From: Rhodospirillum sp. | Lineage (GTDB): Bacteria > Pseudomonadota > Alphaproteobacteria > Dongiales > Dongiaceae | Reading direction: 5' to 3' | DNA length: 64,000 nucleotides | Assembly (NCBI GenBank): GCA_013822765.1 | Contig: PNKY01000002.1 | Coordinates: 496,001 to 560,000 of the forward strand | Shown here: positions 1 to 64,000 of the stretch, piece by piece | Position numbering within the stretch: position 1 is the stretch's first letter | How the letters are laid out: each line of letters starts with the position of its first letter | Position numbers and translations under genes: made by a program | The notes under the pieces: model-generated | What the model was told of the DNA's origin: nothing | Database searches by the model: none | Seen by the model: the letters and a program-made list of their open reading frames with translations, nothing else

Positions 1-1143
1 GGAGCGCTTGCCGGACTTGGCTAGCTCTTTCTCTTCCTTGATCTTGGCCATCGCGTCGTCGACGTGGCGCGCGAACACGTATTCGGCCTTGCGCTGGTTA
101 TCGAGCGAGATCTCCGGCGCCATCTCGCCTTCGACATTGACGCCCTTCAGCGAGACGCGCAGCGCCTTCAGCGGGCTCGTGATGGCATGCTTCACGGCGG
201 TGCCTTCGAAGCCGCTATGGACCATGCAATCGGCGCACTTCTCGTAGTTGCCGACGCCGTAATCGTCCCAGCGCGTGTCTTCCATCAGCTCCTTGAAGGT
301 CTTGGCGTAGCCTTCGCCGAGCAGGTAACAGGGCCGCTGCCAACCGAACACGTTGCGGGTTGGGTTGGCCCACGGCGTGCATTCGTAGGTCTGGTTGCCG
401 GCCAGGAAGTCGAGGAACAGCGAGGACTGGCTGAACTCCCACTTCTTGCCGTTGCTGCCGCGGCGGAAGATGTCGCGGAACAGCTGCTTGGTGCGCTTGC
501 GGTTGAGGAAATGCTGCTGGTCCGGCGCGCGCTCATAGGCGTAGCCGGGCGAGACGGTGATTCCGTCGACCCCCATCGCCATCACGTCGTCGAAGAAGTT
601 CGCCACGCGCTCGGGGTCGGTGCCGTCGAAGAAGGTGCAATTGATGTTGCAGCGGAAGCCGGCATCCTTCGCCTTTTTGATCGCCTCGACCGCCTTTTCA
701 TAGACGCCCTGCTGGCAGACCGACTTGTCGTGCTCGTCCTTGCTGCCGTCGAGATGGACCGACCAGGTGAAGTACGGCGACGGCTTGTAGTCGTCCATCT
801 TCTTTTCCATCAGCAGCGCATTCGTGCACAGGTACACGAAGCGGCCCTGCTTGATCAGGCCGTCGACGATCTCCGGCAGTTCCTTGTGCAGCAGCGGTTC
901 GCCGCCGGCGATGGAAACCACCGGCGCGCCGCATTCCTCGGCCGCCGCGAGCGCGTCCTTGACCGAGATGCGCTGGTTCAGGATTTCAGCCGGATAATCG
1001 ATCTTGCCACAGCCGGCGCAGGCCAGGTTGCAGCGGAACAATGGCTCCAGCATCAGCACCAACGGGTAGCGCTTCCTGCCGAGCAGGTGCTGCTTCACCA
1101 CGTAGGCGCCGACGCCGATCATCTGTCTCAAAGGAATGGGCAC
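1..1143 (-). CDS. hpnH: Adenosyl-hopene transferase HpnH (radical SAM), 3' end runs off the window
   Basis: Reverse-strand reading from GTG at 1143 gives MPIPLRQMIGVGAYVVKQHLLGRKRYPLVLMLEPLFRCNLACAGCGKIDYPAE..., radical SAM CNLACAGC motif; continues to AKSGKRS at the window edge with no stop. Confidence 0.9.
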   Translation of the reverse strand, partial: MPIPLRQMIGVGAYVVKQHLLGRKRYPLVLMLEPLFRCNLACAGCGKIDYPAEILNQRISVKDALAAAEECGAPVVSIAGGEPLLHKELPEIVDGLIKQGRFVYLCTNALLMEKKMDDYKPSPYFTWSVHLDGSKDEHDKSVCQQGVYEKAVEAIKKAKDAGFRCNINCTFFDGTDPERVANFFDDVMAMGVDGITVSPGYAYERAPDQQHFLNRKRTKQLFRDIFRRGSNGKKWEFSQSSLFLDFLAGNQTYECTPWANPTRNVFGWQRPCYLLGEGYAKTFKELMEDTRWDDYGVGNYEKCADCMVHSGFEGTAVKHAITSPLKALRVSLKGVNVEGEMAPEISLDNQRKAEYVFARHVDDAMAKIKEEKELAKSGKRS

Positions 1144-1180
1144 ACTATGCTCCTTTTTGTCGGACTCTTCTTAAGCCGCG

Positions 1181-2125
1181 CTACTTCGCCGCGACCCGGT
1201 CGTTAGCCTCGAGCTGCGGAGGCAGGCGGAACTTCACATTCTCCGCGATGCCTTCCATCACGCTCAGGCTGATTTGCTTTAGATCCCGCAACTTGGCGAC
1301 CACTTCCTGCACCAGAACATCAGGTGCGGAAGCGCCCGCCGTCACGCCCACCGACTTAACACCGTCGAGCCACCTGGGATCCAGCTGGCCGGCATTCTCG
1401 ATCAGGTGGCTCGGCACGCCGAGCTCTTCGGCGATCTCGCGCAGGCGGTTGGAATTGGACGAGTTCGGCGCGCCGATCACCAGGATCATGTCCACCTGTT
1501 CGGACAACTGTCTGACGGCGCGCTGGCGATTCTGGGTGGCGTAGCAGATGTCCTTGGTGTCCGGACCGACGATCGCGGGGAAGCGCCGCTTCAGCGCCTC
1601 GATCACCTCGCGCGTGTCGTCGACCGACAGGGTGGTCTGGGTCACATAGGCCAGCTTGTTCGGGTCCTTGACGATCAGCTGGTCGACCTCGCCCGCATTC
1701 GAGATGAGCTGAACGCCGCCAGGCACCTGACCCATCGTGCCCTCGACCTCGGGATGGCCGGCATGGCCGATCAGAATCACTTCGCGGTCCTGGGCGGCAT
1801 AGCGCCGGCCCTCGACATGGACCTTGGAGACCAGCGGGCAGGTGGCATCGATGACTTGCAGGTGTCGCGATTCTGCATCCGTCTCGACCGTCTTGCTGAC
1901 GCCGTGCGCGCTGAAAATCGCGATCTTGCCTTCGGGCACTTCGTCGAGCTCCTCGACGAACACGGCACCCTTGGCGCGCAGCGAATCGACCACGTGCCGG
2001 TTGTGCACGATCTCATGGCGGACATAGACCGGGGGACCATAGGTCTCCAGCGCCTTTTCCACGATGTCGATTGCCCGCTCCACCCCGGCGCAAAAGCCGC
2101 GCGGCTGTGCCAAAACTACCTTCAT
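1181..2125 (-). CDS. ispH: 4-hydroxy-3-methylbut-2-enyl diphosphate reductase
   Basis: [27 protein letters not shown]..., typical IspH/LytB; adjacent to hpnH and dxs. Confidence 0.95.
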
Positions 2126-2450
2126 GATCACCATCTAGTCAGACCAACACCGAACACCCGAAGGGCGTCCCCTAGTGTTGGACTCGGTCAATACCGAACC
2201 TGAACCGGCAGCGGCGCTGACCGATCGATTTTTCTGTAACATAGAACGCCCGCTTTGCCCACCCCAGTTGCGGCACTGCACACACCGGGTTAAGTATTTG
2301 ACATAAAGACCATTAATGTGACTCGGCTATTGTGACATATGGGGTATGCTGGATTTTGCCGGCTGACTTCCCTATAAGCAGCCGATTCGCGGCCAAGATC
2401 ATTCCTAGGCCGTGGGGGACAGCCACGTACACAGAGTGAGAAGCATTATC

Positions 2451-4370
2451 GTGACCGCTGCCAGCAAGACGCCGCTCCTCGATCGCATCAAGACGCCGGC
2501 CCACCTGCGTCAACTTGACCCAAGCCAGCTTCGCCAGGTCGCCGACGAGTTGCGGCAGGAAACCGTCGATGCGGTTTCCGTGACCGGCGGTCACCTTGGC
2601 GCGGGCCTTGGCGTGGTCGAACTGACGACAGCCATCCATTACGTCTTCGACACCCCGTACGACCGCCTGATCTGGGACGTCGGCCACCAGGCCTATCCGC
2701 ACAAGATCCTGACCGGCCGGCGCGACCGCATCCGCACCATTCGCCAGGGCGGCGGCCTCTCCGGTTTCACCAAGCGATCGGAATCCGAATACGACCCGTT
2801 CGGCGCGGCGCACTCCTCGACCTCGATTTCCGCTGGCCTCGGCATGGCGGTGGCGAGCGAGATGATGGGCCGCAAGCGCAACGTGATCGCGGTGATCGGC
2901 GATGGCGCGATGAGCGCCGGCATGGCCTACGAGGCGATGAACAACGCCGGTTCGCGAGACACGCGCCTGATCGTCATCCTGAACGACAACGATATGTCGA
3001 TCGCGCCGCCGGTCGGCGCGCTCAGTTCCTATCTGTCGCGCTCTCTCTCTTCGACGTCGTTCCGCTCGCTGCGCCATGTCGCGAAGGACATCTCCAAGAT
3101 CCTGCCGCGCCCGTTCCAGCGCGCGGCCCAGCAGGCCGAAGAATTCGCCCGCGGCATCATCGCTGGCGGCGGCACTTTGTTCGAGGAACTCGGCTTCTAC
3201 TATGTCGGTCCGATCGACGGCCACAACATGGAGCACCTGGTCCCGATCCTGCAGAACCTCGCCAACTCGGACGAGCCTGGCCCGGTGCTGGTCCATTGCG
3301 TGACCCAGAAGGGCAAGGGTTACGGCCCCGCCGAAGCCTCCGCCGACAAGTATCACGGCGTAGTGAAGTTCGACGTCGCCACCGGCGCGCAGCAGAAATC
3401 GACGCCCAAGGCGCCGAGCTATACCGGCGTGTTCGCCAAGGCGCTGATCGCCGAGGCCAAGGCCGATGACCGCATAATCGCGGTCAACGCGGCGATGCCG
3501 TCCGGCACCGGCCTCGATGCGTTCGGCAAGGCGTTCCCGGAGCGCACCTTCGATGTCGGCATCGCCGAGCAGCATGCTGTGACATTTTGCGCCGGCGCCG
3601 CGACGGAGGGTATGAAGCCCTTCGCCGTTATCTATTCGACGTTCCTGCAACGGGCCTATGACCAGGTTGTTCATGACGTGGCGATTCAAAGCCTCCCCGT
3701 GCGTTTCGCGATGGATCGCGCGGGTCTGGTCGGCGCGGACGGGCAGACTCACGCGGGCAGCTTCGACATCGCCTATCTTGGCTGCCTCCCGAACTTCGTG
3801 ATCATGGCGCCGGCGGACGAATTGGAGCTGATGCATATGGTGGCCACCGCCGCCGACATCGACGACCGACCCTCGGCTTTCCGCTACCCACGCGGCGAGG
3901 GCATCGGCCTGCAGTTGCCGGAGCGCGGCACCGTGCTGCCGATCGGCAAGGGCCGCATCCTGAAAGAGGGCACCAAGGTCGCGATCCTCAATTTCGGCAC
4001 GCGCCTGCAGGAATGCCTGAAGGCGGCGGAGGATCTGGGCGCCAAGGGCTTGTCCACCACGGTCGCGGATGCGCGCTTCTGCAAGCCGCTGGACGAGGAC
4101 CTGGTGGCGCGCCTGGCGCGCGAACACGAGGTGTTGATCACCATCGAGGAAGGCGCCATTGGCGGCTTCGGCTCGCACGTCCTACATTACCTGTCCCATG
4201 CGGGCTTGCTGGACGGCGGGTTGAAGGTGCGGCCGATGGTGCTGCCCGACCTCTTCATCGACCATGACTCGCCGCAGAAGCAATATGACGTCGCCCGTCT
4301 GAACGCCCCCCACATCGTGGACCAGGCGCTGCAGGCTCTCGGCATCGCGCAGAAGGTCGTTCGACTGTGA
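2451..4370 (+). CDS. dxs: 1-deoxy-D-xylulose-5-phosphate synthase
   Basis: ORF 2412..4370; [42 protein letters not shown] at 2451 is the likely start. Confidence 0.95.
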
Positions 4371-5005
4371 CATTCAATCGGCGTGGTTTCATGATCGCCG
4401 CAGCAATGCTGGCGATCAGCAGCGGCGTTTCCCCGAGCTTCGCGGCAGCGCAGAGCACTGGTGATCCAAAGGCGATCGTCCAGGGCTTCTATGACGCGCT
4501 CGAAGAAACCATGAAGCAAGGCGACGAGCTCGGTTTCGATGGCCGCTACAAGAAGCTGGAGCCGGTGATCCACGACACCTTCGACGTGCCGGTGATGGCG
4601 AAGATCGCCGTCGGCGCCGAATGGACCAACCTCAAGGCCGACGAGAAAAGCAAGCTGCTGGAGACGTTCGACCGCTACATGGTCACGACCTACGCGGCGC
4701 GCTTCAAGACCGACAAGGGCTTGAAGTTCGAGGTCGGCGAGGTCAAGCAGCCGAAGGAAGATCGCACGCTGGTCGAGACCAAGCTGATCCGCGCCCACGG
4801 CGATCCGGTTGCGCTCAACTACCTGTTCCGGCCCGACGCCAACGGCAGCTGGAAGATCATCGACGTCTATCTGAGCGGCGCGATCTCCGAGATGGCGCGC
4901 ATGCGGTCCGACTTTTCAGCCACCGTCACCGGCGGCGGCGCCGAGGCCCTGATCGCGGCGCTGGAAAAGAAGATCGTCGACATCAAGAAATCGCCGGACC
5001 AATAG
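4367..5005 (+). CDS. hpnM: Hopanoid-associated MlaC/Ttg2D-family protein HpnM
   Basis: Signal peptide then MlaC/Ttg2-type sequence ([25 protein letters not shown]); start overlaps dxs stop. Confidence 0.8.
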
Positions 5006-5037
5006 GTCCGACGCGGCCCCACCCACCATAGCCTGGC

Positions 5038-7626
5038 TCAAGCAGTCGCGGGGACACTCGAGGCGGCCGGCGGCGGGCCGAGCAGCGCCGGCATCAGGCT
5101 GAAGATGCTGAGCAGCGTCATCGCGATGCCGGTCAACAGCACGATGCCCATGCTGGCGGTGCCGAGATGGCCCGAGACCGCGAGGCTGGCGAAGGACGAG
5201 CCGGTGGTCAGGCCGCTGAACAGGACACCGCGCGCCGTGCTGGTCTGCAGCGGGCCGCTGATGCCGTTGCGCCAATTGACCACGAAATAGATGTTGAAGG
5301 CGACGCCAATGCCGAGCAGCAGCGGCAGCGCGATGATGTTGGCGAAGTTGAGCTGCAGCCCGATTAGCCAGCAGATGATCGCCGTCGCCAGCGCCGCGGC
5401 CGCCAGGGGTACCAGCACCATCAGCACGTCGGTCATGCGCCGCAGGATGAGGAACAGCAGCACCGCCATGCTGGCCAGCGCCAGCAGGGTCGCGATCTCG
5501 AACGCGCGCGCGACAGCCCGGCCGGATTCGTAGATCTGCACGGCGGAGCCGCTCGCTTCCGGCGCCACCGTGCGCACCGCGGCGATGAATCGCTCCAGCA
5601 CCGCGTTGTCGTTGCTGTCGCCGGCGGGGATCACCAGAACGCGCGCCTGGCCGTCGGCCGCGATCCAGTCGTTGCGGATCTCCGGCGGTAGCGTTTCGAC
5701 GGTCAAGGCCTTGGCTGTCAGCGCTGTTTTCAGCGCTTCGAGGCGCGGCTTCAGCGTGGACAGCAGCACGCGGTCGAGCCGCTGCAGGAACGCATCGTCG
5801 GAATCCGCCGCCTGGTCGAGCAGCCGCGCCAGCTGTTGCGCAATGTCGGAGGAGGCAACGGCCTCGCGCAGCTTCACGGCGGTCTTGCGCAGGGACGCGC
5901 GCACTTCATCCGCCGTCGGCGGCGCTGCGATGTCGAGCGGATCGAGGCTCAATCCCACCAGGTCGTTGAGGTCCTGGATGATCGTGAGCTTCGCCTCCTG
6001 GTCCTTGGGCACGAAGCTGTTAGCGGTCAGCACCAGGTTGACTTCGCGCAGCTTGCTGAGCTTCTCCGCCAGCGCCTGCGCCTCTCCGATACCGGGCGTA
6101 AGGATCTCGATATTGTAGGGCGTGCGCAGCGGGTCCTTCATCAGATCGACCATGCTGGCAACCGATTCGACCTTCGGATCCTTGAGATGCAGCGGGTTGA
6201 AATCGAAGCGCAGCGCGAGCGCGGCAAAGATGCCGACGACGCCGATCGCCGCCCAACTGCCAAGCACCAGCCAACGGCGACGCAGCAGGAACGCGTCGAC
6301 CGGCTCGGCCCAAGGAAAGCCCATGTCGAGCGGTTGGCTCTTCGGCGGGAACAGCTTCAGCAGGGCCGGCAGCAGAGTGAGGTTCAGCAGCAATGTGATC
6401 GCCATGCCGGCGGCCGCAATCAGCCCGAGTTCGGATACGCCCTTGTAGTCGGTCGGCAGGAAGGAGAGGAAACCGGCGGCGATCGCGATGGCGGCGAGCG
6501 TCAAGGGCCGCGCCATGAAGCGGCCGGTGCGCGGCAGCGCGCTGCCATCGTCCGCGATGAAGCGCTCCTGCCCGTAGCGCACGCCGAACTGGATCCCGAA
6601 GTCGATCGACAGGCCGATGAACATGACGGCGAAAGCGATCGATACCAGGTTGAGCGATCCGATGGCCAGCGCCGTGAAGCCGAAGGTCCAGATGAGGCCC
6701 ACGATCAGCGTTCCGAAACACGCGATGATGAGCCTGACCGAGCGCAACGCGGCGAACAGCAGGCCGAGCACCAGCACGATGGAAAGGAACAGCGCCCAGC
6801 CCATGCCTTCGGCGACGGTGCCGAACTCCTCGTCGTTCAGCGGCACCTGTCCGGTCAGGCGCACGGTCACGCCGTGATTGGGGTCGAGGGCGAGCTCACG
6901 CACCATGTCGCGCACGGCGGCGGTGGCCTTGGCGCCGGGCTGCAACGCCTGGAAATCGCGCTTGGGCTGGGCCAGGATCAGCTTGCGCAGCTCACGAGGA
7001 TCGACTGGCCGGTCGACCATCAGGCAGCGCCAGCAGAGCGGCACCTCGCTGCCGGTCAGGGTGGAACTCATGGACTCCGAGATGAGCGACAGCGGCCGCT
7101 CGAGCGAGGCGAAGTCGGTCGCCTTCTGCGCAACGCCTTCCATCGCCAGCGACAGCACGTCGAACAGGCCGCGCAGGCTGGGATCCGCCGCCAGGCTGCC
7201 GACGAAGCCCTGCGCACGGATCACCGAGCTCGAGGTCTGCTCCAAATCCTTGGTCGGCAGCAGCATCATGCCGTACTGGTCGAAGAAGTGGCCGCCGTCC
7301 GCACGCCGCACGGTGGCGAACAGGTCGGTGCGCTCCTGCATCTTCGCGAACAGGGCGGCCGCCGCGTTCTCCGCCGTGTCGGGATTCTCGCCGTCGACCA
7401 TCACCACCAGCAGGCCGACATTCTGCGGGAAGGCGGCGTTGATGTGCGCCATCTGCCGCTTCCACGGCAGCTCGGCGTTGATCATGCGCGCGGTGTCGGT
7501 GTCCATGGTGAGCGTGCGCGCGGTGTACAGCACAGCCGCGACAGTCAGCGCCAGGGCAAGGGCGACCACCAGCTTGGCATGGTCGATGGCCCAGGCCACC
7601 GATCGTTCGACGATACGCTCGAGCAT
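5038..7626 (-). CDS. hpnN: Hopanoid transporter HpnN (RND/MMPL family)
   Basis: 862 aa with two MMPL-type transmembrane blocks; next to hpnM. Confidence 0.85.
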   Translation of the reverse strand: MLERIVERSVAWAIDHAKLVVALALALTVAAVLYTARTLTMDTDTARMINAELPWKRQMAHINAAFPQNVGLLVVMVDGENPDTAENAAAALFAKMQERTDLFATVRRADGGHFFDQYGMMLLPTKDLEQTSSSVIRAQGFVGSLAADPSLRGLFDVLSLAMEGVAQKATDFASLERPLSLISESMSSTLTGSEVPLCWRCLMVDRPVDPRELRKLILAQPKRDFQALQPGAKATAAVRDMVRELALDPNHGVTVRLTGQVPLNDEEFGTVAEGMGWALFLSIVLVLGLLFAALRSVRLIIACFGTLIVGLIWTFGFTALAIGSLNLVSIAFAVMFIGLSIDFGIQFGVRYGQERFIADDGSALPRTGRFMARPLTLAAIAIAAGFLSFLPTDYKGVSELGLIAAAGMAITLLLNLTLLPALLKLFPPKSQPLDMGFPWAEPVDAFLLRRRWLVLGSWAAIGVVGIFAALALRFDFNPLHLKDPKVESVASMVDLMKDPLRTPYNIEILTPGIGEAQALAEKLSKLREVNLVLTANSFVPKDQEAKLTIIQDLNDLVGLSLDPLDIAAPPTADEVRASLRKTAVKLREAVASSDIAQQLARLLDQAADSDDAFLQRLDRVLLSTLKPRLEALKTALTAKALTVETLPPEIRNDWIAADGQARVLVIPAGDSNDNAVLERFIAAVRTVAPEASGSAVQIYESGRAVARAFEIATLLALASMAVLLFLILRRMTDVLMVLVPLAAAALATAIICWLIGLQLNFANIIALPLLLGIGVAFNIYFVVNWRNGISGPLQTSTARGVLFSGLTTGSSFASLAVSGHLGTASMGIVLLTGIAMTLLSIFSLMPALLGPPPAASSVPATA

Positions 7627-7633
7627 GCGGGTC

Positions 7634-9283
7634 TCAGATTTCCCGGTAGAGCAACAGTGTGAGGGCCGTGAGGCAGAAGAAGGTCGGCCACAGCCAGCCG
7701 GCGATCACCTTGGCCCGGCCGTCTTCCAGGCGCAACTCCAGCCAGCGGGTCCAGCCCGACCAGATGGCGAACACGGCCAGCGGCATGTGGGTCATCTCCA
7801 GCAGCAGCAGCTCTTTGACATTGGCGATGGAATGCGAGTGCGTCAGCAGCATCATACCGCCGAGCGCACAGATGAGGGGAAATACATATTTCGCCCAGCC
7901 GCTCCGCATCACCTGGTTGCGTACGCTCCATTCGAATGCGGCGAACGCCGTCATCAGAACCATGAAGGTCTTGTGCTGGATGAACTCCGGATCCCTCAGG
8001 GAGTCCGTCAGCGACAAGCTGCCGGTCGGCCAGCCCTCCGCCTCGGAGCGGAGGAACAGGAAACCGGCGAGCACGATCAGCAGCAGCGGCCAATGCCGCG
8101 CCCACGGCGCCTTCCCGGATTTCTCCACAAACACCAGGATGCCCATGACCAATACGATCGCGCCGGCCACATGATGATTGTATTCCGACCACGCAATGTC
8201 GGCCGCATTGCGCGGCAACGGCGCGCCGGCGCCCGGCACATAAGCCTGAAGCGTCGGCGGCTTGTTCTCCGCCTTCTCCTCGGCCAGCGTCTTCTGCTCT
8301 TCATAGAAGGCGAGGGTGTCGCGGCTCGGGCTGGTCAGCGCGGGCAGTTTCGGCTCCAGCCGTTCCGTGATCTCGCTCAGGCTGACCCGGTCGCGCGTCA
8401 GGTCGATGGCCGGCGGCAGCGAGGTCATGGAGGCGGCGACGAAGAACATCGTGATGCCGACACCCAGCTCAACCTCCGCGAAGCGGCGCAGGCGCAGGAT
8501 CGATCCTTGCGGATTGTTGGCAAGGCTGCGCACCACCCGGAAATTGCCATAGCCGAGGGCGAGCAGGCCGAAGAACAGGGTGGTCTTGGTGGCCAGCATC
8601 ATGCCGTAGGCGGTGCCGTATATCGCATCGACGCTGCCGACGTAGTGCACCAGCATGCCGACGCCGGAAAACGTGATGGCGCCGACCGACAGCATCGACA
8701 ACAGGGAATAGCGCGCGCCGACCTGTCTGCGCATTGCGCCGCCCGGCAGCCGGCGCATCGCCGACAGGAAGCAGGGCAACCCGCCGATCCACACCGCCGC
8801 GCCGGCGTGATGCAGCGCGGTGATGCCGACCAAGAGTCCGCGATCCTCGATCCGCGCCGCGGCATGGCTGGTGGCGACCCCGGCGCTGAGGTCGACGAGC
8901 GCCAGCGCCAACAGCAGCGGCACGCTCGGACTCTTGCCATGGAGCAGCGCCAGCATCAGCAGCGCGCCAACGATCCGGACGCTCTGCGCGATGGCATAGT
9001 CACCGCCGACCGCTTCGCCGATCGTGATCTCCGCGGTGCCGGCAAGGATGGTGACCTGCATGACCAACAGCACGCCGACCGAGATCAGCAGCGCCCAGGC
9101 GAAGCGGCGCGTCAGTTGGATGACGCGCGGCGCCAGCTTCGCCCCGTCCGCCGCGCCATGCCCCAGCGGCACGGCCACCAGGGCGAGGAAGGCGATGCTG
9201 CCGAGGGTCAGGCACTGCGCGGTGCGCGCCACGCCGGAGAGCAGGACGCTCGCGAACCCGAATATGTCCAGGAGCAGATCCAT
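7634..9283 (-). CDS. copD: Copper resistance D-domain membrane protein
   Basis: Polytopic membrane protein, CopD-like HHAGAAVWIGGLPCF; directly downstream of copC. Confidence 0.8.
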   Translation of the reverse strand: MDLLLDIFGFASVLLSGVARTAQCLTLGSIAFLALVAVPLGHGAADGAKLAPRVIQLTRRFAWALLISVGVLLVMQVTILAGTAEITIGEAVGGDYAIAQSVRIVGALLMLALLHGKSPSVPLLLALALVDLSAGVATSHAAARIEDRGLLVGITALHHAGAAVWIGGLPCFLSAMRRLPGGAMRRQVGARYSLLSMLSVGAITFSGVGMLVHYVGSVDAIYGTAYGMMLATKTTLFFGLLALGYGNFRVVRSLANNPQGSILRLRRFAEVELGVGITMFFVAASMTSLPPAIDLTRDRVSLSEITERLEPKLPALTSPSRDTLAFYEEQKTLAEEKAENKPPTLQAYVPGAGAPLPRNAADIAWSEYNHHVAGAIVLVMGILVFVEKSGKAPWARHWPLLLIVLAGFLFLRSEAEGWPTGSLSLTDSLRDPEFIQHKTFMVLMTAFAAFEWSVRNQVMRSGWAKYVFPLICALGGMMLLTHSHSIANVKELLLLEMTHMPLAVFAIWSGWTRWLELRLEDGRAKVIAGWLWPTFFCLTALTLLLYREI

Positions 9284-9295
9284 CGCCGTCGGGAA

Positions 9296-9664
9296 TCAGT
9301 TGCCTACCACGAAGGGAATGTCGCCGCGGGTGATGTGCCCGTCGATCGCCAGCACCTGCCAGCGCAGCACATAGGCGCCGGGGGTGAGCGCGCCGGTGGT
9401 GCCCGCAACGACGTTGGGATCGCCGGCCTGGTCGATCGGTACGTCGGTCTTGCCACCGGCCGGCACCATCACCTGCAGGCGCGAGCGCACCTTGTCGATG
9501 CGGGAATTGAACTCGATGCGGACGGGCAACTCGCCGGGCGCGACATGCTCATTGGCGGTCGGGCTCGCCGAGACGATGACGGCATGCGCCCAGGCCGGCG
9601 CCGCCGCTGCAGCAATGCCGGCAGCGACCGCGACTGCGGCGAAATTTCCTATATATTTCCGCAT
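9296..9664 (-). CDS. copC: Copper resistance protein CopC
   Basis: Signal peptide, AWAHAVIVSASPTANEHV...PGAYVLRWQVLAIDGHITRGDIPF, CopC domain. Confidence 0.85.
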   Translation of the reverse strand: MRKYIGNFAAVAVAAGIAAAAAPAWAHAVIVSASPTANEHVAPGELPVRIEFNSRIDKVRSRLQVMVPAGGKTDVPIDQAGDPNVVAGTTGALTPGAYVLRWQVLAIDGHITRGDIPFVVGN

Positions 9665-9719
9665 CTTGGACTTCCCCCACGGACGACCGTAGGGTTCTTA
9701 GCAGAGCTTACGCCGCTTG

Positions 9720-10325
9720 TCATCGCGGCGATGCGCCAGCCTCGCCATTGAAAACGGCCGTGGGGTCGCCACCCTGCGCGGCGACGAGGCTGGTGACCCA
9801 GCCGCGGAGAAATTGTCGCAGGCTGAGGCCCAGGGCGGAGATATCGGAGACGCGATAGCCGGTGGCGGTCGGCCGCAGGGTCCATTCCACCTTGATCTCG
9901 CCGAAGCGCGGCACATCGGCGGTGCTGAGGACGTGGCGGTTGCCGTCGGCGTCGATTCGCAGGCCGCGCAAGGCGATGGTCAGGGCCGGCATGTCCTTGC
10001 CCGCGCGCCGCGCCAGCAGTCCGAGCTGGCGCTCCAACTGCGCGCCCACCTCGCTCAGGCCACCGGCATCGAGCTTGGCGCCGTAGTGCCCGATCGCATA
10101 GCGGGTCAGGCTCGGCCAATCGATCGCATCGCGGATCAGGATGTCCAACGCATCGCTGGCCTTGCCGGAGACCGGCGGCTTCGCCAGGACGAGCGCGCGC
10201 TCGATCTGGTCCTGCAGGAATCGCGCGGCGGGAGTCGTGGTCGGGCGCTCGTGCGCCGCGGCGGGGCCGCAGAAGAGCGCGATAGCGGCCGCGAGGCCGA
10301 TGAGACGGATTTGACTCGGGCGCAT
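9720..10325 (-). CDS. Second MlaC/Ttg2D (HpnM-like) periplasmic protein
   Basis: ATG at 10325: MRPSQIRLIGLAAAIALFCGPAAAHERPT..., later VEWTLRPTATGYRVSDISALGLSLRQFLRGWVTSLV, typical MlaC C-terminus. Confidence 0.75.
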   Translation of the reverse strand: MRPSQIRLIGLAAAIALFCGPAAAHERPTTTPAARFLQDQIERALVLAKPPVSGKASDALDILIRDAIDWPSLTRYAIGHYGAKLDAGGLSEVGAQLERQLGLLARRAGKDMPALTIALRGLRIDADGNRHVLSTADVPRFGEIKVEWTLRPTATGYRVSDISALGLSLRQFLRGWVTSLVAAQGGDPTAVFNGEAGASPR

Positions 10326-10374
10326 GGTTCCGGCACATCGTGCCGCAGCTTTTCGGCCGGCAAAAGGGGGCTTC

Positions 10375-11388
10375 GTGCGCCTCAATCTGGTGACAGGCGG
10401 ATGCGGCTTCATCGGCCGGCATCTGGTGGGTGCGCTTGTCGCGCGCGGCGAGCGCGTGCGCGTGCTCGATCTGCGACCGCTCGACCCCGCAGTTGATGGC
10501 GTTGAGCAAGTCGTCGGTTCCATCACCGACCCCACGATGGTGGCGCGCGCAGTCGATGGCTGCGAGCGCGTGTTCCATCTCGCCGCCAATCCCAACCTGT
10601 GGGCACCGGACCCGAAGAGCTTCGATGCGGTGAATCATCAGGGCACGCGCCGCATGCTGGAGGCGGCGCAGAAGGCGGGCGTGCAGCGCTTCGTCTACAC
10701 CTCGACGGAATCGATCCTGAAGAGCTATCGCGCGCCCAAGCAGTCGGCCCGCGCCCTGATCGACGAGACGGTGGTGCTGACGCTGGGTGACATTCCCGGC
10801 CCTTATTGCCGGTCAAAGTTCCGGGCGGAAGAGGCAGCGCGCGAGGCCGCCCGCGGTGGCTTGCCGGTGGTGATCGTCAATCCGACCATGCCGATCGGGC
10901 CCGGTGATGACCTGCTGACGCCGCCCAGCAAGATGATCCTCGGCTTCCTCAACGGCGAGACGCCGGCCTATCTCAATTGCGAGTTCAACCTGGTCGATGC
11001 GCGCGACGTCGCGGCCGGGCAGCTTCTGGCGGCGGACAAGGGCCGGGTGGGAGAGCGCTACATCCTCGGCAATGTCAACCTCAGCCTCGGCGAGCTGCTG
11101 GCCGAGCTGCAGCGCTTGACCGGCCTCGCGATGCCGCGCACGCGCATCCCCTACGCGCTGGCGATCGCGTCCGCGCTGGTCAGCGAAGGCATCTCGAACA
11201 TCACCAAGAAGCCGCCGATCGCGCCGATCACCGGCGTGCGGCTGGCGCGCACCTCGATGGCGTTCGATTGCAGCAAGGCGCGGGGCGAACTCGGCTGGTC
11301 GTGCCGCACCCTCGAGCAATCCTTGAATGATGCGATCCGCTGGATGTCAGGGCGTGGATTGCTGCGACGTTCCGTGGTTGCCGCTTGA
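10375..11388 (+). CDS. hpnA: Hopanoid-associated NAD-dependent sugar epimerase HpnA
   Basis: MRLNLVTGGCGFIGRHLVGALVARGERVRVLDLRP..., GxxGxxG Rossmann start, extended SDR. Confidence 0.85.
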   Translation: MRLNLVTGGCGFIGRHLVGALVARGERVRVLDLRPLDPAVDGVEQVVGSITDPTMVARAVDGCERVFHLAANPNLWAPDPKSFDAVNHQGTRRMLEAAQKAGVQRFVYTSTESILKSYRAPKQSARALIDETVVLTLGDIPGPYCRSKFRAEEAAREAARGGLPVVIVNPTMPIGPGDDLLTPPSKMILGFLNGETPAYLNCEFNLVDARDVAAGQLLAADKGRVGERYILGNVNLSLGELLAELQRLTGLAMPRTRIPYALAIASALVSEGISNITKKPPIAPITGVRLARTSMAFDCSKARGELGWSCRTLEQSLNDAIRWMSGRGLLRRSVVAA

Positions 11389-12063
11389 AATGATCGTCGT
11401 GCTGGTCCCGCTCGGCGTGCCCTTGTCCGCCAGATTGTAGACAAAGCCGGAGGCGGGATAGATCGCGCCCCACATGCGCGCGTCCTTGTTCCAGAACCGC
11501 AACTGGGTCCAGTCGTTGGCCGGCGACACGTCCATCACCGCCATGTTGGTGATGATGGCGTCCGGTTGCCAGTTCGCGTGATCGAGGCGGATTTCCCGCT
11601 CCGACACGATTGCGGTCACGACCCCGACGTGCCCGCGGCGCAGCCGCTTGGTCTTGCTCAGCACCAGGACGGAGCCGACCAACGGCAGCTTGCCGCGCGC
11701 GTATTGCCCTTCGGCGTTGTTCCACCACGTATAGGCGTCGCCGAAGATCTTGATACCGGAACGGGAGCGGGCGTAGGGCACGCACTGGGTGCCGATGCCG
11801 GGACTGACCCGGTAGCTCTGCAGCAAAGCAAGCGGCGTCGTCGGCAGTTGCGGCGGCGGCAATGGAACGGAGACGGCCTCCTCCGGTACGGGCTTCGGGG
11901 TGGCGCACCCGGCGAGCAGGACGAGTGCGGCCAAACGACCCACGTGTCGCTTCCATCGCCCAGCCTTCGTGCCAACCGCTGTCGTCATCCCATTGAAATT
12001 CCTGTCCCTTGCCGCCGTCCGACGCTCGGCCCGCTGAATTTTCCAACGATTCGAGGGACGCAA
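11347..12063 (-). CDS. CHAP-domain (amidase-like) lipoprotein
   Basis: Lipobox LVLLAGCATP; QCVPYARSRSGIKIFGDAYTWWNNAEG...GSVLVLSKTKRLRRGHVGVVTAI resembles CHAP catalytic Cys/His blocks; true start may be ATG near 11988. Confidence 0.65.
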   Translation of the reverse strand: MRPSNRWKIQRAERRTAARDRNFNGMTTAVGTKAGRWKRHVGRLAALVLLAGCATPKPVPEEAVSVPLPPPQLPTTPLALLQSYRVSPGIGTQCVPYARSRSGIKIFGDAYTWWNNAEGQYARGKLPLVGSVLVLSKTKRLRRGHVGVVTAIVSEREIRLDHANWQPDAIITNMAVMDVSPANDWTQLRFWNKDARMWGAIYPASGFVYNLADKGTPSGTSTTIISSGNHGTSQQSTP

Positions 12064-12400
12064 TCCCTGTGATCCTAGTCGAAATCAGAATAGTCAAAAA
12101 GACGGAGGGAAATACCATCACTTTCAGCGGGAGACGTCCGGATCAGAATGGAGTGGTCCGCTCGATCGTCTCATCAGCGTCATTCATCGCGCGACCAGAG
12201 TGCTCGCGTGCCGGGTGAGAAGGCGGGAGCTAAAGCCGGCGCTTGTGGGCGCTGGGCTTTATCTACACTTCACCTGAGTGAATTGACACTGGCCGATGGA
12301 CAATCGGAGCGCGTCCAGGCATTTCTATCGGGTGGGATGGTGCAGCGCAAAAAATGGCGCGCACAGGTCATTTAATGACAGAAGCCTGCGGAGGAAGCCC

Positions 12401-13570
12401 ATGAATATCCACGAATATCAAGCCAAGCAGCTGCTGCGGCGCTATGGCGTACCGGTGCCGCGCGGCGATGTCGCCCATAACCCGGCCGAGGCCGAGACCA
12501 TCGCCGAAGAGCTGGACGGTCCGGTCTGGGTGGTGAAGGCCCAGATCCATGCCGGCGGCCGCGGCAAGGCCGGCGGCGTCAAGATCTGCCGCTCCGTGAA
12601 GGAGGTCGTCGCCAGCGCCGACAAGATGCTCGGCATGCGCCTGGTCACGCACCAGACCGGTCCGCAGGGCAAAGAGGTCAAGAAGGTCTATATCGAGCAG
12701 GGCAGCGACATCGCGCGCGAGCTCTATGTCGCGCAGCTGATCGACCGCGCGACCGGCGGCGTCGCCGTCATTGCCTCGACCGAAGGCGGCATGGACATCG
12801 AAGAGGTCGCCGCCAACCATCCCGACAAAATCATCCGCCTGTCGCTGCCGCCGGCAACGCCGATGCGGGCGTTCCAGGCGCGCAACATCGCCTTCCAGCT
12901 CGATCTCAAGGAGCGCGAGGTCCACAAGTTCGTGCGCCTGCTGATGGGGATGAACAAGGCATTCCGCGACCTCGACGCGACGCTGGTGGAGATCAATCCG
13001 CTGGTGGTCACCAAGTCGAACCGGCTGATCGCGCTCGACTGCAAGATGACGTTCGATGAGAACGCGCTGTTCCGGCACCACGACGTGCACGACATGCGCG
13101 ACGAGAACGAGATGGACCCGCTGGAGCTCGAAGCCTCGCGCCACGACCTCAACTATGTGAAGCTGGAGGGCGATATCGGCTGCATGGTGAACGGCGCCGG
13201 TCTTGCCATGGCGACCATGGATATCATCCAGCATTACGGCGGAGAGCCGGCGAACTTCATGGACATCGCCGGTGCGGCCACCAAGGAACGCGTCGCCTGC
13301 GCCTTCAAGCTGATCTTCAACGATCCGGGCGTGAAGGGGATCCTGGTCAACGTGTTCGGCGGCATGATGCGCTGCAACTCCATCGCCGAAGGCATCGTCG
13401 GCGCGGCGCGCGAAGTGGGCCTCGACCGCCCGCTGGTGGTGCGCCTGGAAGGCACCAACGTCGAGCTTGGCCGCAAGATCCTGCAGGAGTCCGGCCTGCC
13501 CATCATTACCGCCACCACCTTGTCGGACGCCGCCGGCAAGATCGTGAACGCCGTGCAGGGGAGGGCGTAG
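12401..13570 (+). CDS. ATP-dependent succinyl-CoA or malate-CoA ligase beta subunit
   Basis: [22 protein letters not shown]...[15 protein letters not shown]; sucC/mtkA family; followed by alpha subunit and ppc. Confidence 0.85.
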
Positions 13571-13572
13571 CC

Positions 13573-14457
13573 ATGAGCATCCTCGTCAACAAGGCGACCA
13601 AGGTGATCTGCCAGGGCTTCACAGGAACCCAGGGCACCTTCCATTCGCAGCAGGCGATCGAATACGGCACCAACATGGTGGGCGGCGTGACGCCGGGCAA
13701 AGGCGGCTCGCAGCATCTCGGCCTGCCGGTCTTCAACACCGTCCTGGAGGCCAAGGCGAAAACCGGCTGTGACGCAAGCATCATCTACGTGCCGCCGATC
13801 TATGCCATGGATTCGATCATGGAAGCGATCGACGCCGGCATCGAGGTGATCGTGGCGGTGACAGACGGCGTGCCGGTGCAGGACATGGCGCGCATCAAGA
13901 AGGAGCTGAAATACTCCAAGTCGCGGGTGATCGGCCCGAATTGCCCCGGCATCATCACGCCCGACGAGTGCAAGATGGGCATCATGCCCGGATACGTGCA
14001 CAAGCCGGGCCGGGTCGGCATCGTGTCGCGCTCCGGCACGCTCAGCTACGAGGCGGCGACCCAGACGACAATGGCCGGCATCGGCCAGTCGACGGTGGTC
14101 GGTATCGGCGGCGATCCGGTCAACGGCTCGAGCTTCGTCGATATCCTCGAACTGTTCCTGGCCGACGATCACACCGACGCGATCATCATGATCGGCGAGA
14201 TCGGCGGCACGCCGGAGATCGACGCCGCCGAGTTCCTGAAGCGCTCCAAGCGCAAGAAGCCGGTGGTCGGCTTCATCGCCGGCCGCGCGGCGCCTCCGGG
14301 CCGCCGCATGGGCCACGCGGGCGCCATCGTCTCCGGCGGCGGCGAAAGCGCGACGGAAAAGATCGAAGCCTTGCGTTCGGCTGGCATCATCATTACGCCG
14401 TCGCCTGCGGAATTGGGCTCCACCATGCTGCAAGCCTTGGGGAAGGCGGCGGCCTAG
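13573..14457 (+). CDS. ATP-dependent succinyl-CoA or malate-CoA ligase alpha subunit
   Basis: [45 protein letters not shown]...[10 protein letters not shown] active-site His; sucD/mtkB family. Confidence 0.9.
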
Positions 14458-14475
14458 CCGAGAAGAGGGGACGGG

Positions 14476-17400
14476 ATGGCAAAGGGAGCCGGAAGACAGT
14501 CAGGCAGGAAGCCCGCGGCGCGGATGGCTCTGCGGGCGACCGAGCAAATCGCTTTGCCGCGCAACGGCCGGAAAGCCGTGCGCGACGATCTGCCGGCCGG
14601 CGCGCGTGCCTTTCCGGACTCCGCTTTGCTCGATCCGGCAGCGCTGGAGAAAGATCTCGGCCAGCTGTTCGGCACGCTCGGCGACCTGCGCGAGCGCAAC
14701 CCCTTCGGCAACTCCGTCAAGCTGCTAGCGCTGGAGCTGGGCAAGCGGCTTGATGCCGGCAAGCTCAGCTACGGCGATATCGAACGGCTGATCCAGCAGC
14801 TGTCGGCGGAATCCTACGCCCATCGCGCCGAGCGCCTCGCCGCCTATCTCGGCGAGCGCGATGAGGCGAAGAACGAGGCAGCGATCCGCGCCGCGGTACG
14901 ACGCGTCGCCGTGCCCGACGAGGCCAAGAGCAAGAAACCCACGCCGCGCCCGTTCGCCGAGTTCCAAGGGCTGCTGGAGCGCGAGCTGTTCGGTATCGTC
15001 ATGACCGCTCACCCGACTTTCAGCCAGTCGACCGAGATGTTGCACAATCTCGCCGAGCTGGCGATGGAGCGCGACAGCGCCGGCAACAAGCTGAATGCCA
15101 AGGAGCGCGCCCGGCGCCTGACAGCGGCGCGTACGGTGGAGCACCGCCCGCCGGTGCAGATTGATCTCGCCTACGAGCACAAGTTGTCGATCGAGGCGAT
15201 CACCAACGTCCAGCGCGCGTTGCGCCGGGTCTATGACATCGTGTTCGACGTCGCGGCGGAGTTCTATCCCAAGGACTGGGAGCAGCTGCGCCCCAAGCTG
15301 CTGACCATCGCCAGCTGGGTCGGCTACGATCTCGACGGCCGCTCTGACATCAAGTGGAGCGACACCCTGTTCAAGCGCCTGCGGGTGCAGACCGCACAGC
15401 TGCAGCAATATCTCGAAGTGATCGAGGAACTGCGCGCCCAGAAGCCGCGCGGCGAGAACGGCGTCGACCTCGCGCACCTGATGGAGCTGCTGGAAAGCCG
15501 CCTGGCGTTGGCGATCAAAGAGGCCGACGACGAGATCGAGGTGTTCCAGAACGGCGACACCGATCCCAAGACCTGGACCGAGCAAGTGCGGCGCCTCGCC
15601 AAGCGCATGCATGAGAGCCGCCACCTGCGCTTGATCGAATCCGGCCAGCTGTTGGAGCTGATCGAGCGGGCGCTGGAGCTGTCGACGCGCACAGCGGAGC
15701 GGCGCAAGCTGCTAATCCTGCGCGCCGAGCTGACCAACCACGGCCTCGGCATGGCGCACACCCATGTGCGGCTGAACGCGGTGCAGATCCACAACGCCGT
15801 GCGCAAGCTGATCGACATGGAGACCGAGCCGGACGATCCGGCCCGCAAGCGCTCCTATCTCGCCTCGGTCGCCAAGCTGCTGCGCGACGTGAAGCCGATC
15901 CGCATCAACTTCGCCTCGATCCTGGCGGAGCGCACCTCGGCCAAGCGCCTGTTCATGATCGTCGCGCAGATGCTGAAATACATCGACGCGACCACGCCGG
16001 TGCGCTTCCTGATCGCGGAAACGGAATCGCCGCTGACCCTGCTGTCGGCGCTCTACTTCGCGAAGCTGTTCGGGGTCGAGGCCAAGGTCGACATCTCGCC
16101 GCTGTTCGAGACCACCAAGGCGTTCGAGCGCGGCCTGCGGGTGATCGACGAGTGCCTGCAGAACCCGGACTTCGCCGCCTATGTGCGGCAGCGCGGGCGG
16201 CTCTGCATCCAGACCGGCTTCTCCGACGCTGGCCGGCATCTCGGCCAGACCGTGGCCGCCATCTCGGTCGAGTGGCTGCGCCTCAAGCTGGCCGACGTGC
16301 TGCGCGACCGCGGCTTCGCGGACGTCGAGCTGGTGGTGTTCGATACCCACGGTGAATCCATCGGCCGCGGCGGCCACCCGGAAGGCTTCCAGGCGCGACT
16401 GGAATATGCCGCCTCGCCGGCCAGCCGGCGCAAGTTCCAGAATCTCGGCATCCGCGCCAAGGAGGAGATCAGCTTCCAGGGCGGCGACGGCTATGCGCTG
16501 TTCATCACGCCACAGATCGCCTTCGCCTCGGTCACGCGCATCGTCCAGTATGTGTTGACGCCCATAGGCGAAGACGTGCTGGCCGATCCGATCTATTCGG
16601 TCGAAGAGGACTACATCAAGGAGTTTTTTGTCACCATACGCCGGTTCAACGAACAGGTGATGAACGACTCGAACTACGCGGCGCTGCTGGATGCGTTCGG
16701 AGCCAACTTCCTCTATCCCAGCGGCTCGCGCGCGCTGAAGCGCCAGCACGACGATCTCAACCTGCGCATCAACCTGACGCACCCGACGCAGCTGCGCGCC
16801 ATCCCGCACAACGGCATCCTGCAGCAGCTCGGCTTCCTCGCCAACACCCTCGGCGGCGTCGGCCAGGCGATTGTCAAGGATCCCGAGCGCTTCCAGAAGG
16901 TCTACAAGGCCTCGCCGCGCCTGCGCCGTCTATTGGGCATGGTGGAATGGGCGCTGGAATGCTCCGAGCTCGATGCGCTCAAGTCGTACGTCGACCTGTT
17001 CGACCCCGGCCAGTGGCTGAGCCGTGCCTACCAGGCCGGCGATGCCCAGAGCGCCTGGGAGCTGCGCCGCGTCGCCGAGCACCTGGAGAGCGAGGGCGTG
17101 CACGAGAAGCTCGCCAAGATCTATCGCGTGTTCCAGCGCGACATGCTGGACCTGCGCGACGGCCTCGCCGTGATCGACGGGCCGAAGCCCAAGCTGCCAC
17201 CACAGGCACGGCTCAACCTGCGCCTGATGCACGGCATCCGCATCGGCCTGCTGATGCGCCTGTTCGCGCTCGCCACCCACATCCCGGACTTCTCGGTCCA
17301 GCACAACATCTCGCGCGAGCAGCTGATCTCCAAGGTCGTGCATCTCGAGGTCGAGGACGCGATCCGCAAGCTCGCGACCATCTTCCCCAAGGTCGAGCAG

Positions 17401-17565
17401 GAGAAGTTCGAAGGCGATTTCGGCGAGGTCGCGACCTATGTCGGCGACTGGCACCAGACCTATGAGCGCGAGCACCAGCTGATCTTCCAGCCGATCTCGG
17501 GGCTTTACACGCTGGTGCGGCGCCTGGGCTCGGGGATCATCCACATCATCGGCGCGATCGGGTAG
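14476..17565 (+). CDS. ppc: Phosphoenolpyruvate carboxylase
   Basis: 1029 aa; VMTAHPTFSQ, GRGGHPEGFQARLEY motifs of bacterial PEPC. Confidence 0.9.
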   Translation: MAKGAGRQSGRKPAARMALRATEQIALPRNGRKAVRDDLPAGARAFPDSALLDPAALEKDLGQLFGTLGDLRERNPFGNSVKLLALELGKRLDAGKLSYGDIERLIQQLSAESYAHRAERLAAYLGERDEAKNEAAIRAAVRRVAVPDEAKSKKPTPRPFAEFQGLLERELFGIVMTAHPTFSQSTEMLHNLAELAMERDSAGNKLNAKERARRLTAARTVEHRPPVQIDLAYEHKLSIEAITNVQRALRRVYDIVFDVAAEFYPKDWEQLRPKLLTIASWVGYDLDGRSDIKWSDTLFKRLRVQTAQLQQYLEVIEELRAQKPRGENGVDLAHLMELLESRLALAIKEADDEIEVFQNGDTDPKTWTEQVRRLAKRMHESRHLRLIESGQLLELIERALELSTRTAERRKLLILRAELTNHGLGMAHTHVRLNAVQIHNAVRKLIDMETEPDDPARKRSYLASVAKLLRDVKPIRINFASILAERTSAKRLFMIVAQMLKYIDATTPVRFLIAETESPLTLLSALYFAKLFGVEAKVDISPLFETTKAFERGLRVIDECLQNPDFAAYVRQRGRLCIQTGFSDAGRHLGQTVAAISVEWLRLKLADVLRDRGFADVELVVFDTHGESIGRGGHPEGFQARLEYAASPASRRKFQNLGIRAKEEISFQGGDGYALFITPQIAFASVTRIVQYVLTPIGEDVLADPIYSVEEDYIKEFFVTIRRFNEQVMNDSNYAALLDAFGANFLYPSGSRALKRQHDDLNLRINLTHPTQLRAIPHNGILQQLGFLANTLGGVGQAIVKDPERFQKVYKASPRLRRLLGMVEWALECSELDALKSYVDLFDPGQWLSRAYQAGDAQSAWELRRVAEHLESEGVHEKLAKIYRVFQRDMLDLRDGLAVIDGPKPKLPPQARLNLRLMHGIRIGLLMRLFALATHIPDFSVQHNISREQLISKVVHLEVEDAIRKLATIFPKVEQEKFEGDFGEVATYVGDWHQTYEREHQLIFQPISGLYTLVRRLGSGIIHIIGAIG

Positions 17566-17613
17566 CGATGCGTCCGGCGACGAACGTACACCAGACGCAA
17601 GTACACACCAACT

Positions 17614-17695
17614 GTCATCCCGGCCTTGAGCCGGGATCCATGCCGCAGCCGCACTTGCGGTTGGAAGATGGGCCCCGGCTCAAGGCCGGGGTGAC
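17614..17695. repeat. REP-like inverted repeat/hairpin
   Basis: gtcatcccggccttgagccgggatcc ... ggccccggctcaaggccggggtgac: near-perfect inverted arms between convergent ppc and the molybdopterin oxidoreductase gene. Confidence 0.75.
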
Positions 17696-17716
17696 GTGAG
17701 GAGAGTGGGGCGAGAG

Positions 17717-19738
17717 CTACGCTTTCTTCGTCAGCGTCACTTCCACGCTGTGCACGGCAGAGCTCTCCGCCATGTCGGTCTTGCGTCCCGGATTGAGCGC
17801 GTTGATGTTGGCGTGTTGCTTGGAGAGCTTCGGCCAGCGGCTCTTGTGTGACAGAGCAACGCCGGCGGGCACGATGTCCGCGACGCCGAGGCGCAGCTCC
17901 AGCTGGCCGGTCTCGTTCGACGCGATCACCGTGTCACCGTCCTGCAATCCAAGGCGCGCGGCGTCCGCGGTGTTGACCGTGACCGTTTCGGCGCCCAGCT
18001 TTTCCGCAACCTTCGGATCGTCATTGTAGCTGCTGTTCATAAGCCATATGGAGGCGGGCGAGAGCAAACGGAACAAACCGCCTTGCGGCCGTGGATCGGC
18101 GATCGGTTGCGGCAGGCGCGGGTGACCGTCGGCTTCAGCGGCCGCGCTCGAGATCTCGATCTTGCCGCTCGGCGTCGGGAACGTCAGATCGGCGAATTGC
18201 AGCACCGGCTCCGGCCAGATGTCCACCGTGCCCTTGGCGGCGAGGCTCGCGAAGTCCTTCAAACCCATTTGCCGGCACGCCGCGTCGAGTGCCGTGCGAT
18301 CATCCTCGAATAGCTCAGCCTCGTTGTATCCCATCGCACGCGCCAGGCGGCGGAAGATCTCCTGGTTCGGCAGCGCGTCGCCCATCGGCTCCAGCGCCTT
18401 CACCTGCGCCGACATCGACAGATGGAAGTACGGCGACACGATGTCGTCGAACTCGAGGAAGCTCGCGGCCGGCAGGACGAAATCGGCAAAGTCCGTCGTG
18501 TCGGTGGGGAAGGGATCGACCGCAACATGGAACAGCCGCTCGTCGCGCAGCACCCGGTGCAGGCGCGCCTGGTCGGGGTTGGAGGCGGCGATGTTGATGT
18601 TCCAGGTGACGAGCGCCTGCGCCTTCCTGGGATCGCTCAGCGTCGCCACCAGATCCATGTGGCTGACCTTGCGCCGCTCGCCCTGACGCAGTTGCGGCGC
18701 CTCCAGGTAGTCGCTGTCGATCCCGCGCCTTGCTCCGCCGTTGAGATAGAGGAAGCCGGCGCCCGGCTTGGCGAGATTGCCGGTTGCAGCCGGCAACAAC
18801 CCGACGGCGCGGAACACGTTGCCGCCGGTCGGTTGGCGCTGCAGGCCCTGGCCCAGCCAGAGCAGCGACGGGCCGTCGCCATAGATGGTCGCGGCCTCTT
18901 CGATCTTGCCGACCGGAATGCCGGTGATGGGCGCTGCCCAATCCGGCGAGCATCGCATGAGGATGGGCTCGAGCTCCGCCCAACCGATCGTGTGGTCATT
19001 GAGGAACGCGCGATCGATGCGATCTTCCCGCACCAGCACATGCAGCATGGCGAAGGCGAGCGCGGCATCGCTGCCGGGGAACAGCTGCAGGTGCAGATCG
19101 GCGTCCGCGGCGGTCGGGTGGCGCACCGGGTCAATGACGATCTTCTTGGCCCTCGTTTCCTTGAGCCAGTGCTTGTGCTGGTGCGGCGCGGAGGCGAAGG
19201 GGTTGGCGCCCCAGACCACGATGCAATTCGCGTCCTTGGCCGTGCGCGGATCGAAGCCGACATTGCTGGCGCCGTACAGGTATTGCAGCGCGGCGTGGCC
19301 GGCGGCGTTGCAGATCGAATCCGGATCGACCTCGCTGGCGCCGAGCCGGTTGAAGAAGCGTTGCGGGAAACCGCCCGCCAGCAGCGAGCAGGTGCCGGTG
19401 TAGTGCGTATGCCAGATGGTCTCAGCGCCCTGTCTCGAGACAATGTCCTTGAGCCGCTCTGCGATCTCGCCGGTCGCCTGGTCCCAGCCGACGGCCTCGA
19501 AGCGGCCTTCGCCCTTCGGCCCGACACGCTTCATGGGCCGGGTTACCCGCGCCTTCGGATCGAGCCAGGCGCCGTTATAGGCAATCGCGCACTTGCCGCA
19601 CAGCGCGCCGCGCGACACCGCATGCTCGGGATCGCCCAGAACCTTCACCAGGCCGTCGGCGCGCTTCACCACCGCAATGCCGCATGCGTCATAGCAGTCG
19701 CGCGGACAGGTGGTGCGGACGATGGTCTTGTCGGACAT
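17717..19738 (-). CDS. Molybdopterin-dependent oxidoreductase (formate dehydrogenase-like large family)
   Basis: N-terminal TTCPRDCYDACGIAVV...GALCGKC 4Fe-4S motif; GANPFASAPHQHKH; molydopterin dinucleotide-binding C-terminus. Confidence 0.85.
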   Translation of the reverse strand: MSDKTIVRTTCPRDCYDACGIAVVKRADGLVKVLGDPEHAVSRGALCGKCAIAYNGAWLDPKARVTRPMKRVGPKGEGRFEAVGWDQATGEIAERLKDIVSRQGAETIWHTHYTGTCSLLAGGFPQRFFNRLGASEVDPDSICNAAGHAALQYLYGASNVGFDPRTAKDANCIVVWGANPFASAPHQHKHWLKETRAKKIVIDPVRHPTAADADLHLQLFPGSDAALAFAMLHVLVREDRIDRAFLNDHTIGWAELEPILMRCSPDWAAPITGIPVGKIEEAATIYGDGPSLLWLGQGLQRQPTGGNVFRAVGLLPAATGNLAKPGAGFLYLNGGARRGIDSDYLEAPQLRQGERRKVSHMDLVATLSDPRKAQALVTWNINIAASNPDQARLHRVLRDERLFHVAVDPFPTDTTDFADFVLPAASFLEFDDIVSPYFHLSMSAQVKALEPMGDALPNQEIFRRLARAMGYNEAELFEDDRTALDAACRQMGLKDFASLAAKGTVDIWPEPVLQFADLTFPTPSGKIEISSAAAEADGHPRLPQPIADPRPQGGLFRLLSPASIWLMNSSYNDDPKVAEKLGAETVTVNTADAARLGLQDGDTVIASNETGQLELRLGVADIVPAGVALSHKSRWPKLSKQHANINALNPGRKTDMAESSAVHSVEVTLTKKA

Positions 19739-19798
19739 GGCCTCTCCCCAGTTCTTGCCCGAATACTAGGCGGGTGGGGCGCGCTTAGCCAGCCGGCC

Positions 19799-20717
19799 TT
19801 AGAGCAGGCAGTAATCCACCGGCTCGATCATCGGCGGCAGGTCGCGCTCGCCGAGCGTCTCGCGTAGGTTGATCTCCAGCATCCGGCACAACGCCGTGAG
19901 CGGCAGGTCGTTGACCAAAGTGCCGAACGGCTCCTCGATCTCCGAGCCCAGGACGTCGAGGCCGAAGAACGTGTAGGAGACGATCGCGACCACCAGCGGC
20001 GTCGCCAGGCCGACCGTGGCGATCAGCCCGAACGGCAGCAGGAAGCAATAGAGATAGGCCGTGCGGTTGCAGCAGCAAGGTATAGGCGAAGGGCAGCGGC
20101 GTCAGGCGGATGCGCTCGCAGCCCGCGATCACGCCGCCCAGCGACGCCAGCCGCTCCAGGAACGCGAGCGCCAGTTGGTGGCTGACCGCGCCGGCCCGCA
20201 CCTGGGCGCCAAGCTCGCGGTGCAGCATGTTGAGGATCGCGCTCGGCACGTGCTTGGACCCCGTCGCCCGCTTCAGGTCCGCGGGCTCCAGCAGCGGCGC
20301 CAGGTCGGCCTTCGGGTCGCTGTCGCGCAAATGGTGCCGGAGCGCATGGGCGAACGCGATCATCATATGGACCATGCGCCGCGGCGAGGCGGCCGCCTGG
20401 TCGGTGGGCAGGTGGATCCATTGTTGCGCCAAGGTGCGGCAATCGACCATGGCCTGGCCCCACAATCTGCGCCCTTCCCAGAAGCGGTCGTAGCTCGCGC
20501 TGTTGCGGAAGCCGAGGAAGATCGAAATCGCAAGTCCGATCAGGATGAAGGGGATCGGCGTGAAGCCCGGCACCAGTCCCGGGCGATAATGCCCAAGCAC
20601 GCTCAGCGCCGCCGCGAACGCGGTTGCCGCCAGGATCTGCGGCAGGATGTGAAACACCACCGATCCTTTGGTGATGAGGAACAGGGTGAGCGCATTTGGC
20701 TGAGGTCGGACGATCAT
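19799..20717 (-). pseudogene. Bestrophin-family chloride channel protein, interrupted by a single-base frameshift
   Basis: N-terminal part MIVRPQPNALTLFLITKGSVVFHILPQ...GFRNSASYDRFWEGRRLWGQ; C-terminal part VAIVSYTFFGLDVLGSEIEEPFGTLVNDLPLTALCRMLEINL in another frame (19799..19993); switch near 20067. Confidence 0.75.
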
Positions 20718-20851
20718 GATCGCTGCATTCCGTTGGAGACGCGGGATTACAAAGCAAAGCACCGTTGCGAACCCGCTGTAGGCCGCCGGGGTTTTACATT
20801 TCCGCGACGCTATGCTGAGATCGCCGCCGGTCAGTGGAGGGGTTTTGTTTC

Positions 20852-22327
20852 ATGCTAGTCGAAGTGATCGCCAAGCCGGTGGAGTCCGCCGACGTCACCG
20901 TCGTGTTCGCAGGCGAGGGGAAGAAGCTGCTCGGCTTCGGCGCACCGCTCGGCAAGGCGCTGCAGAAGGCGATGGCCGCACCGTCGTTTTCCGCCAAGCG
21001 CGGCGAGATCCTCGATGTGCTGGGCGCCGCCGTCGCGCGGCGTATCCTTGTTGTCGGCGTGGGCAATCCGAAGGAGCTGTCGGCGATCCGCGCGCGCAAG
21101 CTCGGCGGCAAGATCGCCGCGCACCTGCTGCAGGCGCGCGAGCCCAAGGCGCAAATCCTCGGCGGCGGTGTGGGCAAGCTCGAGGACGCCGTATTCCTCG
21201 GCAACATCGGGCTCGGTGCGCGCCTGCGGTCCTATCGCTTCGGCAAGTATGTGACGCAGACCAAGCCGGGGAATGAGCCGGTTGAGATCACTGGCCTGTC
21301 GCTGGTGTCGGCGGAGCGTTCGGCGGTGCAGAAGCTCGTGGCTGACGCCGAAGCGCTCGCCGCCGGAATCTGCTTCGCGCGCGACCAGGTGAACGAGCCG
21401 CCCTCCACTCTGTGGCCTGACGTGTTGGCCAAGCGCCTGGGAGAATTCGAGAAGCACGGCATCGCGGTCGAGGTCTATGACGAGCGCGCGCTGCGCAAGA
21501 TGGGCGCGGGCGGCATCCTTGCGGTGGCGCAGGGCTCGCAGCATCCGCCGCGCCTGGTGGTGCTGCGCTGGAACGGAAAGGGCGGCAAGCAAAAGGGCGG
21601 CCCGGTCGCGCTGGTCGGCAAGGGCGTATGCTTCGACAGCGGCGGCCTGTCCTTGAAGCGTACGTCGCAGATGCTGACCATGAAGGGCGACATGGGCGGC
21701 GCCGCCGCGGTTGCGGGCGCGATCCTCGCCGCCGCGCTGCGCAAGGCCAAGGTCGACGTGGTCGGCGTGATGGCGCTGGTCGAGAACATGCCGTCGGGTT
21801 CGTCCTACCGGCCCGGCGACATCGTGAAGACTCTGGCCGGCAAGACCATGGAGATCATCGACACCGACGCCGAAGGCCGCGTGACGCTGGTGGATTCGCT
21901 CTACTACGCCGCCTCCAAGCTCAACCCCTCCTGCATACTCGATGCCGCGACCCTGACCTACGCGGTCACGGCGGCGGTGGGTCCGGTCTATGCCGGCCTG
22001 TTCGCGACCGACGAAGCCCTGGCGCGCGAGGCGCTGGCCGCCGGCGAAGCCGCGGGCGAGGAGCTGTGGCGGCTGCCGGTCAACGCCGAGTATGTGAAGA
22101 ACCTCAAGTCCAAGATCGCCGACTACCGCCAATGCGCGCCCGACGACGTCAGCGCCGACGCGTCACATGCCGCCGCCTTGATGGGCGAGTTCGTGAACGG
22201 CAAGCCGTGGGCGCATCTCGACATCGCGAACAAGGAATTCGCGAGCCGCGACACCGCGATCTGCCCCGAGGGCGCCACCGGCTACGGCGTCGCGCTGTTC
22301 GACGCCTTCCTGCGGCAGCGGGAATAG
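20852..22327 (+). CDS. pepA: Leucyl aminopeptidase
   Basis: VGKGVCFDSGGLSLK, NTDAEGR-like IDTDAEGRVTLVD motif. Confidence 0.95.
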   Translation: MLVEVIAKPVESADVTVVFAGEGKKLLGFGAPLGKALQKAMAAPSFSAKRGEILDVLGAAVARRILVVGVGNPKELSAIRARKLGGKIAAHLLQAREPKAQILGGGVGKLEDAVFLGNIGLGARLRSYRFGKYVTQTKPGNEPVEITGLSLVSAERSAVQKLVADAEALAAGICFARDQVNEPPSTLWPDVLAKRLGEFEKHGIAVEVYDERALRKMGAGGILAVAQGSQHPPRLVVLRWNGKGGKQKGGPVALVGKGVCFDSGGLSLKRTSQMLTMKGDMGGAAAVAGAILAAALRKAKVDVVGVMALVENMPSGSSYRPGDIVKTLAGKTMEIIDTDAEGRVTLVDSLYYAASKLNPSCILDAATLTYAVTAAVGPVYAGLFATDEALAREALAAGEAAGEELWRLPVNAEYVKNLKSKIADYRQCAPDDVSADASHAAALMGEFVNGKPWAHLDIANKEFASRDTAICPEGATGYGVALFDAFLRQRE

Positions 22328-22455
22328 ATGTTCGCTCGGAAGGGCCACGCATAAGCCATCCGTAAGCGGCCTCTTGCTACCATCTCTCAACATGCGGTTC
22401 CTCGGGCCATTCGGTCCTTGGACGATCCCCGACAGGGGCGAGATGGAGGCTGCCA

Positions 22456-23562
22456 ATGGCCCATCCATGGGAACTAATCTGTCATCATGCCTACGGCGGC
22501 TTTGCGGGCATCGTGGTCGATCGCTCGCCGTCATCGGCAAGCGACGCGCGGGTCGTCAACATACCCGACGAAGACTTCCTGCCCGATGGTGCGCGCCCGG
22601 AAACTGGCTCGATCCGCTTCGCCCAGGGCACAGGCAGTGTCCGGATACCAGCCACAACTATGCCCTGGCGCCTGCTTGAAGGCCTGCGGGTCGAGGCCTT
22701 GGTCCGGCGCACGTCCGCGCACAAGAATTTCATTCTGGACAGCAACGCGTTCCGTTTCTTCGTGGAAAACGATAACGGCAACGAGGGGCATCTGATCGCC
22801 AGATTCGTCGATACGGCTGGCACCAGTATCCAGGTCGATTCCATCAACGACGCTGTGGCAGGCCCCTTCGGTGTCGACGTGAACAGATGGGTGGCCCTCG
22901 GCTTCGTCTATGATGGCTTCGGCAAGATCGAACTCTTCGCAGACGGCGTTGTTGTTGCTCGCAAGATCGGTCTGATCGACATCCTCAAGTCCGTTGACGG
23001 CGACGGCGTCCGCATCGGCGAATCCAGGGACGGCATTCATTCGTTCCAGGGCCAGATCGATGGCTTGAAGATCTGGCGGCGCAATCCGCGGCGCTTCTAC
23101 GACGATTTCCACGCTCGTCCCATGAACCCGGAAACGGCAGCGTGCTGGCGGAAGTTCGACGAAGGACTGCAGGCCGCCCAGCGGCGGCATCCGGAATGCG
23201 CGGAGCGCCTCAACAAGGATCTGCGGCAGGGCTTGCGAAATGCCCTCTGGAGCATCGTGAGCGACGGGCCAGACGCCATTGATCGCCTCGGCGAGACCGT
23301 CAAGGAATATCAACGCCTGTGGCGCGCGGGCAAGGTGGGCAGTCCGGAGATGATCGCATGCATTGCCGGCTTCATCGAGTGGCTGCAGAGCGCGGGCCTC
23401 GACGGGGCTCTCAAATCGGGGGCGAACGAACTCAGCAGCTCCGAGTGCTTCCAGACCATCGCTGCGGAAGTCCCCATGCCCGACTGCGACCGGCAATTCA
23501 AGCATCTGTTCGAGCAGGTCGCCGCAAGGTTGTCCGGCCAGAATCAGAAATCAAAGGCTTAA
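22456..23562 (+). CDS. LamG/concanavalin-like domain protein
   Basis: VRRTSAHKNFILDSNAFRFFVENDN...WVALGFVYDGFGKIELFADGVVVARK...RIGESRDGIHSFQGQIDGLKIWRR, LamG/Laminin_G_3-like pattern. Confidence 0.6.
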   Translation: MAHPWELICHHAYGGFAGIVVDRSPSSASDARVVNIPDEDFLPDGARPETGSIRFAQGTGSVRIPATTMPWRLLEGLRVEALVRRTSAHKNFILDSNAFRFFVENDNGNEGHLIARFVDTAGTSIQVDSINDAVAGPFGVDVNRWVALGFVYDGFGKIELFADGVVVARKIGLIDILKSVDGDGVRIGESRDGIHSFQGQIDGLKIWRRNPRRFYDDFHARPMNPETAACWRKFDEGLQAAQRRHPECAERLNKDLRQGLRNALWSIVSDGPDAIDRLGETVKEYQRLWRAGKVGSPEMIACIAGFIEWLQSAGLDGALKSGANELSSSECFQTIAAEVPMPDCDRQFKHLFEQVAARLSGQNQKSKA

Positions 23563-23577
23563 TCGCGGGAGCTTCCC

Positions 23578-25704
23578 ATGGCACGCATCGCATTGACCGG
23601 AGCCGTATCGAATAACGACCTTGCTCAGTATACGACCGCGGCCGTAATTGCGCCCGCGAAAGCGCTAATCCTTGCGTGGGTGGCAAACACCGGACCGTCT
23701 TCAGAACCCACGGTGTCCGGGGGCAACGTCACCTTTAAGAGCGTCGCCACGATTGCGGTTCCCGGGGGAACCAATCGCCGCCTATCGTGCCTGCGCGCCA
23801 TGAGCGATACGGGCTTTACCGGTCCGCTGAGCATCACCTTCGGTGCAACTCAGATGGCGTGCGCTTGGGCGGTCCATGCCTACACGGACGTCGATACCAC
23901 CGGAATCAACGGCGAGGGGGCGATCGCGGCGCCGACGACCAAGACGAATGCTGCTGACACGATGCATTCGGTTGCGCTATCCGGCCCACCTGCACCGCAG
24001 AGCGTTGTGGCCGGCGCACTCATGACACGGTATAGCCGGAATATCACGCCCGGTGCCGGCCTGGATGAGATCAACGTGCTGTCAATGGCCGGCGACTACG
24101 GAACGCTCGATACGGTAGACAGAGGCGACGGTCAGCCATCCGCCTCCTGGTCTTGGACATCGAATTCGGAATCCGCCTCGATCTTGTTCGAGATAAAAGC
24201 GCGACCTGTCGTTCAGCCTCCCGAACCGGTGCCGTCCACCACGACGGACCGCGATCTGGCAACGCGGTTCGAGCCGATCATGGTGATGGATCCGGCGGAA
24301 CTTTTCGTTCCCTCGGACGCAAAACGCTATGTGGAGCATTGCGCGCTGTGGAGGGCGCAAGCTCCGTACGACGACAAGAATTCCTGGGGCGGCACCGTGG
24401 GCGATCCATTCGGTCGAAATCCGGAGATTGCCAAAGGAATGATCGCAGCCATCCTGGGTGAACCCGGGGACAAGACCGTCGATCTGCCTGCCGGTGCTCC
24501 CAGCGGTGGTCCGCGCGAGCGGTTCCTCGAGCTGGCCGGATGGATAAACCGCACCAACGTCGCCGAGCCAGCAGTAACTGCGGCGAGCGGCAACTTTTAC
24601 GCCGACCGGGCTGCTGTTGGGACGCTGTACGCGCCGTCAGACGGTGGCGATCAGACACTGCCGAACAGTCGATTCTGGTACCACGCGGAAGTGTTCAGGA
24701 CCGACAAGCTTCGCGCATTGTTGCCGCTGGTTCCCGCACCCGACTTGGTCAAGGTGCTGGACAACCTGGATAACCCCATTCTGCTCAACTACTACTTCTT
24801 CTTCCCGATGCATGACGAACCGTTGGCCCCGCCGTGCAACGACATGTACTCCCGTGAATTCGGCGGATTTGGCGGGGAATGGCAATGCCTGTCCATTCTC
24901 CTGCAGGGAGGTGACAACCTCGTTCCGACCTTCATCGGGGTGACTGGCCGGCCGGTTGCCCAACTCCCGCCAAGAACCGTGGCGCGGATCAACGACGACG
25001 ATCCGGCCGGGCGCTTCTTCATGCGGGTCAGCCCGTACGACGAAGCCGAATCGATCGCCGCGCCCGGTCGCACCATGACGGTTCTTTTTGCCTCCAAGGA
25101 CACGCACAGCCTCTACCTCAGGGGAGGGACCATTCAAACAACCTACCCCGTGGATGAAGGGCCTATCAGTTGCGGATACAGCGAGGGGCCACTCAGGCCA
25201 ATGCCCCCGTCCCATAGCGGAGAAGACCACTGGGCGGTCGATGCTGGAAAGTTCGTTGCCAAGGTCGGGTTCGGTGCCTTCTTTCTTGGCCCTTGGGGCG
25301 CGATCATTGGATATGCTGCGGCACTCGTTGAGATGTCTGAGGACTGGGGCTTCGATGTGCACGGCGACTACTCGAAGGATCCTCCGCCGCCCGACAGTAC
25401 CGCCGCGACCCGTATGAATGCTCTCATCATCAGGCCTGCCCTGAACCTGGTGGGTTTTGGACCGAACCAGGTCCCCTGGGCAGTGAAAGTGACATCTGAT
25501 GGCGACCGGAGGTACGACTTCATGGTCGACCGCCAAAAGCAGCTCTGGTGGCCCTCGTATGACGGCGAATCCGGTTTCCGCGGACGCTGGGGCCCACGAG
25601 TGGAAAAGGATCCCTACGAGCGCCGCGCCGGCATGCGCTTCCCGGCCTTCTGGGCCATGTTCTTCCGGGCGCTGGCGGCCGGAAGGGACGCGAAGATCTT
25701 CTGA
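23578..25704 (+). CDS. Large protein with N-terminal beta-rich domain and a Vps62-like C-terminal region
   Basis: 708 aa; RFEPIMVMDPAELFVPSDAKRYVEHCALW ... LLNYYFFFPMHDEPL ... GGEWQCLSILLQGGDNLVPTFIGVTGRP ... LFASKDTHSLYLRGG resembles Vps62/DUF946 blocks (family similarity by eye only). Confidence 0.5.
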   Translation: MARIALTGAVSNNDLAQYTTAAVIAPAKALILAWVANTGPSSEPTVSGGNVTFKSVATIAVPGGTNRRLSCLRAMSDTGFTGPLSITFGATQMACAWAVHAYTDVDTTGINGEGAIAAPTTKTNAADTMHSVALSGPPAPQSVVAGALMTRYSRNITPGAGLDEINVLSMAGDYGTLDTVDRGDGQPSASWSWTSNSESASILFEIKARPVVQPPEPVPSTTTDRDLATRFEPIMVMDPAELFVPSDAKRYVEHCALWRAQAPYDDKNSWGGTVGDPFGRNPEIAKGMIAAILGEPGDKTVDLPAGAPSGGPRERFLELAGWINRTNVAEPAVTAASGNFYADRAAVGTLYAPSDGGDQTLPNSRFWYHAEVFRTDKLRALLPLVPAPDLVKVLDNLDNPILLNYYFFFPMHDEPLAPPCNDMYSREFGGFGGEWQCLSILLQGGDNLVPTFIGVTGRPVAQLPPRTVARINDDDPAGRFFMRVSPYDEAESIAAPGRTMTVLFASKDTHSLYLRGGTIQTTYPVDEGPISCGYSEGPLRPMPPSHSGEDHWAVDAGKFVAKVGFGAFFLGPWGAIIGYAAALVEMSEDWGFDVHGDYSKDPPPPDSTAATRMNALIIRPALNLVGFGPNQVPWAVKVTSDGDRRYDFMVDRQKQLWWPSYDGESGFRGRWGPRVEKDPYERRAGMRFPAFWAMFFRALAAGRDAKIF

Positions 25705-25935
25705 CGTGCGCGTTGCATTAGGTTCGCCATGCTCTCCGCGCGCATGGCGAACCTGGTCATGTTGAGCCCGCCCGGACGAGCTTTTCTCTGCTGATTGGCG
25801 GCGCCGTGGGGATGGCTTGCGTCGCCGTCGGACACGCCGGCCATTGACCGAACTTTCACATTCCGTGTTTATGTTACAGTTTCATGACATGGCGCGTCCG
25901 AATCGGTCGGGCAGCGCTTATTGTTCGAAGTCGCC

Positions 25936-27585
25936 ATGATCTTCCTGATCCAGCTTTTTGGTGCGGCGGCGCTGCTCCTGTGGGGCCTGCGCATGGTGCG
26001 GACGGGCGTGCTGCGCGCGTTCGGCAGCCAGCTGCGCAGCTTCCTCGGCAGCGCAATGGGCAACCGCTTCAGCGCCTTCTTCGGCGGGCTGGGCGCGACC
26101 ATCCTGCTGCAATCCTCGAGCGCCACCGCGCTCATCACTTCGTCCTTCGCCTCGCGCAAGGTGGTGGGGGCGGGGGCGGCGCTCGCCATCATGCTGGGCG
26201 CGGACGTCGGCACCTCGCTGGTGGCGCAGGCCTACGCCTTCAAGGTCACCTGGATCTCGCCGCTGCTGATCCTCGTCGGCTACATCATGTTCAATCACGT
26301 GACCGAGAACCGGACGCGCGACCTGGGCCGGGCGATCATCGGCCTCGGCCTCACGCTGCTCGGCCTCTCGATGATCACGCTGGCGGCCGAGCCGATGCGC
26401 GATGCGCCGGTCGTGCCGGTGATCCTGAAGCTGATGGCGGACGCGCCGATCTCCGCCGTCATCGTCGGCGCGCTGCTGACCATGGGCTCGACCTCCAGCC
26501 TTGCCATCATCCTGCTGATCGTCTCCTTCGCGACCCACGATTTGATCCCGGTCGAGGTCTGCTACGCCCTGGTGCTCGGCGCCAACCTCGGCAGCGCGGT
26601 GATGCCGATCATCGCCACATTGTCGGACCCGCCGGAAGCGCGCCGCGTGCCGGTCGGCAACCTGATCTTCCGCGTTGCCGGCGTCATCATCGCCCTGCCG
26701 CTGTTGCCCTTGATCATGCCGGAGATCGCCAAGCTGCAGCCGGAAGCCTGGCGCCAGGTCCTGAATTTCCACGTCGCCTTCAACCTCGGGCTGGCGATCA
26801 TCTTCATCTGGGCGATCGGGCCAGTCGCGCGCCTGACTCAGCGCCTGCTGCCGGAACAGGAGAAGTCGGACGACCCCGGCAAGGCGCGCTACCTGGCCGA
26901 GGGCGCGGTGGAGAATCCCTCGATCGGCCTCGCCAACGCCAGCCGCGAGGCGCTGCGCATGGGCGACCTCCTGGGCCAGATGCTGGACCTGTCGCTGCAG
27001 GCCTTCCTGCATGGCGACCGCCGGCAGATCGACCTCTGCTCCGACGTCGACAACCAGATCGACCGGCTCAACGAAGCGATCAAGCTGTATCTGACGCGGG
27101 TCAGCCGCGACCTGATGGATTCCGGCGACCACAAGAAGATCATCGACCTCATCACCTTCACCACCAACCTCGAGCACGCCGCCGATATCGTCGACAAGAG
27201 CCTGATCGATCTGGCGGCCAAGAAGACCAAGTACGGCCTCAAATTCTCCACCGAGGGACTGAAGGAAATCGAGGACATCCACCGCCGCCTCAATGCCAAC
27301 GTGCAGCTCGCGATGAACGTGTTCATGACCGGCGACCTCAACCTGGCGCGCAAGCTGTTTGCCGAGAAACATGCCTTTCGCATCCTGGAGAAGACCGCGT
27401 CCGAGAACCACCTGCTGCGCCTGCGCGAGGGGCGGATCGAGAGCATCTCCACCTCCGGCCTGCATCTCGACATCCTGCGCGACCTGAAGCGCATCAACTC
27501 GCATTTGGCGCTGGTCGCCCAGCCGCGGCTGGAAGCGGCGGGCGAGTTGCACCCCTCGCGCCTCAAGGAAGAAGCGACGGCCTAG
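25936..27585 (+). CDS. Na/Pi cotransporter family protein with C-terminal PhoU-like domain
   Basis: MIFLIQLFGAAALLLWGLRMVRTGVLRAFGSQLR...LGATILLQSSSATALITSSF...; QSSSA motif and helical PhoU-like tail. Confidence 0.9.
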   Translation: MIFLIQLFGAAALLLWGLRMVRTGVLRAFGSQLRSFLGSAMGNRFSAFFGGLGATILLQSSSATALITSSFASRKVVGAGAALAIMLGADVGTSLVAQAYAFKVTWISPLLILVGYIMFNHVTENRTRDLGRAIIGLGLTLLGLSMITLAAEPMRDAPVVPVILKLMADAPISAVIVGALLTMGSTSSLAIILLIVSFATHDLIPVEVCYALVLGANLGSAVMPIIATLSDPPEARRVPVGNLIFRVAGVIIALPLLPLIMPEIAKLQPEAWRQVLNFHVAFNLGLAIIFIWAIGPVARLTQRLLPEQEKSDDPGKARYLAEGAVENPSIGLANASREALRMGDLLGQMLDLSLQAFLHGDRRQIDLCSDVDNQIDRLNEAIKLYLTRVSRDLMDSGDHKKIIDLITFTTNLEHAADIVDKSLIDLAAKKTKYGLKFSTEGLKEIEDIHRRLNANVQLAMNVFMTGDLNLARKLFAEKHAFRILEKTASENHLLRLREGRIESISTSGLHLDILRDLKRINSHLALVAQPRLEAAGELHPSRLKEEATA

Positions 27586-27621
27586 CTATCGAATCGCGGC
27601 GGGACGTGCGATTTTGGTGCC

Positions 27622-27933
27622 ATGGGGGGTATCCTGGACAATCTGAGAGCGTTGTGGCGCGGCAAGCTGCCGTTGGAGGTCGCGTTCTGGCACTACGCGA
27701 TCTTCTACGGGCTGATCGTCAACATCATCGCCACGACCGTTGCCATCGCCCTCGTTCTCGCTGATGCGTCGATCCTTCTGGCGGTTGGGGTGCATCTGCT
27801 GCCGGTGCCGTATTCGGCCGTGACCGCGCTCGGCGTGTGGCGCAGCGCTCGCCGCTTCGAGGGACCGGTCAAGTTTGCCAACTTCTGTCGGGTCGGGGTG
27901 CTGGTATGGATCTGTTTCTGGCTGGCGGTCTAG
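27622..27933 (+). CDS. Small integral membrane protein
   Basis: 103 aa with three hydrophobic segments directly after the Na/Pi gene. Confidence 0.55.
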   Translation: MGGILDNLRALWRGKLPLEVAFWHYAIFYGLIVNIIATTVAIALVLADASILLAVGVHLLPVPYSAVTALGVWRSARRFEGPVKFANFCRVGVLVWICFWLAV

Positions 27934-27991
27934 GGTTGAAAGCGCCCGCCGGTCGCGCGTAACGTTCGGGCGCCCGAAGGAGAGGCAAGCC

Positions 27992-28613
27992 GTGCAGATA
28001 GCAGTCCTGACATTCGATGGCTTCAACGAGCTGGATTCGTTCGTCGCCGCTGCGATTCTCAATCGCGTCAGGGCCAAAGGCTGGAAGGCCCACATCACGT
28101 CCCCCTCCGCCGAAGTCACCTCGATGAACGGCATCACGATCCGGCGCCAGCAGCCGCTGGAATTCGCGCGAGGCGGACGCGGTCATCATCGGCAGCGGCG
28201 TGAAGACGCGCGAGATCGTGGCCGATGCCGCATTGCTGTCCCAGATCAAGCTTGATCTCGCACGGCAGCTGATCGGCGCGCAATGCTCGGGCACGCTGAT
28301 CCTGGCCAAGCTCGGCTTGATCGGCGACCTGCCGGCCTGCACCGACCTCACCACCAAGCCCTGGGTGATCGAGGCCGGCGTGCGCGTGCTGGATGCGCCG
28401 TTCGTCGCACACGGCAACGTGGCGACCGCAGGCGGATGTTTGTCGTCGCAATACCTGGCGGGCTGGATGATCGCGCGCGGCGGTTCGATCGAGGACATGC
28501 AGGCCGCGATCCACTATGTCGCGCCGGTCGGCGAAAAGGCGGAGACGGTGGAGCGGGTGACGGCCGTGGTGTCGCCGTTCCTCGCGCCAGCCAAGGCGAC
28601 GCGCGCCGGCTGA
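27992..28613 (+). pseudogene. DJ-1/PfpI family protein interrupted by a frameshift
   Basis: GTG at 27992: MQIAVLTFDGFNELDSFVAAAILNRVRAKGWKAHITSP...; continues in another frame as EADAVIIGSGVKTREIVADAALLSQIKLDLA...; switch near 28167. Confidence 0.7.
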
Positions 28614-29081
28614 CTACCAGCAGGCCTCGAAGATGCCATCCAGCGCCTGGTCGGCGCCGTCGAGCGGCAGCTTGGATTTCCAGGCCTTGGCCGGCACCGC
28701 GATCTGCGCCTGCTTGCCGGCGCGCAACGCTTCGGTCACTTCCTGGACGCGCAACTCCATGTTGGCGTCGGCGGGCGACACCAGCAACTCGCCGTCCTTG
28801 GCGATGCCGGGCAGGTCGTATTTCACGCCGTCGATGACGAAGCGCAGGTCGAAGTTCCTCCCGTCCGGCAGGATCGGGCTGAGGATCAGGTTGTTGAGGC
28901 TGATGATCGCTGTGTTCGGCACCTGGTAGGCCGAGCAGAAGAAACCGAGCGTGGTGCCCGGGCCGATCCCGGCCACTGCGACTTCGTAGCGTTCATCGCG
29001 GCCGCGCTCCCAGATCGGCGCCTGCGCCAGCGCATGATGCGCGGCCAGCACGAACAGACAGGTCAGCGCCAAGCCCTTCAT
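28614..29081 (-). CDS. Secreted hypothetical protein
   Basis: 155 aa, signal peptide MKGLALTCLFVLAAHHALAQA; start overlaps the stop of the LysR gene. Confidence 0.65.
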   Translation of the reverse strand: MKGLALTCLFVLAAHHALAQAPIWERGRDERYEVAVAGIGPGTTLGFFCSAYQVPNTAIISLNNLILSPILPDGRNFDLRFVIDGVKYDLPGIAKDGELLVSPADANMELRVQEVTEALRAGKQAQIAVPAKAWKSKLPLDGADQALDGIFEACW

Positions 29082-29968
29082 CGTCCACCCTTCACGTCGG
29101 CGGTCTCCTTTACCACAGCCAGGAACGCCTTGACGAGCGGCGAGCCCTTGCGCTCCTGCAAGCAGGCGACGAACTCGGTCGAGGTGATCTGCTGGCCCTC
29201 GAACGGCAGGGCCTTCAGCCGCAGATCGTCGCCCAGCTCCGATTGTGCGATGATGCCGACGCCGAGGCCCGCCGCCACCGCTTCCTTGATCGCCTCGCGG
29301 CTGCCGATCTCCAGCACCTCGCCCAGCACGATGTTGGCCTTGGCCATCGCGGCATCGAAGGTCTGGCGCGTGTTGGACATCGGCTCGCGCAGCAGCAGGC
29401 GCTGGCTCGCCAGCTCAGACAGCTTGACGCCGCGCCGGCGCGCCCACGGATGCGCGCGGTCGACGAACGCGATGAAATGGTCCTGGCGGAAGGGCAGGGC
29501 GAAGATCCGGCTGTCGGTCTTCACATTGGCGGCGATCGCGACGTCGCAGCGCTGGTCCAGCAGGTCGTCCAGCAGCGACTTGGTGTTGCCCATGGTCATG
29601 GAAAGGCGCAGGTCGGGATAGCGCCGGTGGAACGCCGACAGGAATGGCACGGAATGATACGGTGCGTCGGCGCCGATCCGGAGATGCCCGCGCTTCAAGG
29701 CATGGGCGGCAGAGAGCACCTGCACCGCCTCCAGCTCGAGCGAGAACATGCGGAAGGTGATGTCGAGCAGGTTGCGGCCGATGTCGGTGACCTCGATGCG
29801 CCGCCGGCGCCGGTCGAACAAGCGGACGCCGAAGCGCTCCTCCAGCGTCCGGACCTGGCCAGACAAGGTGGGCTGGGTCACGTTGAGCAGCTGGGCCGCC
29901 TTGGTGAAGCTGCCCTCGGTGGCGACCGCGTGAAAGGCCCGCAGCTGGCTGTGACTTATAGACGTCAT
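29078..29968 (-). CDS. LysR-family transcriptional regulator, divergent from the phosphonate operon
   Basis: SQLRAFHAVATEGSFTKAAQLLNVTQPTLSGQVRTLEERFGVRLFDRR HTH. Confidence 0.9.
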   Translation of the reverse strand: MTSISHSQLRAFHAVATEGSFTKAAQLLNVTQPTLSGQVRTLEERFGVRLFDRRRRRIEVTDIGRNLLDITFRMFSLELEAVQVLSAAHALKRGHLRIGADAPYHSVPFLSAFHRRYPDLRLSMTMGNTKSLLDDLLDQRCDVAIAANVKTDSRIFALPFRQDHFIAFVDRAHPWARRRGVKLSELASQRLLLREPMSNTRQTFDAAMAKANIVLGEVLEIGSREAIKEAVAAGLGVGIIAQSELGDDLRLKALPFEGQQITSTEFVACLQERKGSPLVKAFLAVVKETADVKGGR

Positions 29969-29994
29969 CTATGCATCGTATAATTAAGTGCGAT

Positions 29995-30030
29995 TTGCCT
30001 TATAGTAGGACGCGGCGCATCTTAAGGCAA
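29995..30030. promoter_or_regulatory. Inverted repeat in the lysR-phnW intergenic region
   Basis: Perfect TTGCCTTA-N20-TAAGGCAA, 45 bp upstream of phnW. Confidence 0.4.
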
Positions 30031-30075
30031 CGCGCTGGGGCGGAGTCGGCCCCGGCCATCCATTGAGGGTGCTAA

Positions 30076-31212
30076 ATGTCTCAAGATCCTTGGCTTTTGA
30101 CCCCCGGACCGCTCACCACCTCGATGAGCGTCAAGCAGTCGATGCTGCACGACTGGGGCTCCCGCGACGCAAAGTTCCTCGCCATCAACACCCGGATGCG
30201 GTCCCGACTGGTCGCCATGATCGGCGGCGAGGGCGCGTTTACCTGCGTTCCGATGCAGGGCTCCGGCACTTTCGCCGTCGAAGCCATGATCGGCGCCTTC
30301 GTCCCGCCGGCCGGCAAGCTGCTGGTCCTCATCAACGGCGCCTACGGCAAGCGCATCGCCAAGATCTGCGAATACTACAAGCGCGCGAGCGCCGTCCTGG
30401 AATGGGCCGAAGACCAGCCGGTCGATCCGGCGCGCGTCGCCAAGGCGCTGGCCGACGACGCGGCGATCACCCATGTCGCGGTCGTCCATTGCGAGACCAC
30501 CTCGGGCGTGCTCAATCCGATCGCCGAGGTTGCGCGCGTGGTTGCCGCTGCCGGCCGCAAGCTGCTGATCGATGCCATGAGCGCGTTCGGTGCGATCGCG
30601 CTCAGCAGCCAGGAGGTCCCGTTCGACGCAGTCGCAGCCTCGTCCAACAAATGCATCGAGGGTCTCCCCGGCCTGGGCTTCGTGCTGGCGCGCGTCGACG
30701 CGCTAAGGCAGTGCCAGGGCAACGCACCGTCGCTGTCGCTCGATCTCTACGAGCAGTGGCAGGCGCTGGAAAAGACCGGGCAATACCGCTTCACCCCGCC
30801 GATCCATTGCATCGTCGCGTTCGACCAGGCGCTGACCGAGCATGAGGAGGAGGGCGGGGTCGCCGGCCGCGGCGCGCGCTACCGCAACAACTGCAAGATC
30901 CTGGTGGACGGCATGCGCGCGCTCGGCTTCGAGACGCTGCTGCCCGACCAGCTGCAGGCGCCGATCATCGTCACCTTCCACATGCCGACCGATCCGCGCT
31001 TCGTATTCCAGACCTTCTATGACAAGCTGAAGGATCGCGGATATGTGATCTATCCGGGCAAGCTGACGGTCGCGGATTCCTTCCGCATCGGCTGCATCGG
31101 CCGCCTGGACGAAACTCACATGAAGGGCGCGCTCGCGGCGGTGCGCGCGGCGATGTCCGAAATGGGTGTCGCCAATGGCAGCCCGCGCCGCCAGGCCGCG
31201 AGTGCGGAGTAG
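30076..31212 (+). CDS. phnW: 2-aminoethylphosphonate--pyruvate transaminase
   Basis: LLTPGPLTTSMSVKQSMLHDWGSRDAKF...MQGSGTFAVEAMIG; class V aminotransferase, followed by phnA and phnY. Confidence 0.9.
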   Translation: MSQDPWLLTPGPLTTSMSVKQSMLHDWGSRDAKFLAINTRMRSRLVAMIGGEGAFTCVPMQGSGTFAVEAMIGAFVPPAGKLLVLINGAYGKRIAKICEYYKRASAVLEWAEDQPVDPARVAKALADDAAITHVAVVHCETTSGVLNPIAEVARVVAAAGRKLLIDAMSAFGAIALSSQEVPFDAVAASSNKCIEGLPGLGFVLARVDALRQCQGNAPSLSLDLYEQWQALEKTGQYRFTPPIHCIVAFDQALTEHEEEGGVAGRGARYRNNCKILVDGMRALGFETLLPDQLQAPIIVTFHMPTDPRFVFQTFYDKLKDRGYVIYPGKLTVADSFRIGCIGRLDETHMKGALAAVRAAMSEMGVANGSPRRQAASAE

Positions 31213-32466
<1,254 letters not shown>

Positions 32467-32474
32467 GAGTCCAC

Positions 32475-33908
32475 ATGGGCGTTCAAGTCCGCAGGGAACA
32501 TATGCGCGTCGCCACCGGTCCGGGGACCAGCGAGCGCCAGATCGACGTCTACAATCCCTACACCAACGAGATCTGCGGCACCGTGCCGAAGGCGAGCGTG
32601 GCCGATGTCGAGGCCGCGTTCCGCGTCGCCAACGCCTATCGCCCGGAGCTGTCGCGTTCGCAACGCTCTGAGATCCTGCGCAAGACCGCCGACCTGCTGG
32701 TCGCGCGCAAGCAGGAGATCGCGGAGCTGATCACCGCCGAATCCGGCTTGTGCCTCAAGGACACCATCTACGAAGTCGGCCGCGCCTACGACGTGTTCTT
32801 CCTGTCCTCGACCGCGGTCATCAAGGACGACGGCGAGATCTTCTCCTGCGACATCACCCCGCACGGCAAGAAGCGCAAGATCTTCACCCAGCGTGAGCCG
32901 CTGCAGGGTGTCATCACCGCCATCACGCCCTTCAATCACCCGCTGAACCAGGTCGCGCACAAGATCGCGCCGTCGATCGCCACCAACAACCGCATGGTGC
33001 TGAAGCCGTCGGAGAAGACGCCGCTCACAGCGCTGTTGCTGGCCGACATCCTCTATGAGGCCGGACTGCCGAAGGAGATGTTCCAGGTGGTGACCGGCGA
33101 TCCGCGCGAGATCGCAGACACCTTACTCACGCACCCGAATGTCGACGTCATCACCTTCACCGGCGGGGTCAAGATCGGCAAATACATCGCCGCGAACATG
33201 GGCTATCGCCGCGCCGTGCTCGAGCTGGGCGGCAACGATCCGCTGATCGTGATGGAAGACGCCGACCTGGAGGAGGCGACCAACCTCGCGGTCTACGGCT
33301 CCTACAAGAACAGCGGCCAGCGCTGCACTGCGGTCAAGCGCATGATCGTGCACGAAGCCATCGCCGATCGTTTTGCCGAACTGCTGGTCGAGAAGTCCAA
33401 AAAGGTGAAGTTCGGCGACCCGATGGACCCGAACGTCGACATGGGCGCCGTGATCGACGAGGAATCCGCGCGCTATTGCGAGGACATGGTGAACGATGCC
33501 GTCCGCGCCGGCGCCAAGCTGCTGCACGGCAACCAGCGCACGGGCGCGCTCTACGCCCCGACGGTTGTGGACCACGTCCCCTACGACTGCAAACTGGTGA
33601 AGTGGGAGACCTTCGGACCGGTCTCCCCCATCATCCGCTGCAAGGACATCGCCGACGCGATCCGTATTTCCAACTCCACGGTCTATGGCCTATCCTCCGG
33701 TATCTGCACCAACCGGTTCGACTACATCCAGCGCTTCATCAAGGAGCTGGTGGTCGGCACGGTGAACGTGCGGGAGGTGCCGGGCTACCGGATCGAGATG
33801 TCGCCGTTCGGCGGCATCAAGGACAGCGGCCTCGGCTACAAGGAAGGCGTGATCGAGGCCATGAAGGCCTTCACCAACGTCAAGACCTATTCACTGCCCT
33901 GGAGCTGA
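32475..33908 (+). CDS. phnY: Phosphonoacetaldehyde dehydrogenase
   Basis: Aldehyde dehydrogenase (VLELGGNDPLIV, NSGQRCTAVKR) located in the phosphonate operon. Confidence 0.85.
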   Translation: MGVQVRREHMRVATGPGTSERQIDVYNPYTNEICGTVPKASVADVEAAFRVANAYRPELSRSQRSEILRKTADLLVARKQEIAELITAESGLCLKDTIYEVGRAYDVFFLSSTAVIKDDGEIFSCDITPHGKKRKIFTQREPLQGVITAITPFNHPLNQVAHKIAPSIATNNRMVLKPSEKTPLTALLLADILYEAGLPKEMFQVVTGDPREIADTLLTHPNVDVITFTGGVKIGKYIAANMGYRRAVLELGGNDPLIVMEDADLEEATNLAVYGSYKNSGQRCTAVKRMIVHEAIADRFAELLVEKSKKVKFGDPMDPNVDMGAVIDEESARYCEDMVNDAVRAGAKLLHGNQRTGALYAPTVVDHVPYDCKLVKWETFGPVSPIIRCKDIADAIRISNSTVYGLSSGICTNRFDYIQRFIKELVVGTVNVREVPGYRIEMSPFGGIKDSGLGYKEGVIEAMKAFTNVKTYSLPWS

Positions 33909-33912
33909 TTGC

Positions 33913-35040
33913 ATGCGCATCGTGCTGGCTGAACCGGAGAAGGGCGGGTTGGCCGCCACCTGGAGCGACGGCACCACCAGCTTCTGGCCCGCCATCTGGC
34001 TGCGCGACCAGTGCGCCTGCCCGCAGTGCCGCCACCCGAGCGGCCAGCGCTTGTTCGAGATCGTCGACCTGCCGGAACAGCCGCAGATCGAGCGCATCGC
34101 GATGCAGACCGACGGCAACCTCCGCGTCACGTGGAAGGGAGAGGAGCATGTCTCCACCTACCTCGCCGCGTTCCTCTACGAACACAACCTGAAGACCCCG
34201 CCTGCCGCGCCGATCAGGCTATGGGGCGCCGATCTTGCAGACCTGCCGGAGGGCGACTGGCCGGCTGTGGCGCGCGATCCGGAATCCGAGTTGCGCTGGC
34301 TGGAGAGCTATCACAAGCACGGCTTCGGCCTGCTGCGCAACGTGCCGGTGCGGCCGGGCATGGTGGCCGAGGTCGGCGACCGGCTCGGCTTCGTGCGCAC
34401 CACGAACTACGGCAAGCTGTTCGACGTCATTTCGGTGCCCGACCCAAACAACCTCGCGAACACCGCGCTCGGCCTCGGCGTGCACAGCGACAATCCCTAT
34501 CGCGACCCGACCCCTGGTGTGCAGCTGCTGCATTGCCTGGTGTCCGATGCGCCGGGCGGCGATTCGCTCCTGGTTGACGGCTTCGCCGGTGCGGAGCAGT
34601 TGCGCCAATGGGCGCCGGAGCAGTTCGAGCTGCTGACCCGTGTCCCCGCCAACTTCCGCTTCGCCGACAAGGATGCCGACCTGCAGACCCGCACGCCGCT
34701 GATCTCAGTCGACTTCGAAGGGCGGCTGACCGCGGTGCATTTCAACAACCGTTCCTTCGCCGGCATCGATGTGCCGGTCGAGCTGGTCGAGCCGTGGTAC
34801 GAGGCCTACCGCAACTTCGCGCAGATCCTGAAACAGCCGGAGCGCGAGCTGATCTTCCGCCTGGCACCCGGCGATCTGCTGGTGATGCAGAACGAGCGCG
34901 CGTTGCATGGCCGCACCGCCTTCGACGCCAATCTCGGCCGCCGGCATCTGCAAGGCTGCTACGTCGACAAGGACGGGCTCGAGAGCCGCATGCGCGTGCT
35001 GCGCCGCCAGGTGGCGAAGGCCCAGGCGGCGGCGCAATGA
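33913..35040 (+). CDS. TmpA/PhnY*-like Fe(II)/2-oxoglutarate-dependent phosphonate dioxygenase (gamma-butyrobetaine hydroxylase-like)
   Basis: N-terminal Zn domain WLRDQCACPQCRHPSGQR; HSD (VHSDNPYRDPTPG) and ALHGRTAF iron-ligand motifs; followed by HD oxygenase. Confidence 0.8.
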   Translation: MRIVLAEPEKGGLAATWSDGTTSFWPAIWLRDQCACPQCRHPSGQRLFEIVDLPEQPQIERIAMQTDGNLRVTWKGEEHVSTYLAAFLYEHNLKTPPAAPIRLWGADLADLPEGDWPAVARDPESELRWLESYHKHGFGLLRNVPVRPGMVAEVGDRLGFVRTTNYGKLFDVISVPDPNNLANTALGLGVHSDNPYRDPTPGVQLLHCLVSDAPGGDSLLVDGFAGAEQLRQWAPEQFELLTRVPANFRFADKDADLQTRTPLISVDFEGRLTAVHFNNRSFAGIDVPVELVEPWYEAYRNFAQILKQPERELIFRLAPGDLLVMQNERALHGRTAFDANLGRRHLQGCYVDKDGLESRMRVLRRQVAKAQAAAQ

Positions 35041-35576
35041 GCGCGCTCGCTGAGATCCGCGCCGCGTTTGCGCGCCGTGGCGTCGAGACCTACGGCGAGG
35101 GTGTCTCGCAGCTGGAGCACGCACTGCAATGCGCCGCGTGTGCCGAGCGCGACGGGGCGAGCGCTGCGCTGATCGCGGCGACGTTGCTGCACGACATCGG
35201 CCATCTGGTGCACGACCTGCCGGTCGACATCGCCGACCAGGGCATCGATGCGCAGCATGAGAGCCTCGGCTCCGCGTTCCTGTCGCAGTATTTCGGCCCC
35301 GATGTGACCGAGCCGGTGCGGCTGCACGTCGCCGCCAAGCGCTATCTCGCGACCACCGAGCCCGGCTATTTCGAGCTGCTGTCACCCGCCTCGGTGCAGA
35401 GCCTGCATCTGCAGGGCGGCCTCATGAAGGCGGACGAGAGTACCCGTTTCGCAACCGAGCGCTACGCCGAGGACGCCGTGAAGCTCCGCCGTTGGGACGA
35501 CGAGGGCAAGATCGTCGGCGCCAAGACTCCCGACCTGGTGCATTTCGAGCGCTACGTCTCCGCCGCACTCCGCTAA
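35037..35576 (+). CDS. TmpB/PhnZ-like HD-domain mixed-valent di-iron oxygenase (phosphonate degradation)
   Basis: YGEGVSQLEHALQCA...LLHDIGHL; start overlaps the dioxygenase stop. Confidence 0.85.
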   Translation: MSALAEIRAAFARRGVETYGEGVSQLEHALQCAACAERDGASAALIAATLLHDIGHLVHDLPVDIADQGIDAQHESLGSAFLSQYFGPDVTEPVRLHVAAKRYLATTEPGYFELLSPASVQSLHLQGGLMKADESTRFATERYAEDAVKLRRWDDEGKIVGAKTPDLVHFERYVSAALR

Positions 35577-35787
35577 CCTCACACGCTGCGCGGGTAGTTC
35601 CCCCGACAAGCGCGATCCGTAGCTGCAAGTACAGAAAGTGGACTGAAAGACTGAGCTTGCACTGCAATTGCCGCTGTTCGGCAGATGGTTGTGCGTCGCC
35701 GATACAGATCCTGAACTGGAACCCGGCCCCGATTCAGCCCGACTCTCATCCGGTCAAATGCAACTCACTGGCTGAAGGGGGAAGGGC

Positions 35788-36162
35788 ATGACCAAGTCTC
35801 TGTACGAGCGTCTCGGCGGTGCAGCCGGCATCTCTGCGTTGGTGGACGACATCGTCGAAGCGCATATGGCCAATCCGCGGATCAAGTCGCGCTTCCTACC
35901 GTATCGCGAGGACTCCAAGCGTTTGGCCGATGTAAAGAAGCATCTTCGAGACTTTCTGGGCATGGGCAGCGGCGGGCCGGAACAGTACAGCGGCCGGAGC
36001 ATGCCGAGCACGCATCGCGGCATGAACATCAGCGCAGAAGAGTACATGGCCGCGGTGGACGACATCCTGGCCACCCTCGACAAGCACCGCATTGATGAGC
36101 AAACCCGCAAGGACGTGCTGGCGATTGCCTATTCGCTGAAAGGCGAAATCCTTCACGCCTGA
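35788..36162 (+). CDS. Truncated hemoglobin (group I-like)
   Basis: SLYERLGGAAGISALVDDIVEAHMANPRIKSRF...HLRDFLGMGSGGPEQYSGRSMPSTHRGMNI. Confidence 0.85.
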   Translation: MTKSLYERLGGAAGISALVDDIVEAHMANPRIKSRFLPYREDSKRLADVKKHLRDFLGMGSGGPEQYSGRSMPSTHRGMNISAEEYMAAVDDILATLDKHRIDEQTRKDVLAIAYSLKGEILHA

Positions 36163-36392
36163 AAGGCGGCGTCCGTCGCCCGGGAGCGGGAGTATCTCCC
36201 TCGCTCCAGGGGGCTGGCGTCGCCCAATGCCGGGCGTATACTCAAGGCAAGACTGGTCGCGGCGTCTGCCCGACCGTTGTCTGACTTGGGCAAGCGCCGC
36301 ACGCGGCAGGGCCCGTGCTGGCAGTCCATCGATGATGCGGCCTTGAGCAGCGTCGACGGCCTCTCGAACCAGCAGCGTTCGGAGGAAACACC

Positions 36393-37292
36393 ATGGCTCA
36401 GACGATCCGTAATCCCGTCGAATGGGTGGTGGACGAGCTGCGCGAAGTGGCCGGCGGCCTCGGCCAGGCGAGCCGCTCGGTCCAGCACACCTCGACCCAC
36501 CTGTTCTCGCGCCCCCTTGCGGTCAGCCACATCACCGTCGCCGACCTCAAGGACGTGCTGGCGAAGGGATTCGACGATTTCATGGCCTACCGGACCGACA
36601 TCATTTTCCTGATCGCGGTCTATCCGATCATCTCGCTAGTCGTCATCGCGGCGTCGTTCCGCTACGAACTCCTCCCGCTGGTCTTCCCGCTGGTGTCCGG
36701 CTCGGCGATCCTCGGCCCGTTCGTCGGTGTGTTCCTCTACGAGATGAGCCGGCGACGCGAGATCAACATCCAGCGCCATCATGTTGACAGCCACAGCTGG
36801 GCCAATGCCGTCAGCGTCGTGCGCGCGCGCAACTTCGGCAAGATCATGCTGCTCGGCATGATGCTGGTCGCGCTCTATACGGTGTGGCTGGTGTGCGCCT
36901 GGGGCATCTATCAGGCGACGCAGGGCCCGACGACGGCGGAAAGCGTGGGTCGCTTCATCAACGACCTGTTCCTGACTCAGGCCGGATGGTGGCTGATCAT
37001 CGTCGGCTGCGGCGTTGGCTTCCTGTTCGCGGTTGCGGCCCTCGTCACCACGGTGGTCGCGTTTCCGCTGCTGCTCGATCGTGATGTCGGTTTGGGCACG
37101 GCTGTTCTCACCTCGATCCGGGCCGCGCGCGCCAATCCGGGTCCGATCGCCGCGTGGGGGCTGATCGTGGCGGGGGGCCTGATCCTGGGCGCGATCCCGC
37201 TCGCCATCGGCCTGGTGATCGTGATGCCGGTGCTGTGTCACGCCACCTGGCATCTCTACCGCAAGCTGGTGCCGCGCCAGCACGACGCCTAA
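36393..37292 (+). CDS. DUF2189-type integral membrane protein
   Basis: VADLKDVLAKGFDDFMAYRTDIIFLIAVYPIISLV...SGSAILGPFVGVFLYEMSRRRE. Confidence 0.8.
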   Translation: MAQTIRNPVEWVVDELREVAGGLGQASRSVQHTSTHLFSRPLAVSHITVADLKDVLAKGFDDFMAYRTDIIFLIAVYPIISLVVIAASFRYELLPLVFPLVSGSAILGPFVGVFLYEMSRRREINIQRHHVDSHSWANAVSVVRARNFGKIMLLGMMLVALYTVWLVCAWGIYQATQGPTTAESVGRFINDLFLTQAGWWLIIVGCGVGFLFAVAALVTTVVAFPLLLDRDVGLGTAVLTSIRAARANPGPIAAWGLIVAGGLILGAIPLAIGLVIVMPVLCHATWHLYRKLVPRQHDA

Positions 37293-37335
37293 CGACTCAT
37301 TGACACCTCGAACGTGGCTGCCCGAGAGTGCGGCC

Positions 37336-38094
37336 ATGTTCGAGGATCTCAAAGGGCGCGTCGCGCTCGTCACGGGCGGAGCCACCGGCATCGGCGGTGC
37401 GATCTCCGCCGCCTTCGGCGCGGCCGGCATGGCGGTCGCGGTTCACTATCATGCGGGCGGCGAAGCGGCGGAGGGCGTCGCGGACCAGATTCGCCGCGCC
37501 GGCGGCCAGGCACTCCTGCTCCAGAGCGACATCACCGAATCCAAGGCGGCGGAAGACCTGGTTCGCCGCACCGTGGAGAAGTTGGGAAAGCTGGACGTGC
37601 TGGTGAACAATGCCGGCGGCATGGTGGCCCGGCGGCCAGTCGAGACGCTCGACGATGAGTTCTTCGACGCGGTGATCGACCTCAACGTGCGACAGCTGGT
37701 TCACGCCTGCAGGGCAGGGGCTGCCGCGATGACGCCCGGCGGCTCAATCATCAACGTCAGCTCGATTTCGGCGCGCACTGGCGGCTCGCCGGGGTCGAGC
37801 ATCTATAGCGGCGCCAAGGCATTCGTCTCGACCTTCACCCGTTCGCTCGCGCGTGAGTTGGCGCCGCGGAACATCCGTGTCAACGCGCTGTCGCCCGGAA
37901 CCATCGCGACGGCGTTCCACGAGCGGCATTCGACGCCGGAAAAACTGGAGGCGACGCGCAAGTCGATCCCGCTGGCCCGCCTGGGCCGCGCCGAGGATTG
38001 CGCCGGCACCGCGCTGTATCTCGCATCCGATGCACTATCCGGCTATGTCACCGGCCAGGTGATCGAAGTGAATGGCGGGCAGTTCATGGGTTGA
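37336..38094 (+). CDS. Short-chain dehydrogenase/reductase
   Basis: MFEDLKGRVALVTGGATGIGGAIS...YSGAKAFVSTFTRSLAREL, SDR TGxxxGIG and YxxxK. Confidence 0.9.
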   Translation: MFEDLKGRVALVTGGATGIGGAISAAFGAAGMAVAVHYHAGGEAAEGVADQIRRAGGQALLLQSDITESKAAEDLVRRTVEKLGKLDVLVNNAGGMVARRPVETLDDEFFDAVIDLNVRQLVHACRAGAAAMTPGGSIINVSSISARTGGSPGSSIYSGAKAFVSTFTRSLARELAPRNIRVNALSPGTIATAFHERHSTPEKLEATRKSIPLARLGRAEDCAGTALYLASDALSGYVTGQVIEVNGGQFMG

Positions 38095-38131
38095 ACCGCC
38101 CGCCACCAGCACTGACTACCATTGCCTATCG

Positions 38132-38533
38132 TCAGAATGCGTCGCCAATCTCGTCGCCGACCTCGTCGATCTCATCGCCGGCTTCATCCGCGGCGTTGTC
38201 AATCTCGTCGCCGGCCTCATCGGCCGCTTCGCTGATCTCGTCGCCGGCTTCATCGGCGGTATTTTCGGCGCTCGCGCCGACTTCGTCGCCGAAGTTATCG
38301 CCATTGTCTGCGTCTGCGCGCTCAGCCGCCTGCGATCGATCGGAGTTCGATTGATCGATGCGACCCTTTTCATCGACGCGGTTGCCGTCTTCCAGGCGCA
38401 TCTGCTCCTGCGTGCAGAGCGCACCCTGACCGGTGCAGCTGTAGCCCTGCTCATATCGGTCCGGTAGCGCAAGTGCCGGCGTCGCCAAAGCAATCGCCGC
38501 CACGGATCCCATCAATATCGCTGATCTCATCAT
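38132..38533 (-). CDS. Secreted acidic repeat protein
   Basis: MMRSAILMGSVAAIALATPALA signal peptide; C-terminal (A)DEAGDEI repeats. Confidence 0.6.
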   Translation of the reverse strand: MMRSAILMGSVAAIALATPALALPDRYEQGYSCTGQGALCTQEQMRLEDGNRVDEKGRIDQSNSDRSQAAERADADNGDNFGDEVGASAENTADEAGDEISEAADEAGDEIDNAADEAGDEIDEVGDEIGDAF

Positions 38534-38659
38534 TCCACTCCTTCCGAAGTTGCCGACCATCCTGAACAGATGGCCGCGGCGAAGATTCCGTGAAGGAACG
38601 CGCAATCGGAGGGAACGTATGACAGCGGAGGTTGTTTACGCGCCTCGCGGGGAGATTGT

Positions 38660-39151
38660 TTACGCGGCCTCACGGCCGGTGCGGCAGGCCGAGCACAGGC
38701 CCTGCGCCTCGATGGTGAGGCGGTTCAGCGAGAATCCGGACTGGTGGGCGCTCGCTTCGACCGCCTGCGTGATGGCTGGATCGTTCAATTCGACCGCCGC
38801 CTTGCACGACGTGCAGATCAGGAACTGCGAGATGTGCCGTTCTTCCGGCCGGTCGCAGCCGACGAAGGCGTTGAGGCTCTCGATCTTGTGCACCAGCCCC
38901 TGGTCCAGCAGGAACTCCAGCGCACGATAGACGGTGGGTGGCGCCGCGGCGCGGTCGTCCGCCGCGCGCAGCAGGTCCATGATCGCATAGGCGCCGATCG
39001 GCGCATGGCTGTCCCACACCAGCTCCAGCACCCGCCGGCGCAGCGGGGTCATGCGCGCGCCGCGCTCGGCGCAGACGGTCTCCGCCCTGCTCAAGGCATC
39101 GTCGATGCAATGGCGGTGATCATGAGGATGCAGGGCTTGCGGCGCGTTCAT
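38660..39151 (-). CDS. Fur-family transcriptional regulator (Zur-like)
   Basis: RMTPLRRRVLELVWDSHAPIGAYAIMDLLR...PPTVYRALEFLLDQGLVHKIESLNAFVGC...FLICTSCKAAVEL. Confidence 0.85.
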   Translation of the reverse strand: MNAPQALHPHDHRHCIDDALSRAETVCAERGARMTPLRRRVLELVWDSHAPIGAYAIMDLLRAADDRAAAPPTVYRALEFLLDQGLVHKIESLNAFVGCDRPEERHISQFLICTSCKAAVELNDPAITQAVEASAHQSGFSLNRLTIEAQGLCSACRTGREAA

Positions 39152-39482
39152 CCGGGCGAATCCGTCGGGTTGATGGCCGGAGTATAAGGGTCGGGCGGCC
39201 AATGGGCGAGGGGGGCCAGCCAGGGGTGTACGCTGGAGCCAGGCATTTATAACACTGAAGTGATGTTGTTTTTGTGTTGGGCATTTCGTGGTTCAGCAAT
39301 ACATTGAAATACATTGAATATAACGAGATTTGATGCGTAGCAGGTCGGCCGAATTTCGCCGTGCTCATGCGGGCATTACAAATTCACACTGTAAAATAGA
39401 ATTGACTTGGAGGGATGTCTGACCTAACTAGTCGGAAAAGGCGCACGCTAGGCGTCTTTCCACGAATCTGGGTGTGGATTAG

Positions 39483-40880
39483 ATGCGCAGCTTTCCACTG
39501 TTCCTGAAGCTCGAGGGCCGGCCGGTCCTGCTGGTCGGCGCGGGCAGCGCCGCGGCGGCCAAGCTGCGCCTGCTCGGCTCGGCCGGGGCGCGCGTCGCCG
39601 TCGTTGCTCAGTCGCCATCTGCCGACCTGCTTGCCGCTGTGGCCGACACGCGCGCCGAGCTCGTTCGTGACGCGCTCACGCCGCAGCTTTTTGCGTCGGC
39701 CGAACTGGTGTTCGGTGCGACCGGCAACGAAGCCGATGATCGCGCCGTCGCGGAGCAGGCGCACGCAGCCGGCAAGCTGGTCAACATCGTCGACCGGCCG
39801 GAGCTCAGCGACTTCACCATGCCGGCGATCGTCGATCGCGGCGACATCGTCGTAGCCGTCTCCACGCATGGCGCATCGCCGGTGCTGGCGCAGCGTGTGC
39901 GCGCGGCGATCGAGAGCGTGTTGCCGCCCGGCCTCGGCCGCTTGTCGCAGTTCGCGCAGCGCTTCCGCACAGCCATTCAATCGCGTATCGGCGAGAATGC
40001 CGCGCGCCGCCGTTTCTGGAACCAGGTGCTGAGCGGCCCCATCGCCGCCGCCGTTCTCGCGGGCGACGAGAAGCGCGCCACCCGCGACCTGATCCGTGCC
40101 GTCAATCGCGGCGAGCCGAAGGCCGAGACCGGCCGCGTCTCGCTGGTGGGCGCTGGCCCCGGCGATCCGGAGCTGCTGACCCTGCGCGCGGCCCGTGCGC
40201 TGCGCGAGGCGGACGTCATCGTCTATGACAAGCTGGTCGATCCAGCGGTGCTGGAATACGCGCGGCGCGATGCCCGGCGTGTGTTCGTCGGCAAGAGCAA
40301 GAGCGACCACACGCTCCCGCAAGCTGAGATCAATGCGCTGCTGGTGGCGGAGGCGAGATCCGGCCGTCACGTCGTGCGCCTCAAGGGCGGCGATCCGTTC
40401 GTGTTCGGCCGTGGCGGCGAAGAGCTCGATGTCTTGGTGGCCGAAGGCGTCCGGGTCGAGGTGGTGCCGGGCATCACCGCGGCGACCGGCTGCGCGGCCT
40501 ATGCCGGCTTCCCGCTCACACATCGCGATCACGCCTCGAGCGTGGTGTTCGTCAGCGGCCAATCCAAGGACGGGGTGTCCGATCTCGATTGGCGCGCGCT
40601 CGCCAATCCGCGCCAGACCATCGTGGTCTACATGGGCGTGAGCGCCGCGGGCGAGGTCGCCGGCAAGCTGATCGAAGCCGGTCTCGGCGCTTCGACGCCG
40701 ATCGCGATCGTGGAAAACGGCACGCGGTGGGACCAGCGCGTGATCAAGGGCGAATTGCAGCAAGCCGCGGACCTGATCCGCCAGCATGGCGTGGCGGGTC
40801 CCGCGCTGCTGGTGATCGGCGAGGTGACGCGCGCGGCGGAAGCCGGCGTGCGCGCCGAGCTCAAGGCCGCGGCGGAGTAG
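39483..40880 (+). CDS. cysG: Siroheme synthase (uroporphyrinogen-III methyltransferase/precorrin-2 dehydrogenase/ferrochelatase)
   Basis: MRSFPLFLKLEGRPVLLVGAGSAAAAK...SLVGAGPGDPELLTLRAARALREADVIVYDKLV. Confidence 0.95.
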   Translation: MRSFPLFLKLEGRPVLLVGAGSAAAAKLRLLGSAGARVAVVAQSPSADLLAAVADTRAELVRDALTPQLFASAELVFGATGNEADDRAVAEQAHAAGKLVNIVDRPELSDFTMPAIVDRGDIVVAVSTHGASPVLAQRVRAAIESVLPPGLGRLSQFAQRFRTAIQSRIGENAARRRFWNQVLSGPIAAAVLAGDEKRATRDLIRAVNRGEPKAETGRVSLVGAGPGDPELLTLRAARALREADVIVYDKLVDPAVLEYARRDARRVFVGKSKSDHTLPQAEINALLVAEARSGRHVVRLKGGDPFVFGRGGEELDVLVAEGVRVEVVPGITAATGCAAYAGFPLTHRDHASSVVFVSGQSKDGVSDLDWRALANPRQTIVVYMGVSAAGEVAGKLIEAGLGASTPIAIVENGTRWDQRVIKGELQQAADLIRQHGVAGPALLVIGEVTRAAEAGVRAELKAAAE

Positions 40881-40887
40881 GGACGAG

Positions 40888-41202
40888 ATGGCAATCGCAC
40901 CGCAGATGGTCACCGCCAACCGCCTGTCCGATGGCGCGGTGGTCTATTACACCGAGGCCAAGAGCTGGTCGGAGAATTTCGTCGACGGCGCCGTGTGGCC
41001 CGACAAGGACAGCGCCGACGGCGCGCTCGTTGCCAGCGAGGACGCAGTGAAGGCGCGTCTGGTCGTCGGCCCGTACCTGTTCGACGTGGCCGTCACCGAA
41101 GCCGGCCTGAAGCCCATTGGCGCGCGCGAGCGGATCCGCGCCGACCACAAGCCGACCTTCGAGCCCGACCAGGGTTCGTGGACCGGCCCGATTGCGGAAT
41201 AG
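40888..41202 (+). CDS. DUF2849 protein
   Basis: MAIAPQMVTANRLSDGAVVYYTEAKSWSENFVDGAVW; located between cysG and cysI as commonly in alphaproteobacteria. Confidence 0.8.
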   Translation: MAIAPQMVTANRLSDGAVVYYTEAKSWSENFVDGAVWPDKDSADGALVASEDAVKARLVVGPYLFDVAVTEAGLKPIGARERIRADHKPTFEPDQGSWTGPIAE

Positions 41203-41208
41203 TATAGC

Positions 41209-42891
41209 ATGTATCGTTACGACGAATTCGACGCCACCATCGTCCAGGAGCGGGTCAACCAGTTCCGCGGCCAAGTCGTGCGGCGCATCGCCGGCGAGCT
41301 GACCGAAGACCAGTTCCGCCCGCTGCGCCTGAAGAACGGGCTCTATCTGCAGCTCCACGCCTACATGTTGCGCATCGCGGTGCCTTATGGCGTGCTGTCG
41401 TCCAAGCAGGTACGCAAGCTCGCCTACATCGCCCGGCGTTACGACCGCGGCTTCGGCCACTTCACCACGCGCCAGAACATCCAGTTCAACTGGCCGCAGC
41501 TGCCCGACGTGCCGGACATCCTGCAGCATCTCGCCGACGTCGAGATGCACGCCATCCAGACCAGCGGCAACTGCATCCGCAACGTGACCTCCGACCAGTT
41601 CGCCGGCGTCGCCGCCGACGAGATCGAGGACCCGCGCATCTGGGCGGAGATCGTCCGGCAGTGGTCGACCTTCCACCCGGAATTCTCCTACCTACCGCGC
41701 AAGTTCAAGATCGCGGTCACCGGCGCGCCGGATGACCGCGCCGCGATCCGCGTGCACGATATCGGCATCCGCATCGTGAAGAACGAGGCGGGCGAGGTCG
41801 GATTCGAGGTCTGGGTCGGCGGCGGCTTGGGTCGCACGCCCATCGTCGGCGTGGTGTGCCGCAAGTTCCTGCCCAAGGAGCACCTGCTGTCGTATCTCGA
41901 GGCGATCCTCCGGGTCTACAATCTGCTCGGCCGGCGCGACAACATCTACAAGGCGCGCATCAAGATCCTGGTACAGGCGACCGGCGGCGACAAATTCGCG
42001 GCGATGGTCGAAGAGGAGTGGGAGAAGATCAAGAACGGCCCGCTGCACCTGCCGCAGGCCGAGATCGAGCGCATCCATCGCTATTTCGCGCCGCCGGCCT
42101 ACGAGACGCTGCCCGACATCGATCCGGCGTTCGAGACCGCGAAGCTGGAGAACCCGGAATTCGCGCGGTGGGCCCGCACCAACCTGGTGAAGCACAAGGT
42201 GCCGGGCTACGCCATCGCCAACGTCTCGTTGAAGCCGGATGGCGGCGCGCCGGGCGATGCCTCCGCCGACCAGATGGACTTGATGGCCGACCTCGCCGAC
42301 GAGTTCTCGCTCAACGAAGTACGCGTCACGCACCACCAGAACATCGTGTTCCCGAACGTGCGCAAGCGCGACCTCTTTGCGCTGTGGCAGCGCCTGAAGC
42401 CGGCCAAGCTCGCGACCTCCAACCTCGGCTTCATCAGCGACATCATCGCCTGCCCGGGGCTCGACTACTGCAATCTCGCCAACGCGCGCTCGATCCCGGT
42501 GGCGCAGCGCCTGTCGCGCCACTTCAGCGATCCGCGCAAGCTGGACGACATCGGCGAGCTACGGCTCAACATCTCCGGCTGCATCAACGCCTGCGGTCAC
42601 CACCATGTCGGCCATATCGGCATCCTCGGGGTCGACAAGCAGGGGCAGGAATTCTACCAGGTGACGGTCGGCGGCTCGTCCAAGGACGACGCCTCGCTGG
42701 GCAAGATCGTCGGTGCCGCCTTCTCCGAGGACGACATCGTTCCGGCGATCGACACCATCATCAACACCTATCTCGCCAATCGTGCCGGCAAGGGCGAGCG
42801 GTTCCTCGACTATGTGCGCCGTGCCGGCGTGGATCCCTTCAAGGAGGCCCTTTATGGCCCTGCTACAGCACGGCGCCCTGCAGCCGAATAA
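41209..42891 (+). CDS. cysI: Nitrite/sulfite reductase (siroheme-4Fe-4S)
   Basis: RRYDRGFGHFTTRQNIQFNWPQL...TSGNCIRN...NISGCINACGHHHVGHIGILG. Confidence 0.9.
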   Translation: MYRYDEFDATIVQERVNQFRGQVVRRIAGELTEDQFRPLRLKNGLYLQLHAYMLRIAVPYGVLSSKQVRKLAYIARRYDRGFGHFTTRQNIQFNWPQLPDVPDILQHLADVEMHAIQTSGNCIRNVTSDQFAGVAADEIEDPRIWAEIVRQWSTFHPEFSYLPRKFKIAVTGAPDDRAAIRVHDIGIRIVKNEAGEVGFEVWVGGGLGRTPIVGVVCRKFLPKEHLLSYLEAILRVYNLLGRRDNIYKARIKILVQATGGDKFAAMVEEEWEKIKNGPLHLPQAEIERIHRYFAPPAYETLPDIDPAFETAKLENPEFARWARTNLVKHKVPGYAIANVSLKPDGGAPGDASADQMDLMADLADEFSLNEVRVTHHQNIVFPNVRKRDLFALWQRLKPAKLATSNLGFISDIIACPGLDYCNLANARSIPVAQRLSRHFSDPRKLDDIGELRLNISGCINACGHHHVGHIGILGVDKQGQEFYQVTVGGSSKDDASLGKIVGAAFSEDDIVPAIDTIINTYLANRAGKGERFLDYVRRAGVDPFKEALYGPATARRPAAE

Positions 42892-43408
42892 CTGGCGCTT
42901 TGTCGGCGACGATGCGGCGATCCCGGCCGAGGAGCCGGTGACCGTCAGCCTCAAGCGCTGGCAGGCCGAGAACGAGGCGCTGCGTGGCCGCAACACGCCG
43001 ATTGGCGTGCGCCTGAAGAACGACGAGCAGGCGCTGGCGCTCGGCGACGACGTGCATCGCCTGTCGCTGATCGAGGTTGAGTTCCCGAAGTTCACCGACG
43101 GCCGCGCCTTCTCGCAGGCCCGTATCCTGCGCGATAAGCTCGGCTACCAGGGCGAACTGCGCGGCGTCGGCACCATCCTGCGCGACCAGTACCTCTACAT
43201 GACCCGCTGCGGCATCGACTCCGTGGAGCTGCTTGAGGGCAAGCCGATCGACGGCTACCTCGCCGCGCTCAAGGAATTCAGCGCCTGGTATCAGCCTGCG
43301 TCCGATGGCCGCGTGACGGTGCTGGAGCTGCGCCACCCCGCCAAGGCGTCCGCCCGCCGGAGCGGTGCGACTTTCATCAGCGAAAGCGTCGCGGCGCACT
43401 CAGCCTAG
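42854..43408 (+). CDS. DUF934 protein (sulfite reduction-associated)
   Basis: MALLQHGALQPNNWRFVGDD...LIEVEFPKFTDGRAFSQARILRDKLGYQGELRGVG; overlaps cysI end. Confidence 0.85.
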   Translation: MALLQHGALQPNNWRFVGDDAAIPAEEPVTVSLKRWQAENEALRGRNTPIGVRLKNDEQALALGDDVHRLSLIEVEFPKFTDGRAFSQARILRDKLGYQGELRGVGTILRDQYLYMTRCGIDSVELLEGKPIDGYLAALKEFSAWYQPASDGRVTVLELRHPAKASARRSGATFISESVAAHSA

Positions 43409-43409
43409 G

Positions 43410-44030
43410 GTGCACGCGTATCACGCGGTGCTCCGTTATCGACTGCTGCGCAGGAAAGACCTGCCATCCAACTCAATGGAGATGGCGCGGTTCCTGATTG
43501 GCAAGATTGTGGTGCGGGAGCATCCGGATGGCCGCGCCAGCGGCCGTATCGTCGAGACCGAAGCCTATCCGCCCGGTGACGCCAGCGGCCACGCATACGG
43601 CGGCGAGACTCCGGCCCGCCGCTCCCTGTTCCTGCGGCCGGGGCACGGCTATGTCTACATGGCGTATGGCTCTTGCTATTGCTTCAACGTGAGCAGCGAA
43701 CCCGCAGGCGTAGGCGCGGGCGTCCTGATCAGGGCGCTGGAGCCGCTGGAAGGGATTGCATTGATGCAGCGGCGGCGTGGAACGGACACGCTGCGCGACC
43801 TTGCGCGGGGTCCGGGGCGCCTGGCCGCCGCGCTTGCGATCGGCCGCGATCTCGACGGCATCGATCTCTGCGTCAAGGGTCCGTTGTGGCTTGCGCGCTC
43901 CGCACTGCCGACTGGTGCGGTCGCGAGCAGCGTGCGCATCGGCATCTCTCGGGAAGCGCACCGTCTGCGCCGCTTCCACGAACGCGGCAGTCCTTTCGTC
44001 AGCGGCACCCAGCGACTCAACGCGCGTTAA
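43410..44030 (+). CDS. DNA-3-methyladenine glycosylase (Mpg/AAG family)
   Basis: MARFLIGKIVVREHPDG...GRIVETEAYPPGDASGHAYGGETPARRSLFLRPGHGYVYMAYGSCYCFNVSS. Confidence 0.9.
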   Translation: MHAYHAVLRYRLLRRKDLPSNSMEMARFLIGKIVVREHPDGRASGRIVETEAYPPGDASGHAYGGETPARRSLFLRPGHGYVYMAYGSCYCFNVSSEPAGVGAGVLIRALEPLEGIALMQRRRGTDTLRDLARGPGRLAAALAIGRDLDGIDLCVKGPLWLARSALPTGAVASSVRIGISREAHRLRRFHERGSPFVSGTQRLNAR

Positions 44031-44267
44031 TCTCCACGCGTCCGACTGTGGCCACGCGCCGGACTTCTTGCCAAGCTCACACCACATAGAGCAGATGCGG
44101 CTGGCATGCCGGCCGTTGAGCGACGACGATCACTCTGCCGGCCACCTGTGCTTGACGGCCCCATGCTCCTGCGCAATGCTTTTGTCATACAGGGTTGCAC
44201 CTCACTCATTTTCGAGCTCGGGCTGATTTATCTTTCCCGCACAACATACTGCTGGGGGGTAGCCACT

Positions 44268-46766
44268 ATGGTCGGGTCAGGGGGAATCGCATTGGCGCGC
44301 GCCGCACTTGCCGCAGCGCTGTGCATCGTCGTTGCTGCTTGCGACAAGGCGGTCGAAGACGAGGCCACTGTCGCCGGTCTCACCGGAGAGAAATTTCCGC
44401 AGGCCGACGAAGACTACTTCAAGGACATGGACAACGGCATTGCGCTCACGCCGGACGAGGTCCAGGGGCGCAACATGTGGCTGGTGTGGAGCGGCGGAAA
44501 CGACCGCTTTTGGGACGGCATGGGCAAGCCGACCTTGGGCGGCTTCGATCTGCTGAAGATCGTCGCGCCGCCGCCGGGCAAGAAGATGGACCGGCAAGAC
44601 CGCTGGTACACGCTGGGCCTGGTCAACGAGCCGTGCTTCGACGGCGCGTCGCCGGACGGCGATCCATCGCGCTTCGGCCTCAGGCTCGATGTGCGGCGCG
44701 CCGACTGTCCGGCCGATCCGTTCGCCAATGCGCAGAAATATCCCGGCGTGAAGATCGGCGCGCGCGGCGCGACCTACAACGACGGCTCGGTCCTGCCGAT
44801 CGGGTCCTATTTCGGCGAGCCGACCGGCATCCTTGGCCTGCGTCTCTTCACCAATCCCGATTTCGACGAGGCGGCGAAGGCGAAGTGGGATGCGAAACGC
44901 TACTACACCGACCCCGCCTATTTCAGCGACCCCACGCTCATCAAGCCGTATCGCGTCGGCATGTCCTGCGGCTTCTGCCACGTCGGGCCGAGCCCGATCA
45001 ATCCGCCGGCCGATCCCGCCAACCCGCTGTTCGCCAACCTCAACTCGACGGTGGGCGCGCAATATATGTGGGTCGACCGGCTGTTCCTGGTCGAGCCCAA
45101 CAAGGCGAACTTCATGTACCAGCTGGTGCAGACCTATCGCCCGGGCGCGATGGATACTTCGCTGGTCTCCACCGACAACATCAACAACCCCCGCACCATG
45201 AACGCGGTCTATAGCCTCAAGGCCCGGATGGAGATGGCCAAGCGCATCGGCCACGAGGAGCTGAGTGGCGGTGAAAAGAACAACAGGCAGTTCAACGAAT
45301 TCATCGACTCCGGATTTCTAACCCAGTTCTTCAAGAGCCCAGACGAGGTGTGGACGCCGCGCGTCCTCAAGGACGGCTCTGACTCGGTCGGCGCCCTGGG
45401 GGCGCTCAACCGCGTCTATATCAACATCGGCCTCTACAGCGAGGAGTGGCTGCGGCATTTCAATGCCGTGGTAGGCGGCCAGCCGATCACGCCGATCGAG
45501 ATCGCGACCGCGCAGGAAAACTCGGCCTACTGGCGCGCGACCGAGCTCGGGACGCCTAAGACCGCCTTGTTCTTCCTCAAGGCCGCGCAGCCCGATCACC
45601 TGGCCGACGCGCCGGGCGGCCAAGCGTACCTTTCCGTCGACGATGCAACGCTGACGAAGGGCCGCGAGGTCTTCGCCAACACCTGCGCGCGCTGCCACTC
45701 CAGCAAGTCGCCACAGCCGCCGGACGACCTCGGCCTGGTCGACTGCAACGGCCCGAACTACATGCAGTGCTTCAAGAAGTGGTGGGCCTGGACTCAGACC
45801 GACGACTACAAGACCCAGATGCGCGCCATCGTCGATGCGCCCGACTTCCTCGCCGACAACTACCTGTCGACCGACGCGCGCATTCCGGTGACCCTGCTGC
45901 GCACCAACGTCTGCAGTCCGCTGGCCACCAATGCGCTCGAGGGCAACATCTGGAATGACTTCTCCTCAACCTCCTACAAGACGTTGCCCTCGGTCGGCTC
46001 GGTTACGCTGCAGGACCCGTTCGACGGCCACGGCTGGAGCTACGAACTGAAGGGTGGCGGCCGCGGCTACACGCGCGTCCCGTCGCTGACGTCGCTGTGG
46101 TCGACCGGTCCCTATCTGCTCAACAACACGGTCGGGCCATTCTCCCGCTATCCCTCGGTCGAGGAGCGGATGAAGGTGTTCGACGCCTCGATCAAGCAAA
46201 TGCTGTGGCCGGAAACCCGCGAGCGCGATGCGGAGCTGGGCGACAAGCTCGACGGCAAGATCGATCGCACGGACGAGCGCAGCTTCATCTTCATCCCGAG
46301 CTACTACGTCCAGAAGGTGCGGGAGCATGTCGGGCCGATCGCCCGGCGGATCATCGACAAGCGGCTGGACGAGGGTGGATTTGTCCAGCTTGGCCCGATC
46401 CCCAAGGGCACGCCGGTCAATCTGCTCGCGAATCTCCAGCCGCTCGCGGAATCCAGGACGCCGTCGGAGATCATCAAGCACTATGACGAACTGTTCGATC
46501 TGCTCGCGACCCTGAAGATCGACCTGGCGACCGACCCGAATACCGACGACGACAACGCGCTGCGCAAGCACTTCTCGGACGCGCGCGGCGGACTGATGGC
46601 GCTGAACAAGTGCCCGGACTTCGTGGTCAACCGAGGCCACTATTTCGGCACCGCCAAGTTCAACGAGACCGAAGGGCTGACCGAGGATGAGAAGGCCTAC
46701 GGGACGGAGCCGGTTCTCAGCGATGGCGACAAGAATGCCCTGATCGAGTTTCTCAAGACGCTCTGA
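44268..46766 (+). CDS. Large cytochrome c-type lipoprotein with two CXXCH motifs
   Basis: ATG at 44268: MVGSGGIALARAALAAALCIVVAAC lipobox; CGFCH and CARCH heme motifs. Confidence 0.8.
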   Translation: MVGSGGIALARAALAAALCIVVAACDKAVEDEATVAGLTGEKFPQADEDYFKDMDNGIALTPDEVQGRNMWLVWSGGNDRFWDGMGKPTLGGFDLLKIVAPPPGKKMDRQDRWYTLGLVNEPCFDGASPDGDPSRFGLRLDVRRADCPADPFANAQKYPGVKIGARGATYNDGSVLPIGSYFGEPTGILGLRLFTNPDFDEAAKAKWDAKRYYTDPAYFSDPTLIKPYRVGMSCGFCHVGPSPINPPADPANPLFANLNSTVGAQYMWVDRLFLVEPNKANFMYQLVQTYRPGAMDTSLVSTDNINNPRTMNAVYSLKARMEMAKRIGHEELSGGEKNNRQFNEFIDSGFLTQFFKSPDEVWTPRVLKDGSDSVGALGALNRVYINIGLYSEEWLRHFNAVVGGQPITPIEIATAQENSAYWRATELGTPKTALFFLKAAQPDHLADAPGGQAYLSVDDATLTKGREVFANTCARCHSSKSPQPPDDLGLVDCNGPNYMQCFKKWWAWTQTDDYKTQMRAIVDAPDFLADNYLSTDARIPVTLLRTNVCSPLATNALEGNIWNDFSSTSYKTLPSVGSVTLQDPFDGHGWSYELKGGGRGYTRVPSLTSLWSTGPYLLNNTVGPFSRYPSVEERMKVFDASIKQMLWPETRERDAELGDKLDGKIDRTDERSFIFIPSYYVQKVREHVGPIARRIIDKRLDEGGFVQLGPIPKGTPVNLLANLQPLAESRTPSEIIKHYDELFDLLATLKIDLATDPNTDDDNALRKHFSDARGGLMALNKCPDFVVNRGHYFGTAKFNETEGLTEDEKAYGTEPVLSDGDKNALIEFLKTL

Positions 46767-48619
46767 TGACGCCCGACTGCGACTACGTGATCGTTGGCTC
46801 GGGGGCGGGCGGGGGAACGCTGGCGGCGCGCCTGGCGGAGAGCGGCATGTGTGTTGTGCTGCTGGAAGCCGGCGGCGATCCTTGCGACAAGACCCAACCG
46901 CGTCTGCCGGAGGACTACGAGGTCCCGGCGTTCCATGCCTACGCCTCGGAGAATCCGGCGATGGCGTGGAACTTCCGGGTCGAGCATTACTCCGATCCGG
47001 CGATCGCCGCGCTCGATGAGAAGCGGGAGAAGGACGGCATCCTCTATCCCCGCGCCAGTGCCCTCGGCGGCTGCACCGCCCACAACGCGATGATCTTCAT
47101 GGCGGCCCACGATTCCGACTGGGACGGTCTCGCCGCCTTGACCGGCGATCCATCCTGGTCGGCGCGCGCTATGCAGCATTGGATGCGCCTGGTGGAGGAT
47201 TGCCGGCACCGCCCGGTCTGGCGCTTCCTGCGCTTGTTCGGCATCGACCCGACCAGGCACGGCTGGAACGGCTGGCTGCGGATCGAACGGTTCGAGCCGC
47301 AGCAAGCCCTCAGCGACCGCTGGCTGACCTGGAGCATGGCCGCCGGCGCGCTCGCGGCACTGCACGGCATGCCGGGCTGGCTGGGCGACCTGCTGCGCCT
47401 CATCACTGCCAAGGGCGATCCCAACGACGTTCGCACCGACGGCAAGGAGGGCATCTGGTATTCGCCGCTCTCCACCGCCAGCCACCGCCGCGTCGGTGCG
47501 CGCGAGCGCGTGCTGGACGTGGCGCAGCGGCATCCCGAGCGCCTGACCATCGAGCTCGACGCGCTGGCCACGCAGATCCTGTTCGAGGGCGGCCGTGCGG
47601 TCGGCGTCGAGTATCTGAAGGGGCGTCACCTCTACCGCGCCTCCGCCAATCCCTCCTCGGACGCCGGCGAGCGGCGCCGCGTCACGGCCCGGCGCGAGGT
47701 GATCGTATGCGGCGGCGCCTTCAACTCGCCGCAGCTGCTGATGCTGTCCGGCATCGGTCCACGCGCTGAGCTCGACAAGGCAGGTATCCCGGTCCGCGTC
47801 GATCTCTCCGGCGTCGGCCGCAACCTGCAGGACCGCTACGAGGTCGGCCTGGTCCACCGCATGAAAAAGCGCTGGAAGGCCCTTGAGGGCGCCGGTTTCG
47901 AGCGCGGCGATCCGCTGTTCCGAAAGTGGCAGCACGGTGGTCGCGGACTCTACGGCTCCAACGGCTCGGCGCTCACCGTCACGCGCCGGTCGCGCCAGAG
48001 CGACGGCGACGTCGACCTGTTCATGATGGGCATGCTGGCGAAGTTCAAGGGCTACTACACCGGCTATGCCGACAAGCTCTGGCGCGACGGCAATGGCCTT
48101 ACCTGGTGCGTGCTCAAGGGTCATACCCGCAACCGCAGCGGCACCGTGATGCTGCGCTCGGCTGATCCGCGCCAGCCGCCGCAGATCGACTTCAATTATT
48201 TCGCGGAAGGTGGCGATGCCGACCTTGCCGCCATGGTCGAGGCGGTCGAGATCGCGCGCGAGATCGCGCGGCCGCTGCGCGAGCGCGGCGTGGCGATCGA
48301 GGAGCTGCCCGGCATCGAGATGCAGGGCCAGCAACTGGCGCAGTGGATTCGCGCCAACGCCTGGGGGCATCATGCGTCCGGCACCTGCGCCATCGGCGCG
48401 CGCGCGGAGGGCGGCGTGGTCGACGGCGATTTCCGGGTCCATGGCGTCCAGGGGGTTCGCGTGGTCGATGCTTCGGTGTTTCCGCGCATCCCCGGATTCT
48501 TCATCGTCAGCGCGGTCTACATGATCGCGGAGAAGGCGGCGGCCGTCATCCTGGCGGACGCCGCGGCGGCTTCTGCGTCGCAGCGACCGGCGCGCATTCG
48601 CGAAGGAGCGATGCCATGA
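46766..48619 (+). CDS. GMC-family FAD oxidoreductase
   Basis: CDYVIVGSGAGGGTLAARLAESGMCVVLLEAGGD; GAFNSPQLLMLSGIGP; ATGA overlap with upstream cytochrome. Confidence 0.85.
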   Translation: MTPDCDYVIVGSGAGGGTLAARLAESGMCVVLLEAGGDPCDKTQPRLPEDYEVPAFHAYASENPAMAWNFRVEHYSDPAIAALDEKREKDGILYPRASALGGCTAHNAMIFMAAHDSDWDGLAALTGDPSWSARAMQHWMRLVEDCRHRPVWRFLRLFGIDPTRHGWNGWLRIERFEPQQALSDRWLTWSMAAGALAALHGMPGWLGDLLRLITAKGDPNDVRTDGKEGIWYSPLSTASHRRVGARERVLDVAQRHPERLTIELDALATQILFEGGRAVGVEYLKGRHLYRASANPSSDAGERRRVTARREVIVCGGAFNSPQLLMLSGIGPRAELDKAGIPVRVDLSGVGRNLQDRYEVGLVHRMKKRWKALEGAGFERGDPLFRKWQHGGRGLYGSNGSALTVTRRSRQSDGDVDLFMMGMLAKFKGYYTGYADKLWRDGNGLTWCVLKGHTRNRSGTVMLRSADPRQPPQIDFNYFAEGGDADLAAMVEAVEIAREIARPLRERGVAIEELPGIEMQGQQLAQWIRANAWGHHASGTCAIGARAEGGVVDGDFRVHGVQGVRVVDASVFPRIPGFFIVSAVYMIAEKAAAVILADAAAASASQRPARIREGAMP

Positions 48620-49803
48620 TCCTCAGAACCGCGCATGCCATCCTGGTGTTCTTCCTGCATCTCGAACGGCGCTTCGAACCGTTCTTCCGCTCCGGCCTCA
48701 ACTGGCTGCTGCGCGATCCAACGCGGGTCGTCCTCCAGTTTTTCTACAATCTCGGCCGCAAGAATGATGGACTCGGCCTCGCCCAGGAGAAGGTCGATCC
48801 GGATGAGGAGGCCAGCCTGCAGAGCATGATCGACTCCATGCGCGAGCATCTGCGCCAGGACTTCAAGCCGGGCGAGATGGAGCGCGCCGGCAATACCAAG
48901 ACCCACGGCCTGATGAAGGCGACCTTCACGGTGCACGACAAGCTGCCGGTTCATCTGCGCAAGGGCATTTTCGCCGAGCCCAAGACCTATCGCTGCTATG
49001 TGCGCTATTCCGGTCCGGGTCCGCATGTCGAGCCGGACATCGACGATGTCGGCTTCATCTCCATGGCGGTGAAGGTGCTGGGCGTGCCGGGTCCGAAGCT
49101 GATGGACGACGAGAAATTCACCCAGGACTTCACCAGCGTCAGCACCCCGACCTTCGTGACGCCCAACACGCGCTCCAACGCCAAGCTACAAGTGTGGAGC
49201 TGGCGGCATCTCCCGGTGTTCTACTTCTTTGATCCACGCGGCCCGACCGGCACGCACATCCTCGACTTCCTGATGCAGGGCCTGTGGAACGAGACGCAAT
49301 ACAACCCGCTCGGCCACGAGTTCTTCAGCTGCGTGCCGTACCTGATGGGCGAAGGCCAAGCGATGAAATACAGCTTCCGCTCCCTAACCAAGGTGCATCG
49401 CAAGATCCCGCGCGTGCCGTTCCGCCCGCCGGACAACTACCTGCGCGACAACATGCAGAAGACGCTCAACGAGCGCGACGTCGAGTTCTACATGGAGGTG
49501 CAGATGCAGACCGATCCGCACCGCATGCCGATCGAGGATGCGGGCGTCTATTGGTCGACGCGCGCGTCGCCGCGGATCCCGGTCGCCACCATCCGCATCC
49601 CGCGGCAGAAATTCGACAATCCGAAGCAGCTCGGATTCGCGCGCAACCTCACCATCAATCCCTGGCACTGCATCCCCGAGCATCGTCCGCTCGGCAACCA
49701 GAGCCGCGCCCGCCGCCGTATGTACGCGGACCTGGCTCGCTTCCGGCAGGCGCAGAACAAGGAGCAGCACATCGAGCCTACGGGGGACGAGGTGTTCGAG
49801 TGA
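48617..49803 (+). CDS. Catalase-related heme protein
   Basis: TKTHGLMKATFTVHDKLPVHLRKGIF...YRCYVRYSG...TQDFTSVSTPTF...NPWHCIPEHRPLGNQSRARRRMY: catalase-fold pattern, divergent; ATGCCATGA overlap with GMC gene. Confidence 0.75.
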
Positions 49804-49806
49804 GCG

Positions 49807-50232
49807 GTGACTCTCGTGCGATTTGACCCCGCGATCTTCATCGCTTCGCGCACCGAGACCACGAAGCAGATCCGCGTGGCCGGCGCGGTTCTCTTGATTC
49901 TGGCGCCGGTGCTGCTCGTGGGCGCCGCCGGTATCGTTTGGCTGCTCTTGGGAATTGGGATTCCAGCCGAATGGCTTCCCGAAGGAACCAGGATCGAAGG
50001 AACGCCAGGCGAGGGACTCGCGCCGATTCAGCGGATAGCTCTGTGGGGCCTCGCCTCGTTGTTCCTCGCTTGCGGCGCGGCGACGGTATTGCAGGGCTTC
50101 TGGCAGTTGTTCCTGGGGCGCAAGAACAAGTGGCTCCTGCGCGTCATCATTGCCGCGGCGGTCATCGTGGTTGTCGGCGGCGTCGCAGCCTCGATCTACA
50201 CGGGCTGCCCGATCGGGCGCATCTGTCAGTAG
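49807..50232 (+). CDS. Small integral membrane protein in the redox cluster
   Basis: 141 aa with several hydrophobic segments, 3 bp after the catalase-related gene. Confidence 0.6.
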   Translation: MTLVRFDPAIFIASRTETTKQIRVAGAVLLILAPVLLVGAAGIVWLLLGIGIPAEWLPEGTRIEGTPGEGLAPIQRIALWGLASLFLACGAATVLQGFWQLFLGRKNKWLLRVIIAAAVIVVVGGVAASIYTGCPIGRICQ

Positions 50233-50237
50233 CGGGC

Positions 50238-51740
50238 CTAGCGGTCGGCCAGCAGCCAATCCAGTGCGCGCAGTCCTGGCAGGAAAAAGTACGCGCCACC
50301 CACCACCGTCACGAATTGCGGCAGGCTCGAGCTGACCAGGCACGGCCCATCCACGGCGGGACGTGTGAAACGGTCGTTGGGCTGTGTGCCGGGGAAGGGC
50401 GCGCGGTTGCCGAGCAGCGGGTCCTGCTCGTTGCTCATGCCGGCGAACTTGGCGCTTGCCATCCATGCGCCCTGCACGAACTCGAACTGCCGGGCAGGGT
50501 TCGCGTTCAGGCACAGGAAGTGCAGGCCGCTCTGCGGGTCCGGCGCGTCGGGCTTGACGGCGTCATGGCGGTCCAGCCAGCGGCCGTACTCGCGGCCGCG
50601 CCGCAGGATGCGGTGGAAGCGGGCCGAGGCGATGCGGTCTTCCTCCGCCGAGCCGGTCAGGCCGAACAACATCAACAGCTTCTTGATGAGCCCGGTGCGG
50701 CCGGTCGGATAGTCGCCGGTGCGCGGGTTGGCGCGCCGGATGTGGGCGCCGATCGGGCAGACCTGGCCCGAGCGGTCGCTCATATAGGTAAAGTCGTTGC
50801 GCGCCACGCCCGGCTTGTTGCGGATGCCGGGGATGTCCGTCTGGCCCAGCGCGGCAAAGGGCTCGCCGTCGATGTGGCGGCCGACCATCGCCTCGGACAA
50901 TGAAACCGCCGCCGGATCGCCATCGCTCGCGCGCTGCAGCCAGCGCCAGAAGCCGCGCACGTCCTGGTGCAGCTGGCGGAACACCAGGTAGCTGCCGTTG
51001 CGCCCGAGGTCGCGCATTGCCGGCTCGTCCTCGGCGGCGGGCAACGACGCGGCGCCGGGCGCGCTCGCGTTGAGCAATGGGCGATCGGTGTAGAGGCCGT
51101 ACTCGTTGGCATAGCCGAGCAGGAACTCGCCGGTGGCGATCAGGTTGTGGAACGCCATGTCGGCATCGGAGCCGGGCGTGCGCTCGGTCTTCCAGTCGAT
51201 CGCCGGCTGCGACGCGCCATCGACAAAACCGAACGGCTCGCGATCGCCCATGTCGCCGCTGTCGAGGATCTGCGGCTCCCAGAAGCCGGCGGCGCGGGCC
51301 TCCTTGGCCAGCACTTCGGCCATCGACCTGATCTGCTCGCTCTCGTCGAACACCGCCAGCAGCACATGCGGCTCGCGCGCGCCGCTGCCCCAGGCCCAAT
51401 TGGCGGGGTCGTTGGCGCCGGTATCGCCGAGGCGCCGGGAGCGGCTGGGGTCTTCCGCCAGCCCTACGACGAACTCCGGTGCGAACTGCTCCACGAGATC
51501 ATCCGCGATTCGCAGCGCGCGCAGGCCGGCCGCGGTGAAGGCCATCTGGCGCGCATGGGTCAACCGCTTTCCGCCGCCGATCTGGCTGAACCGTGTCACG
51601 CCGGAACCCTGGCTGCGAAGCCAGGCGCGCGCCCGGCCAACGTCGGCGATCCGCAGCAGCAGGTAGCAGCAATAGAGATCGTCGAAGCCGGTCTTGAGCA
51701 GGGCCTGGGTGTCGACTGCGTCGTCGGGCGTGAAGGCCAT
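50238..51740 (-). CDS. DyP-type peroxidase
   Basis: EPFGFVDGASQP (GxxDG motif) and CPIGAHIRRANPR proximal-His block; ATG at 51740. Confidence 0.85.
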   Translation of the reverse strand: MAFTPDDAVDTQALLKTGFDDLYCCYLLLRIADVGRARAWLRSQGSGVTRFSQIGGGKRLTHARQMAFTAAGLRALRIADDLVEQFAPEFVVGLAEDPSRSRRLGDTGANDPANWAWGSGAREPHVLLAVFDESEQIRSMAEVLAKEARAAGFWEPQILDSGDMGDREPFGFVDGASQPAIDWKTERTPGSDADMAFHNLIATGEFLLGYANEYGLYTDRPLLNASAPGAASLPAAEDEPAMRDLGRNGSYLVFRQLHQDVRGFWRWLQRASDGDPAAVSLSEAMVGRHIDGEPFAALGQTDIPGIRNKPGVARNDFTYMSDRSGQVCPIGAHIRRANPRTGDYPTGRTGLIKKLLMLFGLTGSAEEDRIASARFHRILRRGREYGRWLDRHDAVKPDAPDPQSGLHFLCLNANPARQFEFVQGAWMASAKFAGMSNEQDPLLGNRAPFPGTQPNDRFTRPAVDGPCLVSSSLPQFVTVVGGAYFFLPGLRALDWLLADR

Positions 51741-51745
51741 GGCCG

Positions 51746-53020
51746 TCAGATCTCCGCCAGCCAGCGCCGCGCCTCGTCGTCGCTCAGGTGGGATTTCTCC
51801 AGCCCCTGGCGGATGCGGGCGTTGCGCGCCAGGTCGGCGTTGGTGAGGCCGGGATAGGCCTTGTACCAGACGTCGGTCTTGACCTGCCGGCGGTGCAGGA
51901 AGTGCTTGAACATCTGCTCGCGCCACGCGCCGCGGTGCACCAGATAGTCGGTCGGCGGATAGGCGATGCCGTTGGAGAACACCAGGTTGAGCCCGAACGC
52001 CACCTTGTTGATGAAGTCGTCCATGTAGCTTTCCAGGCTGCCGTCGTAGTTGCTGGCGAAGAACACACGGCGATTGTCGTCCAGCAGGACCCAGCGCGCG
52101 AAATGGATGGTACTGACCCGCGCCAGCCGCCCGCGATTATAGAGGAAGATCGCCGACAGCCCGACGGCGCGCAGCGCGACCACGGTGATGGCAAGGCGGA
52201 ACCAGCCCGGCTTCAGCGAACCGATTGCGCTGAAAGGATTGGTCACATCGCGGTCCTCGTCGATCGCGATGGCGCGGGTGTAGGCGGCGTTCACCCGCTT
52301 GCGGGTCACCGGATCGGTGGTCTCGGCGCGCCGCAGCATGAGCAGGAAGAAGGGTGCAACGATGATCGTTGGAATGAACAGGAGAATGGCCAGGATCAGC
52401 AGGCCGACGATGCTGAGAATGAAGCCGATCCACTGGCCCAAGGTCCGCGGTTCCAGTGGCGTCAACCTCGGCCCATTGGCCATCGCCGCGCGCAGCTTGG
52501 CATGCAGCTGCCGCGCATCGCGCTCGCTCATGCCGGCGAGCGCGACCCGCAACGCCTCGTGCAGGGCCGCTTCCTCGCGCACTTGGCGGACGGTGCGGCC
52601 GATCCAGTTGACATAGATCGCCGTCGGCGGCGTCTGATGCGCGCGCATCCAGGCGAGCAGATCGGCGCGCGCGTCGAAGTCGTCGCAATGGGCGAAGATA
52701 TCGCGCAGGCCGTTGCCGGCTTCGGCGGCGATCCTCGCCAGCAGCGCGTCGCCCGGGCCGTCGCAATCCGCCAGGAAGATGAGCAGAACGCGCTCAGTTG
52801 CCGGCAGGCCGGGAAAGGCCGTGCGGTCGTCCAGCGTCTGATCGTCCGCGATCACGAAGCGCGCGACGTGGAGCGTGTCGAACCGGCCGAACGGGACCAG
52901 CCCGTTCATCGGATCGACCATGCCCGGTCCGCTGTTCATGGTGGCGAGCAGGTCGCGCAGGTCCTGCACCCGGTCCGGCCGGACCGGAGCGGTCACCATG
53001 AAGTGCCCCTGGGTGATCAA
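51746..53020 (-). CDS. Uncharacterised membrane-anchored protein upstream of DyP peroxidase
   Basis: 424 aa; central hydrophobic helices WIGFILSIVGLLILAILLFIPTIIVAPFFLLML; 5 bp upstream of the DyP ATG. Confidence 0.65.
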   Translation of the reverse strand: MITQGHFMVTAPVRPDRVQDLRDLLATMNSGPGMVDPMNGLVPFGRFDTLHVARFVIADDQTLDDRTAFPGLPATERVLLIFLADCDGPGDALLARIAAEAGNGLRDIFAHCDDFDARADLLAWMRAHQTPPTAIYVNWIGRTVRQVREEAALHEALRVALAGMSERDARQLHAKLRAAMANGPRLTPLEPRTLGQWIGFILSIVGLLILAILLFIPTIIVAPFFLLMLRRAETTDPVTRKRVNAAYTRAIAIDEDRDVTNPFSAIGSLKPGWFRLAITVVALRAVGLSAIFLYNRGRLARVSTIHFARWVLLDDNRRVFFASNYDGSLESYMDDFINKVAFGLNLVFSNGIAYPPTDYLVHRGAWREQMFKHFLHRRQVKTDVWYKAYPGLTNADLARNARIRQGLEKSHLSDDEARRWLAEI

Positions 53021-53042
53021 TCGCCAGCCCGGTCGAAGCCGG

Positions 53043-53480
53043 TCAGGACTTGAATTCGAGCGCGAAGTCGATCAGGCGCGACTTGTTCCAGTAGACCTTG
53101 CCGAGATAGACGTTCGGCGCGATCAGGCGGATCTCGTCGCGGATCCACTGCGCCACCATCGAGGTCTCGGAGTAATCGAGGACGATGCATTCCTTCTGGT
53201 CGAGCCAGCTCGGCGCCTTGTAGACCTTGGCGACGATCGCGTTGAGCCCGAACGGCAGGATGCGGTTGCGCAGGGTTCCGCTCGCGGCGTCGAACACCTT
53301 GCCCTGCCAGGCGAAGATGTTAACCAGCTTGGCGATCTCGTCGCTGAAATTGGTGCCGGGCGCCACGATCGCCGTGCCGTCGGCCGGGCCGTTCGGGATG
53401 GGGCCGGCCTCCTTCGCGCTGAACAACGCATCCAGCTCGGCCTGCGACTTAGTCAGAAGCTGTTTGATGGTCTCGCTCAT
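53043..53480 (-). CDS. Uncharacterised small soluble protein of the redox cluster
   Basis: 145 aa; beta-rich second half ECIVLDYSETSMVAQWIRDEIRLIAPNVYLGKVYW; short gap to next gene. Confidence 0.65.
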   Translation of the reverse strand: MSETIKQLLTKSQAELDALFSAKEAGPIPNGPADGTAIVAPGTNFSDEIAKLVNIFAWQGKVFDAASGTLRNRILPFGLNAIVAKVYKAPSWLDQKECIVLDYSETSMVAQWIRDEIRLIAPNVYLGKVYWNKSRLIDFALEFKS

Positions 53481-53725
53481 GATGTCACCCCCGCAAATGG
53501 AGCGCCCCCGCTACACAACGGCAGCGCCACTCGAAAAGAAAGCAAGCGCGACGCCGAACCCCCAGCGTGCGCAACTGCGATACGTGCGATGCAATGATAG
53601 TGTCGCAATCATACCCACGGGCGCTGGGACCATACAATGCGGAACGGCCCAGGATGCGCGGCTTGGTGATGTTAACATATTCTAGCGCATGGGCGTGGTG
53701 GGTCTCGCCAATCCTGGCCGCACGG

Positions 53726-55204
53726 CTAGTCCCCGAACAGGGATGGTTCCTGCTCCTTTCCGGTGCCCCTGCCTGAAATGCGCTGATAGGCGGCGAGCGC
53801 CGCCTGTCGCGCCTTGGCGTGATCCACGATGGGCAGCGGATAGGTCTGTCCGAGCGTTACGCCGGCGGCCGACAATTGGGCCTTCTGCGCGGTCCAGGGC
53901 TGGTGGATCGCGCCATCGGACAGTTTCGCCAGCTCCGGCACCCATTCCCGCACATAAGCGCCCCTGGGGTCGAACTTCTCGCCCTGCAGCACCGGGTTGA
54001 ACACGCGGAAGAACGGGGCGGCGTCGGCGCCGCAACCGGCGACCCATTGCCAGTTGCCGCCGTTCTGCGCCGGATCGGCATCGACCAGGGTGTCCCAGAA
54101 CCATTCCTCCCCGCGCTGCCAGGGAATCAGCAGATCCTTCACCAGGAACGAGGCCACGATCATGCGCACGCGATTATGCATCCAGCCGGTTTGCCAAAGC
54201 TGGCGCATGCCGGCATCGACGATCGGGTATCCGGTCTGGCCTCGCTGCCACGCGCGCAACAGCGCGGGATGATCCTTGGCGGGAAAGGCAGTGAACTTCG
54301 CCTGCATCGGTTGCCAGGTGAGATCCGGGAAATCGTGCAGCAGATGCATGTTGAAGTCGCGCCAGGCGATCTCGCGAACAAAGGGCAGGGCCTTGTCGCC
54401 GAGCCTGCGCGTGAGGTGGCGCCAGATCGCATGCACGCTGATCTCGCCCCAGGCGAGATGCGGCGACAGGCGTGACGTTCCGTCCCGATCGGGACGATCG
54501 CGCTCGGTCGCATAGCCCGCCGCGAGTTCGTCCGCGAAATGCGCGAGGCGCTGCTGCGCCGCGTGTTCGCCGGGCTCCCAGGCCCGCGCGATGGATTGCG
54601 TCCATGATTCGGTGACCTGCAAGGTGTCAAGCGGCACGCTCTCCGGCCAATGTGCAGGACCCTCGAGGCGCTTCGGCATGCGCAGTTCGGTCAGTGGTGT
54701 GTAGACGCCGCGCAGCCGGTTCCAGAACGGCGTGAACACCTTGAAGCCGCCACCGCTCGCCGTCCGCAGATGAAGCGGATCGTGCAGGTAGTTGGCATCG
54801 AACGTCTCGACGCCGATGCCGCGTTGCCGCAGCCAGCCAATCAGCGCCGCATCATCGCCGGCGTCGTCGCGACGGAGATTGAAGTAGACCGAGCGCGCGC
54901 CGGTTTCCGTCAGCAGCGAGTCCAGCTCCGCTTGCGGCGACCCCTGTCGGACGATCAATCTTGAGCCGAGCGCGCGCAGAGAGTCATCGAGCGCCACGAG
55001 CGATCGACCGCGCCACCAGCGGGCAGCACCGCCCGGACGGCGCGCCGATTCCTGGCCGTCGTCGTCGACGTAAACCGGGAGCACCGCCGCGTCGGCCGAG
55101 GAAGCCGCGGATAGAGCAGCGTTGTCGGCGATTCGCAGATCGCGCCGAAACCACACGATTCCCAGGGCTTTCTGTGGCCTCTCCGATGTCACGCTTGCAC
55201 TCAC
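53726..55204 (-). CDS. phrB: Deoxyribodipyrimidine photolyase
   Basis: IVWFRRDLRIADNAALSAA; WMHNRVRMIVASFLVKDLLIPWQRGEEWFWDTLVDADPAQNGGNWQWVAGCG. Confidence 0.95.
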   Translation of the reverse strand: MSASVTSERPQKALGIVWFRRDLRIADNAALSAASSADAAVLPVYVDDDGQESARRPGGAARWWRGRSLVALDDSLRALGSRLIVRQGSPQAELDSLLTETGARSVYFNLRRDDAGDDAALIGWLRQRGIGVETFDANYLHDPLHLRTASGGGFKVFTPFWNRLRGVYTPLTELRMPKRLEGPAHWPESVPLDTLQVTESWTQSIARAWEPGEHAAQQRLAHFADELAAGYATERDRPDRDGTSRLSPHLAWGEISVHAIWRHLTRRLGDKALPFVREIAWRDFNMHLLHDFPDLTWQPMQAKFTAFPAKDHPALLRAWQRGQTGYPIVDAGMRQLWQTGWMHNRVRMIVASFLVKDLLIPWQRGEEWFWDTLVDADPAQNGGNWQWVAGCGADAAPFFRVFNPVLQGEKFDPRGAYVREWVPELAKLSDGAIHQPWTAQKAQLSAAGVTLGQTYPLPIVDHAKARQAALAAYQRISGRGTGKEQEPSLFGD

Positions 55205-55352
55205 CCGCTCGTCAAAAGGCTGTCAAAAGCGACGGTATTAACCCGGTGCCTGTGACCCCGATCACACACAACACGTCTCCGTGATGCTCGAATTGTTGTC
55301 TATCGCGTAAGCGTAACTATATCAGAACTCGTTTCGCGCGCAGGAGGGACCA

Positions 55353-55868
55353 ATGCGCATATCACTAATCATTACCGGAGCCTGTCTATTGATCGTTGGC
55401 GCGGGTGTCGCCGTTGGACAGCACTCGCAGGCCATGACCATGAATATTGGCTCGCAACCGCAAGCGACCCGTGTGGCCGACGTGGCGCCGGGCACCGGTG
55501 GCATCCAGACATGGACCCGCATGATGGAGTTGGGTGGCCTGGAGAATTTCGGCAAGGCGCCGCAGACCATGTTCGTGCCTTCGGACGATGCGTTCCAGAC
55601 TCTTCCGACCGACGAGCTGAAGGCGTTGCTGTCGCCCGGCGAGAGCGATGCGCGGCGCGCCTTCCTGGCGCGTGGCGCGACCGATTCGCGGCTGACGCCG
55701 GAGGCGATCGCCGGCAAGCGCGTCTCGATCATCACGCTCGATGGCCGGCCCTTGACCATCGACGCCACCGGCGAAGAAGTGCTGGTCGGCGATGCCGAGG
55801 CGCTCGACGTGCGCCGGCTGCCGGATGGCAAGGTGATCTACGTCCTGGATCACACCCTGACTCGCTAA
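55353..55868 (+). CDS. Secreted fasciclin-domain protein
   Basis: Signal peptide; APQTMFVPSDDAFQTLPTDELKALL, fasciclin FAPTNxAF-like motif. Confidence 0.8.
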   Translation: MRISLIITGACLLIVGAGVAVGQHSQAMTMNIGSQPQATRVADVAPGTGGIQTWTRMMELGGLENFGKAPQTMFVPSDDAFQTLPTDELKALLSPGESDARRAFLARGATDSRLTPEAIAGKRVSIITLDGRPLTIDATGEEVLVGDAEALDVRRLPDGKVIYVLDHTLTR

Positions 55869-56008
55869 GGCGGGGCTCGTTGAGCGGAGCCCACTGAGCG
55901 GGCGCTGGCGCGGCACAAGGCGCTTGGGATAGAGTGAGACGGCCCAGACCCGCCTCGCGGAGATGCGAGGGCGGGCGAGGGCCGTTTCTTCTTGTCACCG
56001 CCGGATTC

Positions 56009-56782
56009 ATGAGCGCCATTCCCGATCGACCGATTGCCTTGCTCTCGCCCATGGTGGAGGAGCGCGACGCGCTGTTCCATCGTTTGACCGATGCCGCCAC
56101 ACACGCGATCGGAACGCTGCAGGTCGTGACGGGAAAGCTCGAAGGGCACAGTGTGGTCCTCGCCGAAAGCGGTGTCGGCAAGGTTGCGTCGGCCGCCATT
56201 ACGACGCTGATCGCCACGGCGCTCGATTGCCGTGCGATCGTGGTGTGTGGCGTTGCCGGCGGCATCGATCCGGAGCTTGGGATCGGCGACGTGGTGATCG
56301 CTGACCGCCTGATCCAGCACGACTACGGTCATCTCACCAACCAGGGCATCCGCAATTTCCGCCCCGGCATTGCGCCGCTTGGCGAGGCGCGCGATCGCAT
56401 CGCGTTCGACCTCCATCCCGAGCTGCTGATGCGGATCGGCGCCGCGGTGAAGGACATCCAGCTGCTGCCCTTGCCATCGGACCTGGGCGTCGTCACGCGG
56501 CGTCCGCCGCGCATCGCCTTCGGCCCGATCGTCAGCGGCGACCAGTTCATCAACAGCGAGGACGTGCGCGAGCGCTTGCACCGCGACTACGCCGCGCTGG
56601 CGGTGGAGATGGAAGGCGCGGCGGTCGCGCAGGCGGCCGAGCTGATCGGGATTCCCTGCATCGTCATCCGCTCCTTGAGCGATCTCGCCGGCGCGGAGAG
56701 TCATCTCGACTTCCCCAAGTTCCTGCGCGCGGTTGCGCCGACCGCGGCCGAGGTGGTTTCGCGCATCGTATCGGTGCTGTGA
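56009..56782 (+). CDS. 5'-methylthioadenosine/S-adenosylhomocysteine nucleosidase family
   Basis: IALLSPMVEERDALF...AESGVGKVASAAITTLIA...GVAGGIDPELGIGDVVIAD...AVEMEGAAVAQAAEL. Confidence 0.85.
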   Translation: MSAIPDRPIALLSPMVEERDALFHRLTDAATHAIGTLQVVTGKLEGHSVVLAESGVGKVASAAITTLIATALDCRAIVVCGVAGGIDPELGIGDVVIADRLIQHDYGHLTNQGIRNFRPGIAPLGEARDRIAFDLHPELLMRIGAAVKDIQLLPLPSDLGVVTRRPPRIAFGPIVSGDQFINSEDVRERLHRDYAALAVEMEGAAVAQAAELIGIPCIVIRSLSDLAGAESHLDFPKFLRAVAPTAAEVVSRIVSVL

Positions 56783-57003
56783 TGGTGCCGCAGCTGGGCG
56801 CCACCATCGCGACGCTGGTCGTGGCGCTCGGCTTCGCCGGGCTCGCCAACTGGCAGATGCGGCGGCCGTTCGAGCGGCGCTGGCTGCCGGTGGTTCCTTG
56901 GCTCGGCGTTCAGTTTCTGGCGGTTGCCATTGCCCTCATCATGCTCGCGCACCTGGTCTCGCTCTTGACCGGGCAGCCCTTCGGCCGCAACTACGCTCCC
57001 TAG
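56779..57003 (+). CDS. Small integral membrane protein
   Basis: 74 aa with two hydrophobic stretches, overlapping the nucleosidase stop. Confidence 0.5.
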   Translation: MMVPQLGATIATLVVALGFAGLANWQMRRPFERRWLPVVPWLGVQFLAVAIALIMLAHLVSLLTGQPFGRNYAP

Positions 57004-57009
57004 GGCCGT

Positions 57010-57429
57010 CTATCCTCCATAGGGCGACAGCGCGGTGCGCCAGGTCTCGACCTCGCGCGCCGCATCTCCGGGCTCGAACCGGATCGGCGCGGCTTGGCCC
57101 CAGATCGGCTTCGGCCAGGCCGGGTCATCCTTGAACCGGCCCAGCACGTGGACATGGAGTTGCGGCACTAGGTTGCCCAGGGCGGCGACGTTGATCTTGT
57201 CCGGACGGTGCAGATCCTTCAGCGCCTGGCTGGCCCAGGCGATCTCGTCCATCAGGCGCACCCGGTCGGCGGCCGACAGGTCGATTATCTCGCGGGCATC
57301 GGTCAGGCGCGGGACCAGGATCAACCAGGGGTAGGCGGCATCGTTCATCCGCAGCACCTGCGTCAGCGGCCAATCCACCAGGAACAGCCCGTCGGCTGCG
57401 AGCTGCGGATGCAAAGCGAATGTCGCCAT
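57010..57429 (-). CDS. HIT-family hydrolase
   Basis: NVAALGNLVPQLHVHVLGRFKDDPAWPKPIWG, HxHxH-type motif. Confidence 0.85.
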   Translation of the reverse strand: MATFALHPQLAADGLFLVDWPLTQVLRMNDAAYPWLILVPRLTDAREIIDLSAADRVRLMDEIAWASQALKDLHRPDKINVAALGNLVPQLHVHVLGRFKDDPAWPKPIWGQAAPIRFEPGDAAREVETWRTALSPYGG

Positions 57430-57543
57430 GAGAAAACTTTCTATTGCGCCTGGGACGGGGGCTGGGCTATCTCCCGGCCCGACTCACGCCTCTCCCCAAG
57501 CCTAACACATGTGCCACCCCGTCAATCCGAAGCCGGCCGCCTG

Positions 57544-58827
57544 ATGGTCAACGCGCTGCGCTCCGTCTTTTCGCTGCTGCTCGGCGCCGGGTTCATGGCT
57601 TTGGGCGTGGGCCTGCTCGGCCTGCTGCTGCCGATCCGGATGGGCCAGGAAGGGGTAGCGCCGCAGATCGCCGGCTACGTGATGTCGGCCTACTACGCCG
57701 GGTTCGTCGCCGGCAGCTTCATGGCCCAGAGGATCATCGGGCGAGTCGGCCATATCCGGGCCTTTGCCGCCTTCGCCGCCGTCCTGACCGCGTCGGTCAT
57801 GGTACACGCGCTGGTCTTCAATATCCCGGTCTGGGGCCTGATGCGCGCCGCGGTCGGCTTCTGCATGGCCGGCCTCTATGCGGTGATCGAGAGCTGGCTG
57901 AACGTCCGCAGCCCCAATGAGCTGCGTGGCCGGGTGCTGTCGATGTACACCCTCACCATCTACATCGCGTCGGGCATCGGGCAGCTCGCCATCAACATCG
58001 ACCCGAACATCCATCAGAATGCCGGCCTGCAGCTGTTCTGCCTGGGCGCGCTGCTGACCTCGCTCTCCCTGGTCCCGGTGGTCATGACCCGGGTGGCGGG
58101 GCCGGAGCTGGGCAACATCAAGACCATGAGCTTGGCCGGACTCTATAAGGCGTCCCCCCTCGGCACCGTGGCGACGGCGGGGGCGGGACTCATGAGCGGC
58201 TCGCTCTATGCCCTGGGGGCGGTCTACGGGACCCAGATCGAGCTGTCGATATTCGAGAACTCGGTTTTCATGGGGGCCCCGATCATCGGCGGCTTCCTCC
58301 TGCAATGGCCGATCGGTCGACTTAGCGACAAATTCGACCGACGCACCGTGCTATTCGGCGTGCTGATGGCCACGGTCGGGGCGGCCGTGCTGCTGGGCGC
58401 CTTCGCCTTTGCGGAAGGCAATTTCCTGCTGCTGGCGACCGCCAACCTGCTGCTGGGCGGCTTCCTGGCGACGATCTATCCGACCGCCGTCGCGCACGCC
58501 TTTGACTACATCGACCGCAGCCAGATGGTGGCCGCCAACAGCGGCATGCTGTTGGCCTGGGCCGTCGGCGCAACTGCCGGGCCGTTGATCGCGTCCTCAT
58601 TCATGGCGATCGGGCCGGCGGGTTTGTTCGTGTTCATCGCCAGCGTTGCCGTCACGCTGGCGGTCTATACCCGCTGGCGCATGAGCCGCCGCGCCGCCAA
58701 GCCGGCGGACGAGCAATCCAAATTCGTGCCGGTGCCGTCGACCTCTGCGATTGCGGGTGCGCTCGACCCGCGCGCCGATCCTTTACCGGAATTTTACTAT
58801 GAAGACGAAGACCCAGGTGACCGGTAA
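57544..58827 (+). CDS. MFS transporter (YcaD-like)
   Basis: MVNALRSVFSLLLGAGFMALGVGLLGLLLPIRMGQEG...; about 12 hydrophobic segments. Confidence 0.85.
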   Translation: MVNALRSVFSLLLGAGFMALGVGLLGLLLPIRMGQEGVAPQIAGYVMSAYYAGFVAGSFMAQRIIGRVGHIRAFAAFAAVLTASVMVHALVFNIPVWGLMRAAVGFCMAGLYAVIESWLNVRSPNELRGRVLSMYTLTIYIASGIGQLAINIDPNIHQNAGLQLFCLGALLTSLSLVPVVMTRVAGPELGNIKTMSLAGLYKASPLGTVATAGAGLMSGSLYALGAVYGTQIELSIFENSVFMGAPIIGGFLLQWPIGRLSDKFDRRTVLFGVLMATVGAAVLLGAFAFAEGNFLLLATANLLLGGFLATIYPTAVAHAFDYIDRSQMVAANSGMLLAWAVGATAGPLIASSFMAIGPAGLFVFIASVAVTLAVYTRWRMSRRAAKPADEQSKFVPVPSTSAIAGALDPRADPLPEFYYEDEDPGDR

Positions 58828-58868
58828 GGTCGCCCCCCGTAATCGCGCGCTTTTTTCGTCCAATCGAT

Positions 58869-58897
58869 AAAATCGAATCTTATCGCTAAGCGATTTT
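58869..58897 (+). terminator. Possible intrinsic terminator after the MFS gene
   Basis: aaaatcg-N15-cgatttt and nested atcgctaagcgattttt; weak AT-rich stem followed by T run. Confidence 0.3.
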
Positions 58898-59447
58898 TAA
58901 TCGGGCAAGGGCATTCTATGCCTGTATTTGCACCTTGACCGTGACCTTCAGAGCACCACACCCCGTGTCCCGCGCCAATCACACCGCCGACCAAGCTAAA
59001 CTGCCGATCATCGTTCGGGTCGGCCTGTGCGGTCACCGCCGGCTGCGTAAGCACGGAGCGACTCAAGCGGCCAGCGCGCCAAGGCGTACAACGCGGAAAG
59101 CGGAGCGGCGCACCTCGCGCCGGAGCGGCCTGTGACGCGCGCTGTGACACAACCCGTGATCGAATCGTGGCAAGCTCGTGAGAACTGCATCGCGCGTGTG
59201 TCGATCGATGAAATTCCATCTCTTCGAATCACACGCATAGGGTTAGACTCCTCCACACAGGTTCGGCGCTTGTTGGGTATGCGCATCGTCGCAAGGTGCG
59301 CGCGGGGGCTGGCGAAGCTCAGCGCAGCGACGGTGGCGTTCGGGGACGCTCAGCTATTTCCGCAAGACCGAGTTCGGACACCTGCACATGAACGCGCTTG
59401 GCCGATGGGCCGGGCGCGCACGAGTAACTTTTTGTTCTGAGGTTCGC

Positions 59448-59660
59448 ATGACCACGCGCCGCAAACCCATCTTCGCCCGCAACAAGAGGAGCGTCTCTCA
59501 GCCGCATTGGCTGTGGGTTGCCCTTAGCCTCTGTGTGCTGATCGCCGTGACCTTGTTCGACGTCGGCCAGAGCCATCACAGCTTCGCCACCACCACGCCC
59601 GACCAGCTCGAGCATCAGGCGCCGACTCAGGCCGAGACGCAGCTCCAGGCTTCGAGCTAG
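59448..59660 (+). CDS. Small single-pass membrane protein
   Basis: MTTRRKPIFARNKRSVSQPHWLWVALSLCVLIAVTLFDVGQSHHSF; one hydrophobic helix. Confidence 0.35.
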   Translation: MTTRRKPIFARNKRSVSQPHWLWVALSLCVLIAVTLFDVGQSHHSFATTTPDQLEHQAPTQAETQLQASS

Positions 59661-59668
59661 GCCATCAC

Positions 59669-61336
59669 TCAGCGCTGCGCTGTCCGCCAATTGGGGTGGA
59701 CGAAGACCGGTGCGTTTGATTTCGGCAGCGCCGGTTTGCCCAGGATCATGTCGGAGCATTTCTCCGCCATCATGATGGTCGGCGCATTGAGATTGCCGCT
59801 GACGATCGAAGGCATGATCGAGGCATCCACGACTCGTAGACCCTGAAGCCCATGGACCCGCGCCTGCGGGTCGACCACCGCCAGCTCGTCGGTGCCCATC
59901 TTGCAAGTGCAGCTGGGGTGATAAGCGCTGTCGCCCTTTTCCCGGATGAAGGCGTCGATCTCTGCATCGCTCTGGACCTTGGCGCCGGGGGCGATCTCCG
60001 GTCCGCGATATTGGTCGAACGCCTTCTGGGCAAAGATCTCGCGCGTCAGCTTGACCGCGTCGCGGAACTCGCGCCGGTCGGCCTCGGCCGCCAGGTAGAA
60101 GGGCTGGAGGCGCGGATGGTCCTTGGGGTTGGCGCTCTTCAGCTTGATCCAGCCGCGCGCCTCCTGCCGCATGTTGCCGATATGGACCTGGTAGGCGTGG
60201 CTGGTGCCGTTCTTGCGCCCGTGGTCGTTGACGGTCGAGGGCAGGAAGTGGAACTGCAGGTTGGGATGCTCGATTCCGGCGGCCGAGCGGATGAAGCCGC
60301 CGGCCTCCAGGTGCGCCGAGGTGCAGACCCCCTTGCGGGTCAGGAACCACTGCACGCCCGACATCGCCATGCGGTGCGGCTTGGTATAGGTGTAGAGCGT
60401 GATCGGCTTGGTGCAGTGCTGCTGGATATACATCTCCAGATGCTCCTGGAGATTCTGCCCGACGCCCGGCAGGTCATGCTGCACCGCGACCCCGGTCTCC
60501 TTCAGGTGGTCGGCCGGCCCGACGCCCGACAGCATCAGCAGCTGGGGCGAGTTGATCGCGCCGCCGGACAGGATGACCTCGCGCTCCGCCCTGTAGCGCA
60601 CGATCCGTCCGTTCTGCGAGAATTCGACGCCGACGGCGCGGCTGCCCTCGAACAGGACCCGCAGCACGAACGCGCTGGTCTCCACATGCATGTTGGGCCG
60701 TTTTTCGGCCGGCCGCAGGAACGCGGTCGAGGCTGACCAGCGCCGGCCGTGATGGATGGTCATGTCCATCTTGCCGAAGCCTTCCTGGCGATAGCCGTTC
60801 ATGTCTTCGGTGGCGGCATAGCCGGCCTGCTGCGCCGCCTGGATGAAGGCCTCGAACAGTTCATTGGGCTGGTCGGCGGTGTGGACCCACAACGGGCCGC
60901 TGTCGCCGTGATAGGCATCGCCGCCCTTCTCGCGATGCTCGGCGCGCCGGAAATAGGGCAGGATCTCCTGGTACGACCAGCCTTCGCAATTCTCCTTGAA
61001 GGCCCAGCGGTCGTAGTCGAGCGCGTGGCCGCGGATATAGACCATGGCGTTGAGCGACGACGAGCCGCCCAGCACCCGTCCGCGCGGCCAATACATGATG
61101 CGCTCGTTCATGTAGGGCTGCGGCTCGGTGTGATAGTACCAGTTGTACCGGTCGTCCATCAGGTTATACATGAGGGCGGCCGGCATGTGGATCTTCCAGT
61201 TCCACCACGCATCGCGCGGCCCGGCCTCGAGCAGGCACACCTTGTTGGCCGGATCCTCGCTCAGGCGGTACGAAAGCACGCACCCGGCGGACCCGCCGCC
61301 GACGATCAGGTAGTCATAGACGCCGTCGAATTTCAT
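59669..61336 (-). CDS. betA: Choline dehydrogenase
   Basis: DYLIVGGGSAGCVLSYRLSEDPANKVCLLEAGPRDAWWNWKIHMPAALMYNL; GMC family BetA. Confidence 0.95.
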   Translation of the reverse strand: MKFDGVYDYLIVGGGSAGCVLSYRLSEDPANKVCLLEAGPRDAWWNWKIHMPAALMYNLMDDRYNWYYHTEPQPYMNERIMYWPRGRVLGGSSSLNAMVYIRGHALDYDRWAFKENCEGWSYQEILPYFRRAEHREKGGDAYHGDSGPLWVHTADQPNELFEAFIQAAQQAGYAATEDMNGYRQEGFGKMDMTIHHGRRWSASTAFLRPAEKRPNMHVETSAFVLRVLFEGSRAVGVEFSQNGRIVRYRAEREVILSGGAINSPQLLMLSGVGPADHLKETGVAVQHDLPGVGQNLQEHLEMYIQQHCTKPITLYTYTKPHRMAMSGVQWFLTRKGVCTSAHLEAGGFIRSAAGIEHPNLQFHFLPSTVNDHGRKNGTSHAYQVHIGNMRQEARGWIKLKSANPKDHPRLQPFYLAAEADRREFRDAVKLTREIFAQKAFDQYRGPEIAPGAKVQSDAEIDAFIREKGDSAYHPSCTCKMGTDELAVVDPQARVHGLQGLRVVDASIMPSIVSGNLNAPTIMMAEKCSDMILGKPALPKSNAPVFVHPNWRTAQR

Positions 61337-61363
61337 GTGCCCCGTCCCGTTCTCTCTTCGTCA

Positions 61364-61454
61364 TGGTCGTGCTTGGCACGACCATCCACGAGTTTGCTCG
61401 CCGCTACTCAGTCCTGTTCCTCTACACTCGTGGATGGTCGGACCAAGTCCGACC
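61364..61454. repeat. Inverted-repeat element between betA and the betB remnant
   Basis: tggtcgtgcttggcacgaccatccacgag ... ctcgtggatggtcggaccaagtccgacc. Confidence 0.6.
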
Positions 61455-61491
61455 CTGACGGAGTGGGATTTTGGGGTCGCGCGCGTTCATC

Positions 61492-61653
61492 TCAATACGG
61501 CGCCGCCACGTTGCCGCCCTCGACATAGACCGACTTCACCTGCGTGTAGTGCTCGATCGCGGCCAAACTGTTCTCGCGGCCGATGCCGGATTGCTTGTTG
61601 CCGCGAACGGCCTTCACCAGCGCGCCGTGGATATAGAGCTTCAGCTCGTCCAT
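61492..61653 (-). pseudogene. betB: Internally deleted betaine aldehyde dehydrogenase remnant
   Basis: [53 protein letters not shown]: aldehyde dehydrogenase-like N-terminus joined in frame to BetB C-terminus. Confidence 0.75.
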
Positions 61654-62246
61654 GGCGTGTCTCCGATCTTGATACTCAGACGGCTGGTGATGAACGCGAT
61701 GGCGGCCCGGCGCGCGTCGGCGCCGTCGGGCCCGGCCGGGCTTAAGGCCGCGCGCAGCCACATGCCGTCGATCAGGCAGGCGAGGTCCTGGGCCACATGC
61801 TGCACCTCCGGCTCGCGCAGAAACGGGCGCAGCGCATGCACCAGGTTGCTGTGCAGGCGGCGGATGATGACGGTCTGGATGCGGGCGAGGTTGGAATGGG
61901 TCGGCACCTGCGACCAGAAGGCAAGCCAGGCCGACACCGCCTCGGCCCTGAACAGCTCCGGTCCCAGGTTGCCGTCGACCACCGCCATCAGGCGATGTGC
62001 CGGAGTCTTGGCCGCCCGCTGGCGACGGACCACCGAATTGCTGAGGTTGACGGCCAGCTGGCGCATGGTGGCTTCCAGCAACTCGCCCTTGTCCTCGAAA
62101 TAGTGGTGCACGATGCCGGCGGAGACGCCGGCCGTGGCGGCGATGCGCGAGACGCTGGCCTCCGAGAAGCCGACATCGTGGATCGAGGCGATGGTCGCCT
62201 CGATCAGCTGCCGACGCCGGATCTCTTCCATGCCGACCTTGGGCAA
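61641..62246 (-). CDS. betI: TetR-family regulator BetI
   Basis: [62 protein letters not shown]. Confidence 0.95.
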
Positions 62247-62313
62247 GCGCTGGCCTCGCGTCAGGATGGGGCGGCCGAAGCCGCGTGATTCGGATACTCT
62301 AGGTTTTTTTAAG

Positions 62314-62329
62314 TTGGTTGATCAATCAA
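62314..62329. promoter_or_regulatory. Candidate BetI operator
   Basis: TTGGTTGATCAATCAA, 16-bp palindrome with one mismatch, 68 bp upstream of betI and in the betI-proX divergent region. Confidence 0.55.
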
Positions 62330-62538
62330 AATAAACTTGGATTAGGATCAACCCTTCGATAATGTCGCACCCAGGACTGCAGTACGTCGGCGGGGCGGCA
62401 TTGTTGCGGGGCAGGTGAGGCTATATGCCGTGCGAGGCCGATGATTGCGAACGCCAACGGCGGCCGTGATTCCATTGACCGGAGCGGAAGGGTCCCGGCG
62501 CATCGATCGGGCATTTAAATCATCGTAGGGAGGATGGC

Positions 62539-63585
62539 GTGAAGCATACCTTGAGACTTGCGGCTAGCGGTTTGGCCATTGCGCTTGCTCTGACTCTCGC
62601 CGGATGCGGCGAGGAGAAGAAGGAAGAGCAGGCTTCTTCAACCGAGAGCACCGCGCCGGCGAGCACCACCGAGGCGCAGCCGGCGGCGACGCAGGAAGCC
62701 GCCGCTACGCCGGCCGCGGTCACCGAACCTGACTCGTGCAAGAAGGTTCGCATTGCGGATGTGGGCTGGAGCGACAACACCGCGCAGAACGGGTTGTTCA
62801 AGACCGTCTTGAAGGGCCTCGGCTACGCGCCAGAGGACCAAGTTCTGGCCTTGCCGGTCATCATGGAGAGCTTGAAGAACAAGGACCTCGATGTCTTCCT
62901 CGACAACTGGATGCCATCCAACTCGGCCAATGTTCAGCCCTACCTGGATGCCAAGTCGCTGGAGATGCTCGATGCCAACCTGACCGGCGCTGGCTATGGC
63001 CCGGTGGTGCCCGACTATGTCGCGGCCGCCGGCGTGAAGGACGTCAAGGATCTGGCGGCCAACGGCGACAAGTTCGACAAGAAATTCTACGGCATTGAGC
63101 CGGGCAATGACGGCAACAAGATTGTCCAGGCGAAGATCGATGATGCCGCCAACGGCCTGCAGGGCTGGACGCTGGTGGAATCCTCTGAGCAGGGCATGCT
63201 CGCCCAGGCCGAGAAGTCGATGAAGAACCAGGAATGGATCGCGTTCCTCGGCTGGGCGCCGCATCCGGTGATGGGCAAGATGAAGTTGGTCTATCTGACC
63301 GGCTTCGAGAACGACGGCTTCGGCGATGCGCAGATCAAGACGCTGACCCGCGTGGGTTACAGCGCCGAGTGCGCCAATGTCGGCAAGCTGTTGGCCAATC
63401 TCAAATTCGACCTGCCGATGGAAAGCGCCATCATGGAAGCAATCGACGGCGGTGCGGAAGGCGAGAAGGCCTCGGCCGACTGGCTGAAGGCCAATCCGGG
63501 CGTGCTCGACGCATGGCTTGCCGGCGTCAAGACGACCGACGGCCAGGACGGCTTGCCGGCCGTCAAGAAAAGCCTCGGCCTCTAA
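62539..63585 (+). CDS. Glycine betaine/choline ABC transporter substrate-binding protein (ProX-like)
   Basis: Lipobox LTLAGCGEEKK; CKKVRIADVGWSDNTAQNGLFKTVLKGLGY...DVFLDNWMPS. Confidence 0.9.
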   Translation: MKHTLRLAASGLAIALALTLAGCGEEKKEEQASSTESTAPASTTEAQPAATQEAAATPAAVTEPDSCKKVRIADVGWSDNTAQNGLFKTVLKGLGYAPEDQVLALPVIMESLKNKDLDVFLDNWMPSNSANVQPYLDAKSLEMLDANLTGAGYGPVVPDYVAAAGVKDVKDLAANGDKFDKKFYGIEPGNDGNKIVQAKIDDAANGLQGWTLVESSEQGMLAQAEKSMKNQEWIAFLGWAPHPVMGKMKLVYLTGFENDGFGDAQIKTLTRVGYSAECANVGKLLANLKFDLPMESAIMEAIDGGAEGEKASADWLKANPGVLDAWLAGVKTTDGQDGLPAVKKSLGL

Positions 63586-63735
63586 GATCGATGTCGCATC
63601 GGCGGCTCCGGCGGGGAGGCCGGAGCCGCCCATTGTGCGACCGCCCGTCGTCGGGCTACTCATTGCAAAGTCAGGACTTCAAACGACTGGGCCAGCGCCA
63701 CTGAGGCGGGTGGGGCGGCCAATGGGGGACGCCGC

Positions 63736-64000
63736 ATGGAACAGCTCCAGAAGCTTCAGGATCTGATCACCGAGCATAAGATTCCGATCGGCCAATGGTC
63801 GAAAGCGATCATCGAATGGCTGACGGCCAATTTCGAGTGGCTGTTCGACGCCATCTCGTCGGTTCTCAAGACCCTGATCGACGGATCCTCCGACCTGCTT
63901 CTGCTCGTCCCGCCGCTCGTTCTTCTCGTCATCATCGCAGCGCTCGCGCATCTCATACAGCGCAACTGGAAGATAACGCTGTTCGTCGCGGTCGGTCTGC
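63736..64000 (+). CDS. Glycine betaine ABC transporter permease (ProW-like), truncated by window end
   Basis: MEQLQKLQDLITEHKIPIGQWSKAIIEWLTANFEWLFDAISSVLKTLIDG...; open to the edge, follows proX-like gene. Confidence 0.75.
   Translation, partial: MEQLQKLQDLITEHKIPIGQWSKAIIEWLTANFEWLFDAISSVLKTLIDGSSDLLLLVPPLVLLVIIAALAHLIQRNWKITLFVAVGL

Follow-up and report, generated by a model that had tools for sequence, protein, structure and literature searches.

Enzymes that rearrange fatty acid hydroperoxides or split them are known from two protein folds, the P450s and the catalase-related proteins (PMC13049297, PMC10813956, PMC5617202). In Nostoc punctiforme, a linoleate 10S-dioxygenase has been described together with a catalase-related 10S-hydroperoxide lyase (Brash et al. 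2014, via PMC9410191, PMC13049297); as far as these secondary accounts go, a bacterial heme dioxygenase is paired there with a catalase-related protein, and a lipoxygenase is not involved. Equally, in corals the allene oxide synthase (cAOS) or hydroperoxide lyase (cHPL) is fused to a lipoxygenase (PMC5617202), and in fungi a peroxidase-type heme domain is joined to an atypical P450 in the DOX-CYP fusions (PMC13049297). The tandem proteins PA2077/PA2078 of Pseudomonas aeruginosa, a fatty acid dioxygenase and a diol synthase (FadCcp) acting as oleate diol synthase, are exported di-heme members of the CcpA/RoxA superfamily (PMC4496055). The locus analysed here resembles each of these systems in part. 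It shares with Nostoc punctiforme a catalase-related protein and a candidate heme dioxygenase; however, the Nostoc dioxygenase is, in the same secondary accounts, a cyclooxygenase relative, whereas the candidates here are a RoxA-superfamily cytochrome or a DyP-type peroxidase with its partner p424, accompanied by a GMC-family flavoprotein and the small protein p145.

The locus consists of seven genes (Table 1) within the window, that is, the whole stretch of 64,000 nucleotides of DNA that was analysed. The preliminary description had reported seven open reading frames with tight junctions on the plus strand, headed by a lipoprotein with two CXXCH motifs. Re-derivation of the coordinates returned the same positions, with a 1-bp overlap between the cytochrome stop and the GMC start, a 4-bp overlap at the junction of the GMC and catalase-like genes and a 3-bp gap before the gene for the 141-aa protein, and equally recovered the lipobox and both heme motifs. 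The cytochrome length of 886 aa given there has to be revised, as this figure belongs to a longer reading frame from 44106. On the minus strand, p424 is located 5 bp upstream of DyP, and the 3′ ends of the convergent DyP and 141-aa genes are 5 bp apart. Searches of Pfam and NCBIfam with the catalase-like protein, p424 and p145 gave nothing above cut-off, and no paralogue of the cytochrome or the catalase-like gene was found in the host genome. A role in anti-phage defence was considered and rejected, with none of the seven proteins matching in a PADLOC search. Literature searches for this gene cluster found no description; each enzyme family is already known, while the combination and the two families p424 and p145 are not described in the literature found.

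Table 1. Genes of the locus, with positions in the window.
Feature	Position	Strand	Basis or remark
Di-heme c-type cytochrome, predicted lipoprotein, 832 aa	44268-46766	+	Lipobox VAAC; CXXCH at residues 234 and 473
GMC-family flavoprotein, 617 aa	46766-48619	+	Strong Pfam match
Catalase-related hemoprotein, 395 aa, allene-oxide-synthase/hydroperoxide-lyase-like	48616-49803	+	Profile match to coral cAOS and MAP-2744c
141-aa membrane protein, GTG start	49807-50232	+	Accessory to this genome, outside the conserved cassette
DyP-type heme peroxidase, 500 aa	50238-51740	-	NCBIfam and solved DyP structures
p424, 424-aa protein, family without annotation	51746-53020	-	Two ABM-like ferredoxin-fold domains and a long hydrophobic helix (predicted)
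p145, 145-aa protein, family without annotation	53043-53480	-	Predicted calycin/FABP-like beta barrel

Conservation of the gene neighbourhood was assessed by scanning a cytochrome alignment against 85,488 species genomes, which gave 431 relatives, of which the best 80 loci were kept. Among these best 80 of 431, a GMC gene occurs within 10 kb of the cytochrome in 78 loci, p145 in 65, p424 in 57, the catalase-like gene in 56 and DyP in 53, all of these counts being lower bounds with some contigs ending early. The loci span Pseudomonadota, Acidobacteriota and one myxobacterium and show two layouts. That of the window, with cytochrome-GMC-catalase facing DyP-p424-p145, is found in Novosphingobium, Rhizobium, Acidisoma and Caulobacteraceae, and an arrangement of all six genes on one strand (cytochrome-GMC-p145-p424-DyP-catalase) in Variovorax, Rhizobacter, Leptothrix and others. 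In the 50 loci with all six genes, the pairwise correlation of distance matrices ranges from r 0.76 to 0.95, values which are inflated by shared descent. Equally, a sample of the class comprising 246 genomes contains the cytochrome in five and p145 in three, all three within those five. Given this synteny and co-variation across several phyla, it is nearly certain that the cytochrome, GMC, catalase-related, DyP, p424 and p145 genes form one conserved cassette. The preliminary description had united both strands into one unit of seven genes, and had named a lack of two-strand synteny in related genomes as what would speak against it; the gene-neighbourhood search found synteny for six of the genes, and the unit stands for these. 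The 141-aa membrane protein, on the other hand, has no relative in any of the best 80 of 431 loci and drops out. No regulator or transporter is conserved beside the cassette loci, where LysR and ABC genes are scattered at positions that are not conserved. A relative of p145 was also observed in Nocardia farcinica (L019:7001-7381), with the other cassette genes absent within 7 kb.

For the catalase-related hemoprotein, a PDB search with the single sequence gave no match and a profile was needed. The profile of 37 orthologues matched the allene oxide synthase of corals (E 1e-4) as well as the fusion of this enzyme with lipoxygenase, MAP-2744c gave a weak match, and neither a true catalase in the PDB nor a Pfam catalase was matched. 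The earlier designation as catalase-related is thus upheld by profile, with single-sequence, Pfam and NCBIfam searches having returned nothing above cut-off. The proximal residues R366, Y370 and R377 as well as T96 are invariant in 37 of 37 orthologues, and we take R349, the proximal arginine of cAOS, to be the counterpart of R366. The R-x3-Y-x6-R spacing equals that of cAOS R349/Y353/R360, and T96 resembles cAOS T66 (PMC5617202 for Y353, R360 and T66). The coral fusions (PMC5617202) thereby share with the cassette protein the Thr before the distal position and the proximal motif; they differ in that the cassette comes without a lipoxygenase, that the distal His is not invariant and that only short profile stretches align. 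At distal position 97, His is found in 27, Gln in 8 and Tyr in 2 of the 37 orthologues, and there is no clear Asn at the place expected from cAOS, where the alignment register is uncertain. The loss of the distal His in 10 of 37 orthologues argues against catalase activity, and ordinary catalase function appears unlikely for the members concerned. By sequence, the protein is of the allene-oxide-synthase type and not a true catalase; a catalase of the KatA/KatE type was rejected, given the lack of similarity to solved catalases by profile and the variable distal His.

The DyP peroxidase falls below the Pfam cut-off, but NCBIfam and comparison with solved DyP structures identify it clearly. D174 (the Asp of GXXDG), R255 and R288 (including the distal Arg) and H333 (the proximal His) are invariant in 30 orthologues; the protein keeps the full peroxidase site and may simply consume peroxide. 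The AlphaFold model of p424 (pLDDT 89) shows two ABM-like ferredoxin domains linked by a long hydrophobic helix, with a Foldseek match to WhiE-ORFI (9lmn). Outside the cassette, p424 lies beside or is fused to DyP in every locus examined, and the two form a unit. An even sampling of the phylum (399 genomes) yielded 23 with p424, and 20 loci were fetched; a P450 is fused or adjacent in 12 of these, a catalase-related protein in 6, neither in 2 and both in none. Within the cassette loci (best 80 of 431 relatives), a P450 is present in a single locus of 80 and is by its coordinates not beside DyP. As the DyP tree requires at least two changes for the catalase label and four for the P450 label, the third partner of p424-DyP has been exchanged more than once, that is, at least twice. 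Of the 18 linked P450s, 17 have lost the acid in the acid-alcohol pair of the I-helix, with Pro as the most frequent replacement. Some P450s rearrange hydroperoxides without redox partners, and the acid-less P450s are consistent with such a reaction (PMC13049297, PMC10813956). The bacterial P450-p424-DyP fusions of about 1,410-1,640 aa recall the fungal DOX-CYP fusions (PMC13049297) in joining a peroxidase-type heme domain to an atypical P450, although DyP is not a cyclooxygenase-like DOX domain and a catalase-related protein replaces the P450 in the cassette. The host genome itself contains a second p424-DyP locus, in which a GST-domain P450 is followed by a 1013-aa p424-DyP fusion (G000:C19 ~44040-49060; L118:6042-11062, minus strand), this P450 being the one of the 18 that keeps the acid. 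In loci L150 and L151, p145-catalase-p424-DyP is found without cytochrome-GMC; in L150, a 911-aa reading frame matches both the catalase-related and the DyP profile and is apparently a fusion.

The cytochrome is best placed as a distant member of the RoxA/MauG/CcpA superfamily, on a distinct branch and not a RoxA. Its three candidate axial heme ligands, His 238, 477 and 791, are invariant in 33 homologues. A PDB search with the single sequence gave no match, and a profile was again required: one of six sequences matched RoxA (4b2n) weakly (E 3e-4) in three collinear pieces; a larger alignment did not strengthen this match, RoxA not being among the hits shown. Profile-profile comparison with the RoxA-like neighbours described below gave 97.5% probability over the C-terminal heme domain. 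Compared by the motifs of RoxA (PMC6311187), the cytochrome has both CXXCH motifs and the distal axial His that RoxA carries at its C-terminal heme as H641 (here H238, H477 and H791, respectively), with H791 aligning to the C-terminal GHxF motif of RoxA. The MauG motif PY(F/L)HN, on the other hand, reads PYLLNN in the window, the His being replaced by Leu618 in 30 of 33 homologues and kept in 2. The RoxA-like cytochrome domain PF21419 is not matched by the cytochrome, whereas the companion cytochromes in L014 do match. Equally, the di-heme cytochrome c peroxidase family is matched only weakly (NCBIfam), and the di-heme peroxidase family NF040606 has no match in the host genome. The heme motifs are 239 residues apart, compared to 199 in RoxA and to 245 and 235 in PA2077 and PA2078 (PMC4496055). 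The cytochrome thus resembles the diol synthase proteins in superfamily, predicted export and heme-motif distance, a comparison made by heme spacing and not by alignment, and differs in its 832 aa versus about 630 and in the absent MauG-motif His.

Eight loci (L009, L010, L013, L014, L040, L046, L083 and L096) carry a pair of RoxA-like cytochromes, and catalase-p424-DyP is absent in all eight. The catalase-like gene is found in none of these eight loci versus 56 of the 76 others (Fisher 7e-5, a count that ignores shared ancestry). The pair stands in place of catalase-p424-DyP, recalling the tandem arrangement of PA2077/PA2078 (PMC4496055). In two distant relatives (L009:6557-13053, L010:3713-11827), the cytochrome is accompanied by two RoxA-like cytochromes and by a p145-like protein that is larger and apparently carries a signal sequence; these loci have no GMC, DyP or catalase and are possibly an all-periplasmic version.

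In the GMC flavoprotein, both Pfam domains of the family and the FAD-binding Rossmann motif are present. H535/H536 are invariant and the second catalytic Asn/His is replaced by Phe579 in 19 of 19 sequences, a loss which renders ordinary alcohol oxidation uncertain; the protein still belongs to the GMC fold but may not be an alcohol oxidase of the usual kind. Cytochrome and GMC are the tightest pair (r 0.95), adjacent in most loci and in several present without other cassette genes. On Rhizobium and Sinorhizobium plasmids the pair occurs with two RoxA-like cytochromes, a relative of old yellow enzyme and a patatin, and on a Mesorhizobium plasmid a 1562-aa fusion of GMC and patatin-like lipase directly follows the cytochrome (L020:9786-14471). 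Among the best 80 of 431 relatives, a patatin-like lipase lies near the cytochrome in 7 loci and a Tle1-like (DUF2235) lipase in 5, and in L114 a patatin adjoins p424-DyP. The model of p145 (pLDDT 82) is a small barrel that best resembles 4mve (TM 0.67), a structure whose function is not known; its FABP-like structure matches are individually weak (E above 0.1), and a PDB search with a p145 profile returned nothing.

Taken together, there is about an even chance that the cassette is a membrane-associated, oxylipin-like lipid-oxidation system with a role in lipid-hydroperoxide metabolism. This is the best reading since the two hydroperoxide-converting folds alternate beside DyP-p424, lipases are nearby and a lipoxygenase is absent in 18 of 20 genomes. 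The preliminary description had considered an oxidative pathway on lipid or aromatic substrates, of which the lipid direction gains ground, given that the catalase-related protein has coral allene oxide synthase as its nearest match and that lipase genes recur. Its statement that the window lacks a lipoxygenase gene extends to the whole host genome, where a lipoxygenase hidden elsewhere was searched for and none was found; the two lipoxygenases among the 20 cluster genomes lie outside the fetched cluster loci. We infer substrate, reaction order, enzyme location and the hydroperoxide-forming heme protein as follows. The lipid that the six-gene cassette oxidises via a hydroperoxide would most likely be an unsaturated fatty acyl chain. 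O2 would be put into the chain by a heme enzyme, the candidates being the exported cytochrome and, at the inner membrane, DyP together with p424. The hydroperoxide might then be rearranged or cleaved by the catalase-related protein, as by an allene oxide synthase or hydroperoxide lyase, and the GMC flavoprotein would oxidise the resulting alcohol or aldehyde; p145, whose FABP-like predicted fold was counted for this reading, would carry the lipid and p424 hold DyP at the membrane. Attachment of c-type heme requires export of the cytochrome. The GMC, DyP, catalase-related and p145 proteins show no signal peptide by eye, so that one linear pathway would need the lipid to cross the membrane. Against this reading speak also the Leu at the MauG-motif position where RoxA and the fatty-acid enzymes keep His, the missing second catalytic residue of GMC, the full peroxidase site of DyP, and the restriction of lipases to a minority of loci. 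A more specific, lipoxygenase-free oxylipin version, in which membrane-held DyP-p424 forms the hydroperoxide and passes its product to an interchangeable catalase-related protein or acid-less P450, is conceivable but on the unlikely side.

The preliminary description had cast the cytochrome as a putative electron acceptor; in the di-heme peroxidase/RoxA superfamily, to which it belongs, the known members act as oxygenases or peroxidases themselves. Among alternative readings, the target of the cassette might be a hydrophobic hydrocarbon such as an isoprenoid, in which the exported cytochrome would cut a double bond much as RoxA cleaves rubber, with GMC, catalase-related protein and DyP processing the aldehydes and peroxides. 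The collinear match to RoxA and the true RoxA-like proteins (PF21419) adjoining the cytochrome in several loci agree with such a cleavage; but with a weak match that a larger alignment did not strengthen, with PF21419 unmatched and the MauG-motif His lost in the cytochrome itself, and with no isoprenoid degradation genes recurring near the cassette, we consider it improbable, and the exchange of catalase-related protein for acid-less P450 fits lipid hydroperoxides better. Alternatively, peroxide or lipid peroxide might be detoxified by a periplasmic di-heme cytochrome peroxidase, with DyP and the catalase-like protein acting inside and GMC supplying reductant, as the intact catalytic residues of DyP and the weak peroxidase-family match of the cytochrome would allow. 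GMC oxidases, however, produce rather than remove H2O2, the catalase-like members devoid of the distal His are unlikely ordinary catalases and neither a regulator of oxidative stress nor a further scavenging gene is found repeatedly at the cluster, which leaves detoxification a low probability.

The tightness of the cytochrome-GMC pair (78 of the best 80 of 431 loci, the 1-bp overlap, the highest r) can also be seen in the light of electron transfer, with GMC as a dehydrogenase from which the cytochrome receives electrons, comparable to the FAD-dependent sugar and alcohol dehydrogenases of membranes, and with p145-p424-DyP-catalase carried along as a separate module. That either part occurs without the other, the pair in several loci and the remainder in L150 and L151, is in line with two modules. 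Yet a GMC protein lacking a signal peptide, with no Tat-bearing small subunit seen, would be on the opposite side of the membrane from the cytochrome, which at roughly 90 kDa is of the CcpA/RoxA type and not a small electron carrier, and this arrangement is distinctly improbable.

If the lipid-hydroperoxide reading is right, the cassette would give common bacteria from soil and from plants (Variovorax, Rhizobium, Novosphingobium, Cupriavidus and Acidobacteriota) a way to oxidised fatty acids that has not been described, and would place the two unannotated families p424 and p145 in a functional context. Little is known of the physiological substrates of DyP peroxidases; one group of them would equally gain a natural role, and the P450s and catalase-related proteins would form a set whose members evolution exchanges for one another. 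Should DyP-p424 indeed act first, the dioxygenase-plus-isomerase design of fungi and corals would have evolved independently once more. In the window, the cassette is bordered by a probable 3-methyladenine-DNA glycosylase gene (43365-44030, plus strand) and, on its other side, by a photolyase-like gene (53726-55204, minus strand), both of which look, from translations read by eye, like DNA repair genes.
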